Positions 1 through 46,578 of a DNA stretch of 46,578 bases are shown in pieces. The notes beneath the pieces are model-generated. The model made no database searches, had not been told where the DNA came from, and saw nothing but the letters and a program-made list of their open reading frames with translations. The translations under genes were made by a program, and so were the position numbers. The DNA comes from Bacteroidaceae bacterium. Its GTDB lineage: Bacteria; Bacteroidota; Bacteroidia; Bacteroidales; Bacteroidaceae. The DNA is taken from NCBI GenBank assembly GCA_017379075.1, contig JAFNXL010000018.1:1-46578 (forward strand), in the 5' to 3' direction. How positions within the stretch are numbered: the stretch's first letter is position 1; every line of letters starts with the position of its first letter.

Positions 1-489
1 CCCGAAGACTATGTGGAAAGCGAGGAAGATCTTTCTGAAACCTTCGAGTTCCAGCAGATTGGCGACGGATTTGCGGCAAAGGCTGACAGCATCAACGGTT
101 TGATTGGTACATACGAAGCCATGACCGTAGCCAAGGGTGTAGTGGTATTTGACAAGAATACTGCCGCTACAGCTGAAGACAAGGTTGTGGAGAACGAAGA
201 CGGTTCATTTAGTTCTGTTACAAACCGCTCAGTAGGCCGCAATAGTGCTTATTTGAAGTTTGGTTACACTCAGGCTGATCCCGCTGGTACCTACGACTTG
301 GTAATCAAGATTGATGGTACTCCCACTATTATGGACGGCATCCAGAATGCACTGGAAAACGTGGCCAAGAGTGGTACCGTATATGACCTGAGCGGACGTC
401 AGGTGAAGAAGAACGCAACCCTGAACGACCTGAAGGGTCTGGGCCGCGGCATCTACATTCTGAATGGTGTGAAGGTTATGGTTAAGTAA
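1..489 (+). CDS. 3' end of a secreted protein gene with a Bacteroidales C-terminal tail (5' partial)
   Basis: The open frame runs from base 1, so the gene begins outside the window and only about 162 residues are visible. The apparent GTG at 13 is internal. The visible part ends in VYDLSGRQ (about residue 126 of this fragment), then GRGIYILNGVKVMVK and TAA. This tail resembles the C-terminal domains that Prevotella/Bacteroides-type surface and secreted proteins carry, similar in pattern to type IX secretion sorting tails. The preceding part is Asp/Gly-rich with beta-like segments and gives no recognisable enzyme. A strong hairpin terminator follows 25 bases after the stop. The function of the missing N-terminal part is unknown. 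Confidence 0.8.
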   Translation, partial: PEDYVESEEDLSETFEFQQIGDGFAAKADSINGLIGTYEAMTVAKGVVVFDKNTAATAEDKVVENEDGSFSSVTNRSVGRNSAYLKFGYTQADPAGTYDLVIKIDGTPTIMDGIQNALENVAKSGTVYDLSGRQVKKNATLNDLKGLGRGIYILNGVKVMVK

Positions 490-513
490 TCTGATAGTTG
501 CTTACTTTCAATA

Positions 514-545
514 GAGAAGGCTCTCCGGTAAGGAGGGCCTTCTCC
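514..545 (+). terminator. Rho-independent terminator of the first gene
   Basis: GAGAAGGC and CTCC on the left pair with GGAG and GCCTTCTC on the right around a short GGTA-type loop, with single-base bulges, followed by CTTTTG. It lies 25 bases after the stop codon at 487-489. Confidence 0.75.
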
Positions 546-591
546 TTTTGAGAGAACATAAAAAAACTTTACACAAAAAATAGCAAAAAGT

Positions 592-671
592 AACACTTAA
601 GTGTTTCTGCAAAATCACTTAAGTGTTACTTCGGAAAGACTTAAGAAAAACTCAAGAAACACTTAAGTCTT
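592..671. repeat. 22-bp-period palindrome array 1 (ACTTAAGT word)
   Basis: Four 14-bp near-palindromes start at 592, 614, 636 and 658, exactly 22 bp apart. The first, AACACTTAAGTGTT, is perfect. All four contain ACTTAAG, at 595, 617, 639 and 661. The 8-bp spacers between them (606-613, 628-635, 650-657) are unrelated to each other. The last unit runs into a T-tract (TCTTTTTTT), so it could act as a terminator. No ORF covers it. Confidence 0.9.
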
Positions 672-877
672 TTTTTGTATGTTTCCAGTAGTACTTTTTA
701 CTTTTTTATATCCAATTGAATTTGAGTAGGATACGTTTTCTTGTATTTTCTGTTACTACTTCAAAATCTCCTTTTCTTTTTTTTGACAAATGAAGCCAAT
801 GGCACGCTGATGACCGAAGAATTTTGAGCAGTGAGTTTTTGGATTAGACAGAAGAACATAAGAACATGTTTTTCGTT
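672..877. other. AT-rich noncoding stretch with no recognised feature
   Basis: This is an AT-rich stretch with long T runs between the first palindrome array and the hairpins at 878. I see no convincing gene, promoter word or repeat. The string AGAAGAACATAAGA at about 850 resembles the right edge of the ~295-bp repeat found at 38651-38942, but nothing else of that element is present. Confidence 0.5.
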
Positions 878-929
878 CCATCGGATATGCCATCCGATGG
901 TGTAGAGGTGGGGATTTGCAATCCCCGCC
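878..929. repeat. Two adjacent perfect or near-perfect hairpins
   Basis: CCATCGGAT (878-886) pairs perfectly with ATCCGATGG (892-900) across a 5-nt loop. Seven bases later GGTGGGGATT (907-916) pairs with AATCCCCGCC (920-929) across TGC, with one G-T wobble. Both lie in noncoding DNA. Such REP-like hairpins fit the palindrome-rich mosaic of this gap; their role is not evident. Confidence 0.75.
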
Positions 930-1030
930 TATGCTCTCGGATCACAGACCCTTATACCCAGAAACAGCGAATGACATCTTCGCCGTGACAAATTATAACC
1001 CAATGTACTCTCTTCGGACGCTGCACGCAG

Positions 1031-1084
1031 ACGTCCCTACTCCCTCATTGCTCATTGCTCATTACTCAATGCTCATCGCTCACT
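1031..1084 (-). repeat. Heptamer array (TGAGCNN on minus strand), six units, with GTAGGGACGT end motif
   Basis: On the top strand NCTCA recurs at 1043, 1050, 1057, 1064, 1071 and 1078, an exact 7-bp period. Its left edge is ACGTCCCTAC (1031-1040), two bases before the first unit. The same 10-mer sits at the same two-base distance from the array at 38986. Read on the minus strand it is a run of TGAGCNN ending in GTAGGGACGT. It lies downstream of dpp7 in that gene's reading direction, with no gene of its own. Confidence 0.9.
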
Positions 1085-1186
1085 GTCAAACATTTTTACC
1101 TTTTCCCTTCCAGCATACATAGGTGTCAAAATGAACAAAAATCATTTAAAACAGTTCAAAAAGGCACATAAATGAATGGCTAAAAT

Positions 1187-1288
1187 AGCCCAACTGGAAA
1201 AAAATAATTTCTCAGTTGAAAAAAAATATTTTTCCAGTTGGGAAGTTATTTTTTCGCAACTGGGCGTTTCCAACTTCCTAACTGGAAT
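1187..1288. repeat. 22-bp-period palindrome array 2 (CCAGTTGG word)
   Basis: Five 14-bp units start at 1187, 1209, 1231, 1253 and 1275. Their cores CAACTG, CAGTTG, CAGTTG, CAACTG and TAACTG start at 1191, 1213, 1235, 1257 and 1279, every one 22 bp from the next. The ideal unit is a 6-2-6 palindrome, TTTCCA-GT-TGGAAA, in which only the central dinucleotide breaks symmetry (GT or AC). The 8-bp spacers are mostly A/T. The same word and spacer style recur at 20271-20350. Confidence 0.92.
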
Positions 1289-1391
1289 TCCCAAATTCCT
1301 CCCGTTTGTAAAAAGTTTTTTATCCAATGGAAGGAACAAGGCGTGGCGGGCGTTGTAGGCCGTGGGAGAGTGGTTGCCTTGGATCATAAAG

Positions 1392-1575
1392 ATGTCTGGA
1401 AGACGTGGTTTTGGGGCCTCGGGTGTTTAATGGGTATAAAAGAATGGCGTCTGGAGGACGCGAATCGGTGGTGTGGGGTTGCCGTTCCTCGTCTTCCAGA
1501 CGCCAGTTTGTGTTCTTGTCATATTTCCACGGGCTTGAAAGCCCGCGGCTATTCATTTTCCCGTCTTCCAGACGG
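1392..1575. repeat. Cluster of GTCTTCCAGAC-type palindromes plus a GGGCTTGAAAGCCC hairpin
   Basis: Related palindromes occur at 1394-1404 (GTCTGGAAGAC), 1447-1461 (GCGTCTGGAGGACGC), 1490-1502 (CGTCTTCCAGACG) and 1561-1575 (CCGTCTTCCAGACGG). Between the last two, 1531-1544 is GGGCTTGAAAGCCC, extended outward by C/G pairs with one mismatch. Their spacing is irregular. A few ORFs cross this region, but none has a family signature and repeats dictate their sequence. Two further heptamer units (GCTCA at 1582 and 1589) follow. Confidence 0.75.
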
Positions 1576-1636
1576 CTTTTCGCTCACGGCTCATCATAAC
1601 GACAGCGAGCCTTTGCTTGTACCTGTCCTCGGTGAG

Positions 1637-1657
1637 ATCCTGAAACGAGTTCAGGAT
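1637..1657. repeat. Minimal core hairpin of the invertible ~295-bp repeat
   Basis: ATCCTGAA (1637-1644) pairs perfectly with TTCAGGAT (1650-1657) around ACGAG. With its flanks (GGTGAG on the left, GAC on the right), its reverse complement matches the outer edges of the 90-bp invertible blocks at 26937-27026 and 38715-38804. It looks like the same site without the ~73-bp interior. Confidence 0.75.
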
Positions 1658-1680
1658 GACGATTGGAGGATTCGATCATC

Positions 1681-1729
1681 GCTCACCGCTCATTGCTCAT
1701 TGCTCATCGCTCACAACTCACAGCTCAAA
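1681..1729 (-). repeat. Heptamer array (TGAGCNN), seven units, starting on the dpp7 stop codon
   Basis: On the top strand GCTCA/ACTCA recurs at 1681, 1688, 1695, 1702, 1709, 1716 and 1723. Read along the minus strand, the first TGAGC contains the TGA stop codon of the DPP7 gene (1725-1727), and the array continues directly into the 3' untranslated region. Confidence 0.93.
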
Positions 1730-3872
1730 GTCCCATTTCGCGGATAAGGTGGGGTGCGTGTCCCCATTTCTCTATGAGGAACAGAACAAAGCGGATATCC
1801 ACGCCGATGCAGCGCTGAAGGTCGCTGTTGAAACTGATGTCGCCACTCATAGCCTCCCAGTTGCCGTCGAAGGCCAGTCCGATGAGTTCGCCGCGTCCGT
1901 TGAACATGGGGCTGCCGGAGTTTCCGCCGGTGATATCGTTGTTGCTGATGAAGCAGAGCTGCATCTCTCCGGTATGCTTGTCGGCATATCGTCCCCATTC
2001 GCCCTTTTGCATCAGGGCCACGATGTCGTCTTCCAACTTGTAGTCCTCAATTTCCTTCTGCTTGGCGGCCTTGTCCAGCAGGCTCTGTGCGTTGGTGAAG
2101 TAGTCGAACTTCTTGCCACCCGCAGTGTAGTCCTGGATGAAACCGTAGCTCAGGCGCATGGTGAAATTGGCGTCGCTGTAGTGCGGGTTTTCCTGATCCA
2201 TCTCCAACAGTGCCTGTGTGAGCAGGTGTTCGTTAAAGGTGATGATGCGTCCCTCCTCGCGCATGCTCTGCTGTATCTGCATGAGCTTGTTGGGGATAAT
2301 CTTGCACAGTTTGAAGGCGGGGTCTGTTTCGCGTAGGCTGCTGTCTGCCAGCAGACGGTCCAGGCAAGAGGCGTCCTTACAGATGGTCTTCTCGAAGAGG
2401 TGGCGTGTGTAGGCCTTGCAGTCGCCGCCGAATTCTTTGTCTATGATGTCGTAGCACTCGGGCAGGAACTTGGCCGCAACCTGTTGGCGGTAGTTCTCCA
2501 GCAGCACACCCATGGTTTCCTGGTCCAAGCGTGCGTCATAGTCTTTAAAGAATCGCTGTACTGCCTCGCGGGTGGATTCAATCTGGTCCTTTCCGGCATC
2601 CTGTGATATGCGGCTCAGCATGCTGGCTATGCGGTAGATCTCTATGCCGCGCATGAAGGTCTCGTTGTAATAACCGCTGGCATGTACAGCCTCGCGGCGG
2701 TTGGCATAAGCCTGTTCCAGTTGTGTGAACATCTCACCGAAGCGGCGTGTCAGTTCCTTGTCGCCCTTGAACCACTGTGCCAAACGTTTTTCCAATGCCT
2801 GCTTCTGGCCGATGACGTTGAGGTCGGCAATGGCCTTGTTCATGCCGATGGAGTTTTTCCAGTAGTTGCTGCTGCTGGCGTATTTGCTGGCATACTTGAT
2901 TCCGGTGGCTCGGTCTGCGTCCATCCATTTCTTCCAGACTTCTTGTTTCTTTCCACGTACTTGTATGGTGGATACGTTGCGGTCGTTTACGCGTTCGCTG
3001 ATTCCCCACGAGCTGAGGTAGCGGCTGGTGCTGCCGGGATAGCCCACGGTCATGCAGTAGTCGCCGGGACGGTATCCGTCAATGCTCACTTTGGCATATC
3101 GCTTGGGCTTCAAGGGCACGTTGTCCTTGCTGTATTCTGCGGGCTCGCCGTTCTTGTCAGCATAGATGCGGAACATGCTGAAGTCGCAGGTTTGGCGGGG
3201 CCACATCCAGTTGTCCGTGTCGCCGCCGAACTTACCCAGCGTCTGTGTGGCGGTGAAGACCAGACGCACGTCGCGGTAGGTCTTATACTTCGATACATAG
3301 AACGCATTGCCGCCGTAGTAGCTTCTTACCATGCAGTCCATGCCTGGGTTGGCGCGGCTGTATTCGCGTTCTACTGCACTGCAGATTGAGTCGGTCTTGG
3401 TGTTGTTGATTTCCCTTGCGGGGATGGTGGGGTTGGCGCGGTAGATGCTGTCCAGGGCGGTCATGATGCGCGAGGTACATTCCTCGGTGCTTTGCAGGAA
3501 ACGCACGAACAGTCCCTCGGCAGGGCGTTCCTCTTCCAAATTCTTGGCCACGAATCCGTTGGCCAGGATATCGTCCTCGGGGGTAGAAAGTGCCTGGATG
3601 GCACCGAAACCGCAGTGGTGGTTGGTGAACACCAGTCCGTTGGGGCTGACCACAACGCCGGAGCAGAAATCACCGAAGTCAACCACGGCATCTTTCAGGC
3701 TCACGCCGTCGGGGTTGTACAGTTCTGAGGGTGTCAGGGTCAGACCCAGTTCTTTCATGATGTCTGCCGTCTTTTGGTCTATACGGTTCAGCATCCACAT
3801 GCCTTCGTCGGCGTGCAGATGCAAGCTGCCAGCCGCCAGTAGGGCGACGGCAAGGAGTTTCTTTATTTGCAT
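1725..3872 (-). CDS. dpp7: S46 family dipeptidyl-peptidase, DPP7 type
   Basis: Secreted serine exopeptidase of 715 residues that removes dipeptides from peptide N-termini in the periplasm or at the cell surface, supplying dipeptides to these asaccharolytic or peptide-using bacteria. Start chosen at 3872 because MQIKKLLAVALLAAGSLHLHA is a clean signal peptide; an upstream in-frame extension lacks that. The catalytic His lies in TNHHCG (His85/86) and the nucleophile in GNSGSP (Ser652). Eighteen residues after Ser652 is Gly670. In this family, Gly at that position marks DPP7 (hydrophobic preference) and Arg marks DPP11 (acidic preference); this is family knowledge, and activity was not shown here. 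Length matches known S46 enzymes (about 710-720). It lies 28 bp after the helicase gene with no promoter word between, so the two may be cotranscribed. The stop codon lies inside a heptamer array. Confidence 0.85.
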   Translation of the reverse strand: MQIKKLLAVALLAAGSLHLHADEGMWMLNRIDQKTADIMKELGLTLTPSELYNPDGVSLKDAVVDFGDFCSGVVVSPNGLVFTNHHCGFGAIQALSTPEDDILANGFVAKNLEEERPAEGLFVRFLQSTEECTSRIMTALDSIYRANPTIPAREINNTKTDSICSAVEREYSRANPGMDCMVRSYYGGNAFYVSKYKTYRDVRLVFTATQTLGKFGGDTDNWMWPRQTCDFSMFRIYADKNGEPAEYSKDNVPLKPKRYAKVSIDGYRPGDYCMTVGYPGSTSRYLSSWGISERVNDRNVSTIQVRGKKQEVWKKWMDADRATGIKYASKYASSSNYWKNSIGMNKAIADLNVIGQKQALEKRLAQWFKGDKELTRRFGEMFTQLEQAYANRREAVHASGYYNETFMRGIEIYRIASMLSRISQDAGKDQIESTREAVQRFFKDYDARLDQETMGVLLENYRQQVAAKFLPECYDIIDKEFGGDCKAYTRHLFEKTICKDASCLDRLLADSSLRETDPAFKLCKIIPNKLMQIQQSMREEGRIITFNEHLLTQALLEMDQENPHYSDANFTMRLSYGFIQDYTAGGKKFDYFTNAQSLLDKAAKQKEIEDYKLEDDIVALMQKGEWGRYADKHTGEMQLCFISNNDITGGNSGSPMFNGRGELIGLAFDGNWEAMSGDISFNSDLQRCIGVDIRFVLFLIEKWGHAPHLIREMGL

Positions 3873-3900
3873 AAGATGTAGTGTGTTGTTTTTATTGGGT

Positions 3901-5793
3901 TTATTTCTTCTTGGGTTTTCTTCTTGCCCATCCTTCCTCATCGCCGCCCTTGTTTTTCTTCATGTCCGGGTTGAGGAACGCCAGCCAGTCTTCCTTGGCG
4001 TATTTTTTCCCGCGCGGACTGGTGTATCCTCTTTCCTCGCGACTGGGCTTCTTCTTGGAGGATTTTTCCTGTGCGGGTTTCTCGGCTCTGTCCTTCTTGC
4101 GTGCCTTGGGGGCTGAGGGGGCGTTGCCCTTCTCGCCGCGGTCGGCATAGTCGGCCACCACGCTGCGTCCCTTCACAGTTACGCCGTGCTTCAGACCCTT
4201 GACTACGCGGTCGGCATCCGCTTCGGCCACTTCCACAAAGGAGAAGTTCTTCATCAAGTCTATGCGGCCAATCTCCACCTTGTTGCCCTTCACGTTGTTG
4301 TTGATGAGGCCAATGATCTCACGGGCGAACTGTCCGTCAATCTTACCCACGTTGAGGAACAACCTTACATATCCTTCTTCTGCGGTGCGGTCTCCGCGTT
4401 TGCGTCCGCCCTCGGCCTTTCCTCCCTTCTTGCCGTCTTTTCCCTTTGCCTGGGTCACGTTCTCTATTTCGGGTGCGTTGGCATAGTATTGCAGGAAGCG
4501 TCCGAACTCGCGGCTCAGCACGCGCTTGATGAGATCTTCCTTGTCCAGCCATTCCCACCGTTTTGCCACTTCGGGCAGGAAGGGAGCGATTTCTTCCTCG
4601 TCGATCTCCACGCGTTCAATCTCGTCAATGACATGATAGAGTTGCTTGGCGCAGATGTCTTTGGGCTCGGGCAGGACACCTTTGACAAACTCTTTCTGAA
4701 TGATGCGCTCCACCTGCTTTATCTTGTTCTTCTCCTTTACGTGCACAATGCAGATGCTGGTTCCCTTTTTTCCGGCGCGTCCTGTACGTCCACTGCGGTG
4801 GGTATAGCTTTCCGTGTCGTCGGGCATGCCATAGTTGATGACGTGGGTCAGGTCGTTCACGTCCAGTCCGCGTGCCGCCACATCGGTGGCAATGAGCAGT
4901 TGGGTGCGGTGTTTGCGGAACTTCTGCATGGTGAGGTCGCGCTGTTGCTGGCTTAGTTCGCCATGCAAGGCATCGGCGTTGTATCCGTCGCGTATCAGAT
5001 TGTCCGCCACCTCCTGTGTCTCCATTCGGGTGCGGCAGAAGATGATGGCGTAGATGCGGGGATAGAAGTCCACAATTCGCTTCAAGGCCAGGTATTTGTC
5101 TTTGGCGTGAACCATATAATAGATGTGGTTTACGCTTTCGGCTCCTTCATTTCTGCTTCCCACTTGGATGGTGTGCGGGCTGTGCAGGTAGTTTTTGGCA
5201 ATGCGTTCGATTTCCTTGCTCATGGTGGCGCTGAAAAGCAATGTGCTGCGCTCCTGGGGAACGCCCTCAAGGATTGCGTCCAGATCCTCCTGGAATCCCA
5301 TGCTGAGCATTTCGTCCGCCTCGTCCAAGACCACATGGCTGATGTTGGAAAGCTGTGCCACGCCACGTTTCATTAGGTCGAGCAGTCGGCCCGGTGTGGC
5401 TACAATGATGTCCACTCCTGCCTTCAAAGCACGAATCTGTGGCTCAATGTTGGCACCGCCATAGACCGCCAGAATGCGCAGCGAGGGCATGTGCTTGGAG
5501 AAACCTTCGAGGTCATCGGCAATCTGCAGGCAAAGCTCACGGGTAGGACTGAGAATAAGCGCCTTTGGTCCGCGGGCTTCCACCGAGCGCAGCTTTTCCA
5601 GTACGGGAAGTCCGTATGCTGCGGTCTTTCCGGTTCCGGTCTGTGCCAATGCAATCAAATCAACGTTGGGGGTGTCTTGGGATAGTAACCAGGGAATCAC
5701 CTCTTCCTGAACAGGCATGGGGTGTTCGTACCCCTGCTCTTCAATGGCTTGCAACAATTCTTCGCACAAGCCTAATTCTGCAAAAGTCTTCAT
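3901..5793 (-). CDS. deaD: DEAD-box ATP-dependent RNA helicase (DeaD/CsdA-like)
   Basis: Cytoplasmic RNA helicase of 630 residues, likely acting in ribosome assembly and mRNA turnover. Motifs appear in order: Q motif around MPVQEE (26-31), motif I AQTGTGKT (50-57), Ia PTREL, Ib TPGR, motif II DEAD (157-160), SAT, IV FCRTR, V TDVAARGLD and VI HRSGRTGR. After the core comes a DbpA-type RNA-binding domain (from GYVRLFLNVGKIDG) and a long Lys/Arg/Pro-rich basic tail. Start at 5793 (MKTFAELG) fits the family; the longer frame would start upstream of the promoter. A -7 word TACCTTTG at 5802-5809 leaves only about a ten-base leader. It is divergent from the patatin operon. Confidence 0.92.
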   Translation of the reverse strand: MKTFAELGLCEELLQAIEEQGYEHPMPVQEEVIPWLLSQDTPNVDLIALAQTGTGKTAAYGLPVLEKLRSVEARGPKALILSPTRELCLQIADDLEGFSKHMPSLRILAVYGGANIEPQIRALKAGVDIIVATPGRLLDLMKRGVAQLSNISHVVLDEADEMLSMGFQEDLDAILEGVPQERSTLLFSATMSKEIERIAKNYLHSPHTIQVGSRNEGAESVNHIYYMVHAKDKYLALKRIVDFYPRIYAIIFCRTRMETQEVADNLIRDGYNADALHGELSQQQRDLTMQKFRKHRTQLLIATDVAARGLDVNDLTHVINYGMPDDTESYTHRSGRTGRAGKKGTSICIVHVKEKNKIKQVERIIQKEFVKGVLPEPKDICAKQLYHVIDEIERVEIDEEEIAPFLPEVAKRWEWLDKEDLIKRVLSREFGRFLQYYANAPEIENVTQAKGKDGKKGGKAEGGRKRGDRTAEEGYVRLFLNVGKIDGQFAREIIGLINNNVKGNKVEIGRIDLMKNFSFVEVAEADADRVVKGLKHGVTVKGRSVVADYADRGEKGNAPSAPKARKKDRAEKPAQEKSSKKKPSREERGYTSPRGKKYAKEDWLAFLNPDMKKNKGGDEEGWARRKPKKK

Positions 5794-5801
5794 ATTGGGT
5801 G

Positions 5802-5809
5802 CAAAGGTA
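5802..5809 (-). promoter_or_regulatory. Bacteroidetes -7 promoter word for the helicase
   Basis: The minus strand reads TACCTTTG, matching TAnnTTTG, directly upstream of the chosen start at 5793. No clear -33 element was identified. Confidence 0.65.
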
Positions 5810-5853
5810 GTTATTTTTTCGCATTTCTCCCTGATTCTTAACTGAAAAAAGCC

Positions 5854-5861
5854 TATCTTTG
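5854..5861 (+). promoter_or_regulatory. Bacteroidetes -7 promoter word for the patatin/PfkB operon
   Basis: TATCTTTG (consensus TAnnTTTG) ends 20 bases before ATG 5881. An earlier in-frame ATG at 5863 sits at or before the expected transcription start, which argues for the start at 5881. Confidence 0.65.
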
Positions 5862-5880
5862 CATGCAAAATAAAAAAGAT

Positions 5881-6750
5881 ATGACGAAGAACGGACTGAT
5901 TTTGGAGGGCGGCGGTATGCGTGCGTTGTTTACGGCGGGAATACTGGACGTTATGATGGAAGAAGACATAACGTTTGACGGAATGGTGGGCGTGTCTGCT
6001 GGAGCCACTTTCGGCTGCAATTTCAAGTCGCGCCAGCCGGGGCGTTCCTTGCGCTACAATCTGCGCTTCATCGGCGACTCCCGTTACATGGGATGGCGCA
6101 CTTTGTTAAAGGACGGAAATCTGGTGAGCGCGGAATTCAGTTACCACATCATGCCCACCCAGTTGGATGTGTTTGATGCAGAAACGTTTGCGGCGAACCC
6201 AATGGAGTTCTATATCGTCTGTACCGATGTGTTTACGGGAAAACCCGTGTACAAACTTTTAGACAAGGCCGATTACAATGGAATGGAATGGCTTAGAGCG
6301 TCTGCTTCGATGCCCATTGTCTCCACACCGGTTCAGGTGGACGGTCGGACATTGTTGGATGGCGGAATCGCTGACTCCATCCCTTTACGCTTCTTGCAAG
6401 AAAAGGGTTACGGACGTAACATCGTCATCCTTACACAGCCCAAGGGCTTCAAGAAAAAGCGCACCAAACTGATGCCGGCGTTCCACCTTTTTACCCGCCG
6501 TTATCCGGCCATTGTGCGTGCCATGTCTCGTCGGCATATCATGTATAACGAGCAGTTGGATTATCTTGAACAGCAGGAGCGCGAGGGGAATATCCTGCTT
6601 ATTTATCCGCCCGAACCTTTGCCCATTGGCCGTACGGAACAGAACGAGAAGAAAATGAGGCGTATCTATGCCTTGGGACGCGAAATGGGTGTCAGACGTC
6701 TGGAGGAGATAAAGGCTTTCTTGGCGGAAGCAAAAAACGAGAACAAATGA
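5881..6750 (+). CDS. Patatin-like phospholipase
   Basis: Predicted cytoplasmic lipid acyl hydrolase of 289 residues with a Ser-Asp dyad. The oxyanion loop GGGMRA (EGGGMRALFTAG, about residues 9-20) precedes the nucleophile elbow GVSAG (about residue 41), and the catalytic Asp lies in LLDGGIADSIP (about residue 160). There is no signal peptide or membrane segment. It matches the short bacterial patatins (RssA/YjjU-like) in length. Start at 5881 was chosen over 5863 because of the -7 word at 5854. Its stop overlaps the start of the PfkB kinase by four bases, so the two form an operon. Substrate unknown. Confidence 0.88.
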   Translation: MTKNGLILEGGGMRALFTAGILDVMMEEDITFDGMVGVSAGATFGCNFKSRQPGRSLRYNLRFIGDSRYMGWRTLLKDGNLVSAEFSYHIMPTQLDVFDAETFAANPMEFYIVCTDVFTGKPVYKLLDKADYNGMEWLRASASMPIVSTPVQVDGRTLLDGGIADSIPLRFLQEKGYGRNIVILTQPKGFKKKRTKLMPAFHLFTRRYPAIVRAMSRRHIMYNEQLDYLEQQEREGNILLIYPPEPLPIGRTEQNEKKMRRIYALGREMGVRRLEEIKAFLAEAKNENK

Positions 6751-7676
6751 AAAAGGACTCAAATATGCGCAAAGTCATTGGGATGGGGGAGACCATCCTT
6801 GACATTCTTTTCAAGAACCGGCAGCCCGTTGCGGCCGTGCCCGGAGGTAGCAGTTTTAATGCCATCATCAGCACGGGAAGAGTGGGCGTACCCTGCCATT
6901 TCATCGGCAGTACTGGAGCCGACGAGGTGGGGCAGATGATTGTGGATTTCATGCATGCCAACGGTGTCAGCACGCAGTACTTCGAGCAGACGGAGGAAAA
7001 GAGTGCCGTCAGCCTGGCGTTCCTTGATGAGGCTGGCGATGCCCATTATTCTTTCTACAAGCCCTCGGTCAAGTGCCCTGGCGAAAAGAGCCATCCCGCA
7101 TTCGCTCCGGACGATGTGTTGCTCTTTGGCTCTTATTATGCCTGCTGTCAGCCCATGCACCCTTTTGTGGAAGCGGTGATGGATGAGGCGGTGCGGTCAG
7201 GAGCCATCCTTTATTATGATTTGAATTTCCGTCGTGGTCATGCCCATGAACTGCCAGTCCTGCTGCCCGTCATTGAGCAGAATATGAAGCAGAGTACCAT
7301 TGTGCGCGGCAGTGCCGATGATTTTGAGGTGATGTATGGAATGCGCAATGCAGAGGAAATCTACAGAAACCATGTATCGCAGCATTGCCAGCTGTTCATT
7401 TGTACCTCTGGCGCAGAGGATATAACAGTATGTACTCCCGGCGGTATCTACAAATATCCGGTAACGCCCATTCATGACGTGGTAAGTACGGTGGGAGCCG
7501 GTGACAATTTCAATGCCGGAATGGCCTGTGCAATGATATGGCAGGGTGTTTTGCGCGAGCAGTTACCCGCGCTTGAAAAGGACGGATGGCTGCGTCTGCT
7601 GGAAACTGCCACAGCCTTTTCTGCCGCTGCCTGCCGTAGTACGGAAAATTATGTCCCGACGGATTTCAGATTGTAA
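6747..7676 (+). CDS. PfkB-family carbohydrate kinase
   Basis: Ribokinase-fold sugar kinase of 309 residues. The N-terminal glycine motif is in VIGMGETILDILF, followed by PGGSSFNA, which contacts the sugar. The C-terminal signature is STVGAGDNFNAGMA with the catalytic Asp of GAGD. The exact sugar (fructose, ribose, other) cannot be told. ATG overlaps the patatin stop (ATGA); an alternative start at 6765 (MRKVIGMG) removes a short charged leader and is equally plausible. No terminator is visible before the next promoter at 7737. Confidence 0.87.
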   Translation: MKKDSNMRKVIGMGETILDILFKNRQPVAAVPGGSSFNAIISTGRVGVPCHFIGSTGADEVGQMIVDFMHANGVSTQYFEQTEEKSAVSLAFLDEAGDAHYSFYKPSVKCPGEKSHPAFAPDDVLLFGSYYACCQPMHPFVEAVMDEAVRSGAILYYDLNFRRGHAHELPVLLPVIEQNMKQSTIVRGSADDFEVMYGMRNAEEIYRNHVSQHCQLFICTSGAEDITVCTPGGIYKYPVTPIHDVVSTVGAGDNFNAGMACAMIWQGVLREQLPALEKDGWLRLLETATAFSAAACRSTENYVPTDFRL

Positions 7677-7736
7677 CGTCAGCAGACAAAACAGCAAAAA
7701 AGCTTGGGCTGCACAAGAATGTTGGATAAAAAATAG

Positions 7737-7744
7737 TATCTTTG
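7737..7744 (+). promoter_or_regulatory. Bacteroidetes -7 promoter word for the Rid-ccsBA-dacB unit
   Basis: TATCTTTG ends 18 bases before ATG 7763. The in-frame TTG overlapping this word cannot be the start. Confidence 0.65.
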
Positions 7745-7762
7745 CAGCCAAATGACAAAAAA

Positions 7763-8902
7763 ATGATTAGATACGACAAAAAGATATTTCAGGAAATAGA
7801 GGTAACGGCTCAGATTTCGTCCTTTTGCGGTGAAGGCAATGTGGAGGAATGGCATGTGATGTTGCATGTGCAGGCCGGTGGCTTTTTTTCTGAGCAGATG
7901 GAGCGTCTGCACCAAGCCGAGTCCCTGTTGATGGGAATGCAGGAATGGAAGGGCGTCAAGTGTGTGGCACGCCGCTACTTCCTTTCTGACAGTGCCAATC
8001 AGTACCGGGAAATGACTTTAAAGCAGACTGATGCCGTAAGCGTTATCCAGCAACCGCCGCTTGACGGAAGTAAGGTGGCGCTCTGGCTTTATCTGACGCG
8101 AGGGATGGAAATCGTTCAGGAACATGGAACGACTGTCTGTCAAAGCAACGGCTATACCCACTTGTGGCGCATGGGAATGCAGCATCCGGAAGGCGACAGC
8201 GCTGTGCAGACCACCGTATTGCTGGACGGCTATGAGGAATCGCTTTCGCAGTTTGGTGCGAATGTGGCGGATAATTGCATCCGTACTTGGTTCTTTGTGC
8301 GCGATGTGGACACCCATTATGCCGGATTGGTACAAGCAAGAAAGGAATGGTTCACTCGTCATGGGCTGACGGAAAACACCCATTATATCGCCAGCACGGG
8401 CATTGGTGGCAGACCGGCAGACACAAAAGCATTGGTACAATTGGGTGCCTATGCCCTCCAAGGATTCGAATCTGCTCAGGTTCGTTATCTGCATGCGCCT
8501 CAATGGCTTAATGCGACCCACGAATATGGTGTGACCTTCGAGCGCGGAACTGCGGTGGAGTACGGAGACCGTGCCCATGTCATCATATCGGGAACCGCCA
8601 GCATAGACCATTTGGGTCAGGTGGTGTATCCGGGAGACATAGTGGGTCAGACCAAGCGGATGTGGGCCAATGTGGAGGCTTTGCTTGGCGAGGCATCTGC
8701 ATCTATGGACGACATGATGCACATCATCGTCTATCTGCGTGATATGGCAGATTATGAAGTGGTTCGTTCTCTTTTTGCCGAGCGTTTCCCTCAAATTCCC
8801 ACCGTCATCACGTTGGCTCCCGTGTGCCGTCCGGCATGGCTCATCGAGATGGAGTGTGTTGCAGTGGTTCCCCGAAAGAACGCCTCTTTCCGGAATTTCT
8901 GA
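7763..8902 (+). CDS. Rid (YjgF/YER057c/UK114)-family protein with an N-terminal chorismatase-like extension
   Basis: Protein of 379 residues, about three times the size of a single RidA domain. The C-terminal ~130 residues (from HVIISGTASID through VVYPGDIVGQTKRMWANVEALL to PTVITLAPVCRPAWLIEMECVAV) show the Rid fold pattern, including an Arg-Pro near the position of the RidA active-site Arg. The N-terminal two thirds resemble the FkbO/Hyg5 chorismatase architecture, in which a Rid-like domain is also found; I cannot confirm chorismate residues. No signal peptide. It is 22 bp upstream of ccsBA and probably cotranscribed. Rid enzymes deaminate reactive enamines or imines, but the activity here is open. 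Confidence 0.72.
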   Translation: MIRYDKKIFQEIEVTAQISSFCGEGNVEEWHVMLHVQAGGFFSEQMERLHQAESLLMGMQEWKGVKCVARRYFLSDSANQYREMTLKQTDAVSVIQQPPLDGSKVALWLYLTRGMEIVQEHGTTVCQSNGYTHLWRMGMQHPEGDSAVQTTVLLDGYEESLSQFGANVADNCIRTWFFVRDVDTHYAGLVQARKEWFTRHGLTENTHYIASTGIGGRPADTKALVQLGAYALQGFESAQVRYLHAPQWLNATHEYGVTFERGTAVEYGDRAHVIISGTASIDHLGQVVYPGDIVGQTKRMWANVEALLGEASASMDDMMHIIVYLRDMADYEVVRSLFAERFPQIPTVITLAPVCRPAWLIEMECVAVVPRKNASFRNF

Positions 8903-8924
8903 TACAATCAAGTCAAATTAAACA

Positions 8925-10796
8925 ATGAAGAAATCGGCAATTTGGTCTTGGGGACTTGTTTTGGCTCTTGTCCTGGCAATGGCGTTGGCTACCGTAGTCG
9001 AGGCCAATTTAGGAATGGGCTATGGCCGTGCCTGGGTGTATGGGACATGGTGGTTCCGCTTGTTGTGGCTTGCTTTGGCGGCAACGGGTTTGTGGCACAT
9101 CATCCGATGCCGCCTGTGGCGTCGTTTTGTGCTTGCTGCCCTGCATGTTGCCTTACTGATGATTCTGGCTGGAGCGGCCCTGACTGCCATCACTTCCCAT
9201 CGGGGTTATCTTCATTTGCGCGAGGGGGATACTTCTGACATTTATGCCGATGACAACAGTAGGGTGAGACATTTGCCCTTTGAAGCCCGGCTCGACAGTT
9301 TTAGAATCCAATATTATCCCGGCACGCAAACACCGCGGGACTATATCAGCAACGTGGAAATGGGTGGAACGAAGTACCGCATCTCCATGAACCGTATTGC
9401 ACGCATTGAAGGATATAGATTTTACCAGTCCAGTTATGACCGAGACGGACACGGTACCATTTTGCGGGTCAACTACGATCCTTGGGGCACTGGGGTAACG
9501 TATGCCGGCTATCTTTTGTTGGGAATTTCCATGGTGGTTTATCTGATAATGGGAAGTTCTCTGCTGAAGCGTGGAAAGGCGGCCCGTAGTGCTGCTGTTT
9601 TGCTTCCCCTCTTCCTTTGCTCCTCCTCATTGCAGGCGGCAGATTCCTCTTTCGTGGTTCCCCTTGAACAGGCACAGCAGAAGGCCTATGAACAAGTGCT
9701 GTGGCAAGGAAGGCCCGCTCCATTGGGTACATTGGCAAAGGATTTCCTGCAAAAACTTTACGGAAAGCGTACATATAAGGACTTGACTGCAACACAGGTT
9801 CTTCTGTCTTGGCAACAGCATCCCGAGCATTGGGCGGACGAACCCGTCATCGCACAGAAGGACAGCGGATATGCTTGTCTCAACGATTTTATGGATTATT
9901 CGGTGATGCCTCCCCGCTTGAAGGGGGTGGAGCACGACCCGTATCTGGCTGAGAAAGTCAGCCTGGCTCTGATGCTTGTGCAGGAACGTCTTGTACTGCC
10001 CCTTCCTGCTGAAGTGCGGCCCCGCGGAAAGGCAAGCATTGCGGCCGAGCTGTTTTATAACCGCCTGGACTGGACTTTGTGGGGAATGATTGGTTGCTGG
10101 TTGCTGGTTATGGGGTGTCTGCTCCGTTCTTATGTATTGCAGAACCAACATTCAAGGAACCGTGCCATCTTGGGCATGGCGATAAATGCGGGAAGATTGT
10201 GCCTTCTGCTTTTTATGGGAGTGGCCTTCTTCTTGAGATGGAATGCGGCAGGAAGAATACCATTGAGTAATGGATACGAGACCTTGCATTTTGCTGTATT
10301 GTGCGTTTTGGCTTTGGGGACCGTTTCTTCACGCCTTCGCCAAGAGACGGCGGCTTTCTTGCCGGCGGCTTTCTTGCTTTTGGTTGCCCATTTGGGCGAG
10401 AAGGATCCCGGCATCACACCCCTGATGCCAGTGCTTCATTCTCCCTGGCTCAGTGCCCATGTCAGCGTGATAATGCTCAGTTATGCCATGCTGATGCTGT
10501 CCGTTGTGGACCGAAGGATGCTGCGTGCCGCCGTCTGCCTGCTGGCCGCGGGAATCTTTCTTGGGGCGGTATGGGCCAATGTCTCATGGGGTTCTTACTG
10601 GAGTTGGGACCCCAAGGAAACCTGGGCGCTGATTACCTTGCTGGTGTATAGTGCCCCTTTGCACGCACAAAGTTTGCCGTGGTTCCGCTCGCAACGCAAT
10701 TATCGCATTTATTCGTTGGTGGCGTTGGCCTGTCTTGCCATGACATATTGGGGCGTGAATTATCTTTTGGGCGGAATGCACAGCTATGCCTCTTAA
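8925..10796 (+). CDS. ccsBA: Cytochrome c biogenesis protein CcsBA (ResB-CcsA fusion)
   Basis: Inner-membrane system II cytochrome c synthase of 623 residues, which exports haem and attaches it to CXXCH apocytochromes. The N-terminal ~220 residues are ResB/CcsB-like: several membrane helices, then a periplasmic region from about 105. A soluble middle stretch follows (about 235-380). The C-terminal part (about 385-620) has CcsA membrane helices with the WWD haem-handling motif WGSYWSWDPKETW at about residues 553-565. No cytochrome nitrite reductase (nrfAH) gene is visible beside it, although that is a common neighbour of this fusion in Bacteroidetes. Confidence 0.85.
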   Translation: MKKSAIWSWGLVLALVLAMALATVVEANLGMGYGRAWVYGTWWFRLLWLALAATGLWHIIRCRLWRRFVLAALHVALLMILAGAALTAITSHRGYLHLREGDTSDIYADDNSRVRHLPFEARLDSFRIQYYPGTQTPRDYISNVEMGGTKYRISMNRIARIEGYRFYQSSYDRDGHGTILRVNYDPWGTGVTYAGYLLLGISMVVYLIMGSSLLKRGKAARSAAVLLPLFLCSSSLQAADSSFVVPLEQAQQKAYEQVLWQGRPAPLGTLAKDFLQKLYGKRTYKDLTATQVLLSWQQHPEHWADEPVIAQKDSGYACLNDFMDYSVMPPRLKGVEHDPYLAEKVSLALMLVQERLVLPLPAEVRPRGKASIAAELFYNRLDWTLWGMIGCWLLVMGCLLRSYVLQNQHSRNRAILGMAINAGRLCLLLFMGVAFFLRWNAAGRIPLSNGYETLHFAVLCVLALGTVSSRLRQETAAFLPAAFLLLVAHLGEKDPGITPLMPVLHSPWLSAHVSVIMLSYAMLMLSVVDRRMLRAAVCLLAAGIFLGAVWANVSWGSYWSWDPKETWALITLLVYSAPLHAQSLPWFRSQRNYRIYSLVALACLAMTYWGVNYLLGGMHSYAS

Positions 10797-10826
10797 GGTA
10801 ATGTTTTTTTAATGGATTAGGAATCA

Positions 10827-12227
10827 GTGATAGATAATAGAAAATATAAGAAGACTGGGAAAAAGAAAAAACGTCGTCTGAAAAAGAATGTACGACGCGG
10901 TTGTGCCGTATTCTTCTGGATGTTGGCCCTGAGTTTGGGTAGCCTGGTGTGGAATGCCGTATCTCCTTCTTTTGGCGATTCTGTCGAAGAGGACACCGTG
11001 GCGGTGGAAGAACCGTACATCGCTCCCGAAGACACGGCCGATGTGGATCCTGCTCTTACGGAACGCCTTGCACATTATGTAGAAACTGCTCCGCGTATAG
11101 AAAAATCTCGTTTGGGAGTCTATGTTTACGATATCACTGCGCGAGAGGATGTTTACGGCCACCGGGACACCGTTCCCATGATACCGGCTTCCTGTACCAA
11201 ATTGCTTACGGCGGCGGTGGCGTTGCACCATTTGGGCCCCGATCATGCCTATGACAGCAGTCTGCTGATGTATGGCTCGGTAAGCAAAGGAACCTTGTAT
11301 GGTTCGTTGATTGTGTCCATGGACGACGATCCGTTCTTCCCCTCTTTTGATGAATTTGTCCAGGCTTTGTGCCGAAAAGGCATAAACCACATAGAAGGAA
11401 GCATCGTGTTCGATCTGGCCCGTACCGACACATTGCGCCAGCATCATACCGCATCGCCGTGGGATATATCCTACAACAAGGTGCCCTTGCTCATGAAGGG
11501 CGCACCCCGTATCCGTCGGGAGTTCATGCATGCCCTTTCCGCTCAGGGCATCACTTACCATTCCAATCCGGTTTTGGCACATCCCTGGCTTCAAGGATTG
11601 AGCAAGGATGAGGACCCGGCCGAGTATCGCCTGGCCCTTTCTCTGGCTCGTTCCCAGAGCGAAATTCTGGCTCGGACAACCCATTCGCTCCGTTCCGTTT
11701 TGTTCCCGGTTCTAATGTACAGCGACAACATTTTGGCCGAGGCGGTGCATTATCACATAGGCCATGCGTATGACCGATGGACGGGTGGCGGATGGTCTAC
11801 TCAAGAGCTGACGGAAAAATTTCTACGCGAGGAAATGCAAATTCCCTCGGGAGAGAAAAAAATGTTGAGCGTGAATGACGGTAGCGGACTGGCGCCGGCA
11901 AACCGCTTTACTTCGCGTTTCTTGGCCCAACTTCTCACTTATGCTTACGACCATCCCGTCATGCAGAAAGTTTTCATTGACGAATTGCTCCCATCTCCTC
12001 TTCCCAACCGAAGGGGAACACTGAGCGGCAGAATGAAAAGCGAGAAAGTCCATGGCCGCGTTTTTGCCAAGACCGGTACGCTCGCTGCCAAAGGCGTCTC
12101 TTCCCTCAGCGGTTATTGCTTGGGACGGAACGGACACTGGTATGCCTTTGCCATTCTGCACGAGGATATGGCCATCTACGAGGCGCGAATTTTCCAGGAT
12201 CGCCTATGCGAATTACTGGTTAAATAG
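10827..12227 (+). CDS. dacB: D-alanyl-D-alanine carboxypeptidase/endopeptidase, PBP4 type (peptidase S13)
   Basis: Peptidoglycan-trimming enzyme of 466 residues acting in the periplasm on D-Ala-D-Ala ends and cross-links. The three penicillin-binding motifs are visible: SxxK as SCTK (122-125), SxN as SDN within MYSDNILAEA, and KTG in FAKTGTLAAKG. The start is GTG at 10827. It is followed by a very basic leader (KKTGKKKKRRLKKNVRR) and one membrane helix (about 26-46), so it looks membrane-anchored rather than freely secreted as in E. coli DacB. It lies 30 bp after ccsBA, likely in the same transcript. The 41-bp repeat array begins about 50 bp after the stop. Confidence 0.87.
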   Translation: MIDNRKYKKTGKKKKRRLKKNVRRGCAVFFWMLALSLGSLVWNAVSPSFGDSVEEDTVAVEEPYIAPEDTADVDPALTERLAHYVETAPRIEKSRLGVYVYDITAREDVYGHRDTVPMIPASCTKLLTAAVALHHLGPDHAYDSSLLMYGSVSKGTLYGSLIVSMDDDPFFPSFDEFVQALCRKGINHIEGSIVFDLARTDTLRQHHTASPWDISYNKVPLLMKGAPRIRREFMHALSAQGITYHSNPVLAHPWLQGLSKDEDPAEYRLALSLARSQSEILARTTHSLRSVLFPVLMYSDNILAEAVHYHIGHAYDRWTGGGWSTQELTEKFLREEMQIPSGEKKMLSVNDGSGLAPANRFTSRFLAQLLTYAYDHPVMQKVFIDELLPSPLPNRRGTLSGRMKSEKVHGRVFAKTGTLAAKGVSSLSGYCLGRNGHWYAFAILHEDMAIYEARIFQDRLCELLVK

Positions 12228-12277
12228 ACTTTTTGCAGAAGCCGATAATAAAGACCTTTGACATCTGAAAACCTCTT

Positions 12278-12475
12278 TTCCGGAGCGTCGGAAGTGTTCT
12301 CCCGGGTTGGGAGCGGCTTCCGACACGTAAAAAATGCTCTCCCGGGTTGGGAAGCCATTTCCTGAACCCAAAAAATGCTTTCCCGGATTGGGAAACGATT
12401 TCCTGAACCTAAAAAATGCTTTCCCGGGTTGGGAAACCATTTTTGGAATGTAAAAAAGCCCTCCCGAGTCGGGAG
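12278..12475. repeat. ~41-bp tandem repeat with TCCCGGGTTGGGA palindromic core
   Basis: CCCGG/CCCGA cores start at 12301, 12341, 12382, 12423 and 12463 (steps 40, 41, 41, 40). Each core is an inverted repeat (TTTCCC-GGATT-GGGAAA at 12379-12395; CTCCC-GAGTC-GGGAG at 12461-12475). They are separated by a partly conserved segment (TTCCTGAAC..AAAAAATGC). A further inverted repeat, TTCCG/CGGAA, begins at 12278. The array fills the gap between two convergent genes. The period is not a multiple of three, so the ORF across it on the minus strand is not credible as a gene. Confidence 0.88.
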
Positions 12476-12503
12476 CGGACTTCCGCACGTCTGACCGTAA
12501 GGA

Positions 12504-13775
12504 TTATTTCCCCCAATGGAACCTGAGTCCTATGGTGAGATTGAAGTTCAGAGGCTGTTTGGTGTAGTGGTTTTCGAGTCCGCTGCCATTTTTGAAATAA
12601 TAATGGACACTGGGTTCTGCATATAGGCTGACTGTGTGTCCAAGATGGTATTCTGCGCCAATGGATGCCAGGGCAGAGAACGTGAGGTGCTTGTCGCTGA
12701 CGCTTTTGGTGTACGAATGCCGGTAGTCATTGTTTTGCCAGCAAAGGGTTGTCGCTTTTCCGCTGACTAATTTTTCGGCCTGCCCGCCTAAGGCAATGTA
12801 GCCGTTGAAGCGTTTCTTCTTCCATACTTGATAGCCAACCTGTACGGGAATGCCCATATAGTGTAGCTTCTGCTTGGTCTGTTCGCTTTGGTGTGTGTAT
12901 TCCTCGGAAAACTCGGATACCAGATAGCTGTATGTAAGCCCGGTCTGAATGTTCCATCTGGGTTTCAGACTGTATCGGAAGGAGACGCCGAATTTGATGG
13001 GCTGATGGTGCTTCACCGTTTTCTTCTGGGGTCTGAAGTTGGGATGGGCACTTGCCTTTGGGCCTGCATTTGATGTGGAATCCGGCTTATCGGGATTTGT
13101 TTGGTCGGGGATATCTGCGCCAATAAAAGGTTTTTCACCGCTTTGGAGGGACATCTGTGCAACTACTCCGGAGATATGAGTGCCCATGGCGAATGAAGAC
13201 GTTTTCTTTTGGGAAGACGGCGCGTTCCAATCTGGCTTGTGGTGGGCCGGGCCGGTATGGCTGGCAGAAATGTCTGGTGTTTTGTCCTTCGGCAGTCCTT
13301 TGTCGAGATTCTGGGCCGATTCTTTTTTTGCTTCCGTCTGTTCCGGTTTCTCTTTTTCAGCCGCCGCCTCTTGTCCTATGGGCAGGATGTCTGATGCCGA
13401 AACATTCAGTTTTGGAATCCGAGCTGCCGGTTTGGGGGTGACGGTCGCAATGAGTCCGGTGGCAGCCGGTTTTGGCTCAGAAAGAACCATAGGCCGGATG
13501 TCTTGCGACTCGGAGGGGTGATGGATGTCTGTTACATACGTGGGGGCCGATTCGTTCCACAGGTAGCCGATGAACGAAACGAAGAGCAGGATGGCGGCCA
13601 CAGCTGCGGCACGCAGAAGGCGTCCCGGACGGGTGGCGGCACTGTCGTCTGCGGGCACAGGAGAAAGTCCGCGGCGGTGCATCTCCGACTTTATGTCGTC
13701 CAGCAAACCTTCGGGCGCTTTCTTCTGAAAGTCTTTCAGCCGGTCGTGTATGTCTTTATTCCATTGCTTGCTCAT
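12504..13775 (-). CDS. Anti-sigma-like membrane protein with C-terminal outer-membrane beta-barrel domain
   Basis: Protein of 423 residues encoded directly after an ECF sigma factor with a four-base overlap. Residues 1-50 are charged and cytoplasmic-like, as in anti-sigma proteins. One membrane helix lies at about 51-71 (LLRAAAVAAILLFVSFIGYLW). A long Pro/Ala/Lys/Ser linker follows (about 75-255). The C-terminal ~165 residues, from KFGVSFRYSLKPRWNIQTG to GLRFHWGK, have alternating aromatic strands typical of small porin-family barrels. I infer that it controls the partner sigma factor and spans the periplasm. Whether the barrel really inserts in the outer membrane is not shown. Confidence 0.7.
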   Translation of the reverse strand: MSKQWNKDIHDRLKDFQKKAPEGLLDDIKSEMHRRGLSPVPADDSAATRPGRLLRAAAVAAILLFVSFIGYLWNESAPTYVTDIHHPSESQDIRPMVLSEPKPAATGLIATVTPKPAARIPKLNVSASDILPIGQEAAAEKEKPEQTEAKKESAQNLDKGLPKDKTPDISASHTGPAHHKPDWNAPSSQKKTSSFAMGTHISGVVAQMSLQSGEKPFIGADIPDQTNPDKPDSTSNAGPKASAHPNFRPQKKTVKHHQPIKFGVSFRYSLKPRWNIQTGLTYSYLVSEFSEEYTHQSEQTKQKLHYMGIPVQVGYQVWKKKRFNGYIALGGQAEKLVSGKATTLCWQNNDYRHSYTKSVSDKHLTFSALASIGAEYHLGHTVSLYAEPSVHYYFKNGSGLENHYTKQPLNFNLTIGLRFHWGK

Positions 13776-14338
13776 CTTTTCCCTGTTTTATGGTGATGTG
13801 CTTTAATCATTTTCGTCAGCATTTGTTTTGCCCTGCTCAGTTGGGATGCCGAACTTGCAGGCTGGATGTGAAGGATTTCTGCAATCTCCTTGTGGGTTTT
13901 CTCCTCAATGACAAAAAGGTTGAAAACCGCCCGATAGCCAGGCGGCAGTTGGCGGACAAGTGAAACCAGCGTCTGTGCGTCAAGCCCCTCGGTGTCCGGC
14001 TCCGTGTCAGGGATGCCGGCCACCTCCGTTTCCTGAAGCGGGACAAGGAAGGTGCGGTCTTTCCTCAGTTCCATCAAGGCTTCGTTTATCACAATCCTGG
14101 TGACCCAAGCCTTTAGGGAACCTTTTCCGCGGTAGTCGAACAAATGGATTTGTGTGAATATCTTGATAAAGCTTTCCTGTAGGACATCTTTCAGGTTGTC
14201 TTCGTCGGAAATATATCGGGCGCAAACGCCGGCCATGTGGTCGGCGTATTCCTGATAAAGCTTGTCCATGGCGCATTTGTCGCCTTTCTTGAACAAGTCC
14301 AGAATCTGTTGCTCCCTGTCTTTCCGAAAAAGAATCAT
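13772..14338 (-). CDS. ECF RNA polymerase sigma-70 factor
   Basis: Sigma factor of 188 residues that should direct RNA polymerase to a small regulon. Region 2 is visible as LYQEYADHMAGVCARYISDEDNLKDVLQ with the following FIKIF..LFDYRGKGSLKAW. Region 4 is the HTH in LPPGYRAVFNLFVIEEKTHKEIAEIL..SASQLSRAKQML. Start ATG at 14338 is 9 bp after the lipoprotein stop, and the stop overlaps the next gene by four bases. The three genes therefore form a lipoprotein-sigma-anti-sigma operon. Autoregulation is likely by analogy with other ECF pairs. Confidence 0.9.
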   Translation of the reverse strand: MILFRKDREQQILDLFKKGDKCAMDKLYQEYADHMAGVCARYISDEDNLKDVLQESFIKIFTQIHLFDYRGKGSLKAWVTRIVINEALMELRKDRTFLVPLQETEVAGIPDTEPDTEGLDAQTLVSLVRQLPPGYRAVFNLFVIEEKTHKEIAEILHIQPASSASQLSRAKQMLTKMIKAHHHKTGKR

Positions 14339-14347
14339 GCCAACAGA

Positions 14348-14890
14348 TTATTTCCGGATGTCTATGGTGGGATGGGGGATATTCTTGGCGGCTTCTTTCC
14401 CGTTCAGTTTATACGAACTGATGTTGTCTGGTTTGCCCCCTTTCCATTTTATGCGTGATGAGAAGGTGATGACATCCTGTGTGCCGTTTCCCCAGTCTAT
14501 GGTCAGTTTCTCGTCTTTGTAGATCATGGTTTGATCCAGTTCACCGAACACCAGGGCATAACGGCCGTCACGCCGTAGAAATGTACGGATGCCATACATT
14601 GTGGGCATATAGAAGCGGGTTTTCTGCATGTCGTCTTCCTTGAATTCGTCCTTGGCATAGGTCTTGTCCCGGAAGGTGGCTGTGGTGGCCAGAGCGGCAT
14701 AGCTGCCTGGAGTTTCGGGATTGAGCAGGTCTTCACCGTTCTCGCCGGTCAGGGTAATGTAAATCTCAATCGGATAGAAATCCCAGATAATATCGGGATC
14801 CGGCCCATCATCCTCTCCGCAAGAGGAAAAACAGAACGAGGCGATGCTGCATGCCAAAAGGCAGAAAATCTTTTTAAAGGTGGTTCTCAT
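14348..14890 (-). CDS. Lipoprotein of unknown function in the ECF sigma operon
   Basis: Predicted lipoprotein of 180 residues. Start at 14890 was chosen because MRTTFKKIFCLLACSIASF leads into the lipobox FSSC, followed by the acidic linker GEDDGPDPD. The mature part is probably beta-rich (repeated short Thr/Tyr/Phe strands) and resembles small Bacteroidales periplasmic or surface lipoproteins, but I recognise no family with confidence. Position as first gene of the sigma operon suggests it may be a sensor or envelope component; that is inference from context only. A GTG four codons upstream is an alternative start. Confidence 0.72.
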   Translation of the reverse strand: MRTTFKKIFCLLACSIASFCFSSCGEDDGPDPDIIWDFYPIEIYITLTGENGEDLLNPETPGSYAALATTATFRDKTYAKDEFKEDDMQKTRFYMPTMYGIRTFLRRDGRYALVFGELDQTMIYKDEKLTIDWGNGTQDVITFSSRIKWKGGKPDNISSYKLNGKEAAKNIPHPTIDIRK

Positions 14891-15024
14891 AAGTCTTGTC
14901 ACAATTTTATTGTTAATGCAAATGCGGGTTTTTGTCTAATAAATGCAAAACTTTTGAAAACATTGCATCGGAAATGGAAAAAATTACGTAAAATCAGCAA
15001 AACAAATGGAAACCGGAATCCCCT

Positions 15025-15168
15025 TCAATGTTTAGGGTGGTGGGGACAGCTGCTGTGGCTGCAGTTGCAGCAGCCGTTGCCGCCACGGCAGCTCCGTAGC
15101 CAGAAGTAGAGTGCGACGGCTGCCACGGCCAGTATGACAGCCAGGAGAAGGATGCTTTGCAGATTCAT
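15025..15168 (-). CDS. FeoB-associated Cys-rich membrane protein
   Basis: Small protein of 47 residues with one membrane helix (NLQSILLLAVILAVAAVALYFW) and a short tail carrying Cys-rich and His residues (CRGGNGCCNCSHSSCPHHPKH). This architecture is the small protein commonly encoded behind feoB in Bacteroidetes and Firmicutes and is thought to assist ferrous iron transport. Start at 15168 (MNLQ) was chosen over an upstream in-frame ATG, which would run into feoAB. It begins 13 bp after the feoAB stop and is surely cotranscribed with it. Confidence 0.8.
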   Translation of the reverse strand: MNLQSILLLAVILAVAAVALYFWLRSCRGGNGCCNCSHSSCPHHPKH

Positions 15169-15181
15169 AGGGGAAAGGGTT

Positions 15182-17551
15182 TCAGAGGATGACGGCAGCC
15201 AATGCCGCACAGCACCAGGCTATGAGGCATTGTGCGCACATGATGACTACGGCCCATGTGGTGCCCAGCTCGCGGCGTATGGTGCTGATAGTGGCTACGC
15301 AGGGGGTGTAGAGCAGACAGAAGACCATCAGCGACAGGGCGGCGGGGGCGGTGAGGACGGCGCTGAGCGAGGTGCCTGCCATGAGGCTGCCCAAGGTGCT
15401 GACCACAACTTCCTTGGCAAGGAATCCGCTGACCAGGGCGGTGGTGATGCGCCAGTCGCCGAATCCCATCGGTTCGAAGATGGGGGAGACGAAACCGGCC
15501 AGCTGTGCCAGCATGCTGAGTTCGGAATGTTCGCCCACCATTTGCAGGCGGAAGTCGAAGGTCTGCATGAACCAGATGACCATTGAAGCCAGGAAGATGA
15601 CCGTGAAGGCGCGTTGCAGAAAGTCGCGTGCCTTGTCCCAGAGCAGACGCATCACGTTGGATACGGCGGGCAGGCGATAGTTGGGCAGTTCCATGACGAA
15701 AGGTACGGGTTTTCCCTTGAAAAGGGTGTGGTGGAGCACCATGGCGGTGAGTATGCCCACCACAATGCCGATGAGGTACATACCCATCATGACCACAGCG
15801 GCTTGTCCTGGGAAGAAGGTGCCGGCAAAGAGAGCATAGACGGGAATCTTGGCTGTGCAGGACATGAAGGGGATGAGCATGATGGTGAGTCGGCGGTCGC
15901 GCTCGCTGGGCAGAATGCGGCTGGCCATTACGCTGGGCACGGAACATCCGAAGCCGATGAGCAACGGCACGATGCTGCGGCCCGAGAGACCCACCTTGCG
16001 CAGCAGCTTGTCCATGACAAAGGCAATGCGGGCCATGTAGCCGCTGTCTTCCAACATACTGAGGAAGAAGAACAGGGTGATGATCATGGGCAGGAACACC
16101 AGTACGGTGCCCACACCGCCGAAGATGCCGTCTATGATGAGCGAACGCACCACGGGAGCGATATTCCACGCTTCCAGGGTAGCAGCTGTAGCGGCGGTCA
16201 GTGCGTCAATGCCCTGCTGGCAGAGGTCCTGTAGCCAGGCGCCCAGTCCGTTGAAGGTGATGTAGAACACGCCTGCCATGATGATGAGAAAGGCGGGCAG
16301 CGCGGTCCATTTTCCGGTCAGCACGCTGTCAATGCGTCTGCTGCGGCGGTATTCCTTGCTCTCGCGCGGCTTTACAATGGTATGTTGGCAAAGGCGGCCT
16401 ATGTAGTTGTAACGCATGTCGGCAAGTGCGGCGCTGCAGTCCAGTCCGCGCTCTTCCTCCATCTGGCGTACAATGTGTGCCACGGTCTTCTGTTCGTTAG
16501 TGTCGAGTCGGAGTGCCTGGCTCACCATGGCGTCGCCTTCCGCCAGTTTGCTGGCGGCAAAACGCAGGGGGATGTTGGCATGGGCGGCATGGTCTTCAAT
16601 AAGGTGCATGATGGCATGCAGGCAGCGGTGTACGGCTCCTCCGTGGTGTTCGGCGTGGCAGAAGTCCTGTCGCATGGGCTTTTCCTGGTAGCGTGCAATG
16701 TGCAGGGCGTGCTTTACCAGTTCGTCAATTCCCTCGCCCTTGATGGCGGAGATGGGAATGACGGGGATGCCCAGCATGCGTTCCATCTCGTTGATGCGGA
16801 CGGTTCCGCCGTTGCTCTCAATCTCGTCCATCATGTTCAGCGCCAACACCATGGGAATGTCCAGTTCCATGAGCTGCATGGTCAGGTACAGGTTGCGTTC
16901 AATGTTGGTGGCGTCCACAATGTTGATGAGCGCGTCGGGATGGCTTTCCAGAATGTGCCGGCGGCTGATGATCTCTTCATTGGTGTAGGGCGAGAGCGAA
17001 TATATGCCGGGCAAGTCCGTTACGGTGGCTTCGGGATGGTTCCTTATGGTGCCGTCCTTGCGTTCCACGGTAACGCCGGGAAAGTTTCCCACGTGTTGCC
17101 GTGCGCCGGTAAGTTGGTTGAAGAGTGTGGTCTTGCCGCAGTTTTGGTTTCCCACCAGTGCAAAGGAGAGCTGTTTCTTTGGCATCTTCTTGCCTCCCTT
17201 TTCCTGGGCGGTCTGCTTTTCGTGGTAACGGCCTTCCTCGCCCAGTCCCGGGTGTTCAATTTCGTGCATGCCGCTTTCGGCCTGCGTGTCTTGTTTCTCT
17301 GTCGGGGCAGTGCATGGAGAGGGTTGGCGCAGGGGAGAGACGATGATTTTTTGTGCGTCTTCGCTGCGCATGGCGAGTGCGAACCCGTGCAGACGGAGTT
17401 CTATGGGGTCGCCCATGGGGGCACGCTTTTCCACCATCACCTCCACGCCGGGAATCATTCCCATGTCCAGGAAGTGTTGTCGCAGGGCACCGTTTCCTCC
17501 CACTTCAACCACGGTGGCCCGTTCTTTCTGCTTCAGTTCGCTCAGTGTCAT
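15182..17551 (-). CDS. feoAB: Ferrous iron transporter, FeoA-FeoB fusion
   Basis: Inner-membrane GTP-dependent Fe(II) transporter of 789 residues. Residues 1-73 are a complete FeoA (SH3-like) domain fused through a linker (74-125) to FeoB, so the usual separate feoA is absent. The G domain shows G1 GNQNCGKT (134-141), the switch NFPGVTVE, G3 DLPG, and G4 NMMD. Downstream are the Gate helices with IGFGCSVPS and SCTAKIPVYALFAG, and further membrane helices to the C-terminus. The start at 17551 (MTLSELKQ) lies just behind the -7 word at 17577. Fused FeoAB is common in Bacteroides-like organisms. Confidence 0.93.
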   Translation of the reverse strand: MTLSELKQKERATVVEVGGNGALRQHFLDMGMIPGVEVMVEKRAPMGDPIELRLHGFALAMRSEDAQKIIVSPLRQPSPCTAPTEKQDTQAESGMHEIEHPGLGEEGRYHEKQTAQEKGGKKMPKKQLSFALVGNQNCGKTTLFNQLTGARQHVGNFPGVTVERKDGTIRNHPEATVTDLPGIYSLSPYTNEEIISRRHILESHPDALINIVDATNIERNLYLTMQLMELDIPMVLALNMMDEIESNGGTVRINEMERMLGIPVIPISAIKGEGIDELVKHALHIARYQEKPMRQDFCHAEHHGGAVHRCLHAIMHLIEDHAAHANIPLRFAASKLAEGDAMVSQALRLDTNEQKTVAHIVRQMEEERGLDCSAALADMRYNYIGRLCQHTIVKPRESKEYRRSRRIDSVLTGKWTALPAFLIIMAGVFYITFNGLGAWLQDLCQQGIDALTAATAATLEAWNIAPVVRSLIIDGIFGGVGTVLVFLPMIITLFFFLSMLEDSGYMARIAFVMDKLLRKVGLSGRSIVPLLIGFGCSVPSVMASRILPSERDRRLTIMLIPFMSCTAKIPVYALFAGTFFPGQAAVVMMGMYLIGIVVGILTAMVLHHTLFKGKPVPFVMELPNYRLPAVSNVMRLLWDKARDFLQRAFTVIFLASMVIWFMQTFDFRLQMVGEHSELSMLAQLAGFVSPIFEPMGFGDWRITTALVSGFLAKEVVVSTLGSLMAGTSLSAVLTAPAALSLMVFCLLYTPCVATISTIRRELGTTWAVVIMCAQCLIAWCCAALAAVIL

Positions 17552-17576
17552 CTGGATGAATGTTTTTGTTTGTGTA

Positions 17577-17584
17577 CAAAGATA
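17577..17584 (-). promoter_or_regulatory. Bacteroidetes -7 promoter word for feoAB
   Basis: The minus strand reads TATCTTTG, 25 bases upstream of ATG 17551. I did not find a recognisable Fur box in the 60-bp gap to the M16 peptidase gene. Confidence 0.65.
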
Positions 17585-17609
17585 CAAAAAACTGGCTGAA
17601 TGGCCAAAT

Positions 17610-18857
17610 TTATTTATATATGAGCATTGTCAGTTCCTCGGGCACGAACATCTCGCGTGCAGTTTGCCAGAGGTCTTCTGCCGTAAGGGCGTCTATGCGT
17701 GTGCTGATTTCCTCGCGGGTCTGCACCTTGTTGTAGTGCAGAAAGCGCTTGCCCATGCCAATGGCCACGTTCTCGAAGTTGTCATACGAGATGCCTATCT
17801 GGCCCTTTATCTGTTTCTTTACGGCCAGGAGGGCTGAGGGCGAGAGTGGCGCCTGTGCAAGCCTTGTCAGTTCCTTGAGCACCAGTTTGCGGCAGCGTTC
17901 CACCTTGTTGGGGTCGCAGCCGAAGTAGACTGCCCACACCCCGGTGTCCGTATAGGTGGTGAGGGTGCTCTCAACCGTATAGACCAGTCCGTTCTTCTCG
18001 CGCAGCGATTGCGAGAGCCTGCTGTTCATGCCCGGTCCGCCCAGAATGTGGTTCAGCACGAACATGGCCAGGTGGTTACGGTGCGATGCGCCGTAGGCAC
18101 GCCGTCCCATCATGACATGTGCCTGATGGGTGTCCATCTGTTTGGTCTCTGTCTGCGCTTGGTATTCGGGAAGTGCGGTGCGTTCCTGCGGAAGGACAGG
18201 GACGGCGTTGTCCGTGGGCAGGTTGCGCAGGGCTTTTTCCGCCAGCCTTACCACTTGTTTTGGGTCGGCCTGTCCGTAGACAAAGAGCACCATGTTGGCC
18301 GGCACATACTGTCGGCGCACGTATTGCACAATGTCTTCGGTGGTGTACTCGCGCAAGCGTTCGGCATTGCCCAGAATGCTTCTGCCCAGGGGGTGGCCGT
18401 TGAAGATCAGGTTCTCGAACTCGTCGTATATCAGCTCGCCCGGCGAGTCGTTGTAGCTTTCAATCTCGCTTGCCACCACTTCCACTTCCTTGTCCATCTC
18501 GTGTTGTGGATAAGTGCTGTTCAGTACAATGTCCGCAAGGATGTCGATGGCGCGGTGCAGATGCTGTTTCAGGCAGGTGCAGTAGTACACGGTCTCTTCC
18601 TTGCCCGTAAAGGCGTTCAGGTCTCCGCCTACGGATTCCATGCGGTTGATGATGTGCCATGCCTTGCGGCGATGGGTTCCCTTGAAGCTGAGATGTTCGG
18701 TAAAGTGCGCCATGCCGCTTTCTGTGTCCAGCTCGTCACGGGTTCCCGCATCTACCGCCAGTCCGCAGTAGACAACTTCGGTGGGCCCGGCGGCGCAGAC
18801 AATGCGCATTCCGCAGGGAAGGGTATGGGTATAATGGTCTGAATATGCTGTTTTCAC
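17610..18857 (-). CDS. M16 family zinc peptidase (insulinase-like)
   Basis: Peptidase of 415 residues with the inverted zinc motif HFTEH (about residues 51-55) and the downstream third ligand Glu in the region FTGKEETVYY. The C-terminal half is the catalytically inactive M16 repeat (GGPGMNSRLSQSLREKNGLVYTV). The length is that of single-unit processing-peptidase-like M16B proteins. No signal peptide is visible, so it is probably cytoplasmic. The start is GTG at 18857, preceded by the -7 word at 18893. It ends 58 bp before feoAB begins, which has its own promoter word. Substrate unknown. Confidence 0.87.
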   Translation of the reverse strand: MKTAYSDHYTHTLPCGMRIVCAAGPTEVVYCGLAVDAGTRDELDTESGMAHFTEHLSFKGTHRRKAWHIINRMESVGGDLNAFTGKEETVYYCTCLKQHLHRAIDILADIVLNSTYPQHEMDKEVEVVASEIESYNDSPGELIYDEFENLIFNGHPLGRSILGNAERLREYTTEDIVQYVRRQYVPANMVLFVYGQADPKQVVRLAEKALRNLPTDNAVPVLPQERTALPEYQAQTETKQMDTHQAHVMMGRRAYGASHRNHLAMFVLNHILGGPGMNSRLSQSLREKNGLVYTVESTLTTYTDTGVWAVYFGCDPNKVERCRKLVLKELTRLAQAPLSPSALLAVKKQIKGQIGISYDNFENVAIGMGKRFLHYNKVQTREEISTRIDALTAEDLWQTAREMFVPEELTMLIYK

Positions 18858-18892
18858 GTCTATATCTGTTTGTTCCGGTGTGTAAAACCTTG

Positions 18893-18900
18893 CAAAAGTA
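18893..18900 (-). promoter_or_regulatory. Bacteroidetes -7 promoter word for the M16 peptidase gene
   Basis: The minus strand reads TACTTTTG (TAnnTTTG), 35 bases upstream of the GTG start. It is divergent from the word at 18975. Confidence 0.6.
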
Positions 18901-18974
18901 CTGAAAAATATCGGAATCGGGCCGGCAAGGGATAAAAAACTCTTTTTCTGGGCGTCTTTATTTCCAAAAATCGT

Positions 18975-18982
18975 TAACTTTG
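18975..18982 (+). promoter_or_regulatory. Bacteroidetes -7 promoter word for the metallophosphatase
   Basis: TAACTTTG lies 62 bases upstream of ATG 19045, which gives a leader of roughly 55 nt. Confidence 0.6.
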
Positions 18983-19044
18983 TGTGGTGTAAAACATAGA
19001 TAGGACACGAAATTCTAATACATTATCAAATATATCGTTTTATC

Positions 19045-20085
19045 ATGAACAGAAGACATTTTATCCAGGGCATGGCCATGACGGCTGCGGCTGCGGCGTG
19101 CCCGGCATCGGCAGGCGCTTTTGCCAAGGAAGCGCCCCAAGTGCAGACTCCGCAGGGTTCTTCCTTCCATAATTTTACCTTCAATGCCCAGGGCAAGTTC
19201 CGTATCATGCAGATTACGGACACGCACTATATTGCCGGTGACGCTCGCTCAAAGCGCGCCATGGACAACCTGATACAGATGCTTGATACGGAAAAGCCCG
19301 ACCTGGTAATCCACACTGGAGACATCATTTTTGCCAAGCCGGCGGAACGTTCGTTCGACGAACTCTTCGCTCCCATCATTGAGCGCAAGATTCCCTTTGC
19401 CGTGGCGTTGGGCAACCACGACGAAGAGTTCGGCATGAGCCGCATGGAGGTTTATAATTACCTCCGTTCAAAACCCTATTGCATCAACACCCCCGAGAAG
19501 GGCATCCATGGCGCCTCAAACGATGTGATAACCCTTTCTTCCACCGACGGAAAGAAGCAGTGGATATTCTATCTGCTGGACACCATGAACCGCAGCAAGG
19601 ACATCAAGATAAATGCTTACGACTATCTCCACTTTGACCAGATTCAGTGGTATCGCGAGCAGAGCCAGCATTTCCGCAGGGAGAATGGCGGAACCCCCGT
19701 TCCGGCATTGGCCTTCATGCACATTCCCGTGTTTGAGCATCTGACGGCATTGGCAGACAGCAAGCGCAAGATCAAGGGAAATCTTCAGGAGAATCCCTGT
19801 CCCTCACTCATCAACTCGGGTATGTTCTCGCAGATGCAGGAGATGGGCGATGTGATGGCGCTTTTCTCTGGACACGACCACGACAACGACTATGTGATGA
19901 AGTGGCAGGACAAGTATCTCATCTATGGCCGTTACAGCGGTTGCAACACCGTGTACAACAATCTGGAGGGAAGCGGCTGCCGAATGATAGAACTGACCCA
20001 GGGACAGACATCCTTCCGCACCTATGTGCGTGTCTTTGACAAAGGCATAGAGCAGGATATGACGCTGCCCAAGGATATGAAGTAA
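19045..20085 (+). CDS. Secreted calcineurin-like metallophosphoesterase
   Basis: Exported phosphoesterase of 346 residues. The N-terminus MNRRHFIQGMAMTAAAAACPASA is a signal peptide with an RR pair like a Tat signal. Two-metal motifs appear in order: DTH (in QITDTHY), HTGDIIF, GNHDE, then MHIP and GHDHDND, which complete the calcineurin-like active site. The spacing fits the Bacteroides family of periplasmic metallophosphatases (purple acid phosphatase/Icc-like). It stands alone, with its own promoter word upstream and a perfect 17-bp hairpin 26 bases after the stop. Confidence 0.9.
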   Translation: MNRRHFIQGMAMTAAAAACPASAGAFAKEAPQVQTPQGSSFHNFTFNAQGKFRIMQITDTHYIAGDARSKRAMDNLIQMLDTEKPDLVIHTGDIIFAKPAERSFDELFAPIIERKIPFAVALGNHDEEFGMSRMEVYNYLRSKPYCINTPEKGIHGASNDVITLSSTDGKKQWIFYLLDTMNRSKDIKINAYDYLHFDQIQWYREQSQHFRRENGGTPVPALAFMHIPVFEHLTALADSKRKIKGNLQENPCPSLINSGMFSQMQEMGDVMALFSGHDHDNDYVMKWQDKYLIYGRYSGCNTVYNNLEGSGCRMIELTQGQTSFRTYVRVFDKGIEQDMTLPKDMK

Positions 20086-20111
20086 ACTGCCCAATCATTT
20101 TTGCAAGCATG

Positions 20112-20152
20112 GCAAACCGCCCCGTTCATTGTTTGTGAACGGGGCGGTTTGC
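20112..20152 (+). terminator. 17-bp perfect hairpin downstream of the metallophosphatase
   Basis: GCAAACCGCCCCGTTCA (20112-20128) pairs without mismatch with 20136-20152 around TTGTTTG. No long T-run follows on either strand, so it may be a bidirectional or processed terminator between convergent genes. Confidence 0.75.
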
Positions 20153-20270
20153 TATATGTGGAAAATTAGGAATTTATAACCACCTTTTTCTTACGGATAG
20201 CTGCGGATGAAAATCTTTTACAAAACGAGAGTACTGTTTTAAGAGCTTCTGCGGCTATAGAAGCGGGACA

Positions 20271-20350
20271 ATTCCAGTTGGGCGGAAAAAAGTGCCCAGT
20301 TGGAAAAAAATATGTTTCCAGTTGGAAAATTATTTTTCCCCAACTAGAAA
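20271..20350. repeat. 22-bp-period palindrome array 3 (CCAGTTGG word)
   Basis: Four 14-bp units start at 20271, 20293, 20315 and 20337. Cores CAGTTG, CAGTTG, CAGTTG and CAACTA start at 20275, 20297, 20319 and 20341, exactly 22 bp apart. Unit three is an ideal 6-2-6 palindrome, TTTCCAGTTGGAAA. Words and A/T spacers match array 2 at 1187-1288 closely, so the two are dispersed copies. Confidence 0.92.
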
Positions 20351-20511
20351 CCCTGTATTAGGGGTGTATTGGCATTTTAATGCTTGATCTTCCATTTTTC
20401 CTCTTTCTATGTACCCGAAAAACGTCAAAAGATAAAGTAAAAAGATTTTACAAAAGATAAACTTCTATAAGACAAGGAGTGTCTCTATATTCATGACCAT
20501 GATTTGTCCAG

Positions 20512-20628
20512 GGTAAGCCAAAGCATTGCAGTACCAACTTTGGTACATAATAAATGGTACTGCAGTACCAGCCAGTTGGTACTGAGGTGTCAGCTTATTG
20601 GTATTGTAGTGTAAGTAAACTGATACGC
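20512..20628. repeat. 22-bp-period palindrome array 4 (GGTACTGCAGTACC word)
   Basis: GGTACTGCAGTACC (20556-20569) is a perfect 14-bp palindrome. Units decay on both sides but keep the step: GGTACTG at 20556 and 20578, GGTATTG at 20600, GATACGC at 20622. Upstream, GGTAAGC at 20512 is in phase, and GTAC at 20543 is 22 bp from GTAC at 20565. The outer units are weaker than in the other arrays. Confidence 0.72.
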
Positions 20629-20810
20629 AAACCCTTGCACAATAGAAAAGTGGAACTATTGTCGTTTATGAGTGAAAGGGATGCATTCTATTCTTAGTCC
20701 CTTGCTAACACATCCTATTCGTCAAAGAATACCAGTTGCACGCCAAAACAAATGATGTATTAAGTGCTAATATGCAACGTGATACGTTTACACATCCCTT
20801 ATATGGAATT

Positions 20811-20904
20811 GTAAATAGATTTACCTTTAAGCGTAAATCCGTTTACATAGTGATGTAAGTGCGTTTACATAGAAGAGTAAATCCATTTACATCGTGATGT
20901 AAAA
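20811..20904. repeat. 22-bp-period palindrome array 5 (GTAAATnnATTTAC word)
   Basis: Four complete 6-2-6 palindromes start at 20811, 20833, 20855 and 20877, with a half unit (GTAAAA) at 20899. Left arms are GTAAAT, GTAAAT, GTAAGT, GTAAAT. Right arms are ATTTAC, GTTTAC, GTTTAC, ATTTAC at 20819, 20841, 20863 and 20885. Every step is 22 bp. Spacers are 8 bp. Confidence 0.93.
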
Positions 20905-20932
20905 AACGGGGCTGCGCAGAGGGGCAGAAATC

Positions 20933-22150
20933 TTATTGTTGTTTGAGTTTTCCCAACATTAAATAGTTGTTATCCCTGTCTGTGTCTATGCTTTTTTCCA
21001 AGGCGGAGAGTTTTTTGCGCATGTCCGGGGAGAGGTCGTTTCTGCGTAGCGCTTCCTGCAATTCTTCCTTCAGGTCGGAGGGTGATACATTACGGCAATA
21101 GTATCCGTTACGCGCATGCTGAAACCAATACACATCAGTGTGGCCAAGGAAATCATTATACATCCGGTACTTTCCGCCCCGCAGCGTGCGCTTGTCCACG
21201 AAGAAGTCCAGGTGGTCACGGCTTTCAAAGGTTACGAAACCATCCTGTTCCATCCTTCCGATAATGGTCCCCACGAAGCATGTTGGATATTCAAAGCATT
21301 CGTTTGGAAAAACCTTGTTCCCCGGCACATCAAACGTGAAGACAGGATGCAGGGACTTGTCCGTGGGGGAACAACGGTAAAGCGAATCATTCTTTTGAGA
21401 CCTAAAAATTAAAAAGGAGAGGTCGAAGGTTCCCGTATTATGCCTATGATAGATTTCCGGACTATAGTCCATCTCTGTCCGCGAACCCTTGTAAGGGAAT
21501 TCTTGCCGTATATTCCCCTCAAAATCCTGTACCCACGCCACTCGGGGATTAACCTTCCAGGGCAAGGTGGCTATGGTAATCTCCTTGCGGTTTCCATCCA
21601 CGCGGAAAACCGATTTTGGCAAATCCCAGGGTTGCTCGTCGGGAGCATTCAGCGGGATGAAGCCCTGAAACTGCCCTTGCAGGTCATAGACAATCAGTTG
21701 TTTTGTTGTCCATGGCATAATATAGATGCGGTTATGTTTCTCATCCAACTGAAAGTCTGAGACCTGGCCATAATTCCCACGTCCATTGCCGGAAGAGCCG
21801 ATGTTGCAGACAAACTTCCCTTGGCGGGTAAACAGCCTGAAGGGCATGTTGCGGCTGCTGTGTACAAGGATGTAATTCTCTGAGACACGCACGCTGGAAC
21901 TTCTTACATAAGCTTCATCTTTGCGCTCCAATGGGATTATTTCCAGATTCTCCACAAAATGGCTCAGCGGCAGTTCTATGCTGTCTGTCAATCTTTCTGG
22001 ATGGCACACAACCACTGTGTCGCCATCCACCACCACACGTTCCGCCACCACCGGCAATTGCGCTATGGCAGTTGCCGCATGTTCCTTTTCCTGTCGTCCG
22101 CAAGCCGTTATGCCCACAAGCAGAACAACCGACAAAATCATGTTTCTCAT
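20933..22150 (-). CDS. Six-bladed beta-propeller lipoprotein, paralogue A
   Basis: Predicted lipoprotein of 405 residues. The leader MRNMILSVVLLVGITAC ends in a lipobox. The mature part has the family pattern seen in four neighbours: an N-terminal 'VENLEIIPLE' strand, then GNGRGNYGQVSDFQ (the G.G..EY motif of the family) and a C-terminal tail ending NNYLMLGKLK. These Bacteroidetes proteins are predicted six-bladed propellers at the cell envelope; no ligand is known. The start at 22150 lies 2 bp after the stop of the TPR-HTH regulator, so the two are cotranscribed, which suggests a shared role. It is the most divergent of the five paralogues and lies on the opposite strand. Confidence 0.8.
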   Translation of the reverse strand: MRNMILSVVLLVGITACGRQEKEHAATAIAQLPVVAERVVVDGDTVVVCHPERLTDSIELPLSHFVENLEIIPLERKDEAYVRSSSVRVSENYILVHSSRNMPFRLFTRQGKFVCNIGSSGNGRGNYGQVSDFQLDEKHNRIYIMPWTTKQLIVYDLQGQFQGFIPLNAPDEQPWDLPKSVFRVDGNRKEITIATLPWKVNPRVAWVQDFEGNIRQEFPYKGSRTEMDYSPEIYHRHNTGTFDLSFLIFRSQKNDSLYRCSPTDKSLHPVFTFDVPGNKVFPNECFEYPTCFVGTIIGRMEQDGFVTFESRDHLDFFVDKRTLRGGKYRMYNDFLGHTDVYWFQHARNGYYCRNVSPSDLKEELQEALRRNDLSPDMRKKLSALEKSIDTDRDNNYLMLGKLKQQ

Positions 22151-22152
22151 CG

Positions 22153-23742
22153 TCAAAACCTTTGTAAGAAATCGTCCAATGTCTGGCCTTGCAACAGTTC
22201 CGGGCCAATCTTTTCCTTAATTCTCTGCTTGCGCCGGCTGATGGAAGCCTTGTTGATACAATACACGTTAGCCAAGTCCTGCATGCTGACATTGATTTTC
22301 AGCAGGCAACAAAAATTGATGTCATTGATGTTCATGCCAGGCACAGCCTTGAGCAGGCGCATGGTAAACTGCTCATACTCCGTATCCATCAAACGGCGTA
22401 TTTCCCTCCATTCCCTTTCGGTGATGGCGATGGCCTTGTCATTTTGCGCTAAATTCTCGTTCAGCGAGGGCAACTTCTGGAATACCGCCATCTTTCTGAT
22501 CAGTTCTTCACGCAACAGGCCAGACTTCTCGCGCAGCAAGGCCAGTTCCTCTGCCTGGCGCAGCAACTGGTTTTCCTGCTCCATCTGCACCTGTCTCAGC
22601 ATCAAATCCCTTTTCTTCTTCGTCTGTACAAAGAATGCCATGCCGGCACCAGCAATGAACAACAGGAACAACAGGGAGACAATCACAATCACCTGCTGTT
22701 GGCGGCTGATTTTCAAAGCATCTATCTCGGTGGTCAGTTTCAGCTCATTGAAGGCGTTTTCCCTTGCTTGGCCACGGTATGACATGTACACCTGATTGAC
22801 GTATCCCGCCACATCCTGATGATACTGGTAAGCCTTTTCCGCATCGCCCAATGTCAGATAGTGTCTCGACAGATGATGCATTGCCTCGGTGGCCAGAAAC
22901 AAGTTTTCCGACTGGGCCACCAAGTGGTAATAGTATCTGGCCGAATCCTCTTGGTGCTTCAGGTCGTACAGCTGTGCCTTGTACATATTATGTGCGGGCA
23001 CATCCTTTCTGCGCATATATTGCCGCGACGCCTGGAGCAGCTCCATCAGTTTGTCATAACGCGCCTGTTCATGATAAAGTTGGCGATAGCGTTCCGTCAG
23101 ATAGTTCAAGTAATCAACATCCGTTGTGTTTTCCGCCATGGCCCTGAGCGAATCCAGATGCTGTTCCGCCTCGTCATACCGCTTGACCTTTATCAGGAAA
23201 TCCGCTTTTTTACAGAGCAGGTTGCGTATCGCCTCTCCCCTTGTTTGCAAAGCCATGCGCTTGTCCATATAGGCCAGGGCCGAATCCACTTTGTTCTGAT
23301 GGCTGAACATATTACACTTGATGGCATACGCCCATTGTATCCCATCCGAATCGTTGTGTTGGAGAAATTCGTTGTGCATCACCGCCAATAACGAATCTAC
23401 ACGCCCGTATTCACGCCCAAACATAAAGTTCTGCGTCAAAATCATTCGCATCGCCTTCAGGTGTGTCGAATCCTTTTTCTGTTCATAATACCGTACTGTC
23501 TCATACAGCAGTTCCACCTCGGCCGGAGTGCTGGCCAACGAGCAACTCGATTTTACCCGGCAAAACGTGTATTTGTCCTCACCCGTCAGTTTATCCTCAT
23601 TCACTTTGTACAGGCAACTCTGGGTACTGTCCATATTCCCCTGGCTGTAATGCCGCTCGGCTTCTTGCAGCCATACCTTGTTTCTGTCCGCAGGCGTGCA
23701 AGCGGCTATGAGGAGAATGAGGAAAAGAAAAATCTGTTTCAT
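22153..23742 (-). CDS. Membrane-bound TPR transcriptional regulator with C-terminal HTH
   Basis: Protein of 529 residues combining envelope sensing and DNA binding. The N-terminus MKQIFLFLILLIAAC looks like a signal peptide with a lipobox. Tetratricopeptide-like helical repeats fill about residues 25-340 (periplasmic). One membrane helix lies at about 351-372 (VIVIVSLLFLLFIAGAGMAFF). A coiled coil rich in Gln/Glu/Leu follows to about 430. The C-terminus carries an HTH (INVSMQDLANVYCINKASISRRKQRIKEKI). This layout is a known Bacteroidetes one-component regulator class. It is preceded by a -7 word at 23789, overlaps no gene, and leads straight into propeller A. Control of propellers B-E and the pump is inference. 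Confidence 0.82.
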   Translation of the reverse strand: MKQIFLFLILLIAACTPADRNKVWLQEAERHYSQGNMDSTQSCLYKVNEDKLTGEDKYTFCRVKSSCSLASTPAEVELLYETVRYYEQKKDSTHLKAMRMILTQNFMFGREYGRVDSLLAVMHNEFLQHNDSDGIQWAYAIKCNMFSHQNKVDSALAYMDKRMALQTRGEAIRNLLCKKADFLIKVKRYDEAEQHLDSLRAMAENTTDVDYLNYLTERYRQLYHEQARYDKLMELLQASRQYMRRKDVPAHNMYKAQLYDLKHQEDSARYYYHLVAQSENLFLATEAMHHLSRHYLTLGDAEKAYQYHQDVAGYVNQVYMSYRGQARENAFNELKLTTEIDALKISRQQQVIVIVSLLFLLFIAGAGMAFFVQTKKKRDLMLRQVQMEQENQLLRQAEELALLREKSGLLREELIRKMAVFQKLPSLNENLAQNDKAIAITEREWREIRRLMDTEYEQFTMRLLKAVPGMNINDINFCCLLKINVSMQDLANVYCINKASISRRKQRIKEKIGPELLQGQTLDDFLQRF

Positions 23743-23788
23743 GCAATACAGTCCAATTGAAATGATGTAAATGTTACTTTAACGTTCG

Positions 23789-23796
23789 CAAATGTA
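23789..23796 (-). promoter_or_regulatory. Bacteroidetes -7 promoter word for the TPR-HTH regulator
   Basis: The minus strand reads TACATTTG, 46 bases upstream of ATG 23742. Confidence 0.6.
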
Positions 23797-24214
23797 AGGA
23801 AAAAAATTAGCATCTGTTTTGATCTTCTTGAAAAACTTCCTTGGTCTATGTCAATAGACTTCCACGAATTTGTATGCAAAATTACGGAAGTTCATTGGTG
23901 TGGGCAAATAAAAGTGATGTACATCTATATAGACTTAATTTGCAGATATACAATTAAATTCACAATTTTATCGATGTACAATCTAACGGGAAATACTCAG
24001 TTAAAGGTCTTCCTATGGCCTGTCTGAGCAAAACAAGGAGTATCCTCTCGCAATACGTGATGAACAATTCCCTTGTCAAATCCAAGATGGTACCTCAAAA
24101 GGTTAATGTACATGAGAATAAATGTACACATTATTCGCAAAAACCTCGTTTACAGGCATCTATAACCTTTATTCTTGTGCATCAACTTTTTCGCCGGCAT
24201 AAACATAAATAGCA

Positions 24215-24222
24215 TACCTTTG
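24215..24222 (+). promoter_or_regulatory. Bacteroidetes -7 promoter word for the propeller lipoprotein cluster
   Basis: TACCTTTG, 29 bases upstream of ATG 24252. It is the only convincing -7 word found ahead of the plus-strand cluster. Confidence 0.65.
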
Positions 24223-24251
24223 CATCGTTAATTTTTAAAATAATTGTACTT

Positions 24252-25466
24252 ATGAAAAAGATTTTTTTAGGTTGTTTGTTCGCCATGAGTTGCATGAACA
24301 ACAATCAGAATGAAACAGCTGCGCAAGAAGCTTCAATATCGGAAGCGAAGCCAAGTGAAAGCAGCGAAGCGCAGAATGCGATTTTTTGGGAACTGGATGT
24401 TGCAAAAGATTATCCCGAGAAAACAATCAATCTTGAGGATATCGCAGAAGTCAGGTATGTGCCGTTGGAAACAACAGACCAGTCCCTTATTCAGGGCATT
24501 CATAAAATGGCCACTTCTGATGACAAGATTGTTATATGCGATCTGGTACAAAACACGATATTCATTTTTGATAAAGACGGACATTTTATAAATTCTATCA
24601 ACAAGGAAGGGCCTGGTCCGCAAGAATATTCTTCAATACAGAATTTTGCTGTCGATTTCCAGAAAGAAGAAATTTACATCTGTGACTATCCGCTGAAATA
24701 CAGGATACTTGCCTATTCATTTGATGGCGAGTTTATTCGGGAATCTAAACTGGATCAGAAGATATGGCCGTCAATTCTTTACAATTATGACGAGAATCAC
24801 TTGATTGCGTACGACAATTATAATATGGAAAGTGAAAATGCTAATAAGCAGCCCTATTCGTTGATAAACAAAGGAAATGGGCAGGTTTCTCCCTTACCTT
24901 TAATAATTGAGAACAGGAAATCCAACCGTGTAATGACTTCAGATGGAGATAAATTTATGTCTTTCTCAATAGATATTGATCCAATGATAAAGACGGATGA
25001 CGGTGTTGTCATTTCCGATTTTGCACTGGACACCATTTATAAATACACGGATCATAAATTGATTCCTATTGGAGTCCGTAAAAATCTTGGGCAGAAAGAC
25101 TTGTCCTCATTTTGTGCATATAGCAGCAATTACAGTTTCTTTAACATCGTCAAAATGGAGGTTGATGAGAAGAACATCAAAAATGCACCTACTGAACTGG
25201 ATTCGAAGTTCTTTTTCTTAGATAGGAAAAGTTCCTCCATTAGTGAGGCCAAAATTCAAATGTCCGATGTGGTAACAAAAAAGGATTTAAGTTGGGACTG
25301 CTATGGGAAAGATTTGCATGAGAGTGGTGTGACACGTACTTTCAAAGCCAGTACGCTGATTAAACTTCTGAAAGAACAAAGATTAAACGGGAAATTAAAA
25401 GAAATTGCGTCGACATTGAACGAGGATGATAATCCGGTATTGATGATGGCAAAATTTAAAAAATAA
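24252..25466 (+). CDS. Six-bladed beta-propeller lipoprotein, paralogue B
   Basis: Predicted lipoprotein of 404 residues with a very short leader (MKKIFLGCLFAMSC; lipobox AMSC). A Ser/Glu/Lys-rich linker follows, then the propeller: DIAEVRYVPLETTDQ near residue 75, GPGPQEYSSIQNF near 119 (family G.G..EY motif), DFALDTIYKYTDHKLIPIGVR (about 256-276), and the C-terminal LKEIASTLNEDDNPVLMMAKFK. The first ~130 bp are almost identical to those of paralogue C while the bodies have diverged. It is AT-rich compared with the pump genes downstream. First gene of the plus-strand cluster, behind the -7 word at 24215. Confidence 0.83.
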   Translation: MKKIFLGCLFAMSCMNNNQNETAAQEASISEAKPSESSEAQNAIFWELDVAKDYPEKTINLEDIAEVRYVPLETTDQSLIQGIHKMATSDDKIVICDLVQNTIFIFDKDGHFINSINKEGPGPQEYSSIQNFAVDFQKEEIYICDYPLKYRILAYSFDGEFIRESKLDQKIWPSILYNYDENHLIAYDNYNMESENANKQPYSLINKGNGQVSPLPLIIENRKSNRVMTSDGDKFMSFSIDIDPMIKTDDGVVISDFALDTIYKYTDHKLIPIGVRKNLGQKDLSSFCAYSSNYSFFNIVKMEVDEKNIKNAPTELDSKFFFLDRKSSSISEAKIQMSDVVTKKDLSWDCYGKDLHESGVTRTFKASTLIKLLKEQRLNGKLKEIASTLNEDDNPVLMMAKFKK

Positions 25467-25547
25467 ACTCTGAAAGACAACAGCAAGTATTGAGTGTACT
25501 TCTCCAACAGTAATGACAAAAACATTAAATTATAAATTACAACATCA

Positions 25548-26735
25548 ATGAAAGGTTACATCTTTATTTTACAATTGTGTTTGTTCGCAATGAGTTGCGT
25601 GAACAACAATCAGAATCAAAAAGCTGAGCAAGAAATTTCAGAATCGGAAGTGAAGCCAAGTGAAAGCAGCGAAAAAAATGAATTCAAATTCTGGGAGTTT
25701 GATATAAGAAAAGAATATCCAGCTAAGGATATATACATTCAAGATATTGCCGACGTTGAGTATTTGCCTATTGAAACAAACGATTCCATGTTATGGTTGG
25801 GAAGAGAAATAAACTATGTTGATGATGACATTATCATGGCAGCCAACGATAAAAGCGGTGTTCTTTTTCACGACCGTAAATCTGGTAAAGCTTTATATTC
25901 TTTCCATAGAAAAGGCAATGGACCAGAAGAATACCGTGCATTATCAAGTGTTGCCTACGATAAAGAGAAAAATGAGGTTTTTGTGTTAGACATGATGAGT
26001 AGCAAATACTATGTATATGACGATAAAGGAAAATTCATACGAAAGTTTATCGCAGAAGGGAAACAACGCCCTTATCGCTTTTTCTTGTGTGGAAATGATG
26101 AATTGATAGAATACAATGCTGAAAACACCTATACTCGACGTTCAAGAAAGGACGGGAAAACGCTTGAAGTATTTACATTTGGTGATAACCCTAATTTTGG
26201 ACTTGCTTTCAATAAAGGTAATTTAAGATATAATATGGCAACAAACATGTTCATCAAAGATAATGACGGTTATATATTGTCTGCCTTTGCTTCTGATACT
26301 ACGTGGCTATTGACCTCAGAAATGAAAAAGGAACCGATTGGCGTTAGAACTCCTCCTGTTTTGTCTATGGAGGTTCCCAAGTTTTTATTACCTATTAAGA
26401 ACACTCCCAACTATTACTTCATGTATGCTGTGGAAAGAAGCGAAGAGTATCCAGTAGACATGTATATGATAGATAAAAATAGTAATCAAATTTATTGGTT
26501 AAAAAATATGCTAAAGAACAAGGATTGTATCAACCATGAAGTAGATTTAGACTTGTCTGGTCGCATTTGTGATGCAAACATCCCTACGGATTTAAGCATA
26601 CAAGCATTAGGCGCTTTGGGGTTAATAAAAGCGAATGAAGACGGAAGGTTGAGTGGCAAGCTAAAAGAAATCGCAGATAATTTGGACGAAGGAGATAATC
26701 CTGTTTTAATGATTATGAAATTCAAGAAAGAATAG
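25548..26735 (+). CDS. Six-bladed beta-propeller lipoprotein, paralogue C
   Basis: Predicted lipoprotein of 395 residues, with leader MKGYIFILQLCLFAMSC and a linker (VNNNQNQKAEQ...KPSESSEK) nearly the same as in paralogue B. Family markers: DIADVEYLPIETNDS, GNGPEEYRALSSVAYD, and the tail LKEIADNLDEGDNPVLMIMKFKKE. The 81-bp gap from paralogue B has no promoter word or terminator, so cotranscription is likely. It is strongly AT-rich. A 300-bp repeat element follows and may separate this pair from paralogue D. Confidence 0.83.
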   Translation: MKGYIFILQLCLFAMSCVNNNQNQKAEQEISESEVKPSESSEKNEFKFWEFDIRKEYPAKDIYIQDIADVEYLPIETNDSMLWLGREINYVDDDIIMAANDKSGVLFHDRKSGKALYSFHRKGNGPEEYRALSSVAYDKEKNEVFVLDMMSSKYYVYDDKGKFIRKFIAEGKQRPYRFFLCGNDELIEYNAENTYTRRSRKDGKTLEVFTFGDNPNFGLAFNKGNLRYNMATNMFIKDNDGYILSAFASDTTWLLTSEMKKEPIGVRTPPVLSMEVPKFLLPIKNTPNYYFMYAVERSEEYPVDMYMIDKNSNQIYWLKNMLKNKDCINHEVDLDLSGRICDANIPTDLSIQALGALGLIKANEDGRLSGKLKEIADNLDEGDNPVLMIMKFKKE

Positions 26736-26749
26736 ATGTAGTAAATATT

Positions 26750-26806
26750 GGCAACATAGGTGCTATAATTTTATCAGTTAATAAGATGTCATAAATCAAT
26801 GTTGCC
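26750..26806. repeat. Inverted repeat after paralogue C
   Basis: GGCAACAT (26750-26757) is the reverse complement of ATGTTGCC (26799-26806), with a 41-nt loop. It could be a weak terminator or a site; evidence is only the 8-bp match. Confidence 0.4.
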
Positions 26807-26872
26807 ATATTAGGTTTTATTTTTTGTCTTTAGTTAACCCATAAGGACAACATAAGTAATGAATGGAATACG

Positions 26873-27169
26873 ACATAAGTATTGAATTGACTTCCCCAAA
26901 ATGGGGGTAGAAATAACAAGTACCTCCCAAAGTCATCCTGAAATTTGCGGTTAAGCGAGAGCAGAGCCAAGCTTGTTTGGCTATGCAGAGCGTGAGCAAA
27001 TTGAACAAAAGTTAACTCGTTTCAGGATCTCACCGAGTAAAAGGGAGGGGTAAGTACAGGCTCGCTTTGAGATGCAGAAACGAGTTATTCGCCTTCGCTC
27101 ATCGAGAACATCTTTAATTACATAAGGTATGGTCAGCATGACAGTCTACTTTGGGCTGTTATATAGAAG
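26873..27169. mobile_element. ~295-bp noncoding repeat element, copy 1, with a 90-bp invertible-looking core
   Basis: This 297-bp sequence matches 38651-38942 along its left flank (ACATAAGTATTGAATTG...CCTCCCAAAGTCAT) and right flank (CTCACCGAG... to TTATATAGAAG). The core 26937-27026 starts CCTGAAATTT, ends GTTTCAGG, and lies in the opposite orientation to the core of copy 2. No ORF is supported inside. With no transposase it is a MITE-like or REP-like unit. Confidence 0.85.
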
Positions 27170-27205
27170 TAAAGAATAAATATTAATGTATAAAAGACAA
27201 GATCA

Positions 27206-28492
27206 ATGAAAAAGATTCACACTATTTGTCTCTGTGCATTCCTCTTGACTTGTGGAGGATGTGCCAATCAGCAACCGTCTCAAAAGATGGAAGAGGAAGA
27301 ACCCTCTTCAGTGGAAGTTACCGAAATGGAGGAAGATACAGCCGCTCTTCAGACTGTCTCTGAAAAGGATGATATCTGGTATGATGGTGAGATTCCCTTT
27401 GTTTTCGATGCTTTCAAAAAGTATCCGATTACCAAAATCAAGTTGAGTGAGTTGGCAGACCCGGAATACATCGCCTTGGAAACCAACGATTCGGTATTAC
27501 TTAGCCTAAAAGGCACATGCAAAGGAAATGAGTTCCTGTTTACAGATAATTATATCTATTTTGAGGACCGCGCATCAGAAATCTACATTTTCACACGGAA
27601 AGGAAAGTTTGTCAGAAGGATTAACCGGCAAGGGGGAGGTCCTGAAGAGTATTCGTACATAGGCAGCTTTGCTGCAGACCCAAAGCATAAGGAGATTTTT
27701 ATACAAGACTATTATAGAGCAGCTGAGCCGATAAAAAAGAAAGGACAAAAAAGAAAAAGCGGAAGGACCTATGTGTATGATATGCAAGGAAAATATAAAC
27801 GGCATTTTAACAATGCCGCTACGGAGATTGTCATCTTGAACGATTCTCTGCTTTTGAATTTTTTCCAGTTCAATCCAGGTGGGCCACGTTACTCTGTGAT
27901 TCGCAAGAGCGATGGCAGCGAAGTGAAGAAACTGCCTATCCGATTCCCGACTAAGTTGCCCCACGACATCCACGGAAGATTGCAATACGGCAAACTCATT
28001 ACAAGCCCCAAAGGAGCATTCATGTCCCACATGGGCAACGACACCGTATTTGAGATTATGCGGGATGACCTGAGCGTGCGTCCACGCATCATTGACAAGA
28101 GCAACTATCCCACTACGTTTGCCCAGGCGCATCCTACACTTGAGACTTCGCGTTACCTGATATTCTATATCCTTTGCTCTCATAACTACGAGCCGCATGT
28201 AGACCAGCACTTCTACATCTACGACAAGAAAGAACGTCAGATTTATCAGATGAAGGATTATGATGGCAATAGCTATTGGGTGCTTATGGACGATTATCCG
28301 CACGTTACCAATTGGAGTAAAATACAAAATCCAAACATGGCTGTCCGTGTGCGCTATATATATGCCATCCTGCAGGGCGAAGGCAAGCATGGTGATAAGG
28401 CAATCAACGACCTTGCCAATTCTTTATCTGAAGATGACAATCCAATACTTCAAGTGATGAATTTCCATGATGTAGAGAGTGTAAAGAGATAA
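27206..28492 (+). CDS. Six-bladed beta-propeller lipoprotein, paralogue D
   Basis: Predicted lipoprotein of 428 residues, with leader MKKIHTICLCAFLLTCGGC (lipobox Cys at 19, possibly 16) and a long acidic linker. Family markers: LADPEYIALETNDSVLLSLKG, GGGPEEYSYIGSFAADPKHKEIFIQDY, and the tail LANSLSEDDNPILQVMNF. A basic insert (KKKGQKRKSG) lies in one loop. It starts 36 bp after repeat element copy 1. No clean TAnnTTTG word lies just ahead; the element's right end has TACTTTG (one base short), so a promoter within the repeat is possible but unproven. The next gene follows after 17 bp. Confidence 0.82.
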   Translation: MKKIHTICLCAFLLTCGGCANQQPSQKMEEEEPSSVEVTEMEEDTAALQTVSEKDDIWYDGEIPFVFDAFKKYPITKIKLSELADPEYIALETNDSVLLSLKGTCKGNEFLFTDNYIYFEDRASEIYIFTRKGKFVRRINRQGGGPEEYSYIGSFAADPKHKEIFIQDYYRAAEPIKKKGQKRKSGRTYVYDMQGKYKRHFNNAATEIVILNDSLLLNFFQFNPGGPRYSVIRKSDGSEVKKLPIRFPTKLPHDIHGRLQYGKLITSPKGAFMSHMGNDTVFEIMRDDLSVRPRIIDKSNYPTTFAQAHPTLETSRYLIFYILCSHNYEPHVDQHFYIYDKKERQIYQMKDYDGNSYWVLMDDYPHVTNWSKIQNPNMAVRVRYIYAILQGEGKHGDKAINDLANSLSEDDNPILQVMNFHDVESVKR

Positions 28493-28509
28493 GGCTTATC
28501 AAAACTGAT

Positions 28510-29760
28510 ATGAACATGAGAAAACAGTTCCTGGCCTGTCTGGCATTGGCATTGCTGGCTTCCTGTACTAATTCCGGAACGGAAAAAGAAACCGTAGAAA
28601 AGAACAATCCTAAAACGGAAGTAAAGAAAGAGGTAAAGTCCCAGACGAAACCAAAGAAACGACTTGCGATGCCAGTTCTGGATTTAAACGTAAGGTACCC
28701 AAAGAAGATTGTAGATTTGCAGGACATTGCAGATGTGGAATATATTGTATTGGAAACCCATGAAGACGGTTTGGCGGGCTCAAACCATTATACAACCCTA
28801 ACGGATAGCCTTATTATTACATACAAGTTTTCATCAAAAGACATTCTTCTTTTTCATCGTGATGGCCGTTTCTCCCATTCTTTCAACCGCGAAGGCGGCA
28901 GCGGCAAGGAGTATTCTATTATATCCGAGAATCTGTGTGTGAATCCCGAACAAAAGGAAATCTACATCTATGAGAGTGCAAGAGGACGTATACAGGTCTA
29001 CTCTTTTGATGGCCAACACAAACGAACTTTGAAAGTAAGGGGTGATGGCTTTGAGTGGGGAACGCTTTATTACATTGATTCCAAATCTCTGTTGTTGGAA
29101 GACAAGAATAATGTGGGCGCTAATGCCAATAGCCCCAGGCCGTACTATAGACTTTCTATCGCAGATGGTTCAAAACAACGACTTCCCATTAAGGTTGAGA
29201 AACGTATTAGAAATGGAGAATCTTGGTATGTAAAAGAAACAGGTCTTTTTTGGGGGATTGGTGTGAATATCTCTCCAGTTGCAAATATCGGCGGCGAATT
29301 GATTATATCCGATTTCGCATTGGATACCGTGTATGCTTACAGGGACGAACGTTTGATCCCCATTGCAAGGAAAGTGAACTGGATGAAGAACAGTGGACAA
29401 CCTTGGCTTGTGACGCTTGATGCGATAACGGACAAATATTATTTATGGCATGCCATTAAGAAGACTCTAAAAATGACCGCATGGCCAGATAAGACTTTTT
29501 TGCAGGACAGGTATACCGGTGAATGTACTCAGATAAAATTAGCGGACAAGAATATCACAGATAAAAAATATAGATTCAGGCACAGGGCTTCCGCCAATCT
29601 TTTCTGTCTGCCTAAAGGGTATATCATGCAGTATTACCCTGCGTACAGTTTAGTGGAATTATACAAAGAGGGGAAACTGCAAGGAGAACTTAAAGAGATC
29701 GCTTCTAAGTTGGGTGAGGACGATAACCCAGTATTGATGTTGGCAAAGTTTAAAGAATAA
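28510..29760 (+). CDS. Six-bladed beta-propeller lipoprotein, paralogue E, coupled to the efflux adaptor
   Basis: Predicted lipoprotein of 416 residues. Leader MNMRKQFLACLALALLASC ends in a lipobox; the start could also be the second Met. Markers: DIADVEYIVLETHEDG, EGGSGKEYSIIS, DFALDTVYAYRDERLIPIARK, and LKEIASKLGEDDNPVLMLAKFKE. It ends 5 bp before the RND adaptor gene, whose signal peptide is nearly the same in DNA and protein. Tight coupling suggests a function tied to the pump, such as a periplasmic or surface sensor or substrate binder; this is inference. Confidence 0.83.
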   Translation: MNMRKQFLACLALALLASCTNSGTEKETVEKNNPKTEVKKEVKSQTKPKKRLAMPVLDLNVRYPKKIVDLQDIADVEYIVLETHEDGLAGSNHYTTLTDSLIITYKFSSKDILLFHRDGRFSHSFNREGGSGKEYSIISENLCVNPEQKEIYIYESARGRIQVYSFDGQHKRTLKVRGDGFEWGTLYYIDSKSLLLEDKNNVGANANSPRPYYRLSIADGSKQRLPIKVEKRIRNGESWYVKETGLFWGIGVNISPVANIGGELIISDFALDTVYAYRDERLIPIARKVNWMKNSGQPWLVTLDAITDKYYLWHAIKKTLKMTAWPDKTFLQDRYTGECTQIKLADKNITDKKYRFRHRASANLFCLPKGYIMQYYPAYSLVELYKEGKLQGELKEIASKLGEDDNPVLMLAKFKE

Positions 29761-29765
29761 AAAAT

Positions 29766-30839
29766 ATGAGAAAACATATCTTGGCCAGTCTTGCATTGGC
29801 AACGCTGGCTTCCTGTTCGGGAACAGCACCGGACAATGGGGAAAAGGAAGGGGTGACGACCGTGCTTCCGGAACAGAAGAACGAGGTGACCGTAATGAAA
29901 CTTACCAGGGGAGATTTCCACCACGAACTGGTGAGCAACGGAAAGGTGGCTGCCGGCACGTTTGCCGACCTCTGTTTCCGCACCTCGGAAGTGGTGGCCA
30001 AGGTGTGGGTGAAGAACGGCTCCTTTGTACGCAAGGGACAGAAACTGGCGGAGCTGGACCTCTTTGCCCTGAACAACAGTCTGGCGCAGACCAGGAACGC
30101 ACTGGCACAGGCCCGGCTGGAGATGCACGATGTGCTGATTGGCCAGGGCTATCAGCCCGACAATCTTGACGCCGTGCCGGCCGAGGTGATGGAACTGGCC
30201 AGGGTGAAGAGCGGCTACGACCGCGCCCTGGCACAACATGAGGCGGCACAGCACGCCGTGGAGCAGGCCACGCTGACGGCTCCCTTTGACGGAGTGGTGG
30301 CCAACCTCTTTGACAAGCAGTACGGCATGGCCAAGAGCGGCACGCCCTTCTGCCGTATCATCAGCACCTCGGCAATGGAGGTGGACTTCACGGTGTTGGA
30401 AAACGAACTGCCCCTGATTAAGGTGGGCGACCAGGTGGAGGTGATGCCCTACGCCTCGGCGGCGGGGACGCACACAGGACGCATCAGCGAGATAAACCCG
30501 ATGGTGGACGACAACGGCATGGTACGCGTAAGGGCGCAGGTGGGCGCAGGCAGCAAGCTGTACGACGGCATGAACGTGCGGGTAAGCGTGAAACGCTCGG
30601 TGCCCGACCAGATGGTGGTGCCCCGCACGGCCATAGTACTGCGCTCGGGCAAGCAGGTGCTCTTTACCGTGCAGGACAGCGTGGCGATGTGGAACTATGT
30701 GACCACGGGGCTGGAGAACATGACGGAATACACGCTGGTGAATTGGGAAGAAAGCGGTCTGCAAGAAGGCATGACGGTGATCACCTCGGGCAACATCAAC
30801 CTGGCGCACGAATCGCCGGTGAAAGTGATTGGAGACTAA
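29766..30839 (+). CDS. RND efflux periplasmic adaptor (HlyD/AcrA-like lipoprotein)
   Basis: Membrane fusion protein of 357 residues joining an inner-membrane RND pump to an outer-membrane channel. MRKHILASLALATLASC is a lipoprotein signal. The lipoyl/barrel-sandwich halves are visible at GTFADLCFRTSEVVAKVWVKNGSFVRKGQKLAELD and ATLTAPFDGVVANLF. A short helical hairpin rich in Gln/Ala (SLAQTRNALAQARLE...ALAQHEAAQHAVEQ) lies between them, then the beta-barrel and the membrane-proximal domain (DQMVVPRTAIVLRSGKQVLFTV). The gene is much more GC-rich than the lipoprotein genes upstream. The permease gene starts 63 bp downstream. Confidence 0.9.
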   Translation: MRKHILASLALATLASCSGTAPDNGEKEGVTTVLPEQKNEVTVMKLTRGDFHHELVSNGKVAAGTFADLCFRTSEVVAKVWVKNGSFVRKGQKLAELDLFALNNSLAQTRNALAQARLEMHDVLIGQGYQPDNLDAVPAEVMELARVKSGYDRALAQHEAAQHAVEQATLTAPFDGVVANLFDKQYGMAKSGTPFCRIISTSAMEVDFTVLENELPLIKVGDQVEVMPYASAAGTHTGRISEINPMVDDNGMVRVRAQVGAGSKLYDGMNVRVSVKRSVPDQMVVPRTAIVLRSGKQVLFTVQDSVAMWNYVTTGLENMTEYTLVNWEESGLQEGMTVITSGNINLAHESPVKVIGD

Positions 30840-30902
30840 ATGATGTGCTGTAAATTCTGGTTTTGATTTTATTTCGCGAGATTTGCGTGAGCGTAATTTG
30901 TT

Positions 30903-33900
30903 ATGATTAAATTTTTGATTAGACGACCCATTGCGGTGTTGATGGCCTTTACGGCCTGTTTCATCATAGGCGTGGTGACGTACTTCACGCTGCCCGTATC
31001 CCTGCTGCCCGACATTGCCATACCGCAGATTACGGTGCAGGTGAGCGGCGAGAACTCATCGGCACGCGAGCTGGAGAACACGGTGGTGGCACCTGTGCGC
31101 CGCCAGCTGCTGCAGGTGGCGGGACTGCACGAGATTGAGAGCGAGACACGCGACGGGGCGGGCATCATACGCATGGCGTTCGACTTTGGCGTGAACACCG
31201 ACCTGGCCTTCATTGAGGTGAACGAGAAGATTGACGCCGCCATGAACCGCCTGCCCAAGGAAACCGAGCGGCCCAAGGCCATCAAGGCGAGCGCCACGGA
31301 CATTCCGGTGCTCTACCTTAACATGACACTGAAGAACGCCCGGCCCTATGAGGAGATGGACGAACAGCAGTTCCTCACCCTGTGCGAACTGGCCGACAAC
31401 GTGGTGAAACGACGCATTGAACAGCTGCCCGAGGTGGCGATGGCAGACGTAACGGGCATACCGGGGCGTATGCTGCAAATTGTGCCCGACCAAGAGAAAC
31501 TGGCGGTTACGGGCATCACCATCGCCGACATAGAGAATGCCCTGGCGGCCAACAATGTGGAGCCGGGCAGCATGCTGGTGCGCGACGGATACTATGAGTA
31601 CAACATACGCATTGCCACACTGCTGCGCACGCCCGAGGACGTGGCACACATATATATAAGGAAGGGAGAGCGGCTGATGCAGCTGAAAGACCTGTGCCGT
31701 GTGGCCGTGGTGCCGCAAAAGGAACACGGACAGTCGGTGGCAGGGGGAAAGCGTGCGGTAACGCTCGCCATCATCAAGCAGAGCGACGAGAACATGGACC
31801 ACATGAAGGCGAAGCTGAAGGAGACCACTGACCACTTTTCCACACTGTATCCCGAGATTGACTTTGAGGTGTGCCGCAACCAGACGGAACTGCTCGACTA
31901 TACCATATCGAACCTGAAGGACAACTTCACCATCGGCTTCCTGTTGATCTTTATTGTGGCCATCTATTTCCTGGGCGATGTGCGCTCGCCCGTTGTGATA
32001 GGTCTCACCATGACGGTGTCTGTGGTGGTGACCTTCGCGCTGTTCTATCTCTTCGGGGTGTCGCTCAATATCATCTCCCTTTCGGGCCTGATTCTGGCGG
32101 TGGGTATGATGATTGACAACTCCATCATTGTGACGGAAAACATCTCGCAGTACCGCGAGCGGGGCTATTCGCTCAGGCGTTCCTGTGTGGCCGGCACCAC
32201 GGAGGTGATCACCCCCATGCTCAGCTCATCGCTCACCACGGTGGCGGTGTTTGTGCCGCTGATTTTCATGAGCGGCATTGCCGGAGCCATCTTCATGGAC
32301 CAGGCCTTTTCCATTGCGGCGGGCTTGCTGGTGTCTTACATCACGGGCATCATGCTGCTTCCCGTGCTCTACCTGCTGTTCTACCGTGTGGGCATCCATG
32401 GCAAGGGGCTGTTGACGAGGCAGTTTGACAACAGCCGCAAGAACGGATGGCTGGAACGAGCCTATGACGCCGGCATCCGGTGGGTGTTCTCGCACAAGGC
32501 GTTGAGCGTGGGGATGACGCTGGCCACCTTGCCGCTGTGTGTATTCCTCTTCTTCCAGATAGAGAAGGAGCGCATGCCCGAGATTGAGCAGAACGAACTG
32601 GTGATGCGCATAGAATGGAACGAGCACATCCATGTGGAAGAGAACCGCCGGCGGGTGGATGACTTGATGAAGAGGATGGAGCAGCGGGTGGCGGAGCACA
32701 CGGCATACGTGGGCATGCAGGACTATATACTGAACGGGGGAAGCGAGTTGTCAGCCACCGAGGCGGAACTGTACTTCAAGACCGAAGAGGCGGCCGGCAT
32801 CGCTCCTTTGCAGGAGGCGCTGGAAAAGGAGGTGAGGACGCGTTACCCGTTGGCGGTGCTGACCTTCTCGCCACCGGAGACCATCTTTGAAAAGCTCTTT
32901 GTGACGGGGGAGGCGGATGTGGTGGCACAACTGCGCCCGGAGAATCGCTCGCAAGCCCCAGACCCCGCCGTGTTGCAACAGTTGGAAGAAGACATTGCGG
33001 AGCGCACGGGGATGGCCGCCGAGGGCATAGCCTTCCGCAACCAGATGAATATTGTAGTGGACAGGGAACGGTTGTTGCTGTACAATGTGTCGTACAACGA
33101 ACTGACGCGCGTATTGCGCACGGCATTCAAGGAAAACAAGGTGTCTACCCTGCGCTCGTACCAACAGTATCTGCCCATCGGCATTGCTGGGGAGGAGCGC
33201 AGCATCAATGAGATTCTGCAGAAGACCCTGGTGCAGGCGTTGCCCGACGGCAAAGGGGAGACCTCGTATGTCCCCTTGAACCGTCTGGTAAAGGTTGTGC
33301 CATCGGAAGACCTGAAGAGCATTACGGCGGGAAAGAACGGCGAGTATATCCCCATGCGTTTTTTTGATGTGGACAACGCGCCCCGCCTGATGGCCGACGT
33401 GGAGCAGGCGGTAAAGGCAGCCGAAGGATGGGAGACGGACTTTGCCGGCAGTTACTTCTCTAACAGGAAGATGATAGGGGAACTGACCGTAATCCTTTTC
33501 GTGTCCATTCTGCTGATGTACTTTATCCTGTGTGCCCAGTTTGAGAGTTTTGTGCAGCCACTTATTGTGTTGGTGGAAATCCCGATAGACGTGGCCTTTG
33601 CATTGGCTTCGCTGTGGATCTTCGGCCATACGCTGAACCTGATGTCGGCCATCGGCATCATTGTGACGTGCGGTATCGTGGTGAACGACTCCATCCTGAA
33701 ACTGGACTCCATCAACGAACTGCGCAAGGCGGGCACTCCGTTGCTGGAGGCCATCCACACGGCGGGCGTGCGCCGGTTGCGCCCCATCATCATGACCTCG
33801 CTGACAACCATCATGGCCATGGTGCCCCTGCTCTTTTCTTCGGATATGGGTTCGGCGTTGCAGAAGCCGCTTGCCATAGCGATGATTGGCTCCATGCTGT

Positions 33901-33974
33901 TGGGTACGCTTGTCAGCCTGTTTGTCATTCCTTTGATCTATTGGTTCATTTATCGTAAAAATGAGAAAGCATGA
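30903..33974 (+). CDS. RND efflux permease 1 (AcrB/HAE family)
   Basis: Inner-membrane proton-driven exporter of 1023 residues, with the twelve-helix, two-porter-domain layout (MIKFLIRRPIAVLMAF at the N-terminus, long periplasmic loops, helix clusters at about 335-530 and 850-1015). In TM4 the AcrB pair Asp407-Asp408 is replaced by Ile-Asp (GMMIDNSIIV, Asp405). In TM10 the AcrB Lys940 position is Asn928 (VVNDSILKLD). The proton relay must therefore differ from AcrB, though one Asp is kept. Stop and start of the next gene overlap by four bases. Substrate unknown. Confidence 0.9.
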   Translation: MIKFLIRRPIAVLMAFTACFIIGVVTYFTLPVSLLPDIAIPQITVQVSGENSSARELENTVVAPVRRQLLQVAGLHEIESETRDGAGIIRMAFDFGVNTDLAFIEVNEKIDAAMNRLPKETERPKAIKASATDIPVLYLNMTLKNARPYEEMDEQQFLTLCELADNVVKRRIEQLPEVAMADVTGIPGRMLQIVPDQEKLAVTGITIADIENALAANNVEPGSMLVRDGYYEYNIRIATLLRTPEDVAHIYIRKGERLMQLKDLCRVAVVPQKEHGQSVAGGKRAVTLAIIKQSDENMDHMKAKLKETTDHFSTLYPEIDFEVCRNQTELLDYTISNLKDNFTIGFLLIFIVAIYFLGDVRSPVVIGLTMTVSVVVTFALFYLFGVSLNIISLSGLILAVGMMIDNSIIVTENISQYRERGYSLRRSCVAGTTEVITPMLSSSLTTVAVFVPLIFMSGIAGAIFMDQAFSIAAGLLVSYITGIMLLPVLYLLFYRVGIHGKGLLTRQFDNSRKNGWLERAYDAGIRWVFSHKALSVGMTLATLPLCVFLFFQIEKERMPEIEQNELVMRIEWNEHIHVEENRRRVDDLMKRMEQRVAEHTAYVGMQDYILNGGSELSATEAELYFKTEEAAGIAPLQEALEKEVRTRYPLAVLTFSPPETIFEKLFVTGEADVVAQLRPENRSQAPDPAVLQQLEEDIAERTGMAAEGIAFRNQMNIVVDRERLLLYNVSYNELTRVLRTAFKENKVSTLRSYQQYLPIGIAGEERSINEILQKTLVQALPDGKGETSYVPLNRLVKVVPSEDLKSITAGKNGEYIPMRFFDVDNAPRLMADVEQAVKAAEGWETDFAGSYFSNRKMIGELTVILFVSILLMYFILCAQFESFVQPLIVLVEIPIDVAFALASLWIFGHTLNLMSAIGIIVTCGIVVNDSILKLDSINELRKAGTPLLEAIHTAGVRRLRPIIMTSLTTIMAMVPLLFSSDMGSALQKPLAIAMIGSMLLGTLVSLFVIPLIYWFIYRKNEKA

Positions 33975-35458
33975 AGGTTTTATATTTTTCTATAATATGT
34001 CTGTGCCTGTCCGTATCAACGACTGAGGCGCAAAACATGGTGAAACTTGACTTGAAACGCACCATTGAGTTGGCCAACGACAGTTCGCTGGCGGCGTTCC
34101 GCAACCAGAACATGTACTTGTCGGGCTATTGGGCGTACCGAACCTACAGGGCAAACCGTCTGCCCAGCCTGACACTGAATCTGATGCCGGCGCAATACTA
34201 CCGCTATATCACCCAACGTTACGACTCGAACACGGACACGGACGTGTACCGCGAACAGCAGATGTTCAGTGCCGGGGGAGGATTGAGCATACAGCAGAAC
34301 TTTGACCTGACGGGAGGTACGTTCTACGTAGAGTCGGACCTGGAATATCTGCGCAACTTCGGTGAGACGAAGTCGACCCAGTTTGCCAGCGTGCCGTTCC
34401 GGGTGGGATATTCGCAAAGCCTGTTGGGCTATAATCCTTTCCGTTGGGAACGCCGGATTGAACCGTTGAAGTTTGAGCGGGTGAAGAAGGACTTTATCCG
34501 CAATACGGAAGTGGTGTCCGAAGAGGCGGTAGGCCATTTCTTCAATCTGGCGATGGCGCAGGCCGACTATCAGCTGGCCAAGGAGAATGTGGTGTCTTCG
34601 GACACGCTGTACAGCATTGGGCAGCAGCGCCACAAGATTGCGGCCATATCCAGGGCGGACCTGCTGACCCTGCAACTGGACAAGGTGAACGCACGCAACA
34701 CACTGGAGAATGCGCAGATTGCCTTGAAGCGGGCGATGTTTGCCCTGGCCTCGTACCTTAACATGGACAAGGACACGCACATTGAACTGGAGATTCCGGG
34801 CCGGCCGTACGCGATGGAAATCCCGATTGACGAGGCGCTGGAAAAGGCAAGAATGAACAATCCGGGTTTTCTGCAGCAGAAACAGCATATCCTGGAAGCG
34901 GAAAGGGATGTGGACAGGACAAGGATGGAGTCGATTCTGAACGCAAGCGTGAATGCCAGTGTGGGCTTCAACCAGGTTGCGGACCGGTTCGGGAACGCTT
35001 ACCACAAACCGCTGCAACAGGACCTGGTAAACGTGAGCGTATCCATCCCATTGGTAGACTGGGGCGTAAGGAAGGGAAGGTACAACATGGCGAAGAACAA
35101 CCTGAACGTGGCGAAGATTGCCGCCCGGCAGGAAGAGGTGAGCCTGATGGAGGAAGTGACCATGACGGTAAGCGACTTCAACATCCAACACCGGCTGATT
35201 GCCAGTGCCGAAGAGGCGCTTGACCTGGCAGTGACGGCCTATCACCAGACACGCCAGCGCTTTATCATCGGAAAGGCGGATGTGAACAGTCTGACATTGG
35301 CCTTGAACCGCCAGCAACAGGCGCAGAAGAATTATATTTCGGCCTTGCAGAACTATTGGCTGAACTATTACAAGATACGCCGGCTGACCTTGCATGATTT
35401 TGGAAGAGGGCTGTCTCTTTCTGACGGGTTTGACTTTGAACATGGCATACTGAGATGA
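33971..35458 (+). CDS. Outer-membrane efflux channel (TolC family)
   Basis: Outer-membrane factor of 495 residues with a signal peptide (MKVLYFSIICLCLSVSTTEA) and no lipobox. It shows the two repeated coiled-coil halves of TolC-type proteins: LDLKRTIELANDSSLAAF...NLTGGTFY-like barrel strands, and a second half around IDEALEKARMNNPGFLQQKQHILEAERDVDRTRME and VDWGVRKGRYNMAKNNLNVAK. It lies between the two permease genes with ATGA overlaps on both sides, so translation is coupled. It should form the exit duct for both permeases and the adaptor encoded at 29766. Confidence 0.9.
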   Translation: MKVLYFSIICLCLSVSTTEAQNMVKLDLKRTIELANDSSLAAFRNQNMYLSGYWAYRTYRANRLPSLTLNLMPAQYYRYITQRYDSNTDTDVYREQQMFSAGGGLSIQQNFDLTGGTFYVESDLEYLRNFGETKSTQFASVPFRVGYSQSLLGYNPFRWERRIEPLKFERVKKDFIRNTEVVSEEAVGHFFNLAMAQADYQLAKENVVSSDTLYSIGQQRHKIAAISRADLLTLQLDKVNARNTLENAQIALKRAMFALASYLNMDKDTHIELEIPGRPYAMEIPIDEALEKARMNNPGFLQQKQHILEAERDVDRTRMESILNASVNASVGFNQVADRFGNAYHKPLQQDLVNVSVSIPLVDWGVRKGRYNMAKNNLNVAKIAARQEEVSLMEEVTMTVSDFNIQHRLIASAEEALDLAVTAYHQTRQRFIIGKADVNSLTLALNRQQQAQKNYISALQNYWLNYYKIRRLTLHDFGRGLSLSDGFDFEHGILR

Positions 35459-38400
35459 ACAAGATCCGTACCTTTTCGCCCTTTACGCTGATTGTGGCAT
35501 TCGTCTGTCTGTCACTGGTGGGCCTGGCGCTGCTGCCGCAGTTGCCGGTCAAGCTGTCGCCCTCGCACACCTTGCCCCGACTGACGGTTTCGTTCACCAT
35601 GCCGGGCAACGCTTCCCGTGTCATTGAAGCAGAGGTGACAAGCCGGCTGGAAGCGATGCTGACCCGTGTGAAGGGGGTGAAGAACGTCAATTCCACTTCG
35701 GACAACGGCAGCGGAAGCATCACGTTGGAACTGGACAAGCATGCGGACATGGAGACGGCACGCTTTGAGGTGTCTGCCATTGTGCGCCAGGCGTGGTCGC
35801 AACTGCCCGAAGGGGTGAGCTATCCGCAAATCCGTGCCAACCGTTCCAACGAAAGGGCTTCGCGTCCCTTCATCACCTATACGCTGAACGCTCCGGCCAG
35901 TCCAGTCTTTATACAACGGTATGCCGAGGAGCACATCAAACCAGTGGTGGGGCAATTGAAGGGAATATATAAAGTGGACCTGAGGGGAGCGACACCCATG
36001 GAGTGGCGGCTGGAGTATGACAATGTCCAGTTGGAACGCTTGGGCATCACCTTGCCTGACATACAGGCGGCCATTGCCCGGCATTATGAAAAGGAGTTTC
36101 TGGGAATCTGTCCCGTGACGAAGGGAGCCGGAGACAAGGAGTGGATACGACTTGTCCGCACAGCAACCGGCAAGGAGACGGAGTTTCATCCGGAAGAAAT
36201 CCTGTTGGAAGCGGCTGACGGTACACTTATAGGTCTGGAAAAGCTTATCCGTGTGACCCATGAAGAAGCCGCACCCACCAGCTATTACCGTATCAACGGA
36301 TTGAACTCCATCTATATGAATGTGACGGCCGAGGAGACCGCCAACCAACTGGAACTGGCCAAGGAGGTGAGACAGACAATGTGGAAACTGCAACAGAAGA
36401 TGCCGCCCGGATATGAGGTGCATATCAGCTACGACGCCACGGAGCATATACAGAAGGAGTTGGACAAGATTTATTTCCGTACGGGGCTGACGGTGCTGAT
36501 TCTTTTGCTCTTTGTGGCGCTGATTACCTGGAACCTGCGGTATCTGTTGCTGATAGTGACCAGCCTGTCGGTCAATCTGGCCATCGCCTTTATTTTCTAT
36601 TATCTGTTCGGTCTGGAAATGCAACTCTATTCGCTGGCCGGCATCACCATCTCGCTGAATCTGGTGATAGACAATACCATTGTGATGGCAGACCACATCC
36701 GCAGAAAGCATAACCTTGAGGCGTTCATGGCCGTGCTGGCGGCCACCCTGACCACGGTGGGCGCCTTGGCCATCATCTTCTTCCTTGATGACAAATTAAG
36801 ACTCGATTTGCAGGACTTTGCGGCGGTGGTGATCATCAATTTGCTGGTGTCGCTTTTCGTGGCTCTTTTCTTTGTGCCGGCCATGATTCAGAAGATTGGG
36901 ATTGAAGGCGAGAAGAAAAAGACATGGGGAATGGGGTTGAAACGCAAGGCTGTGGTCTTTACGCGTCTGTATGTGCGTTGGATCGGATGGCTTTGCCGGC
37001 ATAAGGCGTTGGCTTGTGTGTTATTGGTGCTGGCCTTCGGTTTGCCGGTGTTCCTATTGCCGGAAAAGATAGAGGGCGAAGGGCGCATGGCCGCCTATTA
37101 TAATAAGGTGTTTGACCACACCACATACAAGGAGAAGGTCAAGCCCATTGTGGACAAGGTTTTGGGTGGCAGCCTGCGTTTGTTTGTGGAAGAGGTGTAC
37201 GAGGGCAGCTACTTTAATCGGGGCGAGGGAGAAACGGTGCTTTCGGTATATGCTTCCTTGCCGAACGGCAGCACGCTGGAGCAAATGAACACGCTGGTCA
37301 AGAAGATGGAGACATTCTTGAGCGAATACAAGGAAATCAAGCAGTTTCAGACCTCCATCTACAATCCCCGTGAGGCCACCATACGGATATTCTTCACCAA
37401 AGAGAACCAGTGGGGCAGTTTTCCTTATGTGCTGAAGGAAAAGGTTATTGGCCGTGCGTTGGATTTGGGCGGTGGCTCCTGGCAGGTATATGGTTTGCAA
37501 GACAAAGGCTTCAGCAACGTCACACAGGAACATGCCGGCCAGCTCCGGGTGAAGATGTATGGTTATAACTATGACGAACTGGCGCATTGGGGCGACAGCC
37601 TGAAGAGAAAGTTGCTTGGACGCCGCCGCATCAAGGAGGTGACGGTTAATTCGGAATTCTCTTATTTCAAGGACGACTACAGCGAGTTCTTCCTGGACCT
37701 GGACAAACATCGGATGGCGAAGGAGAACATTACGGGCATGCAGCTGTTCAATGCCTTACGGCCCGTATTCGGTCGGAACATCTCATGCGTAGGCATTGTG
37801 TATGACGGCCAATCCGAAATGTTAAAGCTAACCTCGCGACAGAGTGATGAATATGATGTATGGAGCCTGGCGAATATCCCGTTCAGGATAAACGGCAATT
37901 CTTACAAGTTGGCCGACTTTGCAAGGGTGGAGAAGGGCTTGTCTCCCCAACGGGTGGCGAAGGAGAACCAGCAATATCGCCTGTGCCTGCAATATGAATA
38001 CATCGGTTCGGGCAGTCAGGGGCGGAGGCTTTTGAAGAAGGATTTGGAGGAGTTCAATGCCGCGTTGCCGATGGGTTATGTGGCCGAAGACGCGCAGGAG
38101 GAATGGTCGTGGGGCGAGAAGGACAACCGGCAGTATGCCCTGCTGCTGATTGTCATAGCCATCATCTTCTTTACCACCAGCATTCTGTTCAACTCACTGA
38201 AGCAGCCTTTGGCCATCATCTTCGTCATTCCTATTTCATATATAGGGGTGTTCCTTACGTTCTGGTTGTTCAAACTGAACTTTGACCAAGGGGGATTCGC
38301 CTCGTTCGTGCTCTTGTGCGGCATCACAGTCAATGCCAGCATCTATATTCTGAATGAGTATAATGCTGTGTGCCGTCGTTTTCCGCATCGGATGCCTGTC

Positions 38401-38613
38401 CGTGCTTTTGTAAAGGCGTGGAATGCCAAGGTTATGCCCATCTTCCTGACGGTAGTTTCAACGATCCTGGGTTTCGTGCCGTTTATGATGGGAACGGACA
38501 AGGACGCATTCTGGTTCCCTTTGGCTGCCGGTACAATAGGCGGATTGTTGATGTCTGTAATAGGCATCTTCATCTATTTGCCCGTTTTTACATTAAAAGC
38601 GCGTGAGCGATGA
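35455..38613 (+). CDS. RND efflux permease 2 (AcrB/HAE family)
   Basis: Second proton-driven permease, 1052 residues, same fold as permease 1 but clearly divergent. TM4 has a single Asp (NLVIDNTIVMADHI, Asp406). TM10 has Asn at 960 (ITVNASIYILNEYN) in place of AcrB Lys940. As the partner of permease 1 it may form a mixed trimer, as MdtB and MdtC do, or act alone; the sequence does not decide this. It is the last gene of the operon. Its stop codon TGA (38611-38613) is the second unit of a heptamer array, and the final Arg-Glu-Arg codons come from the first unit. Confidence 0.9.
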   Translation: MNKIRTFSPFTLIVAFVCLSLVGLALLPQLPVKLSPSHTLPRLTVSFTMPGNASRVIEAEVTSRLEAMLTRVKGVKNVNSTSDNGSGSITLELDKHADMETARFEVSAIVRQAWSQLPEGVSYPQIRANRSNERASRPFITYTLNAPASPVFIQRYAEEHIKPVVGQLKGIYKVDLRGATPMEWRLEYDNVQLERLGITLPDIQAAIARHYEKEFLGICPVTKGAGDKEWIRLVRTATGKETEFHPEEILLEAADGTLIGLEKLIRVTHEEAAPTSYYRINGLNSIYMNVTAEETANQLELAKEVRQTMWKLQQKMPPGYEVHISYDATEHIQKELDKIYFRTGLTVLILLLFVALITWNLRYLLLIVTSLSVNLAIAFIFYYLFGLEMQLYSLAGITISLNLVIDNTIVMADHIRRKHNLEAFMAVLAATLTTVGALAIIFFLDDKLRLDLQDFAAVVIINLLVSLFVALFFVPAMIQKIGIEGEKKKTWGMGLKRKAVVFTRLYVRWIGWLCRHKALACVLLVLAFGLPVFLLPEKIEGEGRMAAYYNKVFDHTTYKEKVKPIVDKVLGGSLRLFVEEVYEGSYFNRGEGETVLSVYASLPNGSTLEQMNTLVKKMETFLSEYKEIKQFQTSIYNPREATIRIFFTKENQWGSFPYVLKEKVIGRALDLGGGSWQVYGLQDKGFSNVTQEHAGQLRVKMYGYNYDELAHWGDSLKRKLLGRRRIKEVTVNSEFSYFKDDYSEFFLDLDKHRMAKENITGMQLFNALRPVFGRNISCVGIVYDGQSEMLKLTSRQSDEYDVWSLANIPFRINGNSYKLADFARVEKGLSPQRVAKENQQYRLCLQYEYIGSGSQGRRLLKKDLEEFNAALPMGYVAEDAQEEWSWGEKDNRQYALLLIVIAIIFFTTSILFNSLKQPLAIIFVIPISYIGVFLTFWLFKLNFDQGGFASFVLLCGITVNASIYILNEYNAVCRRFPHRMPVRAFVKAWNAKVMPIFLTVVSTILGFVPFMMGTDKDAFWFPLAAGTIGGLLMSVIGIFIYLPVFTLKARER

Positions 38614-38638
38614 GCGATGAGCTGTGAGCTGTGAGTTT
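38604..38638 (+). repeat. Heptamer array (TGAGCNN), five units, spanning the permease 2 stop codon
   Basis: TGAGC/TGAGT starts at 38604, 38611, 38618, 38625 and 38632, an exact 7-bp period. The second unit supplies the stop codon of the permease gene, and the array runs downstream in the gene's reading direction. Confidence 0.93.
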
Positions 38639-38650
38639 TATGACAAAAGA

Positions 38651-38942
38651 ACATAAGTATTGAATTGGATTCCCCAAAATGAGTGTAGAAATAACAAGAA
38701 CCTCCCAAAGTCATCCTGAACTTGTTTAACGTTGTTCAATTTGCTCACGCTCGGCATAGTTCAAGCAAGCTTGGCTCTGCTCTCGCTCAATCACAAATTT
38801 CAGGAGTTCACCGAGGGAAGGGGGTAAGTAAAGGCTCGCAGTGAGATGCTGAAACGAGTTATTCGCCTTCGCTCATCGAGAACATCTTTAATTACATAAG
38901 GTATGGTCAGCATGACCGTCTCTTTGGGTTGTTATATAGAAG
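38651..38942. mobile_element. ~295-bp noncoding repeat element, copy 2, core inverted relative to copy 1
   Basis: This 292-bp copy matches 26873-27169 in both flanks in the same orientation. Its 90-bp core (38715-38804, CCTGAACTTG...AAATTTCAGG) matches the core of copy 1 as the reverse complement, at roughly 80% identity by eye. AGAACATAAG occurs at both outer edges (38649-38658 and 38941-38950), which could be a target duplication. Confidence 0.87.
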
Positions 38943-38973
38943 AACATAAGAGACATATTTTAAGCAATGAGCA

Positions 38974-39032
38974 ACGTCCCTACCCTCTCATTACTCACAA
39001 CTCACCGCTCACCGCTCATCGCTCACTACTCT
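38974..39032 (-). repeat. Heptamer array (TGAGCNN on minus strand), about seven units, spanning the FAD oxidoreductase stop codon
   Basis: Top-strand NCTCA recurs at 38986, 38993, 39000, 39007, 39014 and 39021, with a degenerate unit at 39028. The stop codon of the minus-strand gene (39016-39018) is in the 39014 unit. The far end is ACGTCCCTAC (38974-38983), as at 1031-1040, with the same two-base spacing. Confidence 0.92.
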
Positions 39033-40884
39033 TCTTGTATGTGGGCCAGTTCCCGCCCAGGTTGTAGAGCTGGTTGTTGGGCAGACCGGGCTTTCCGGCT
39101 CCTTTCTCCATAAGAGATTTCAGACTGTCCAGATGTGTGGTGTAGATGTCGCGTGGCAGGACTTTGTGGCGGGCGCACAGGCTGGCGGCAAGACCCACAA
39201 CCTCGCCCATCATTCCGGTGGTACGCATCACGCGCACGGTTCCCAAACCGATGTGGGTTACGCTGATGTTGCGACCTGCCATGAAGAGGTTGTTTACGTT
39301 GCGGGAGTAGAGGCATCGGTAGGGCACGGCATAGGGGTTGGTCTTTCCGTGGGTACAGATGGATTTGAATTCGTTCCCAGGAAAATGCTTTGAATTTTTC
39401 GGGTCGGGATAGTGCAGGTCTATGCTCCAGGTGGTAGTAAAGGAGGCATCGGGGTATTTTACCTCGTGTATGAGATCGTTTTCCGTGAGGACATGGTCGC
39501 CCAACAAGCGTCTCGACTCTCGCTTTCCTGCAATGTAGGCCACCCATCCCAGCTTTCGGTTCCTGTATTCGCTGTTGTTGGCCAGACGGTTCTTGAGATG
39601 GCTCCAGTTGGAGTAGACCACCATAAGCCCGTAATCGCGTATGCGTTCAAATTCCTTGCATTGGTCGCGGTTCATGCCGGTTTCCCATGTCCATTCGCCC
39701 ATCTTCACCTTCTGGCAACTTTGGTCTGAGAAGTTTACACCGTACTCGAACACCGGGAAGGCGCATGCCGAACTGTCTTCCACAGAATACCACTGGACGG
39801 ATGCGCCCATAGTCATCTTGTCCCCATTTTGCGGAGCGGACGGCTCGTTGTATTCGTTGCGTCCCTCTCGCCCCATGGCAAAGTCGGCTCCAGCCAGATA
39901 ACCTACGGTGCCATCGCCGGTGCAGTCGGAATAGATTGGGGCCTGGAATCGGACAATCTCACCGCTCTCAATGTGTCTGGCATATACCGCGATGATCTTT
40001 CCGTTGCGGCAGTCGGTCTTGTAAACGCGATATGAGGGATAGAGGTCCAGATGTTCCTTTTCCGCCTCCAGAAAGGCACGCTTCTTCTCGTCTTCGTAGA
40101 ATTCGGCAGGTTGGGCGTTGCCAATCCGTAGTGGTCCGAACTCCTTTATCATGTTTCCCAGGTTGGGATAAGGCTCCATCTCAATGTGTCCGCCAAGATG
40201 GACGCGGGTTTCGGAACTGTTGCATCCACCCCAGATGGGACGGTCGTTGATGAGCGCCACCTTTATGCCCATGCGTGCGGCGGCCACTGAAGCGCAGATG
40301 CCGGCAATGCCTCCACCCACCACTACAAAGTCGTACTCCACACGCCGGACGCGGCTCTTGTCGTATCGTTGTCGGAAGGTTTCCAATGCTCCGTCCTCTG
40401 TGGGTGGAATGTCATCCTTGTCTGTGGTGAACCAGAGGGCATCGCAACGGCCGTCAAAGCCTGTGAGGTCGTGCAGGCAGACTTCAGCTTCCTTGTCCAC
40501 CGTAGCCGTGCCGGCATATTGCCACATCCAACGGTTTCCGGTGTGCCCCATCGTTTGCTGCAAAGGCTTGCCGTCAATGCTGAGGGTGAATCTGCCCGGT
40601 CCTTCCTGTTCGGACCAGGGAGAGGTCCAATTGAACGTGCGTACATAAATGTGGTATGTCCCTTTGCGCGGAAAATGTACCCGTGTGGAAGCGTCTTCCA
40701 CGGGGTTTCCCATTCCGTGTGCAATCAGATAGGGCGATCCCATTTCAAACGTAAACTGCTGGTCGACGTTCCATCCGCCTTTCCGGACAAAGCTTTCCGC
40801 CTCAATCCACACACGGGCGGGACGGGCTGTAAGGGTAAGGAAGTAGCAAAGAAAAACGACAAGGGCAAGGAAAATCTTCTTCAT
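39016..40884 (-). CDS. Secreted FAD-dependent oxidoreductase with N-terminal galactose-binding-like domain
   Basis: Exported flavoenzyme of 622 residues. The signal peptide is MKKIFLALVVFLCYFLTLTA. Residues about 22-155 look like a beta-sandwich carbohydrate-binding domain (VWIEAESF... GTYHIYVRTFNWT ... RFTLSIDGKPL). The FAD-binding Rossmann motif is VVGGGIAGICASVAAARMG (about 189-207), followed by IWGGCNSSETRVHLGG. The C-terminal part has NLFMAGRNISVTHIGLGTVRVMRTTGMMGEVVG, typical of the FAD_oxidored family of Bacteroidetes and Planctomycetes polysaccharide loci. It probably oxidises a sugar or glycoside; substrate unknown. It lies 25 bp behind the metallo-beta-lactamase-fold gene. Its last codons and stop lie in a heptamer array. 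Confidence 0.82.
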   Translation of the reverse strand: MKKIFLALVVFLCYFLTLTARPARVWIEAESFVRKGGWNVDQQFTFEMGSPYLIAHGMGNPVEDASTRVHFPRKGTYHIYVRTFNWTSPWSEQEGPGRFTLSIDGKPLQQTMGHTGNRWMWQYAGTATVDKEAEVCLHDLTGFDGRCDALWFTTDKDDIPPTEDGALETFRQRYDKSRVRRVEYDFVVVGGGIAGICASVAAARMGIKVALINDRPIWGGCNSSETRVHLGGHIEMEPYPNLGNMIKEFGPLRIGNAQPAEFYEDEKKRAFLEAEKEHLDLYPSYRVYKTDCRNGKIIAVYARHIESGEIVRFQAPIYSDCTGDGTVGYLAGADFAMGREGRNEYNEPSAPQNGDKMTMGASVQWYSVEDSSACAFPVFEYGVNFSDQSCQKVKMGEWTWETGMNRDQCKEFERIRDYGLMVVYSNWSHLKNRLANNSEYRNRKLGWVAYIAGKRESRRLLGDHVLTENDLIHEVKYPDASFTTTWSIDLHYPDPKNSKHFPGNEFKSICTHGKTNPYAVPYRCLYSRNVNNLFMAGRNISVTHIGLGTVRVMRTTGMMGEVVGLAASLCARHKVLPRDIYTTHLDSLKSLMEKGAGKPGLPNNQLYNLGGNWPTYKKSSER

Positions 40885-40909
40885 ATAGTAGCGTATATGC
40901 GTTTAGCGG

Positions 40910-42184
40910 TTAAAGTCCGGGGTGTCCTTTGCTTTGGAAAGGACCGTAGACCTTCTGTATAATCATGTCTTCGTTCTCGGCAGAAAGGCGGTAGATCTTG
41001 TACTTCCGTCCCTTGTCGTACACCTTAATGACAATGTGCCCATCATGAGGACAGGTCTTCTGCATCCATTCCTCGGCGGCAAACTTCTGGCGTGCGGGTG
41101 CCACAATGTATTGCGACAGCACCAGGGTGGGGTGGGCATTGCGGAGGGTTGTGCCGGTGGTTTCCTCCTGCTGCAGCATCCGTTTGATGATGCCCTCCTG
41201 GGTGTGGAACTGGTCCCAAACCGGTATGACGTAGGCTTGTGCGTGGACATGGCTGAGGAATCCGGGGTGCATGGCGTCCTTGTAGGCGTGGTGGTTGCAT
41301 TTGCATACGTCCACTTCGCCACAGGCTTCTCCCGTTTTTTCTTCTATATTGACAGGACTCCCCTCTGCATTGAGCACCGAACCGCTAAGGTCTCCTCCGG
41401 CAAAATAGGAGAAGGGACCGTATTGGATGCGGAAGGCTATGCTCTTGGTGTTTTCGTTTCCGCTTCCGGCAGTGTTCTTAGGATTCAGGTCGTAATAGCG
41501 TGTGGTGCCGCTTCCGTTCCACACTTCTCCGTTTGCCGCCAGATTACGGATGGAGAAGAGTGAGGCGTACTTCTTGGGACGTTTCTGCAAGGCAATCTGG
41601 TTGAGTGCGCCAACTTCAAAAGGCACTTGCTCTGCCCCATACTTCTGCTTGTGCCATTCGGCAAAATTGCGGTAGTTTTTGATGTGTGCGTCTGAAATGG
41701 GTACGGGATAGCTGTAGTCTGGGTAACCCCTGTCAATGAAATGCTTGAATTGTATGTGTTCACCCACTTCTGCAATGCCGATGAGCTTGTAGTTGGGGGT
41801 GCGGTTTTCGGTGGTGGGGGCATCAAGGGTGACAGAGCCCATGTGGTCATCGTGGAAATGTGAGACCATGAGATAGTCTACCTTGTTGCCATAAGGATTG
41901 GTGCGCAGGATGTAGCGCGACACCCATTCTCCCGCACGACGGGAAAGGTCGGGCTTGGGGTCGGTCATGGGCACTGAAGCCAGGTGGTCTCCAGTGTCAA
42001 TGAGCATGCTGGTACCATCGGGGAAGATGTAGAAGTTGGCTTCGCCCCGGCCGGTATAGATGTGATGGATGTCCATTTCCCCTTTCTTCCAACCGCGGTA
42101 TGGGGTTCCGGCTTCGTCGGTGGAACGGGCTGAGAGCATGGTGGCAAGGGAAAAGGCGAGAGTGAGGGAAAGAATGCGCTTCAT
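40910..42184 (-). CDS. Secreted metallo-beta-lactamase-fold hydrolase
   Basis: Exported protein of 424 residues with signal peptide MKRILSLTLAFSLATMLSA. The metal-binding signature HFHDDH (about 108-113, in LMVSHFHDDHMGS) and a preceding strand with GTSMLIDTGDH mark the metallo-beta-lactamase fold. Further metal ligands may be Asp in FAGGDLSG and His in KCNHHAYKD. It is larger than simple glyoxalase-type members and does not look like a true beta-lactamase. It lies between a Gfo/Idh/MocA enzyme (80 bp upstream, behind a terminator) and a FAD oxidoreductase (25 bp downstream). The reaction is unknown; a role in the same sugar-processing route is inferred from position. Confidence 0.8.
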   Translation of the reverse strand: MKRILSLTLAFSLATMLSARSTDEAGTPYRGWKKGEMDIHHIYTGRGEANFYIFPDGTSMLIDTGDHLASVPMTDPKPDLSRRAGEWVSRYILRTNPYGNKVDYLMVSHFHDDHMGSVTLDAPTTENRTPNYKLIGIAEVGEHIQFKHFIDRGYPDYSYPVPISDAHIKNYRNFAEWHKQKYGAEQVPFEVGALNQIALQKRPKKYASLFSIRNLAANGEVWNGSGTTRYYDLNPKNTAGSGNENTKSIAFRIQYGPFSYFAGGDLSGSVLNAEGSPVNIEEKTGEACGEVDVCKCNHHAYKDAMHPGFLSHVHAQAYVIPVWDQFHTQEGIIKRMLQQEETTGTTLRNAHPTLVLSQYIVAPARQKFAAEEWMQKTCPHDGHIVIKVYDKGRKYKIYRLSAENEDMIIQKVYGPFQSKGHPGL

Positions 42185-42208
42185 GGGAAATAGTTTTTGT
42201 GAAGAGGG

Positions 42209-42251
42209 AAAAAGGAGCCGGGGAGTTGCGGCTTGGGCAACTCCCGGCTCC
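42209..42251 (-). terminator. Strong Rho-independent terminator after the Gfo/Idh/MocA gene
   Basis: GGAGCCGGGGAGTTGC (42214-42229) pairs with 42237-42251 with a single bulged G and a 7-nt loop. On the minus strand the stem is followed by TTTTT (42213-42209). It should reduce read-through into the two downstream genes. Confidence 0.85.
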
Positions 42252-42264
42252 GGTTAAGGGGGTA

Positions 42265-43647
42265 TCAGCAACGCTTCTCCAGATAGGGAAGTGTGTAGGG
42301 ACGACGGTAATCGTAGTAGTACAGACGGTGTGCGGCTGCTTCCTTGTCGCCTTCGAAATTGAGGGTGGCAGGATTCCAGCGTACGGGACGGCCCAGTTCG
42401 CGTGCGATGTTGGTGATACAGCAAAGGGTGTTGGTGCTGCAACCGTATTCCACGGGAGCGATGGGGTCTCTGTGGTTGCGGATGGCATCGATGAAGTTCT
42501 GCATGTGGGGAGAGCTAACTTCATATTGTCCGGCGGCAATGTTCTCCTGCTTGGTTTCAAGCAGTTTCTTGTTTGAACATTCAATGAAACCGCGTGCCAC
42601 ACGAAGCCATTCCTTGTCACCGATGAACTTGATGCCCTGTGCGCCGGCATTGTCATCTCTGTAAGGACGTTCTTGCATGATGATGCCGTTGGCATACTTC
42701 ATGGTGAGCCATTCAGCTCCCTTGTATCCCTTAGGAATGAACTCTACGGGACCCAGTCCGTCCATACCAATGGCCGCTTGTGCGATGTCGTACATGTGTG
42801 CGCCCCAGTCAGCGGGATAGCCGTTTCCGGTTTCCTGGTACCAGCGCCATGCTCCCCAGAGCTTTTCGTTTTGTTCTGGTTCGAGCGATACGGGAGGACA
42901 CAAATCGGGGTGGTAGTGGATCTTGGGATCATTGAGCGGACCCATCCAAAGGTTGAAATTCAGATTCTCGGGTACGGGCATTTCGGGAAGGTCAAGGGGC
43001 TTTGGAGGATCGCCTACACGGCAATGGATTTCCTTGATGTCGCCCAAAGCGCCGCTGCGCACCAATGCAATGGCCTGCTGGAATTCGGCACTGCTTCGCT
43101 GTTGGCTTCCCACCTGAAGGATGCGGCCGTTGGCGCGTACTGCACGCTGTACGGCGAGACCTTCGGTGATGGTGTAGGTAAGGGGTTTTTGCAGATAAAC
43201 GTCTTTGCCGGCCTGTAGAGCGTGGATGGCAACGAGTGCGTGCCAGTGGTCGGGGGTGGCAATCGCTACGGCATCAATATCCTTGCGGTCGAGCAGACGT
43301 TCGTATTCCTCATACATATCACAGCGTTGGGGCATACCCTTTTCCTTCTGCCACTTGGTAACGTAACGGCGGAAACGTTCGCGCTTGATGCTGTCCACAT
43401 CGCTGCAGGCTGCTACCTGTACACCGGGACAGGTGGAGAAACTGCGGAAGTCGCTGCATCCCTGTTGGCCAACGCCTACAAAACCCAAAACGACACGGTC
43501 GCTGGGGGCAATGCGTACACCGTCCACCGTGAAACTGGGCAGAATCATGAAACCGGCAATACCGGTTGCTGCTGCTCCCAGGAATTGGCGGCGTGACATA
43601 CCGCTCTGCATTTCCTGCTGACTTTTGTTTTCTTTGTTTGTCTTCAT
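42265..43647 (-). CDS. Gfo/Idh/MocA-family oxidoreductase with Tat-type signal
   Basis: NAD(P)-dependent sugar dehydrogenase-like protein of 460 residues. The twin-arginine signal MSRRQFLGAAATGIAGFMILPS (from residue 17) indicates folded export with its cofactor. The Rossmann start is VVLGFVGVGQQGC; the EKP-like motif is LQKPLTYT, with Lys in the catalytic position. The C-terminal domain carries GAWRWYQETGNGYPADWGAHMYDIAQ. Exported members of this class act in Bacteroidetes on glycosides or sugar derivatives, but the substrate is not readable here. It lies 40 bp behind the flippase gene without a promoter word between, and ahead of a strong terminator. Confidence 0.87.
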   Translation of the reverse strand: MKTNKENKSQQEMQSGMSRRQFLGAAATGIAGFMILPSFTVDGVRIAPSDRVVLGFVGVGQQGCSDFRSFSTCPGVQVAACSDVDSIKRERFRRYVTKWQKEKGMPQRCDMYEEYERLLDRKDIDAVAIATPDHWHALVAIHALQAGKDVYLQKPLTYTITEGLAVQRAVRANGRILQVGSQQRSSAEFQQAIALVRSGALGDIKEIHCRVGDPPKPLDLPEMPVPENLNFNLWMGPLNDPKIHYHPDLCPPVSLEPEQNEKLWGAWRWYQETGNGYPADWGAHMYDIAQAAIGMDGLGPVEFIPKGYKGAEWLTMKYANGIIMQERPYRDDNAGAQGIKFIGDKEWLRVARGFIECSNKKLLETKQENIAAGQYEVSSPHMQNFIDAIRNHRDPIAPVEYGCSTNTLCCITNIARELGRPVRWNPATLNFEGDKEAAAHRLYYYDYRRPYTLPYLEKRC

Positions 43648-43687
43648 GAATTGTAAAATTTTAAGTAAAGATTATAATGAATAACAC

Positions 43688-45136
43688 TCACTGTCTGAAA
43701 TATTTTCCTACAATGGGGAGATTTCTTAATGGAAAATCGTGATAAATGATATGCCCGATAAACGCAAAGATGATAAGGGTGTTGATGCCCAGACGTAATA
43801 CAACGGGCCATGTTTCGGGCTGCAGTTCCATGGCCACATAGAAAAGGATGGTAATGGCCACGTATACACCAATGCTTCGCAGAGGATAGGGAATTGGATT
43901 TATGCGCTGGCCGACAACGTAGCTCAGTATCATGGCTGTTCCGTATCCGGCAAAACCACCCCATGCGCAGGCCATATAGCTGATGTGGGGAATGAAGATG
44001 ATATTCACAAGGAACAAGACGGCACAACCCGCAAAGGAGAACCATGCGCCGTAAATGGTCTTGTCAATCAACTTGTACCAGAAACTCAGGTTGAAATATA
44101 TGCCCATCATGATTTCCGCGGCCATTACGATTGGTACAACACGCAAACCGTCCCAATAATCCGGGCTAATGAGGTGGCGCAGCAGGGGCATGTAGCCGAT
44201 TACGCACAAGAAGGCAAGGAGGGTGAAGATGACAAAGTACTTCATGCCGACGGCATAGGTGTGATTCTTGTCGCTGTCCTTGCTTTGTGCAAATACAAAC
44301 GGTTCGTAAGCGAAGCGGAACGCCTGTGTGATCATGGCCATAATCATGGCAATCTTAACGCATGCACCGTAGATGCCAAGTTCTTGTATGGCTGAATCTT
44401 TATGGGGATAGATGAAAGGGAAAATCATTTTGTCGGCAGCTTGGTTCAATATGCCCATAATGCCCAATATAAGGATGGGCCAGGAGTACGACAACATTTT
44501 TCGAAGCAGCGAAAAGTCGAAGTTCCATTTGATTCGTAACAAATCCGGGATAAAACACAGGCTTACAATAGCTGTGCAGACAAGGTTGAGCAAAAAGACG
44601 TAGATGACTTCTGTATGACCCAGATAAACGAAATAGAAAAGGTTAAGACCTATATTCAGAAAAATGAACAACAGTTTCAAAGAGGCAAACTTGACGGCTC
44701 TGCCCTGGTAACGAAGATAACAGAAGGGAATGGCTTGGATAACATCGAGCGCAATGACCACAGCCATTATGGTAATGTATTCTTGGTGGTGTTCATGCCC
44801 TAAAAAGCAACTTATGGGCTGAATGAAATAAAGGACCAGGGCAAGGAAGGCTAGGGCAAGTGTGCTTACGGTTGCCATAGTTGTGGTGAATACGGTATGG
44901 GGCTGGGCATCTTCTTTGTTGATGAAACGGAAAAAGGTGGTTTCCATACCGAAGGTGAGGATGACCATGAACAGCGCGGTATAGGCGTACAATTGTGTGA
45001 CCACGCCATATCCTCCGTTGGCGGCGCTGATGCAATAAGTGTACAGGGGTACCAGCAGATAGTTTAGGAATCTGCCCACGATGCTGCTGAGACCGTATAT
45101 GGCTGTGTCTTTGGCCAGTGATTTGAAATTTGCCAT
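43688..45136 (-). CDS. Oligosaccharide flippase (Wzx/MATE-like, MOP superfamily)
   Basis: Polytopic inner-membrane protein of 482 residues with about 12-14 hydrophobic helices, of the polysaccharide-export branch of the MOP superfamily. It should move lipid-linked sugars across the inner membrane for surface polysaccharide assembly. Start at 45136 (MANFKSLAKDTAIYGLSSIVGRFLNYLLVPLYTY) follows the SpmAB stop by one base (TAA-G-ATG); a longer frame would overlap that gene. No glycosyltransferases are nearby, so it looks like a stand-alone housekeeping flippase in the ruvB transcript rather than part of a capsule locus. Confidence 0.85.
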   Translation of the reverse strand: MANFKSLAKDTAIYGLSSIVGRFLNYLLVPLYTYCISAANGGYGVVTQLYAYTALFMVILTFGMETTFFRFINKEDAQPHTVFTTTMATVSTLALAFLALVLYFIQPISCFLGHEHHQEYITIMAVVIALDVIQAIPFCYLRYQGRAVKFASLKLLFIFLNIGLNLFYFVYLGHTEVIYVFLLNLVCTAIVSLCFIPDLLRIKWNFDFSLLRKMLSYSWPILILGIMGILNQAADKMIFPFIYPHKDSAIQELGIYGACVKIAMIMAMITQAFRFAYEPFVFAQSKDSDKNHTYAVGMKYFVIFTLLAFLCVIGYMPLLRHLISPDYWDGLRVVPIVMAAEIMMGIYFNLSFWYKLIDKTIYGAWFSFAGCAVLFLVNIIFIPHISYMACAWGGFAGYGTAMILSYVVGQRINPIPYPLRSIGVYVAITILFYVAMELQPETWPVVLRLGINTLIIFAFIGHIIYHDFPLRNLPIVGKYFRQ

Positions 45137-45137
45137 C

Positions 45138-46367
45138 TTAACTGAAGAATATGTATGCGATAACCATGGCTGCAATTACGCCGCAGAGGTCGGTGAGCAG
45201 GCCTGCACTTACTGCGTGGCGGGTGTGTCTGACACCTACACTGCCGAAATAAACCGCCAAGATATAGAATGTGGTGTCTGTCGCTCCTTGGAAAAGACAG
45301 GCCAATCTGCCGATAAAGGAGTCGGCTCCATAGGTCTGCATGGCATCTACCATCATGCCGCGCGCCCCGCTTCCGCTCAAGGGTTTCATCAGAGCGGTGG
45401 GAAGTGCTTTTGCATAATCAGCGTTTCCTCCCATAGTTTCAACCAGGTATCCGACACCGTCCATGATATAATCCATGGCACCGCTGGCACGGAAAACGCC
45501 GATGGCAACAAGGATGGCAACAAGGTAAGGGATGATGCGCACGGCAGTTTCAAAACCGCCTTTCGCACCTTCGATGAAGGCTTCGTAAACGTTTATCTTT
45601 TTCCGGACTCCGGCAATAATGAAGGCCATGATGATGGAGAACAGGATGATGTTTGCCACAATAGTGCTCCATGTGTTCATGGTTTCACGGTCGGTTTGTG
45701 CCCCTATCCAGATGATGCCGCTGATGACAACGCAAATACCGATGACGGTGCTTATAATGACGCGGTTGAATAGATTGATACGTTGGTACAGACTTGTGAT
45801 GATCATGCCGCATAGTGTGGCAATGGTGGTGGCAATCAGGATTGGAATAAAGACATCTGTCGGCTGGGCGGCGCCCATTTGTGCACGGTAAACGATTACG
45901 CCGACTGGAATGAGTGTCAGGCCGCTGGTGTTCAGTACCAGAAACATAATCATGGCGTTGGTGGCGGTGTCCTTCTTCTGGTTAAGTTCCTGGAGGCCTT
46001 CCATCGCTTTAAGTCCTAACGGAGTGGCGGCATTGTCCAAACCAAGCATGTTCGCTCCAAAGTTCATGAAGATATGTCCGAACACGGGGTGTCCGGCAGG
46101 TATTTCGGGAAAGAGACGTACCATAAGCGGGCTGAGCCAACTGGCAAGTTTGTTTACCAAACCTCCTTTTTCTCCGATTTTCATGATGCCCATCCACAAA
46201 CTGAGTACACCCGTGAGTCCCAATGAAATTTCGAAAGCGGTTTTGGCCGAATCGAACGTACTGTTCATGATGGCAGGGAACACGTCTGTGTTGCCCATAA
46301 ACAGTTGCACAAGTGCAATGAGAAAGGCAATGGCAAAAAAGCCGACCCAGATGTAATTGAGTACCAT
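45138..46367 (-). CDS. SpmA-SpmB fusion (nucleoside-recognition/Gate domain membrane protein)
   Basis: Inner-membrane protein of 409 residues. The N-terminal half is SpmA-like (GLTGVLSLWMGIMKIGEKGGLV, NFGANMLGLDNAATPLG) and the C-terminal half SpmB-like (AFIEGAKGGFETAVRIIPYLVAILVAIGVFRASGAMD, KPLSGSGARGMM). The halves are separate 'spore maturation' proteins in Bacillus; in Bacteroidetes the fused form occurs without sporulation. They share the Gate fold with FeoB and nucleoside transporters. The transported substance is unknown. It lies 34 bp after ruvB and one base before the flippase start, so probably one transcript. Confidence 0.87.
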   Translation of the reverse strand: MVLNYIWVGFFAIAFLIALVQLFMGNTDVFPAIMNSTFDSAKTAFEISLGLTGVLSLWMGIMKIGEKGGLVNKLASWLSPLMVRLFPEIPAGHPVFGHIFMNFGANMLGLDNAATPLGLKAMEGLQELNQKKDTATNAMIMFLVLNTSGLTLIPVGVIVYRAQMGAAQPTDVFIPILIATTIATLCGMIITSLYQRINLFNRVIISTVIGICVVISGIIWIGAQTDRETMNTWSTIVANIILFSIIMAFIIAGVRKKINVYEAFIEGAKGGFETAVRIIPYLVAILVAIGVFRASGAMDYIMDGVGYLVETMGGNADYAKALPTALMKPLSGSGARGMMVDAMQTYGADSFIGRLACLFQGATDTTFYILAVYFGSVGVRHTRHAVSAGLLTDLCGVIAAMVIAYIFFS

Positions 46368-46401
46368 AAGTATATCTTCTTAATATATTACATATAATGT
46401 G

Positions 46402-46578
46402 TTATTCGAACAAGTCGCCTTGCAAGGGATTTCCATAACGGTTTCCCATGGTGCGACCCAGATGCCGGTAGGCAAGTTCTGTGACTTCTCTTCCGCGTGG
46501 AGTACGCTTTATGAATCCTTCCTTGATAAGGAACGGTTCGTATACTTCCTCCACGGTTCCGCCGTCCTCACCGATTGC
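46402..46578 (-). CDS. ruvB: Holliday junction helicase RuvB, C-terminal end (partial)
   Basis: The last 58 codons plus TAA are visible; the rest lies beyond the window. The translation [18 protein letters not shown] followed by [20 protein letters not shown] is the conserved C-terminal winged-helix end of RuvB, which includes the RTPRGR DNA-contact motif. A short tail ([13 protein letters not shown]) ends the protein. RuvB is the ATPase motor of Holliday-junction branch migration. It is upstream of the SpmAB and flippase genes in the same direction. Confidence 0.93.

Follow-up and report, generated by a model that had tools for sequence, protein, structure and literature searches.

Palindrome arrays in intergenic DNA of some Bacteroidales keep a 22-bp pitch under lineage-specific words

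We describe intergenic arrays of short palindromes that repeat every 22 bp, and whose words are lineage dialects over this common pitch. As the first-pass annotation had proposed, the period is kept while the word changes, both within the genome that holds our window (the 46,578-nucleotide Bacteroidaceae stretch analysed here) and in 12 of 20 sampled congeners at the threshold used, as well as in Prevotella bivia. The arrays sit mostly near gene 3' ends. The reading we prefer, plausible though short of probable, is that they are side-by-side sites for a dimeric protein that have spread in the manner of REP/BIME elements, mainly at 3' ends.

Our window corresponds to contig 15 in a genome of 3.0 Mb and 106 contigs (G000), and all five arrays previously noted in it at a 22-bp pitch are present in the sequence. 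The gap from 489 to 1725 holds a ACTTAAGT array at 592..671 (units at 592, 614, 636 and 658, that at 636 degenerate) and a degenerate CCARYTGG array at 1187..1288 (units at 1187, 1209, 1231, 1253 and 1275, the last degenerate). The gap from 20085 to 20933 holds a CCARYTGG array at 20271..20350 (units at 20271, 20293, 20315 and 20337), a GGTAC..GTACC array at 20534..20613 (units at 20534, 20556, 20578 and 20600) and a GTAAAT..ATTTAC array at 20811..20890 (units at 20811, 20833, 20855 and 20877). The GGTAC array is the weakest of the five; its best unit, 20556-20569, is its sole perfect one and the rest are degenerate. A degenerate remnant of a GACAAT..ATTGTC array was recognised by eye at 20471..20508, and its intact 22-bp version stands in locus L054. 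Read from the list of open reading frames, both gaps end convergent genes, whereas our simple gene caller labelled the gap from 489 to 1725 as tandem.

These arrays belong to families of dispersed repeats and so do not represent independent events. A genome search with CCARYTGG-14-CCARYTGG returned 33 forward matches, against 0 for the reversed control, and the spacers, which had been taken as unconserved, in fact recur from place to place, being conserved among the copies of one family. Likewise, the three arrays of different words reported in a single gap do lie there, but as parts of one composite repeat (CCARYTGG, GACAAT, GGTAC and GTAAAT, 20161..20932), since a second copy in reversed order is found on contig 88 (L054) and the region 20140-20935 has 47 matches within the genome. 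In a further locus (L047, 9400-11100) the parts of the composite element are separated: some 1.3 kb lies between the GTAAAT array and the CCARYTGG and GGTAC arrays. Two metagenome-assembled genomes, Bacteroidaceae bacterium RGIG7333 and RGIG9105, are close relatives, their versions of a neighbouring protein being 98% and 92% identical, and gave 55 and 51 matches to 20268-20930. TIR-like end motifs occur in the CCARYTGG family of G000 only: TGAAAATCTTTTACAAAA is the left end motif at 20208..20225, identified by sequence comparison by eye, GTAAAAAGATTTTACA the right one at 20437..20452, and TGTCAAACATTTTTAC an end motif at 1083..1098 (1083 being 0-based) directly 3' of a heptamer repeat. This last motif lies on the + strand; the other window features carry no strand assignment.

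The annotation had suggested a word-independent scan for 6-2-6 palindromes at 22 bp. Bare palindromes in the window alone gave no general 22-bp peak, only the array at 20811 having three good units consecutively, and unit-to-unit word identity therefore had to be added; with identity or periodicity as the criterion, the peak appears. Scanning the window and 20 stretches picked regardless of hits (316,434 bases) for palindromes and identity together, we found a period of 22 bp at 13 places and one of 44 at 3; no other period from 14 to 45 occurred more than once, and a first-order resample control gave 0 places. A scan for periodicity only (p<1e-7, no palindrome criterion) over 654,604 bases of G000 put 32 places at a period of 22 bp and 15 at one of 44, with no other period exceeding 7; 11 of the 40 stretches had been chosen around earlier CCARYTGG-pattern hits, so that the density of this sample is biased and its period is not. 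Dyad scores reached at least 0.7 in 22 of these 32 places, against 1.4 expected by column permutation. Across 20 congeners (1,109,468 bases) the periodicity scan gave 61 places at 22 bp and 28 at 44, with no more than 9 for any other period. Two sister genomes, G012 and G024, account for 34 of the 61 and G021 for 8; the dyad score was at least 0.7 in 34 of the 61, against 4.3 expected. Core-to-core distances of up to 60 bp in three families were 22 or 44, with a single exception of 47.

On the question of whether the period is fixed or varies freely, the peak here and in congeners favours a fixed value, within limits. No clear 22-bp peak emerged from the 241,284 bases covered in 16 genomes belonging to other families, nor, in the palindrome scan, from six named Prevotella/Hoylesella-type loci. 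Among 28 loci from outside the genus sample, 22 bp was seen at 4 places, one of them with a strong dyad, and any other period at no more than 3. Two GAAAATnnATTTTC arrays of G013 (L096 9541 and L171 18776) have a period of 21 bp rather than 22. In G003, adjoining palindromes of different words, such as GTTGACTAGTCAAC and CACGAATAGTCGTG, share one 22-bp register (L180 13736-13850). Mixed words in register at array ends, sought at 22 bp with at least 5 pairs, were found at 0 of 118 array ends. Arrays have four units in 41 of 59 cases in G012/G024 and 14 of 25 in G000. As a universal constant, unit number was rejected, since none of 12 arrays from other congeners has four: one has 2 units, seven have 3 and four have 6-8.

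The words themselves are confined to narrow lineages. Those of congeners are unrelated to one another, as in AAGACGCGCGTCTT, CTCCCCTAGGCGAG, ATACGACCGGTCGTAT, CGAACCATGGTTCA and AAAGGTTAACCATT. Among 101 genomes searched, AAWGGTTAACCWTT pairs at 22 bp had 259 matches in G012, 237 in G024, 28 in G020 and 0 in the 98 others, and the reversed-pattern control gave 0. Prevotella bivia DSM 20514 uses a different word, AAAAGNNNACCTTTT, with 162 forward and 148 reverse matches and a control of 0; in four other genomes neither strand had more than 1 match, and one of the four additionally had 1 control match. Within the genus of P. bivia, 13 of 80 genomes had matches, and the middle letters differ among the matches listed. 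Twenty short array pieces from P. bivia, picked mostly where fewer units were listed, have four (7), five (12) or six units (1). Repeat annotation seeks common sequence, whereas what these lineages have in common is spacing and symmetry, and sequence searches therefore miss the class: a DNA search with the window element matched 0 of 24 congeners, whereas 12 of the 20 sampled hold dyad arrays. Among 16 same-order genomes one matched, over 37 bases only.

Placement relative to genes, assigned with the simple gene caller, favours 3' ends. Among 63 non-redundant dyad arrays, 18 lie in convergent gaps, 35 in tandem and 5 in divergent ones, with 3 at contig edges and 2 inside called open reading frames. 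Divergent gaps thus hold 5 of the 58 placed intergenic arrays, compared with 98 of 462 gaps overall, and 27 of the 35 tandem-gap arrays are nearer the upstream stop.

Comparison of G012 with G024, which are about 93% identical in coding sequence, points to constraint on the words in that pair. In the 13 arrays lying in alignable blocks, 22 of 658 word positions differ, against 33 of 272 in spacers and 161 of 1327 in flanks (p=1e-6 and 1e-11), and an alternative way of finding units gave 33/686, 35/288 and 218/2043. Words thus diverge by 3.3-4.8% and spacers and flanks by 11-12%; the word figure is somewhat underestimated because units were found by consensus match in one genome, and even when doubled it stays below that of the flanks. 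Indels are absent from the 930 array positions, whereas 9182 intergenic ones contain 30. The group of G000 shows no such constraint (words 49/644, spacers 25/264, flanks 181/2112, leaving out one array copy that lost exactly 44 bp), and whole units look to have been exchanged between copies there. Double changes within arrays were set aside as evidence, being not clearly above chance: 64/220 were kept in G000, 138/260 in G012/G024 and 72/128 in other congeners, the latter two counts coming from arrays picked for dyads and taken over ordered pairs.

A fixed pitch, changing words, dyads without pairing and selection in one pair of genomes together fit protein dimers lying side by side. Each array would be a run of predicted sites at which a dimeric DNA-binding protein packs, one dimer per 22 bp (about two helical turns), with the spacing set by protein-protein contact and each lineage's putative protein reading its own word. 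The arrays would spread as dispersed extragenic elements, REP/BIME-like, settling mainly near gene 3' ends, and selection would keep them there in at least one lineage, where they might act as bidirectional boundaries or as transcription-end sites. The suggestion of a dimeric protein every two turns accordingly survives in its core, fixed-pitch binding being the best fit; no protein was found, and, B-DNA having about 10.5 bp per turn, 22 bp is not exactly two turns. A more ambitious formulation is possible but less secure: Bacteroidales chromosome elements defined by geometry instead of sequence, made of quasi-palindromes with heterotypic half-sites at 22-bp pitch. Their reader would be a filament-forming family of DNA-binding proteins that diversifies fast, each lineage having another word, and the elements would be kept as bidirectional boundaries at 3' ends. 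If a protein family does read the arrays, the hundreds of copies that a genome carries close to its gene ends would add a new layer to the way in which common gut and oral bacteria organise their chromosomes or transcript ends, and P. bivia, a cultured and named species, offers a place to look for it.

Serial hairpins in RNA or single-stranded DNA, working as bidirectional terminators or as stabilisers of mRNA 3' ends, would account naturally for arrays at gene 3' ends, and they gain something from the thymine runs: in G012/G024, outward runs of at least 4 T flank 62 of the 118 array ends, compared with 48 of 310 internal edges, so that the arrays may still serve as terminators. Arrays also fold more stably than resampled sequence (-28.0 against -14.8 kcal/mol), and canonical-terminator-like hairpins occur at 20 of 48 array-bearing 3' ends against 21 of 105, although these may be the arrays themselves. 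Real arrays are nevertheless no stabler than unit-swapped chimeras, and tend to be less so, once orientation is normalised (-27.6 against about -30, p 0.04-0.1); an initial version of this test, in which real arrays appeared less stable (p ~1e-6), was discarded, because its chimeras mixed unit orientations and the normalised effect is small. The transcribed strand carries 25 G-T against 18 A-C mismatches, no G-T excess, and the dyads show no covariation. Dyad positions are anti-complementary in three unrelated words: one dyad-related pair of AAWGGTTAACCWTT is non-complementary in 32 of 37 cases, the centre pair of CCANNTGG in 34 of 41, and a dyad-related pair of the P. bivia word in 54 against 27, with 13 cells of other kinds. 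Together with the chimera and mismatch tests, these preserved asymmetries leave pairing unsupported, and with it the earlier proposal of serial RNA hairpins. Array orientation is unrelated to transcription (20 against 15), and the window arrays are by eye preceded by terminator-like hairpins of ordinary type. We consider the hairpin explanation improbable. Rfam covariance models matched nothing in the window and, in six array-bearing loci, only a tRNA; a word-independent covariance model was dropped because its alignment put the arrays out of register.

The arrays might alternatively be neutral or selfish minisatellites within MITE-like dispersed repeats, with a pitch inherited from an old array, words that drift and nothing that binds them. 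This stays a serious, if rather unlikely, contender because the window's own group shows no word constraint, and it draws further on the flanks common to 14 of 25 arrays in G000 and 9 of 20 in P. bivia, on the TIR-like motifs of one family, on the copy short of exactly 44 bp and on the precedent, in the available text on P. gingivalis, of BrickBuilt, a minisatellite inside a MITE. It sits poorly with the constraint in G012/G024, where flanks are common to just 2 of 29 arrays (counted in G012), and with a pitch common to words unrelated in sequence. No consistent target-site duplication was seen by eye at array-bearing repeats, and none of 13 array pairs aligned between G012 and G024 has a gap as an empty site. 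That unrelated regulators should have operators of coincident pitch, or that chance alone is at work, scarcely merits credence: 22 bp is a convenient two-turn spacing, but hundreds of copies near 3' ends and controls near zero speak against it. Mobilisation as true REP/BIME elements by a RAYT transposase is only marginally more credible. The arrays resemble REPs in being extragenic, palindromic, species-specific, high in copy and near 3' ends; just 7 of the 59 arrays in G012/G024, however, have the GTAG/CGTC foot within or next to them, and these genomes (86% and 72% complete) have no match to PF01797 (Y1_Tnp). G000 has two such matches, not linked to arrays. BIME units alternate in orientation, whereas neighbouring GGTTAACC units mostly share one (22 of 27). 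RAYT was rejected as mobiliser on the foot and Y1_Tnp results.

Site arrays for a side-by-side protein, as we prefer to read them, still find their nearest analogues among known repeats. REP/BIME elements, in the available portions of their descriptions, are short, high-copy, species-specific extragenic palindromes near gene 3' ends with regular spacing (PMC2817692, PMC3733652); our arrays share the copy number, the 3'-end placement, the lineage words, the convergent and tandem gaps and the regular clustering, and differ in a fixed 22-bp pitch over unrelated words. BrickBuilt of P. gingivalis, as presented in the accessible text, is a 23-nt minisatellite inside a MITE whose repeats number up to about 23 and are not separated by spacers; it has IS5-like terminal repeats, leader and tail flanks and long predicted stem-loops, and the species also has other 22/23/41-nt tandem repeats (PMC4596501). 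Both are intergenic tandem repeats of 22-23 nt in dispersed, MITE-like Bacteroidales elements, but the period here is 22 bp; the part of that paper's text at hand contains no word starting with 'palindrom'. PINSR, according to the sections available, is a lineage-specific 188-bp intergenic repeat of Prevotella intermedia/nigrescens, present 177 times in one strain and 184 times in another, without terminal inverted repeats, about three quarters of its places being conserved between strains (PMC4755523); compared by description rather than by consensus sequence, it is like our arrays non-coding, intergenic and lineage-specific. These Bacteroidales repeats may be relatives of the arrays, which qualifies the claim that no described repeat class follows such rules; the geometry rule was not found described, a search of open-licence papers having returned no description of a 22-bp rule.

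CRISPR arrays also combine palindromic repeats with spacers of fixed length. Unlike them, the arrays here have a far shorter repeat and spacer, and their spacers, which share a symmetric consensus, turn up again at other loci.

The window holds further repeats. At 12298-12474 lies a 41-bp tandem repeat with dyads, to which copies in L028 and L054 are related; MITE464/PgRS of P. gingivalis is reported, in the text available, to have a 41-nt period too (PMC4596501). Heptamer tandem repeats of the CTCATTG/CTCACCG type, at 1044-1082, 1672-1727 and 38994-39031, often adjoin the ends of CCARYTGG elements, and intergenic TAACTGA heptamers have been described in Beggiatoaceae in the accessible part of one report (PMC4679880). 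Finally, 26873-27183 and 38614-39015 form an intergenic pair about 77% alike over 317 bases, a dispersed repeat with further copies in the genome.
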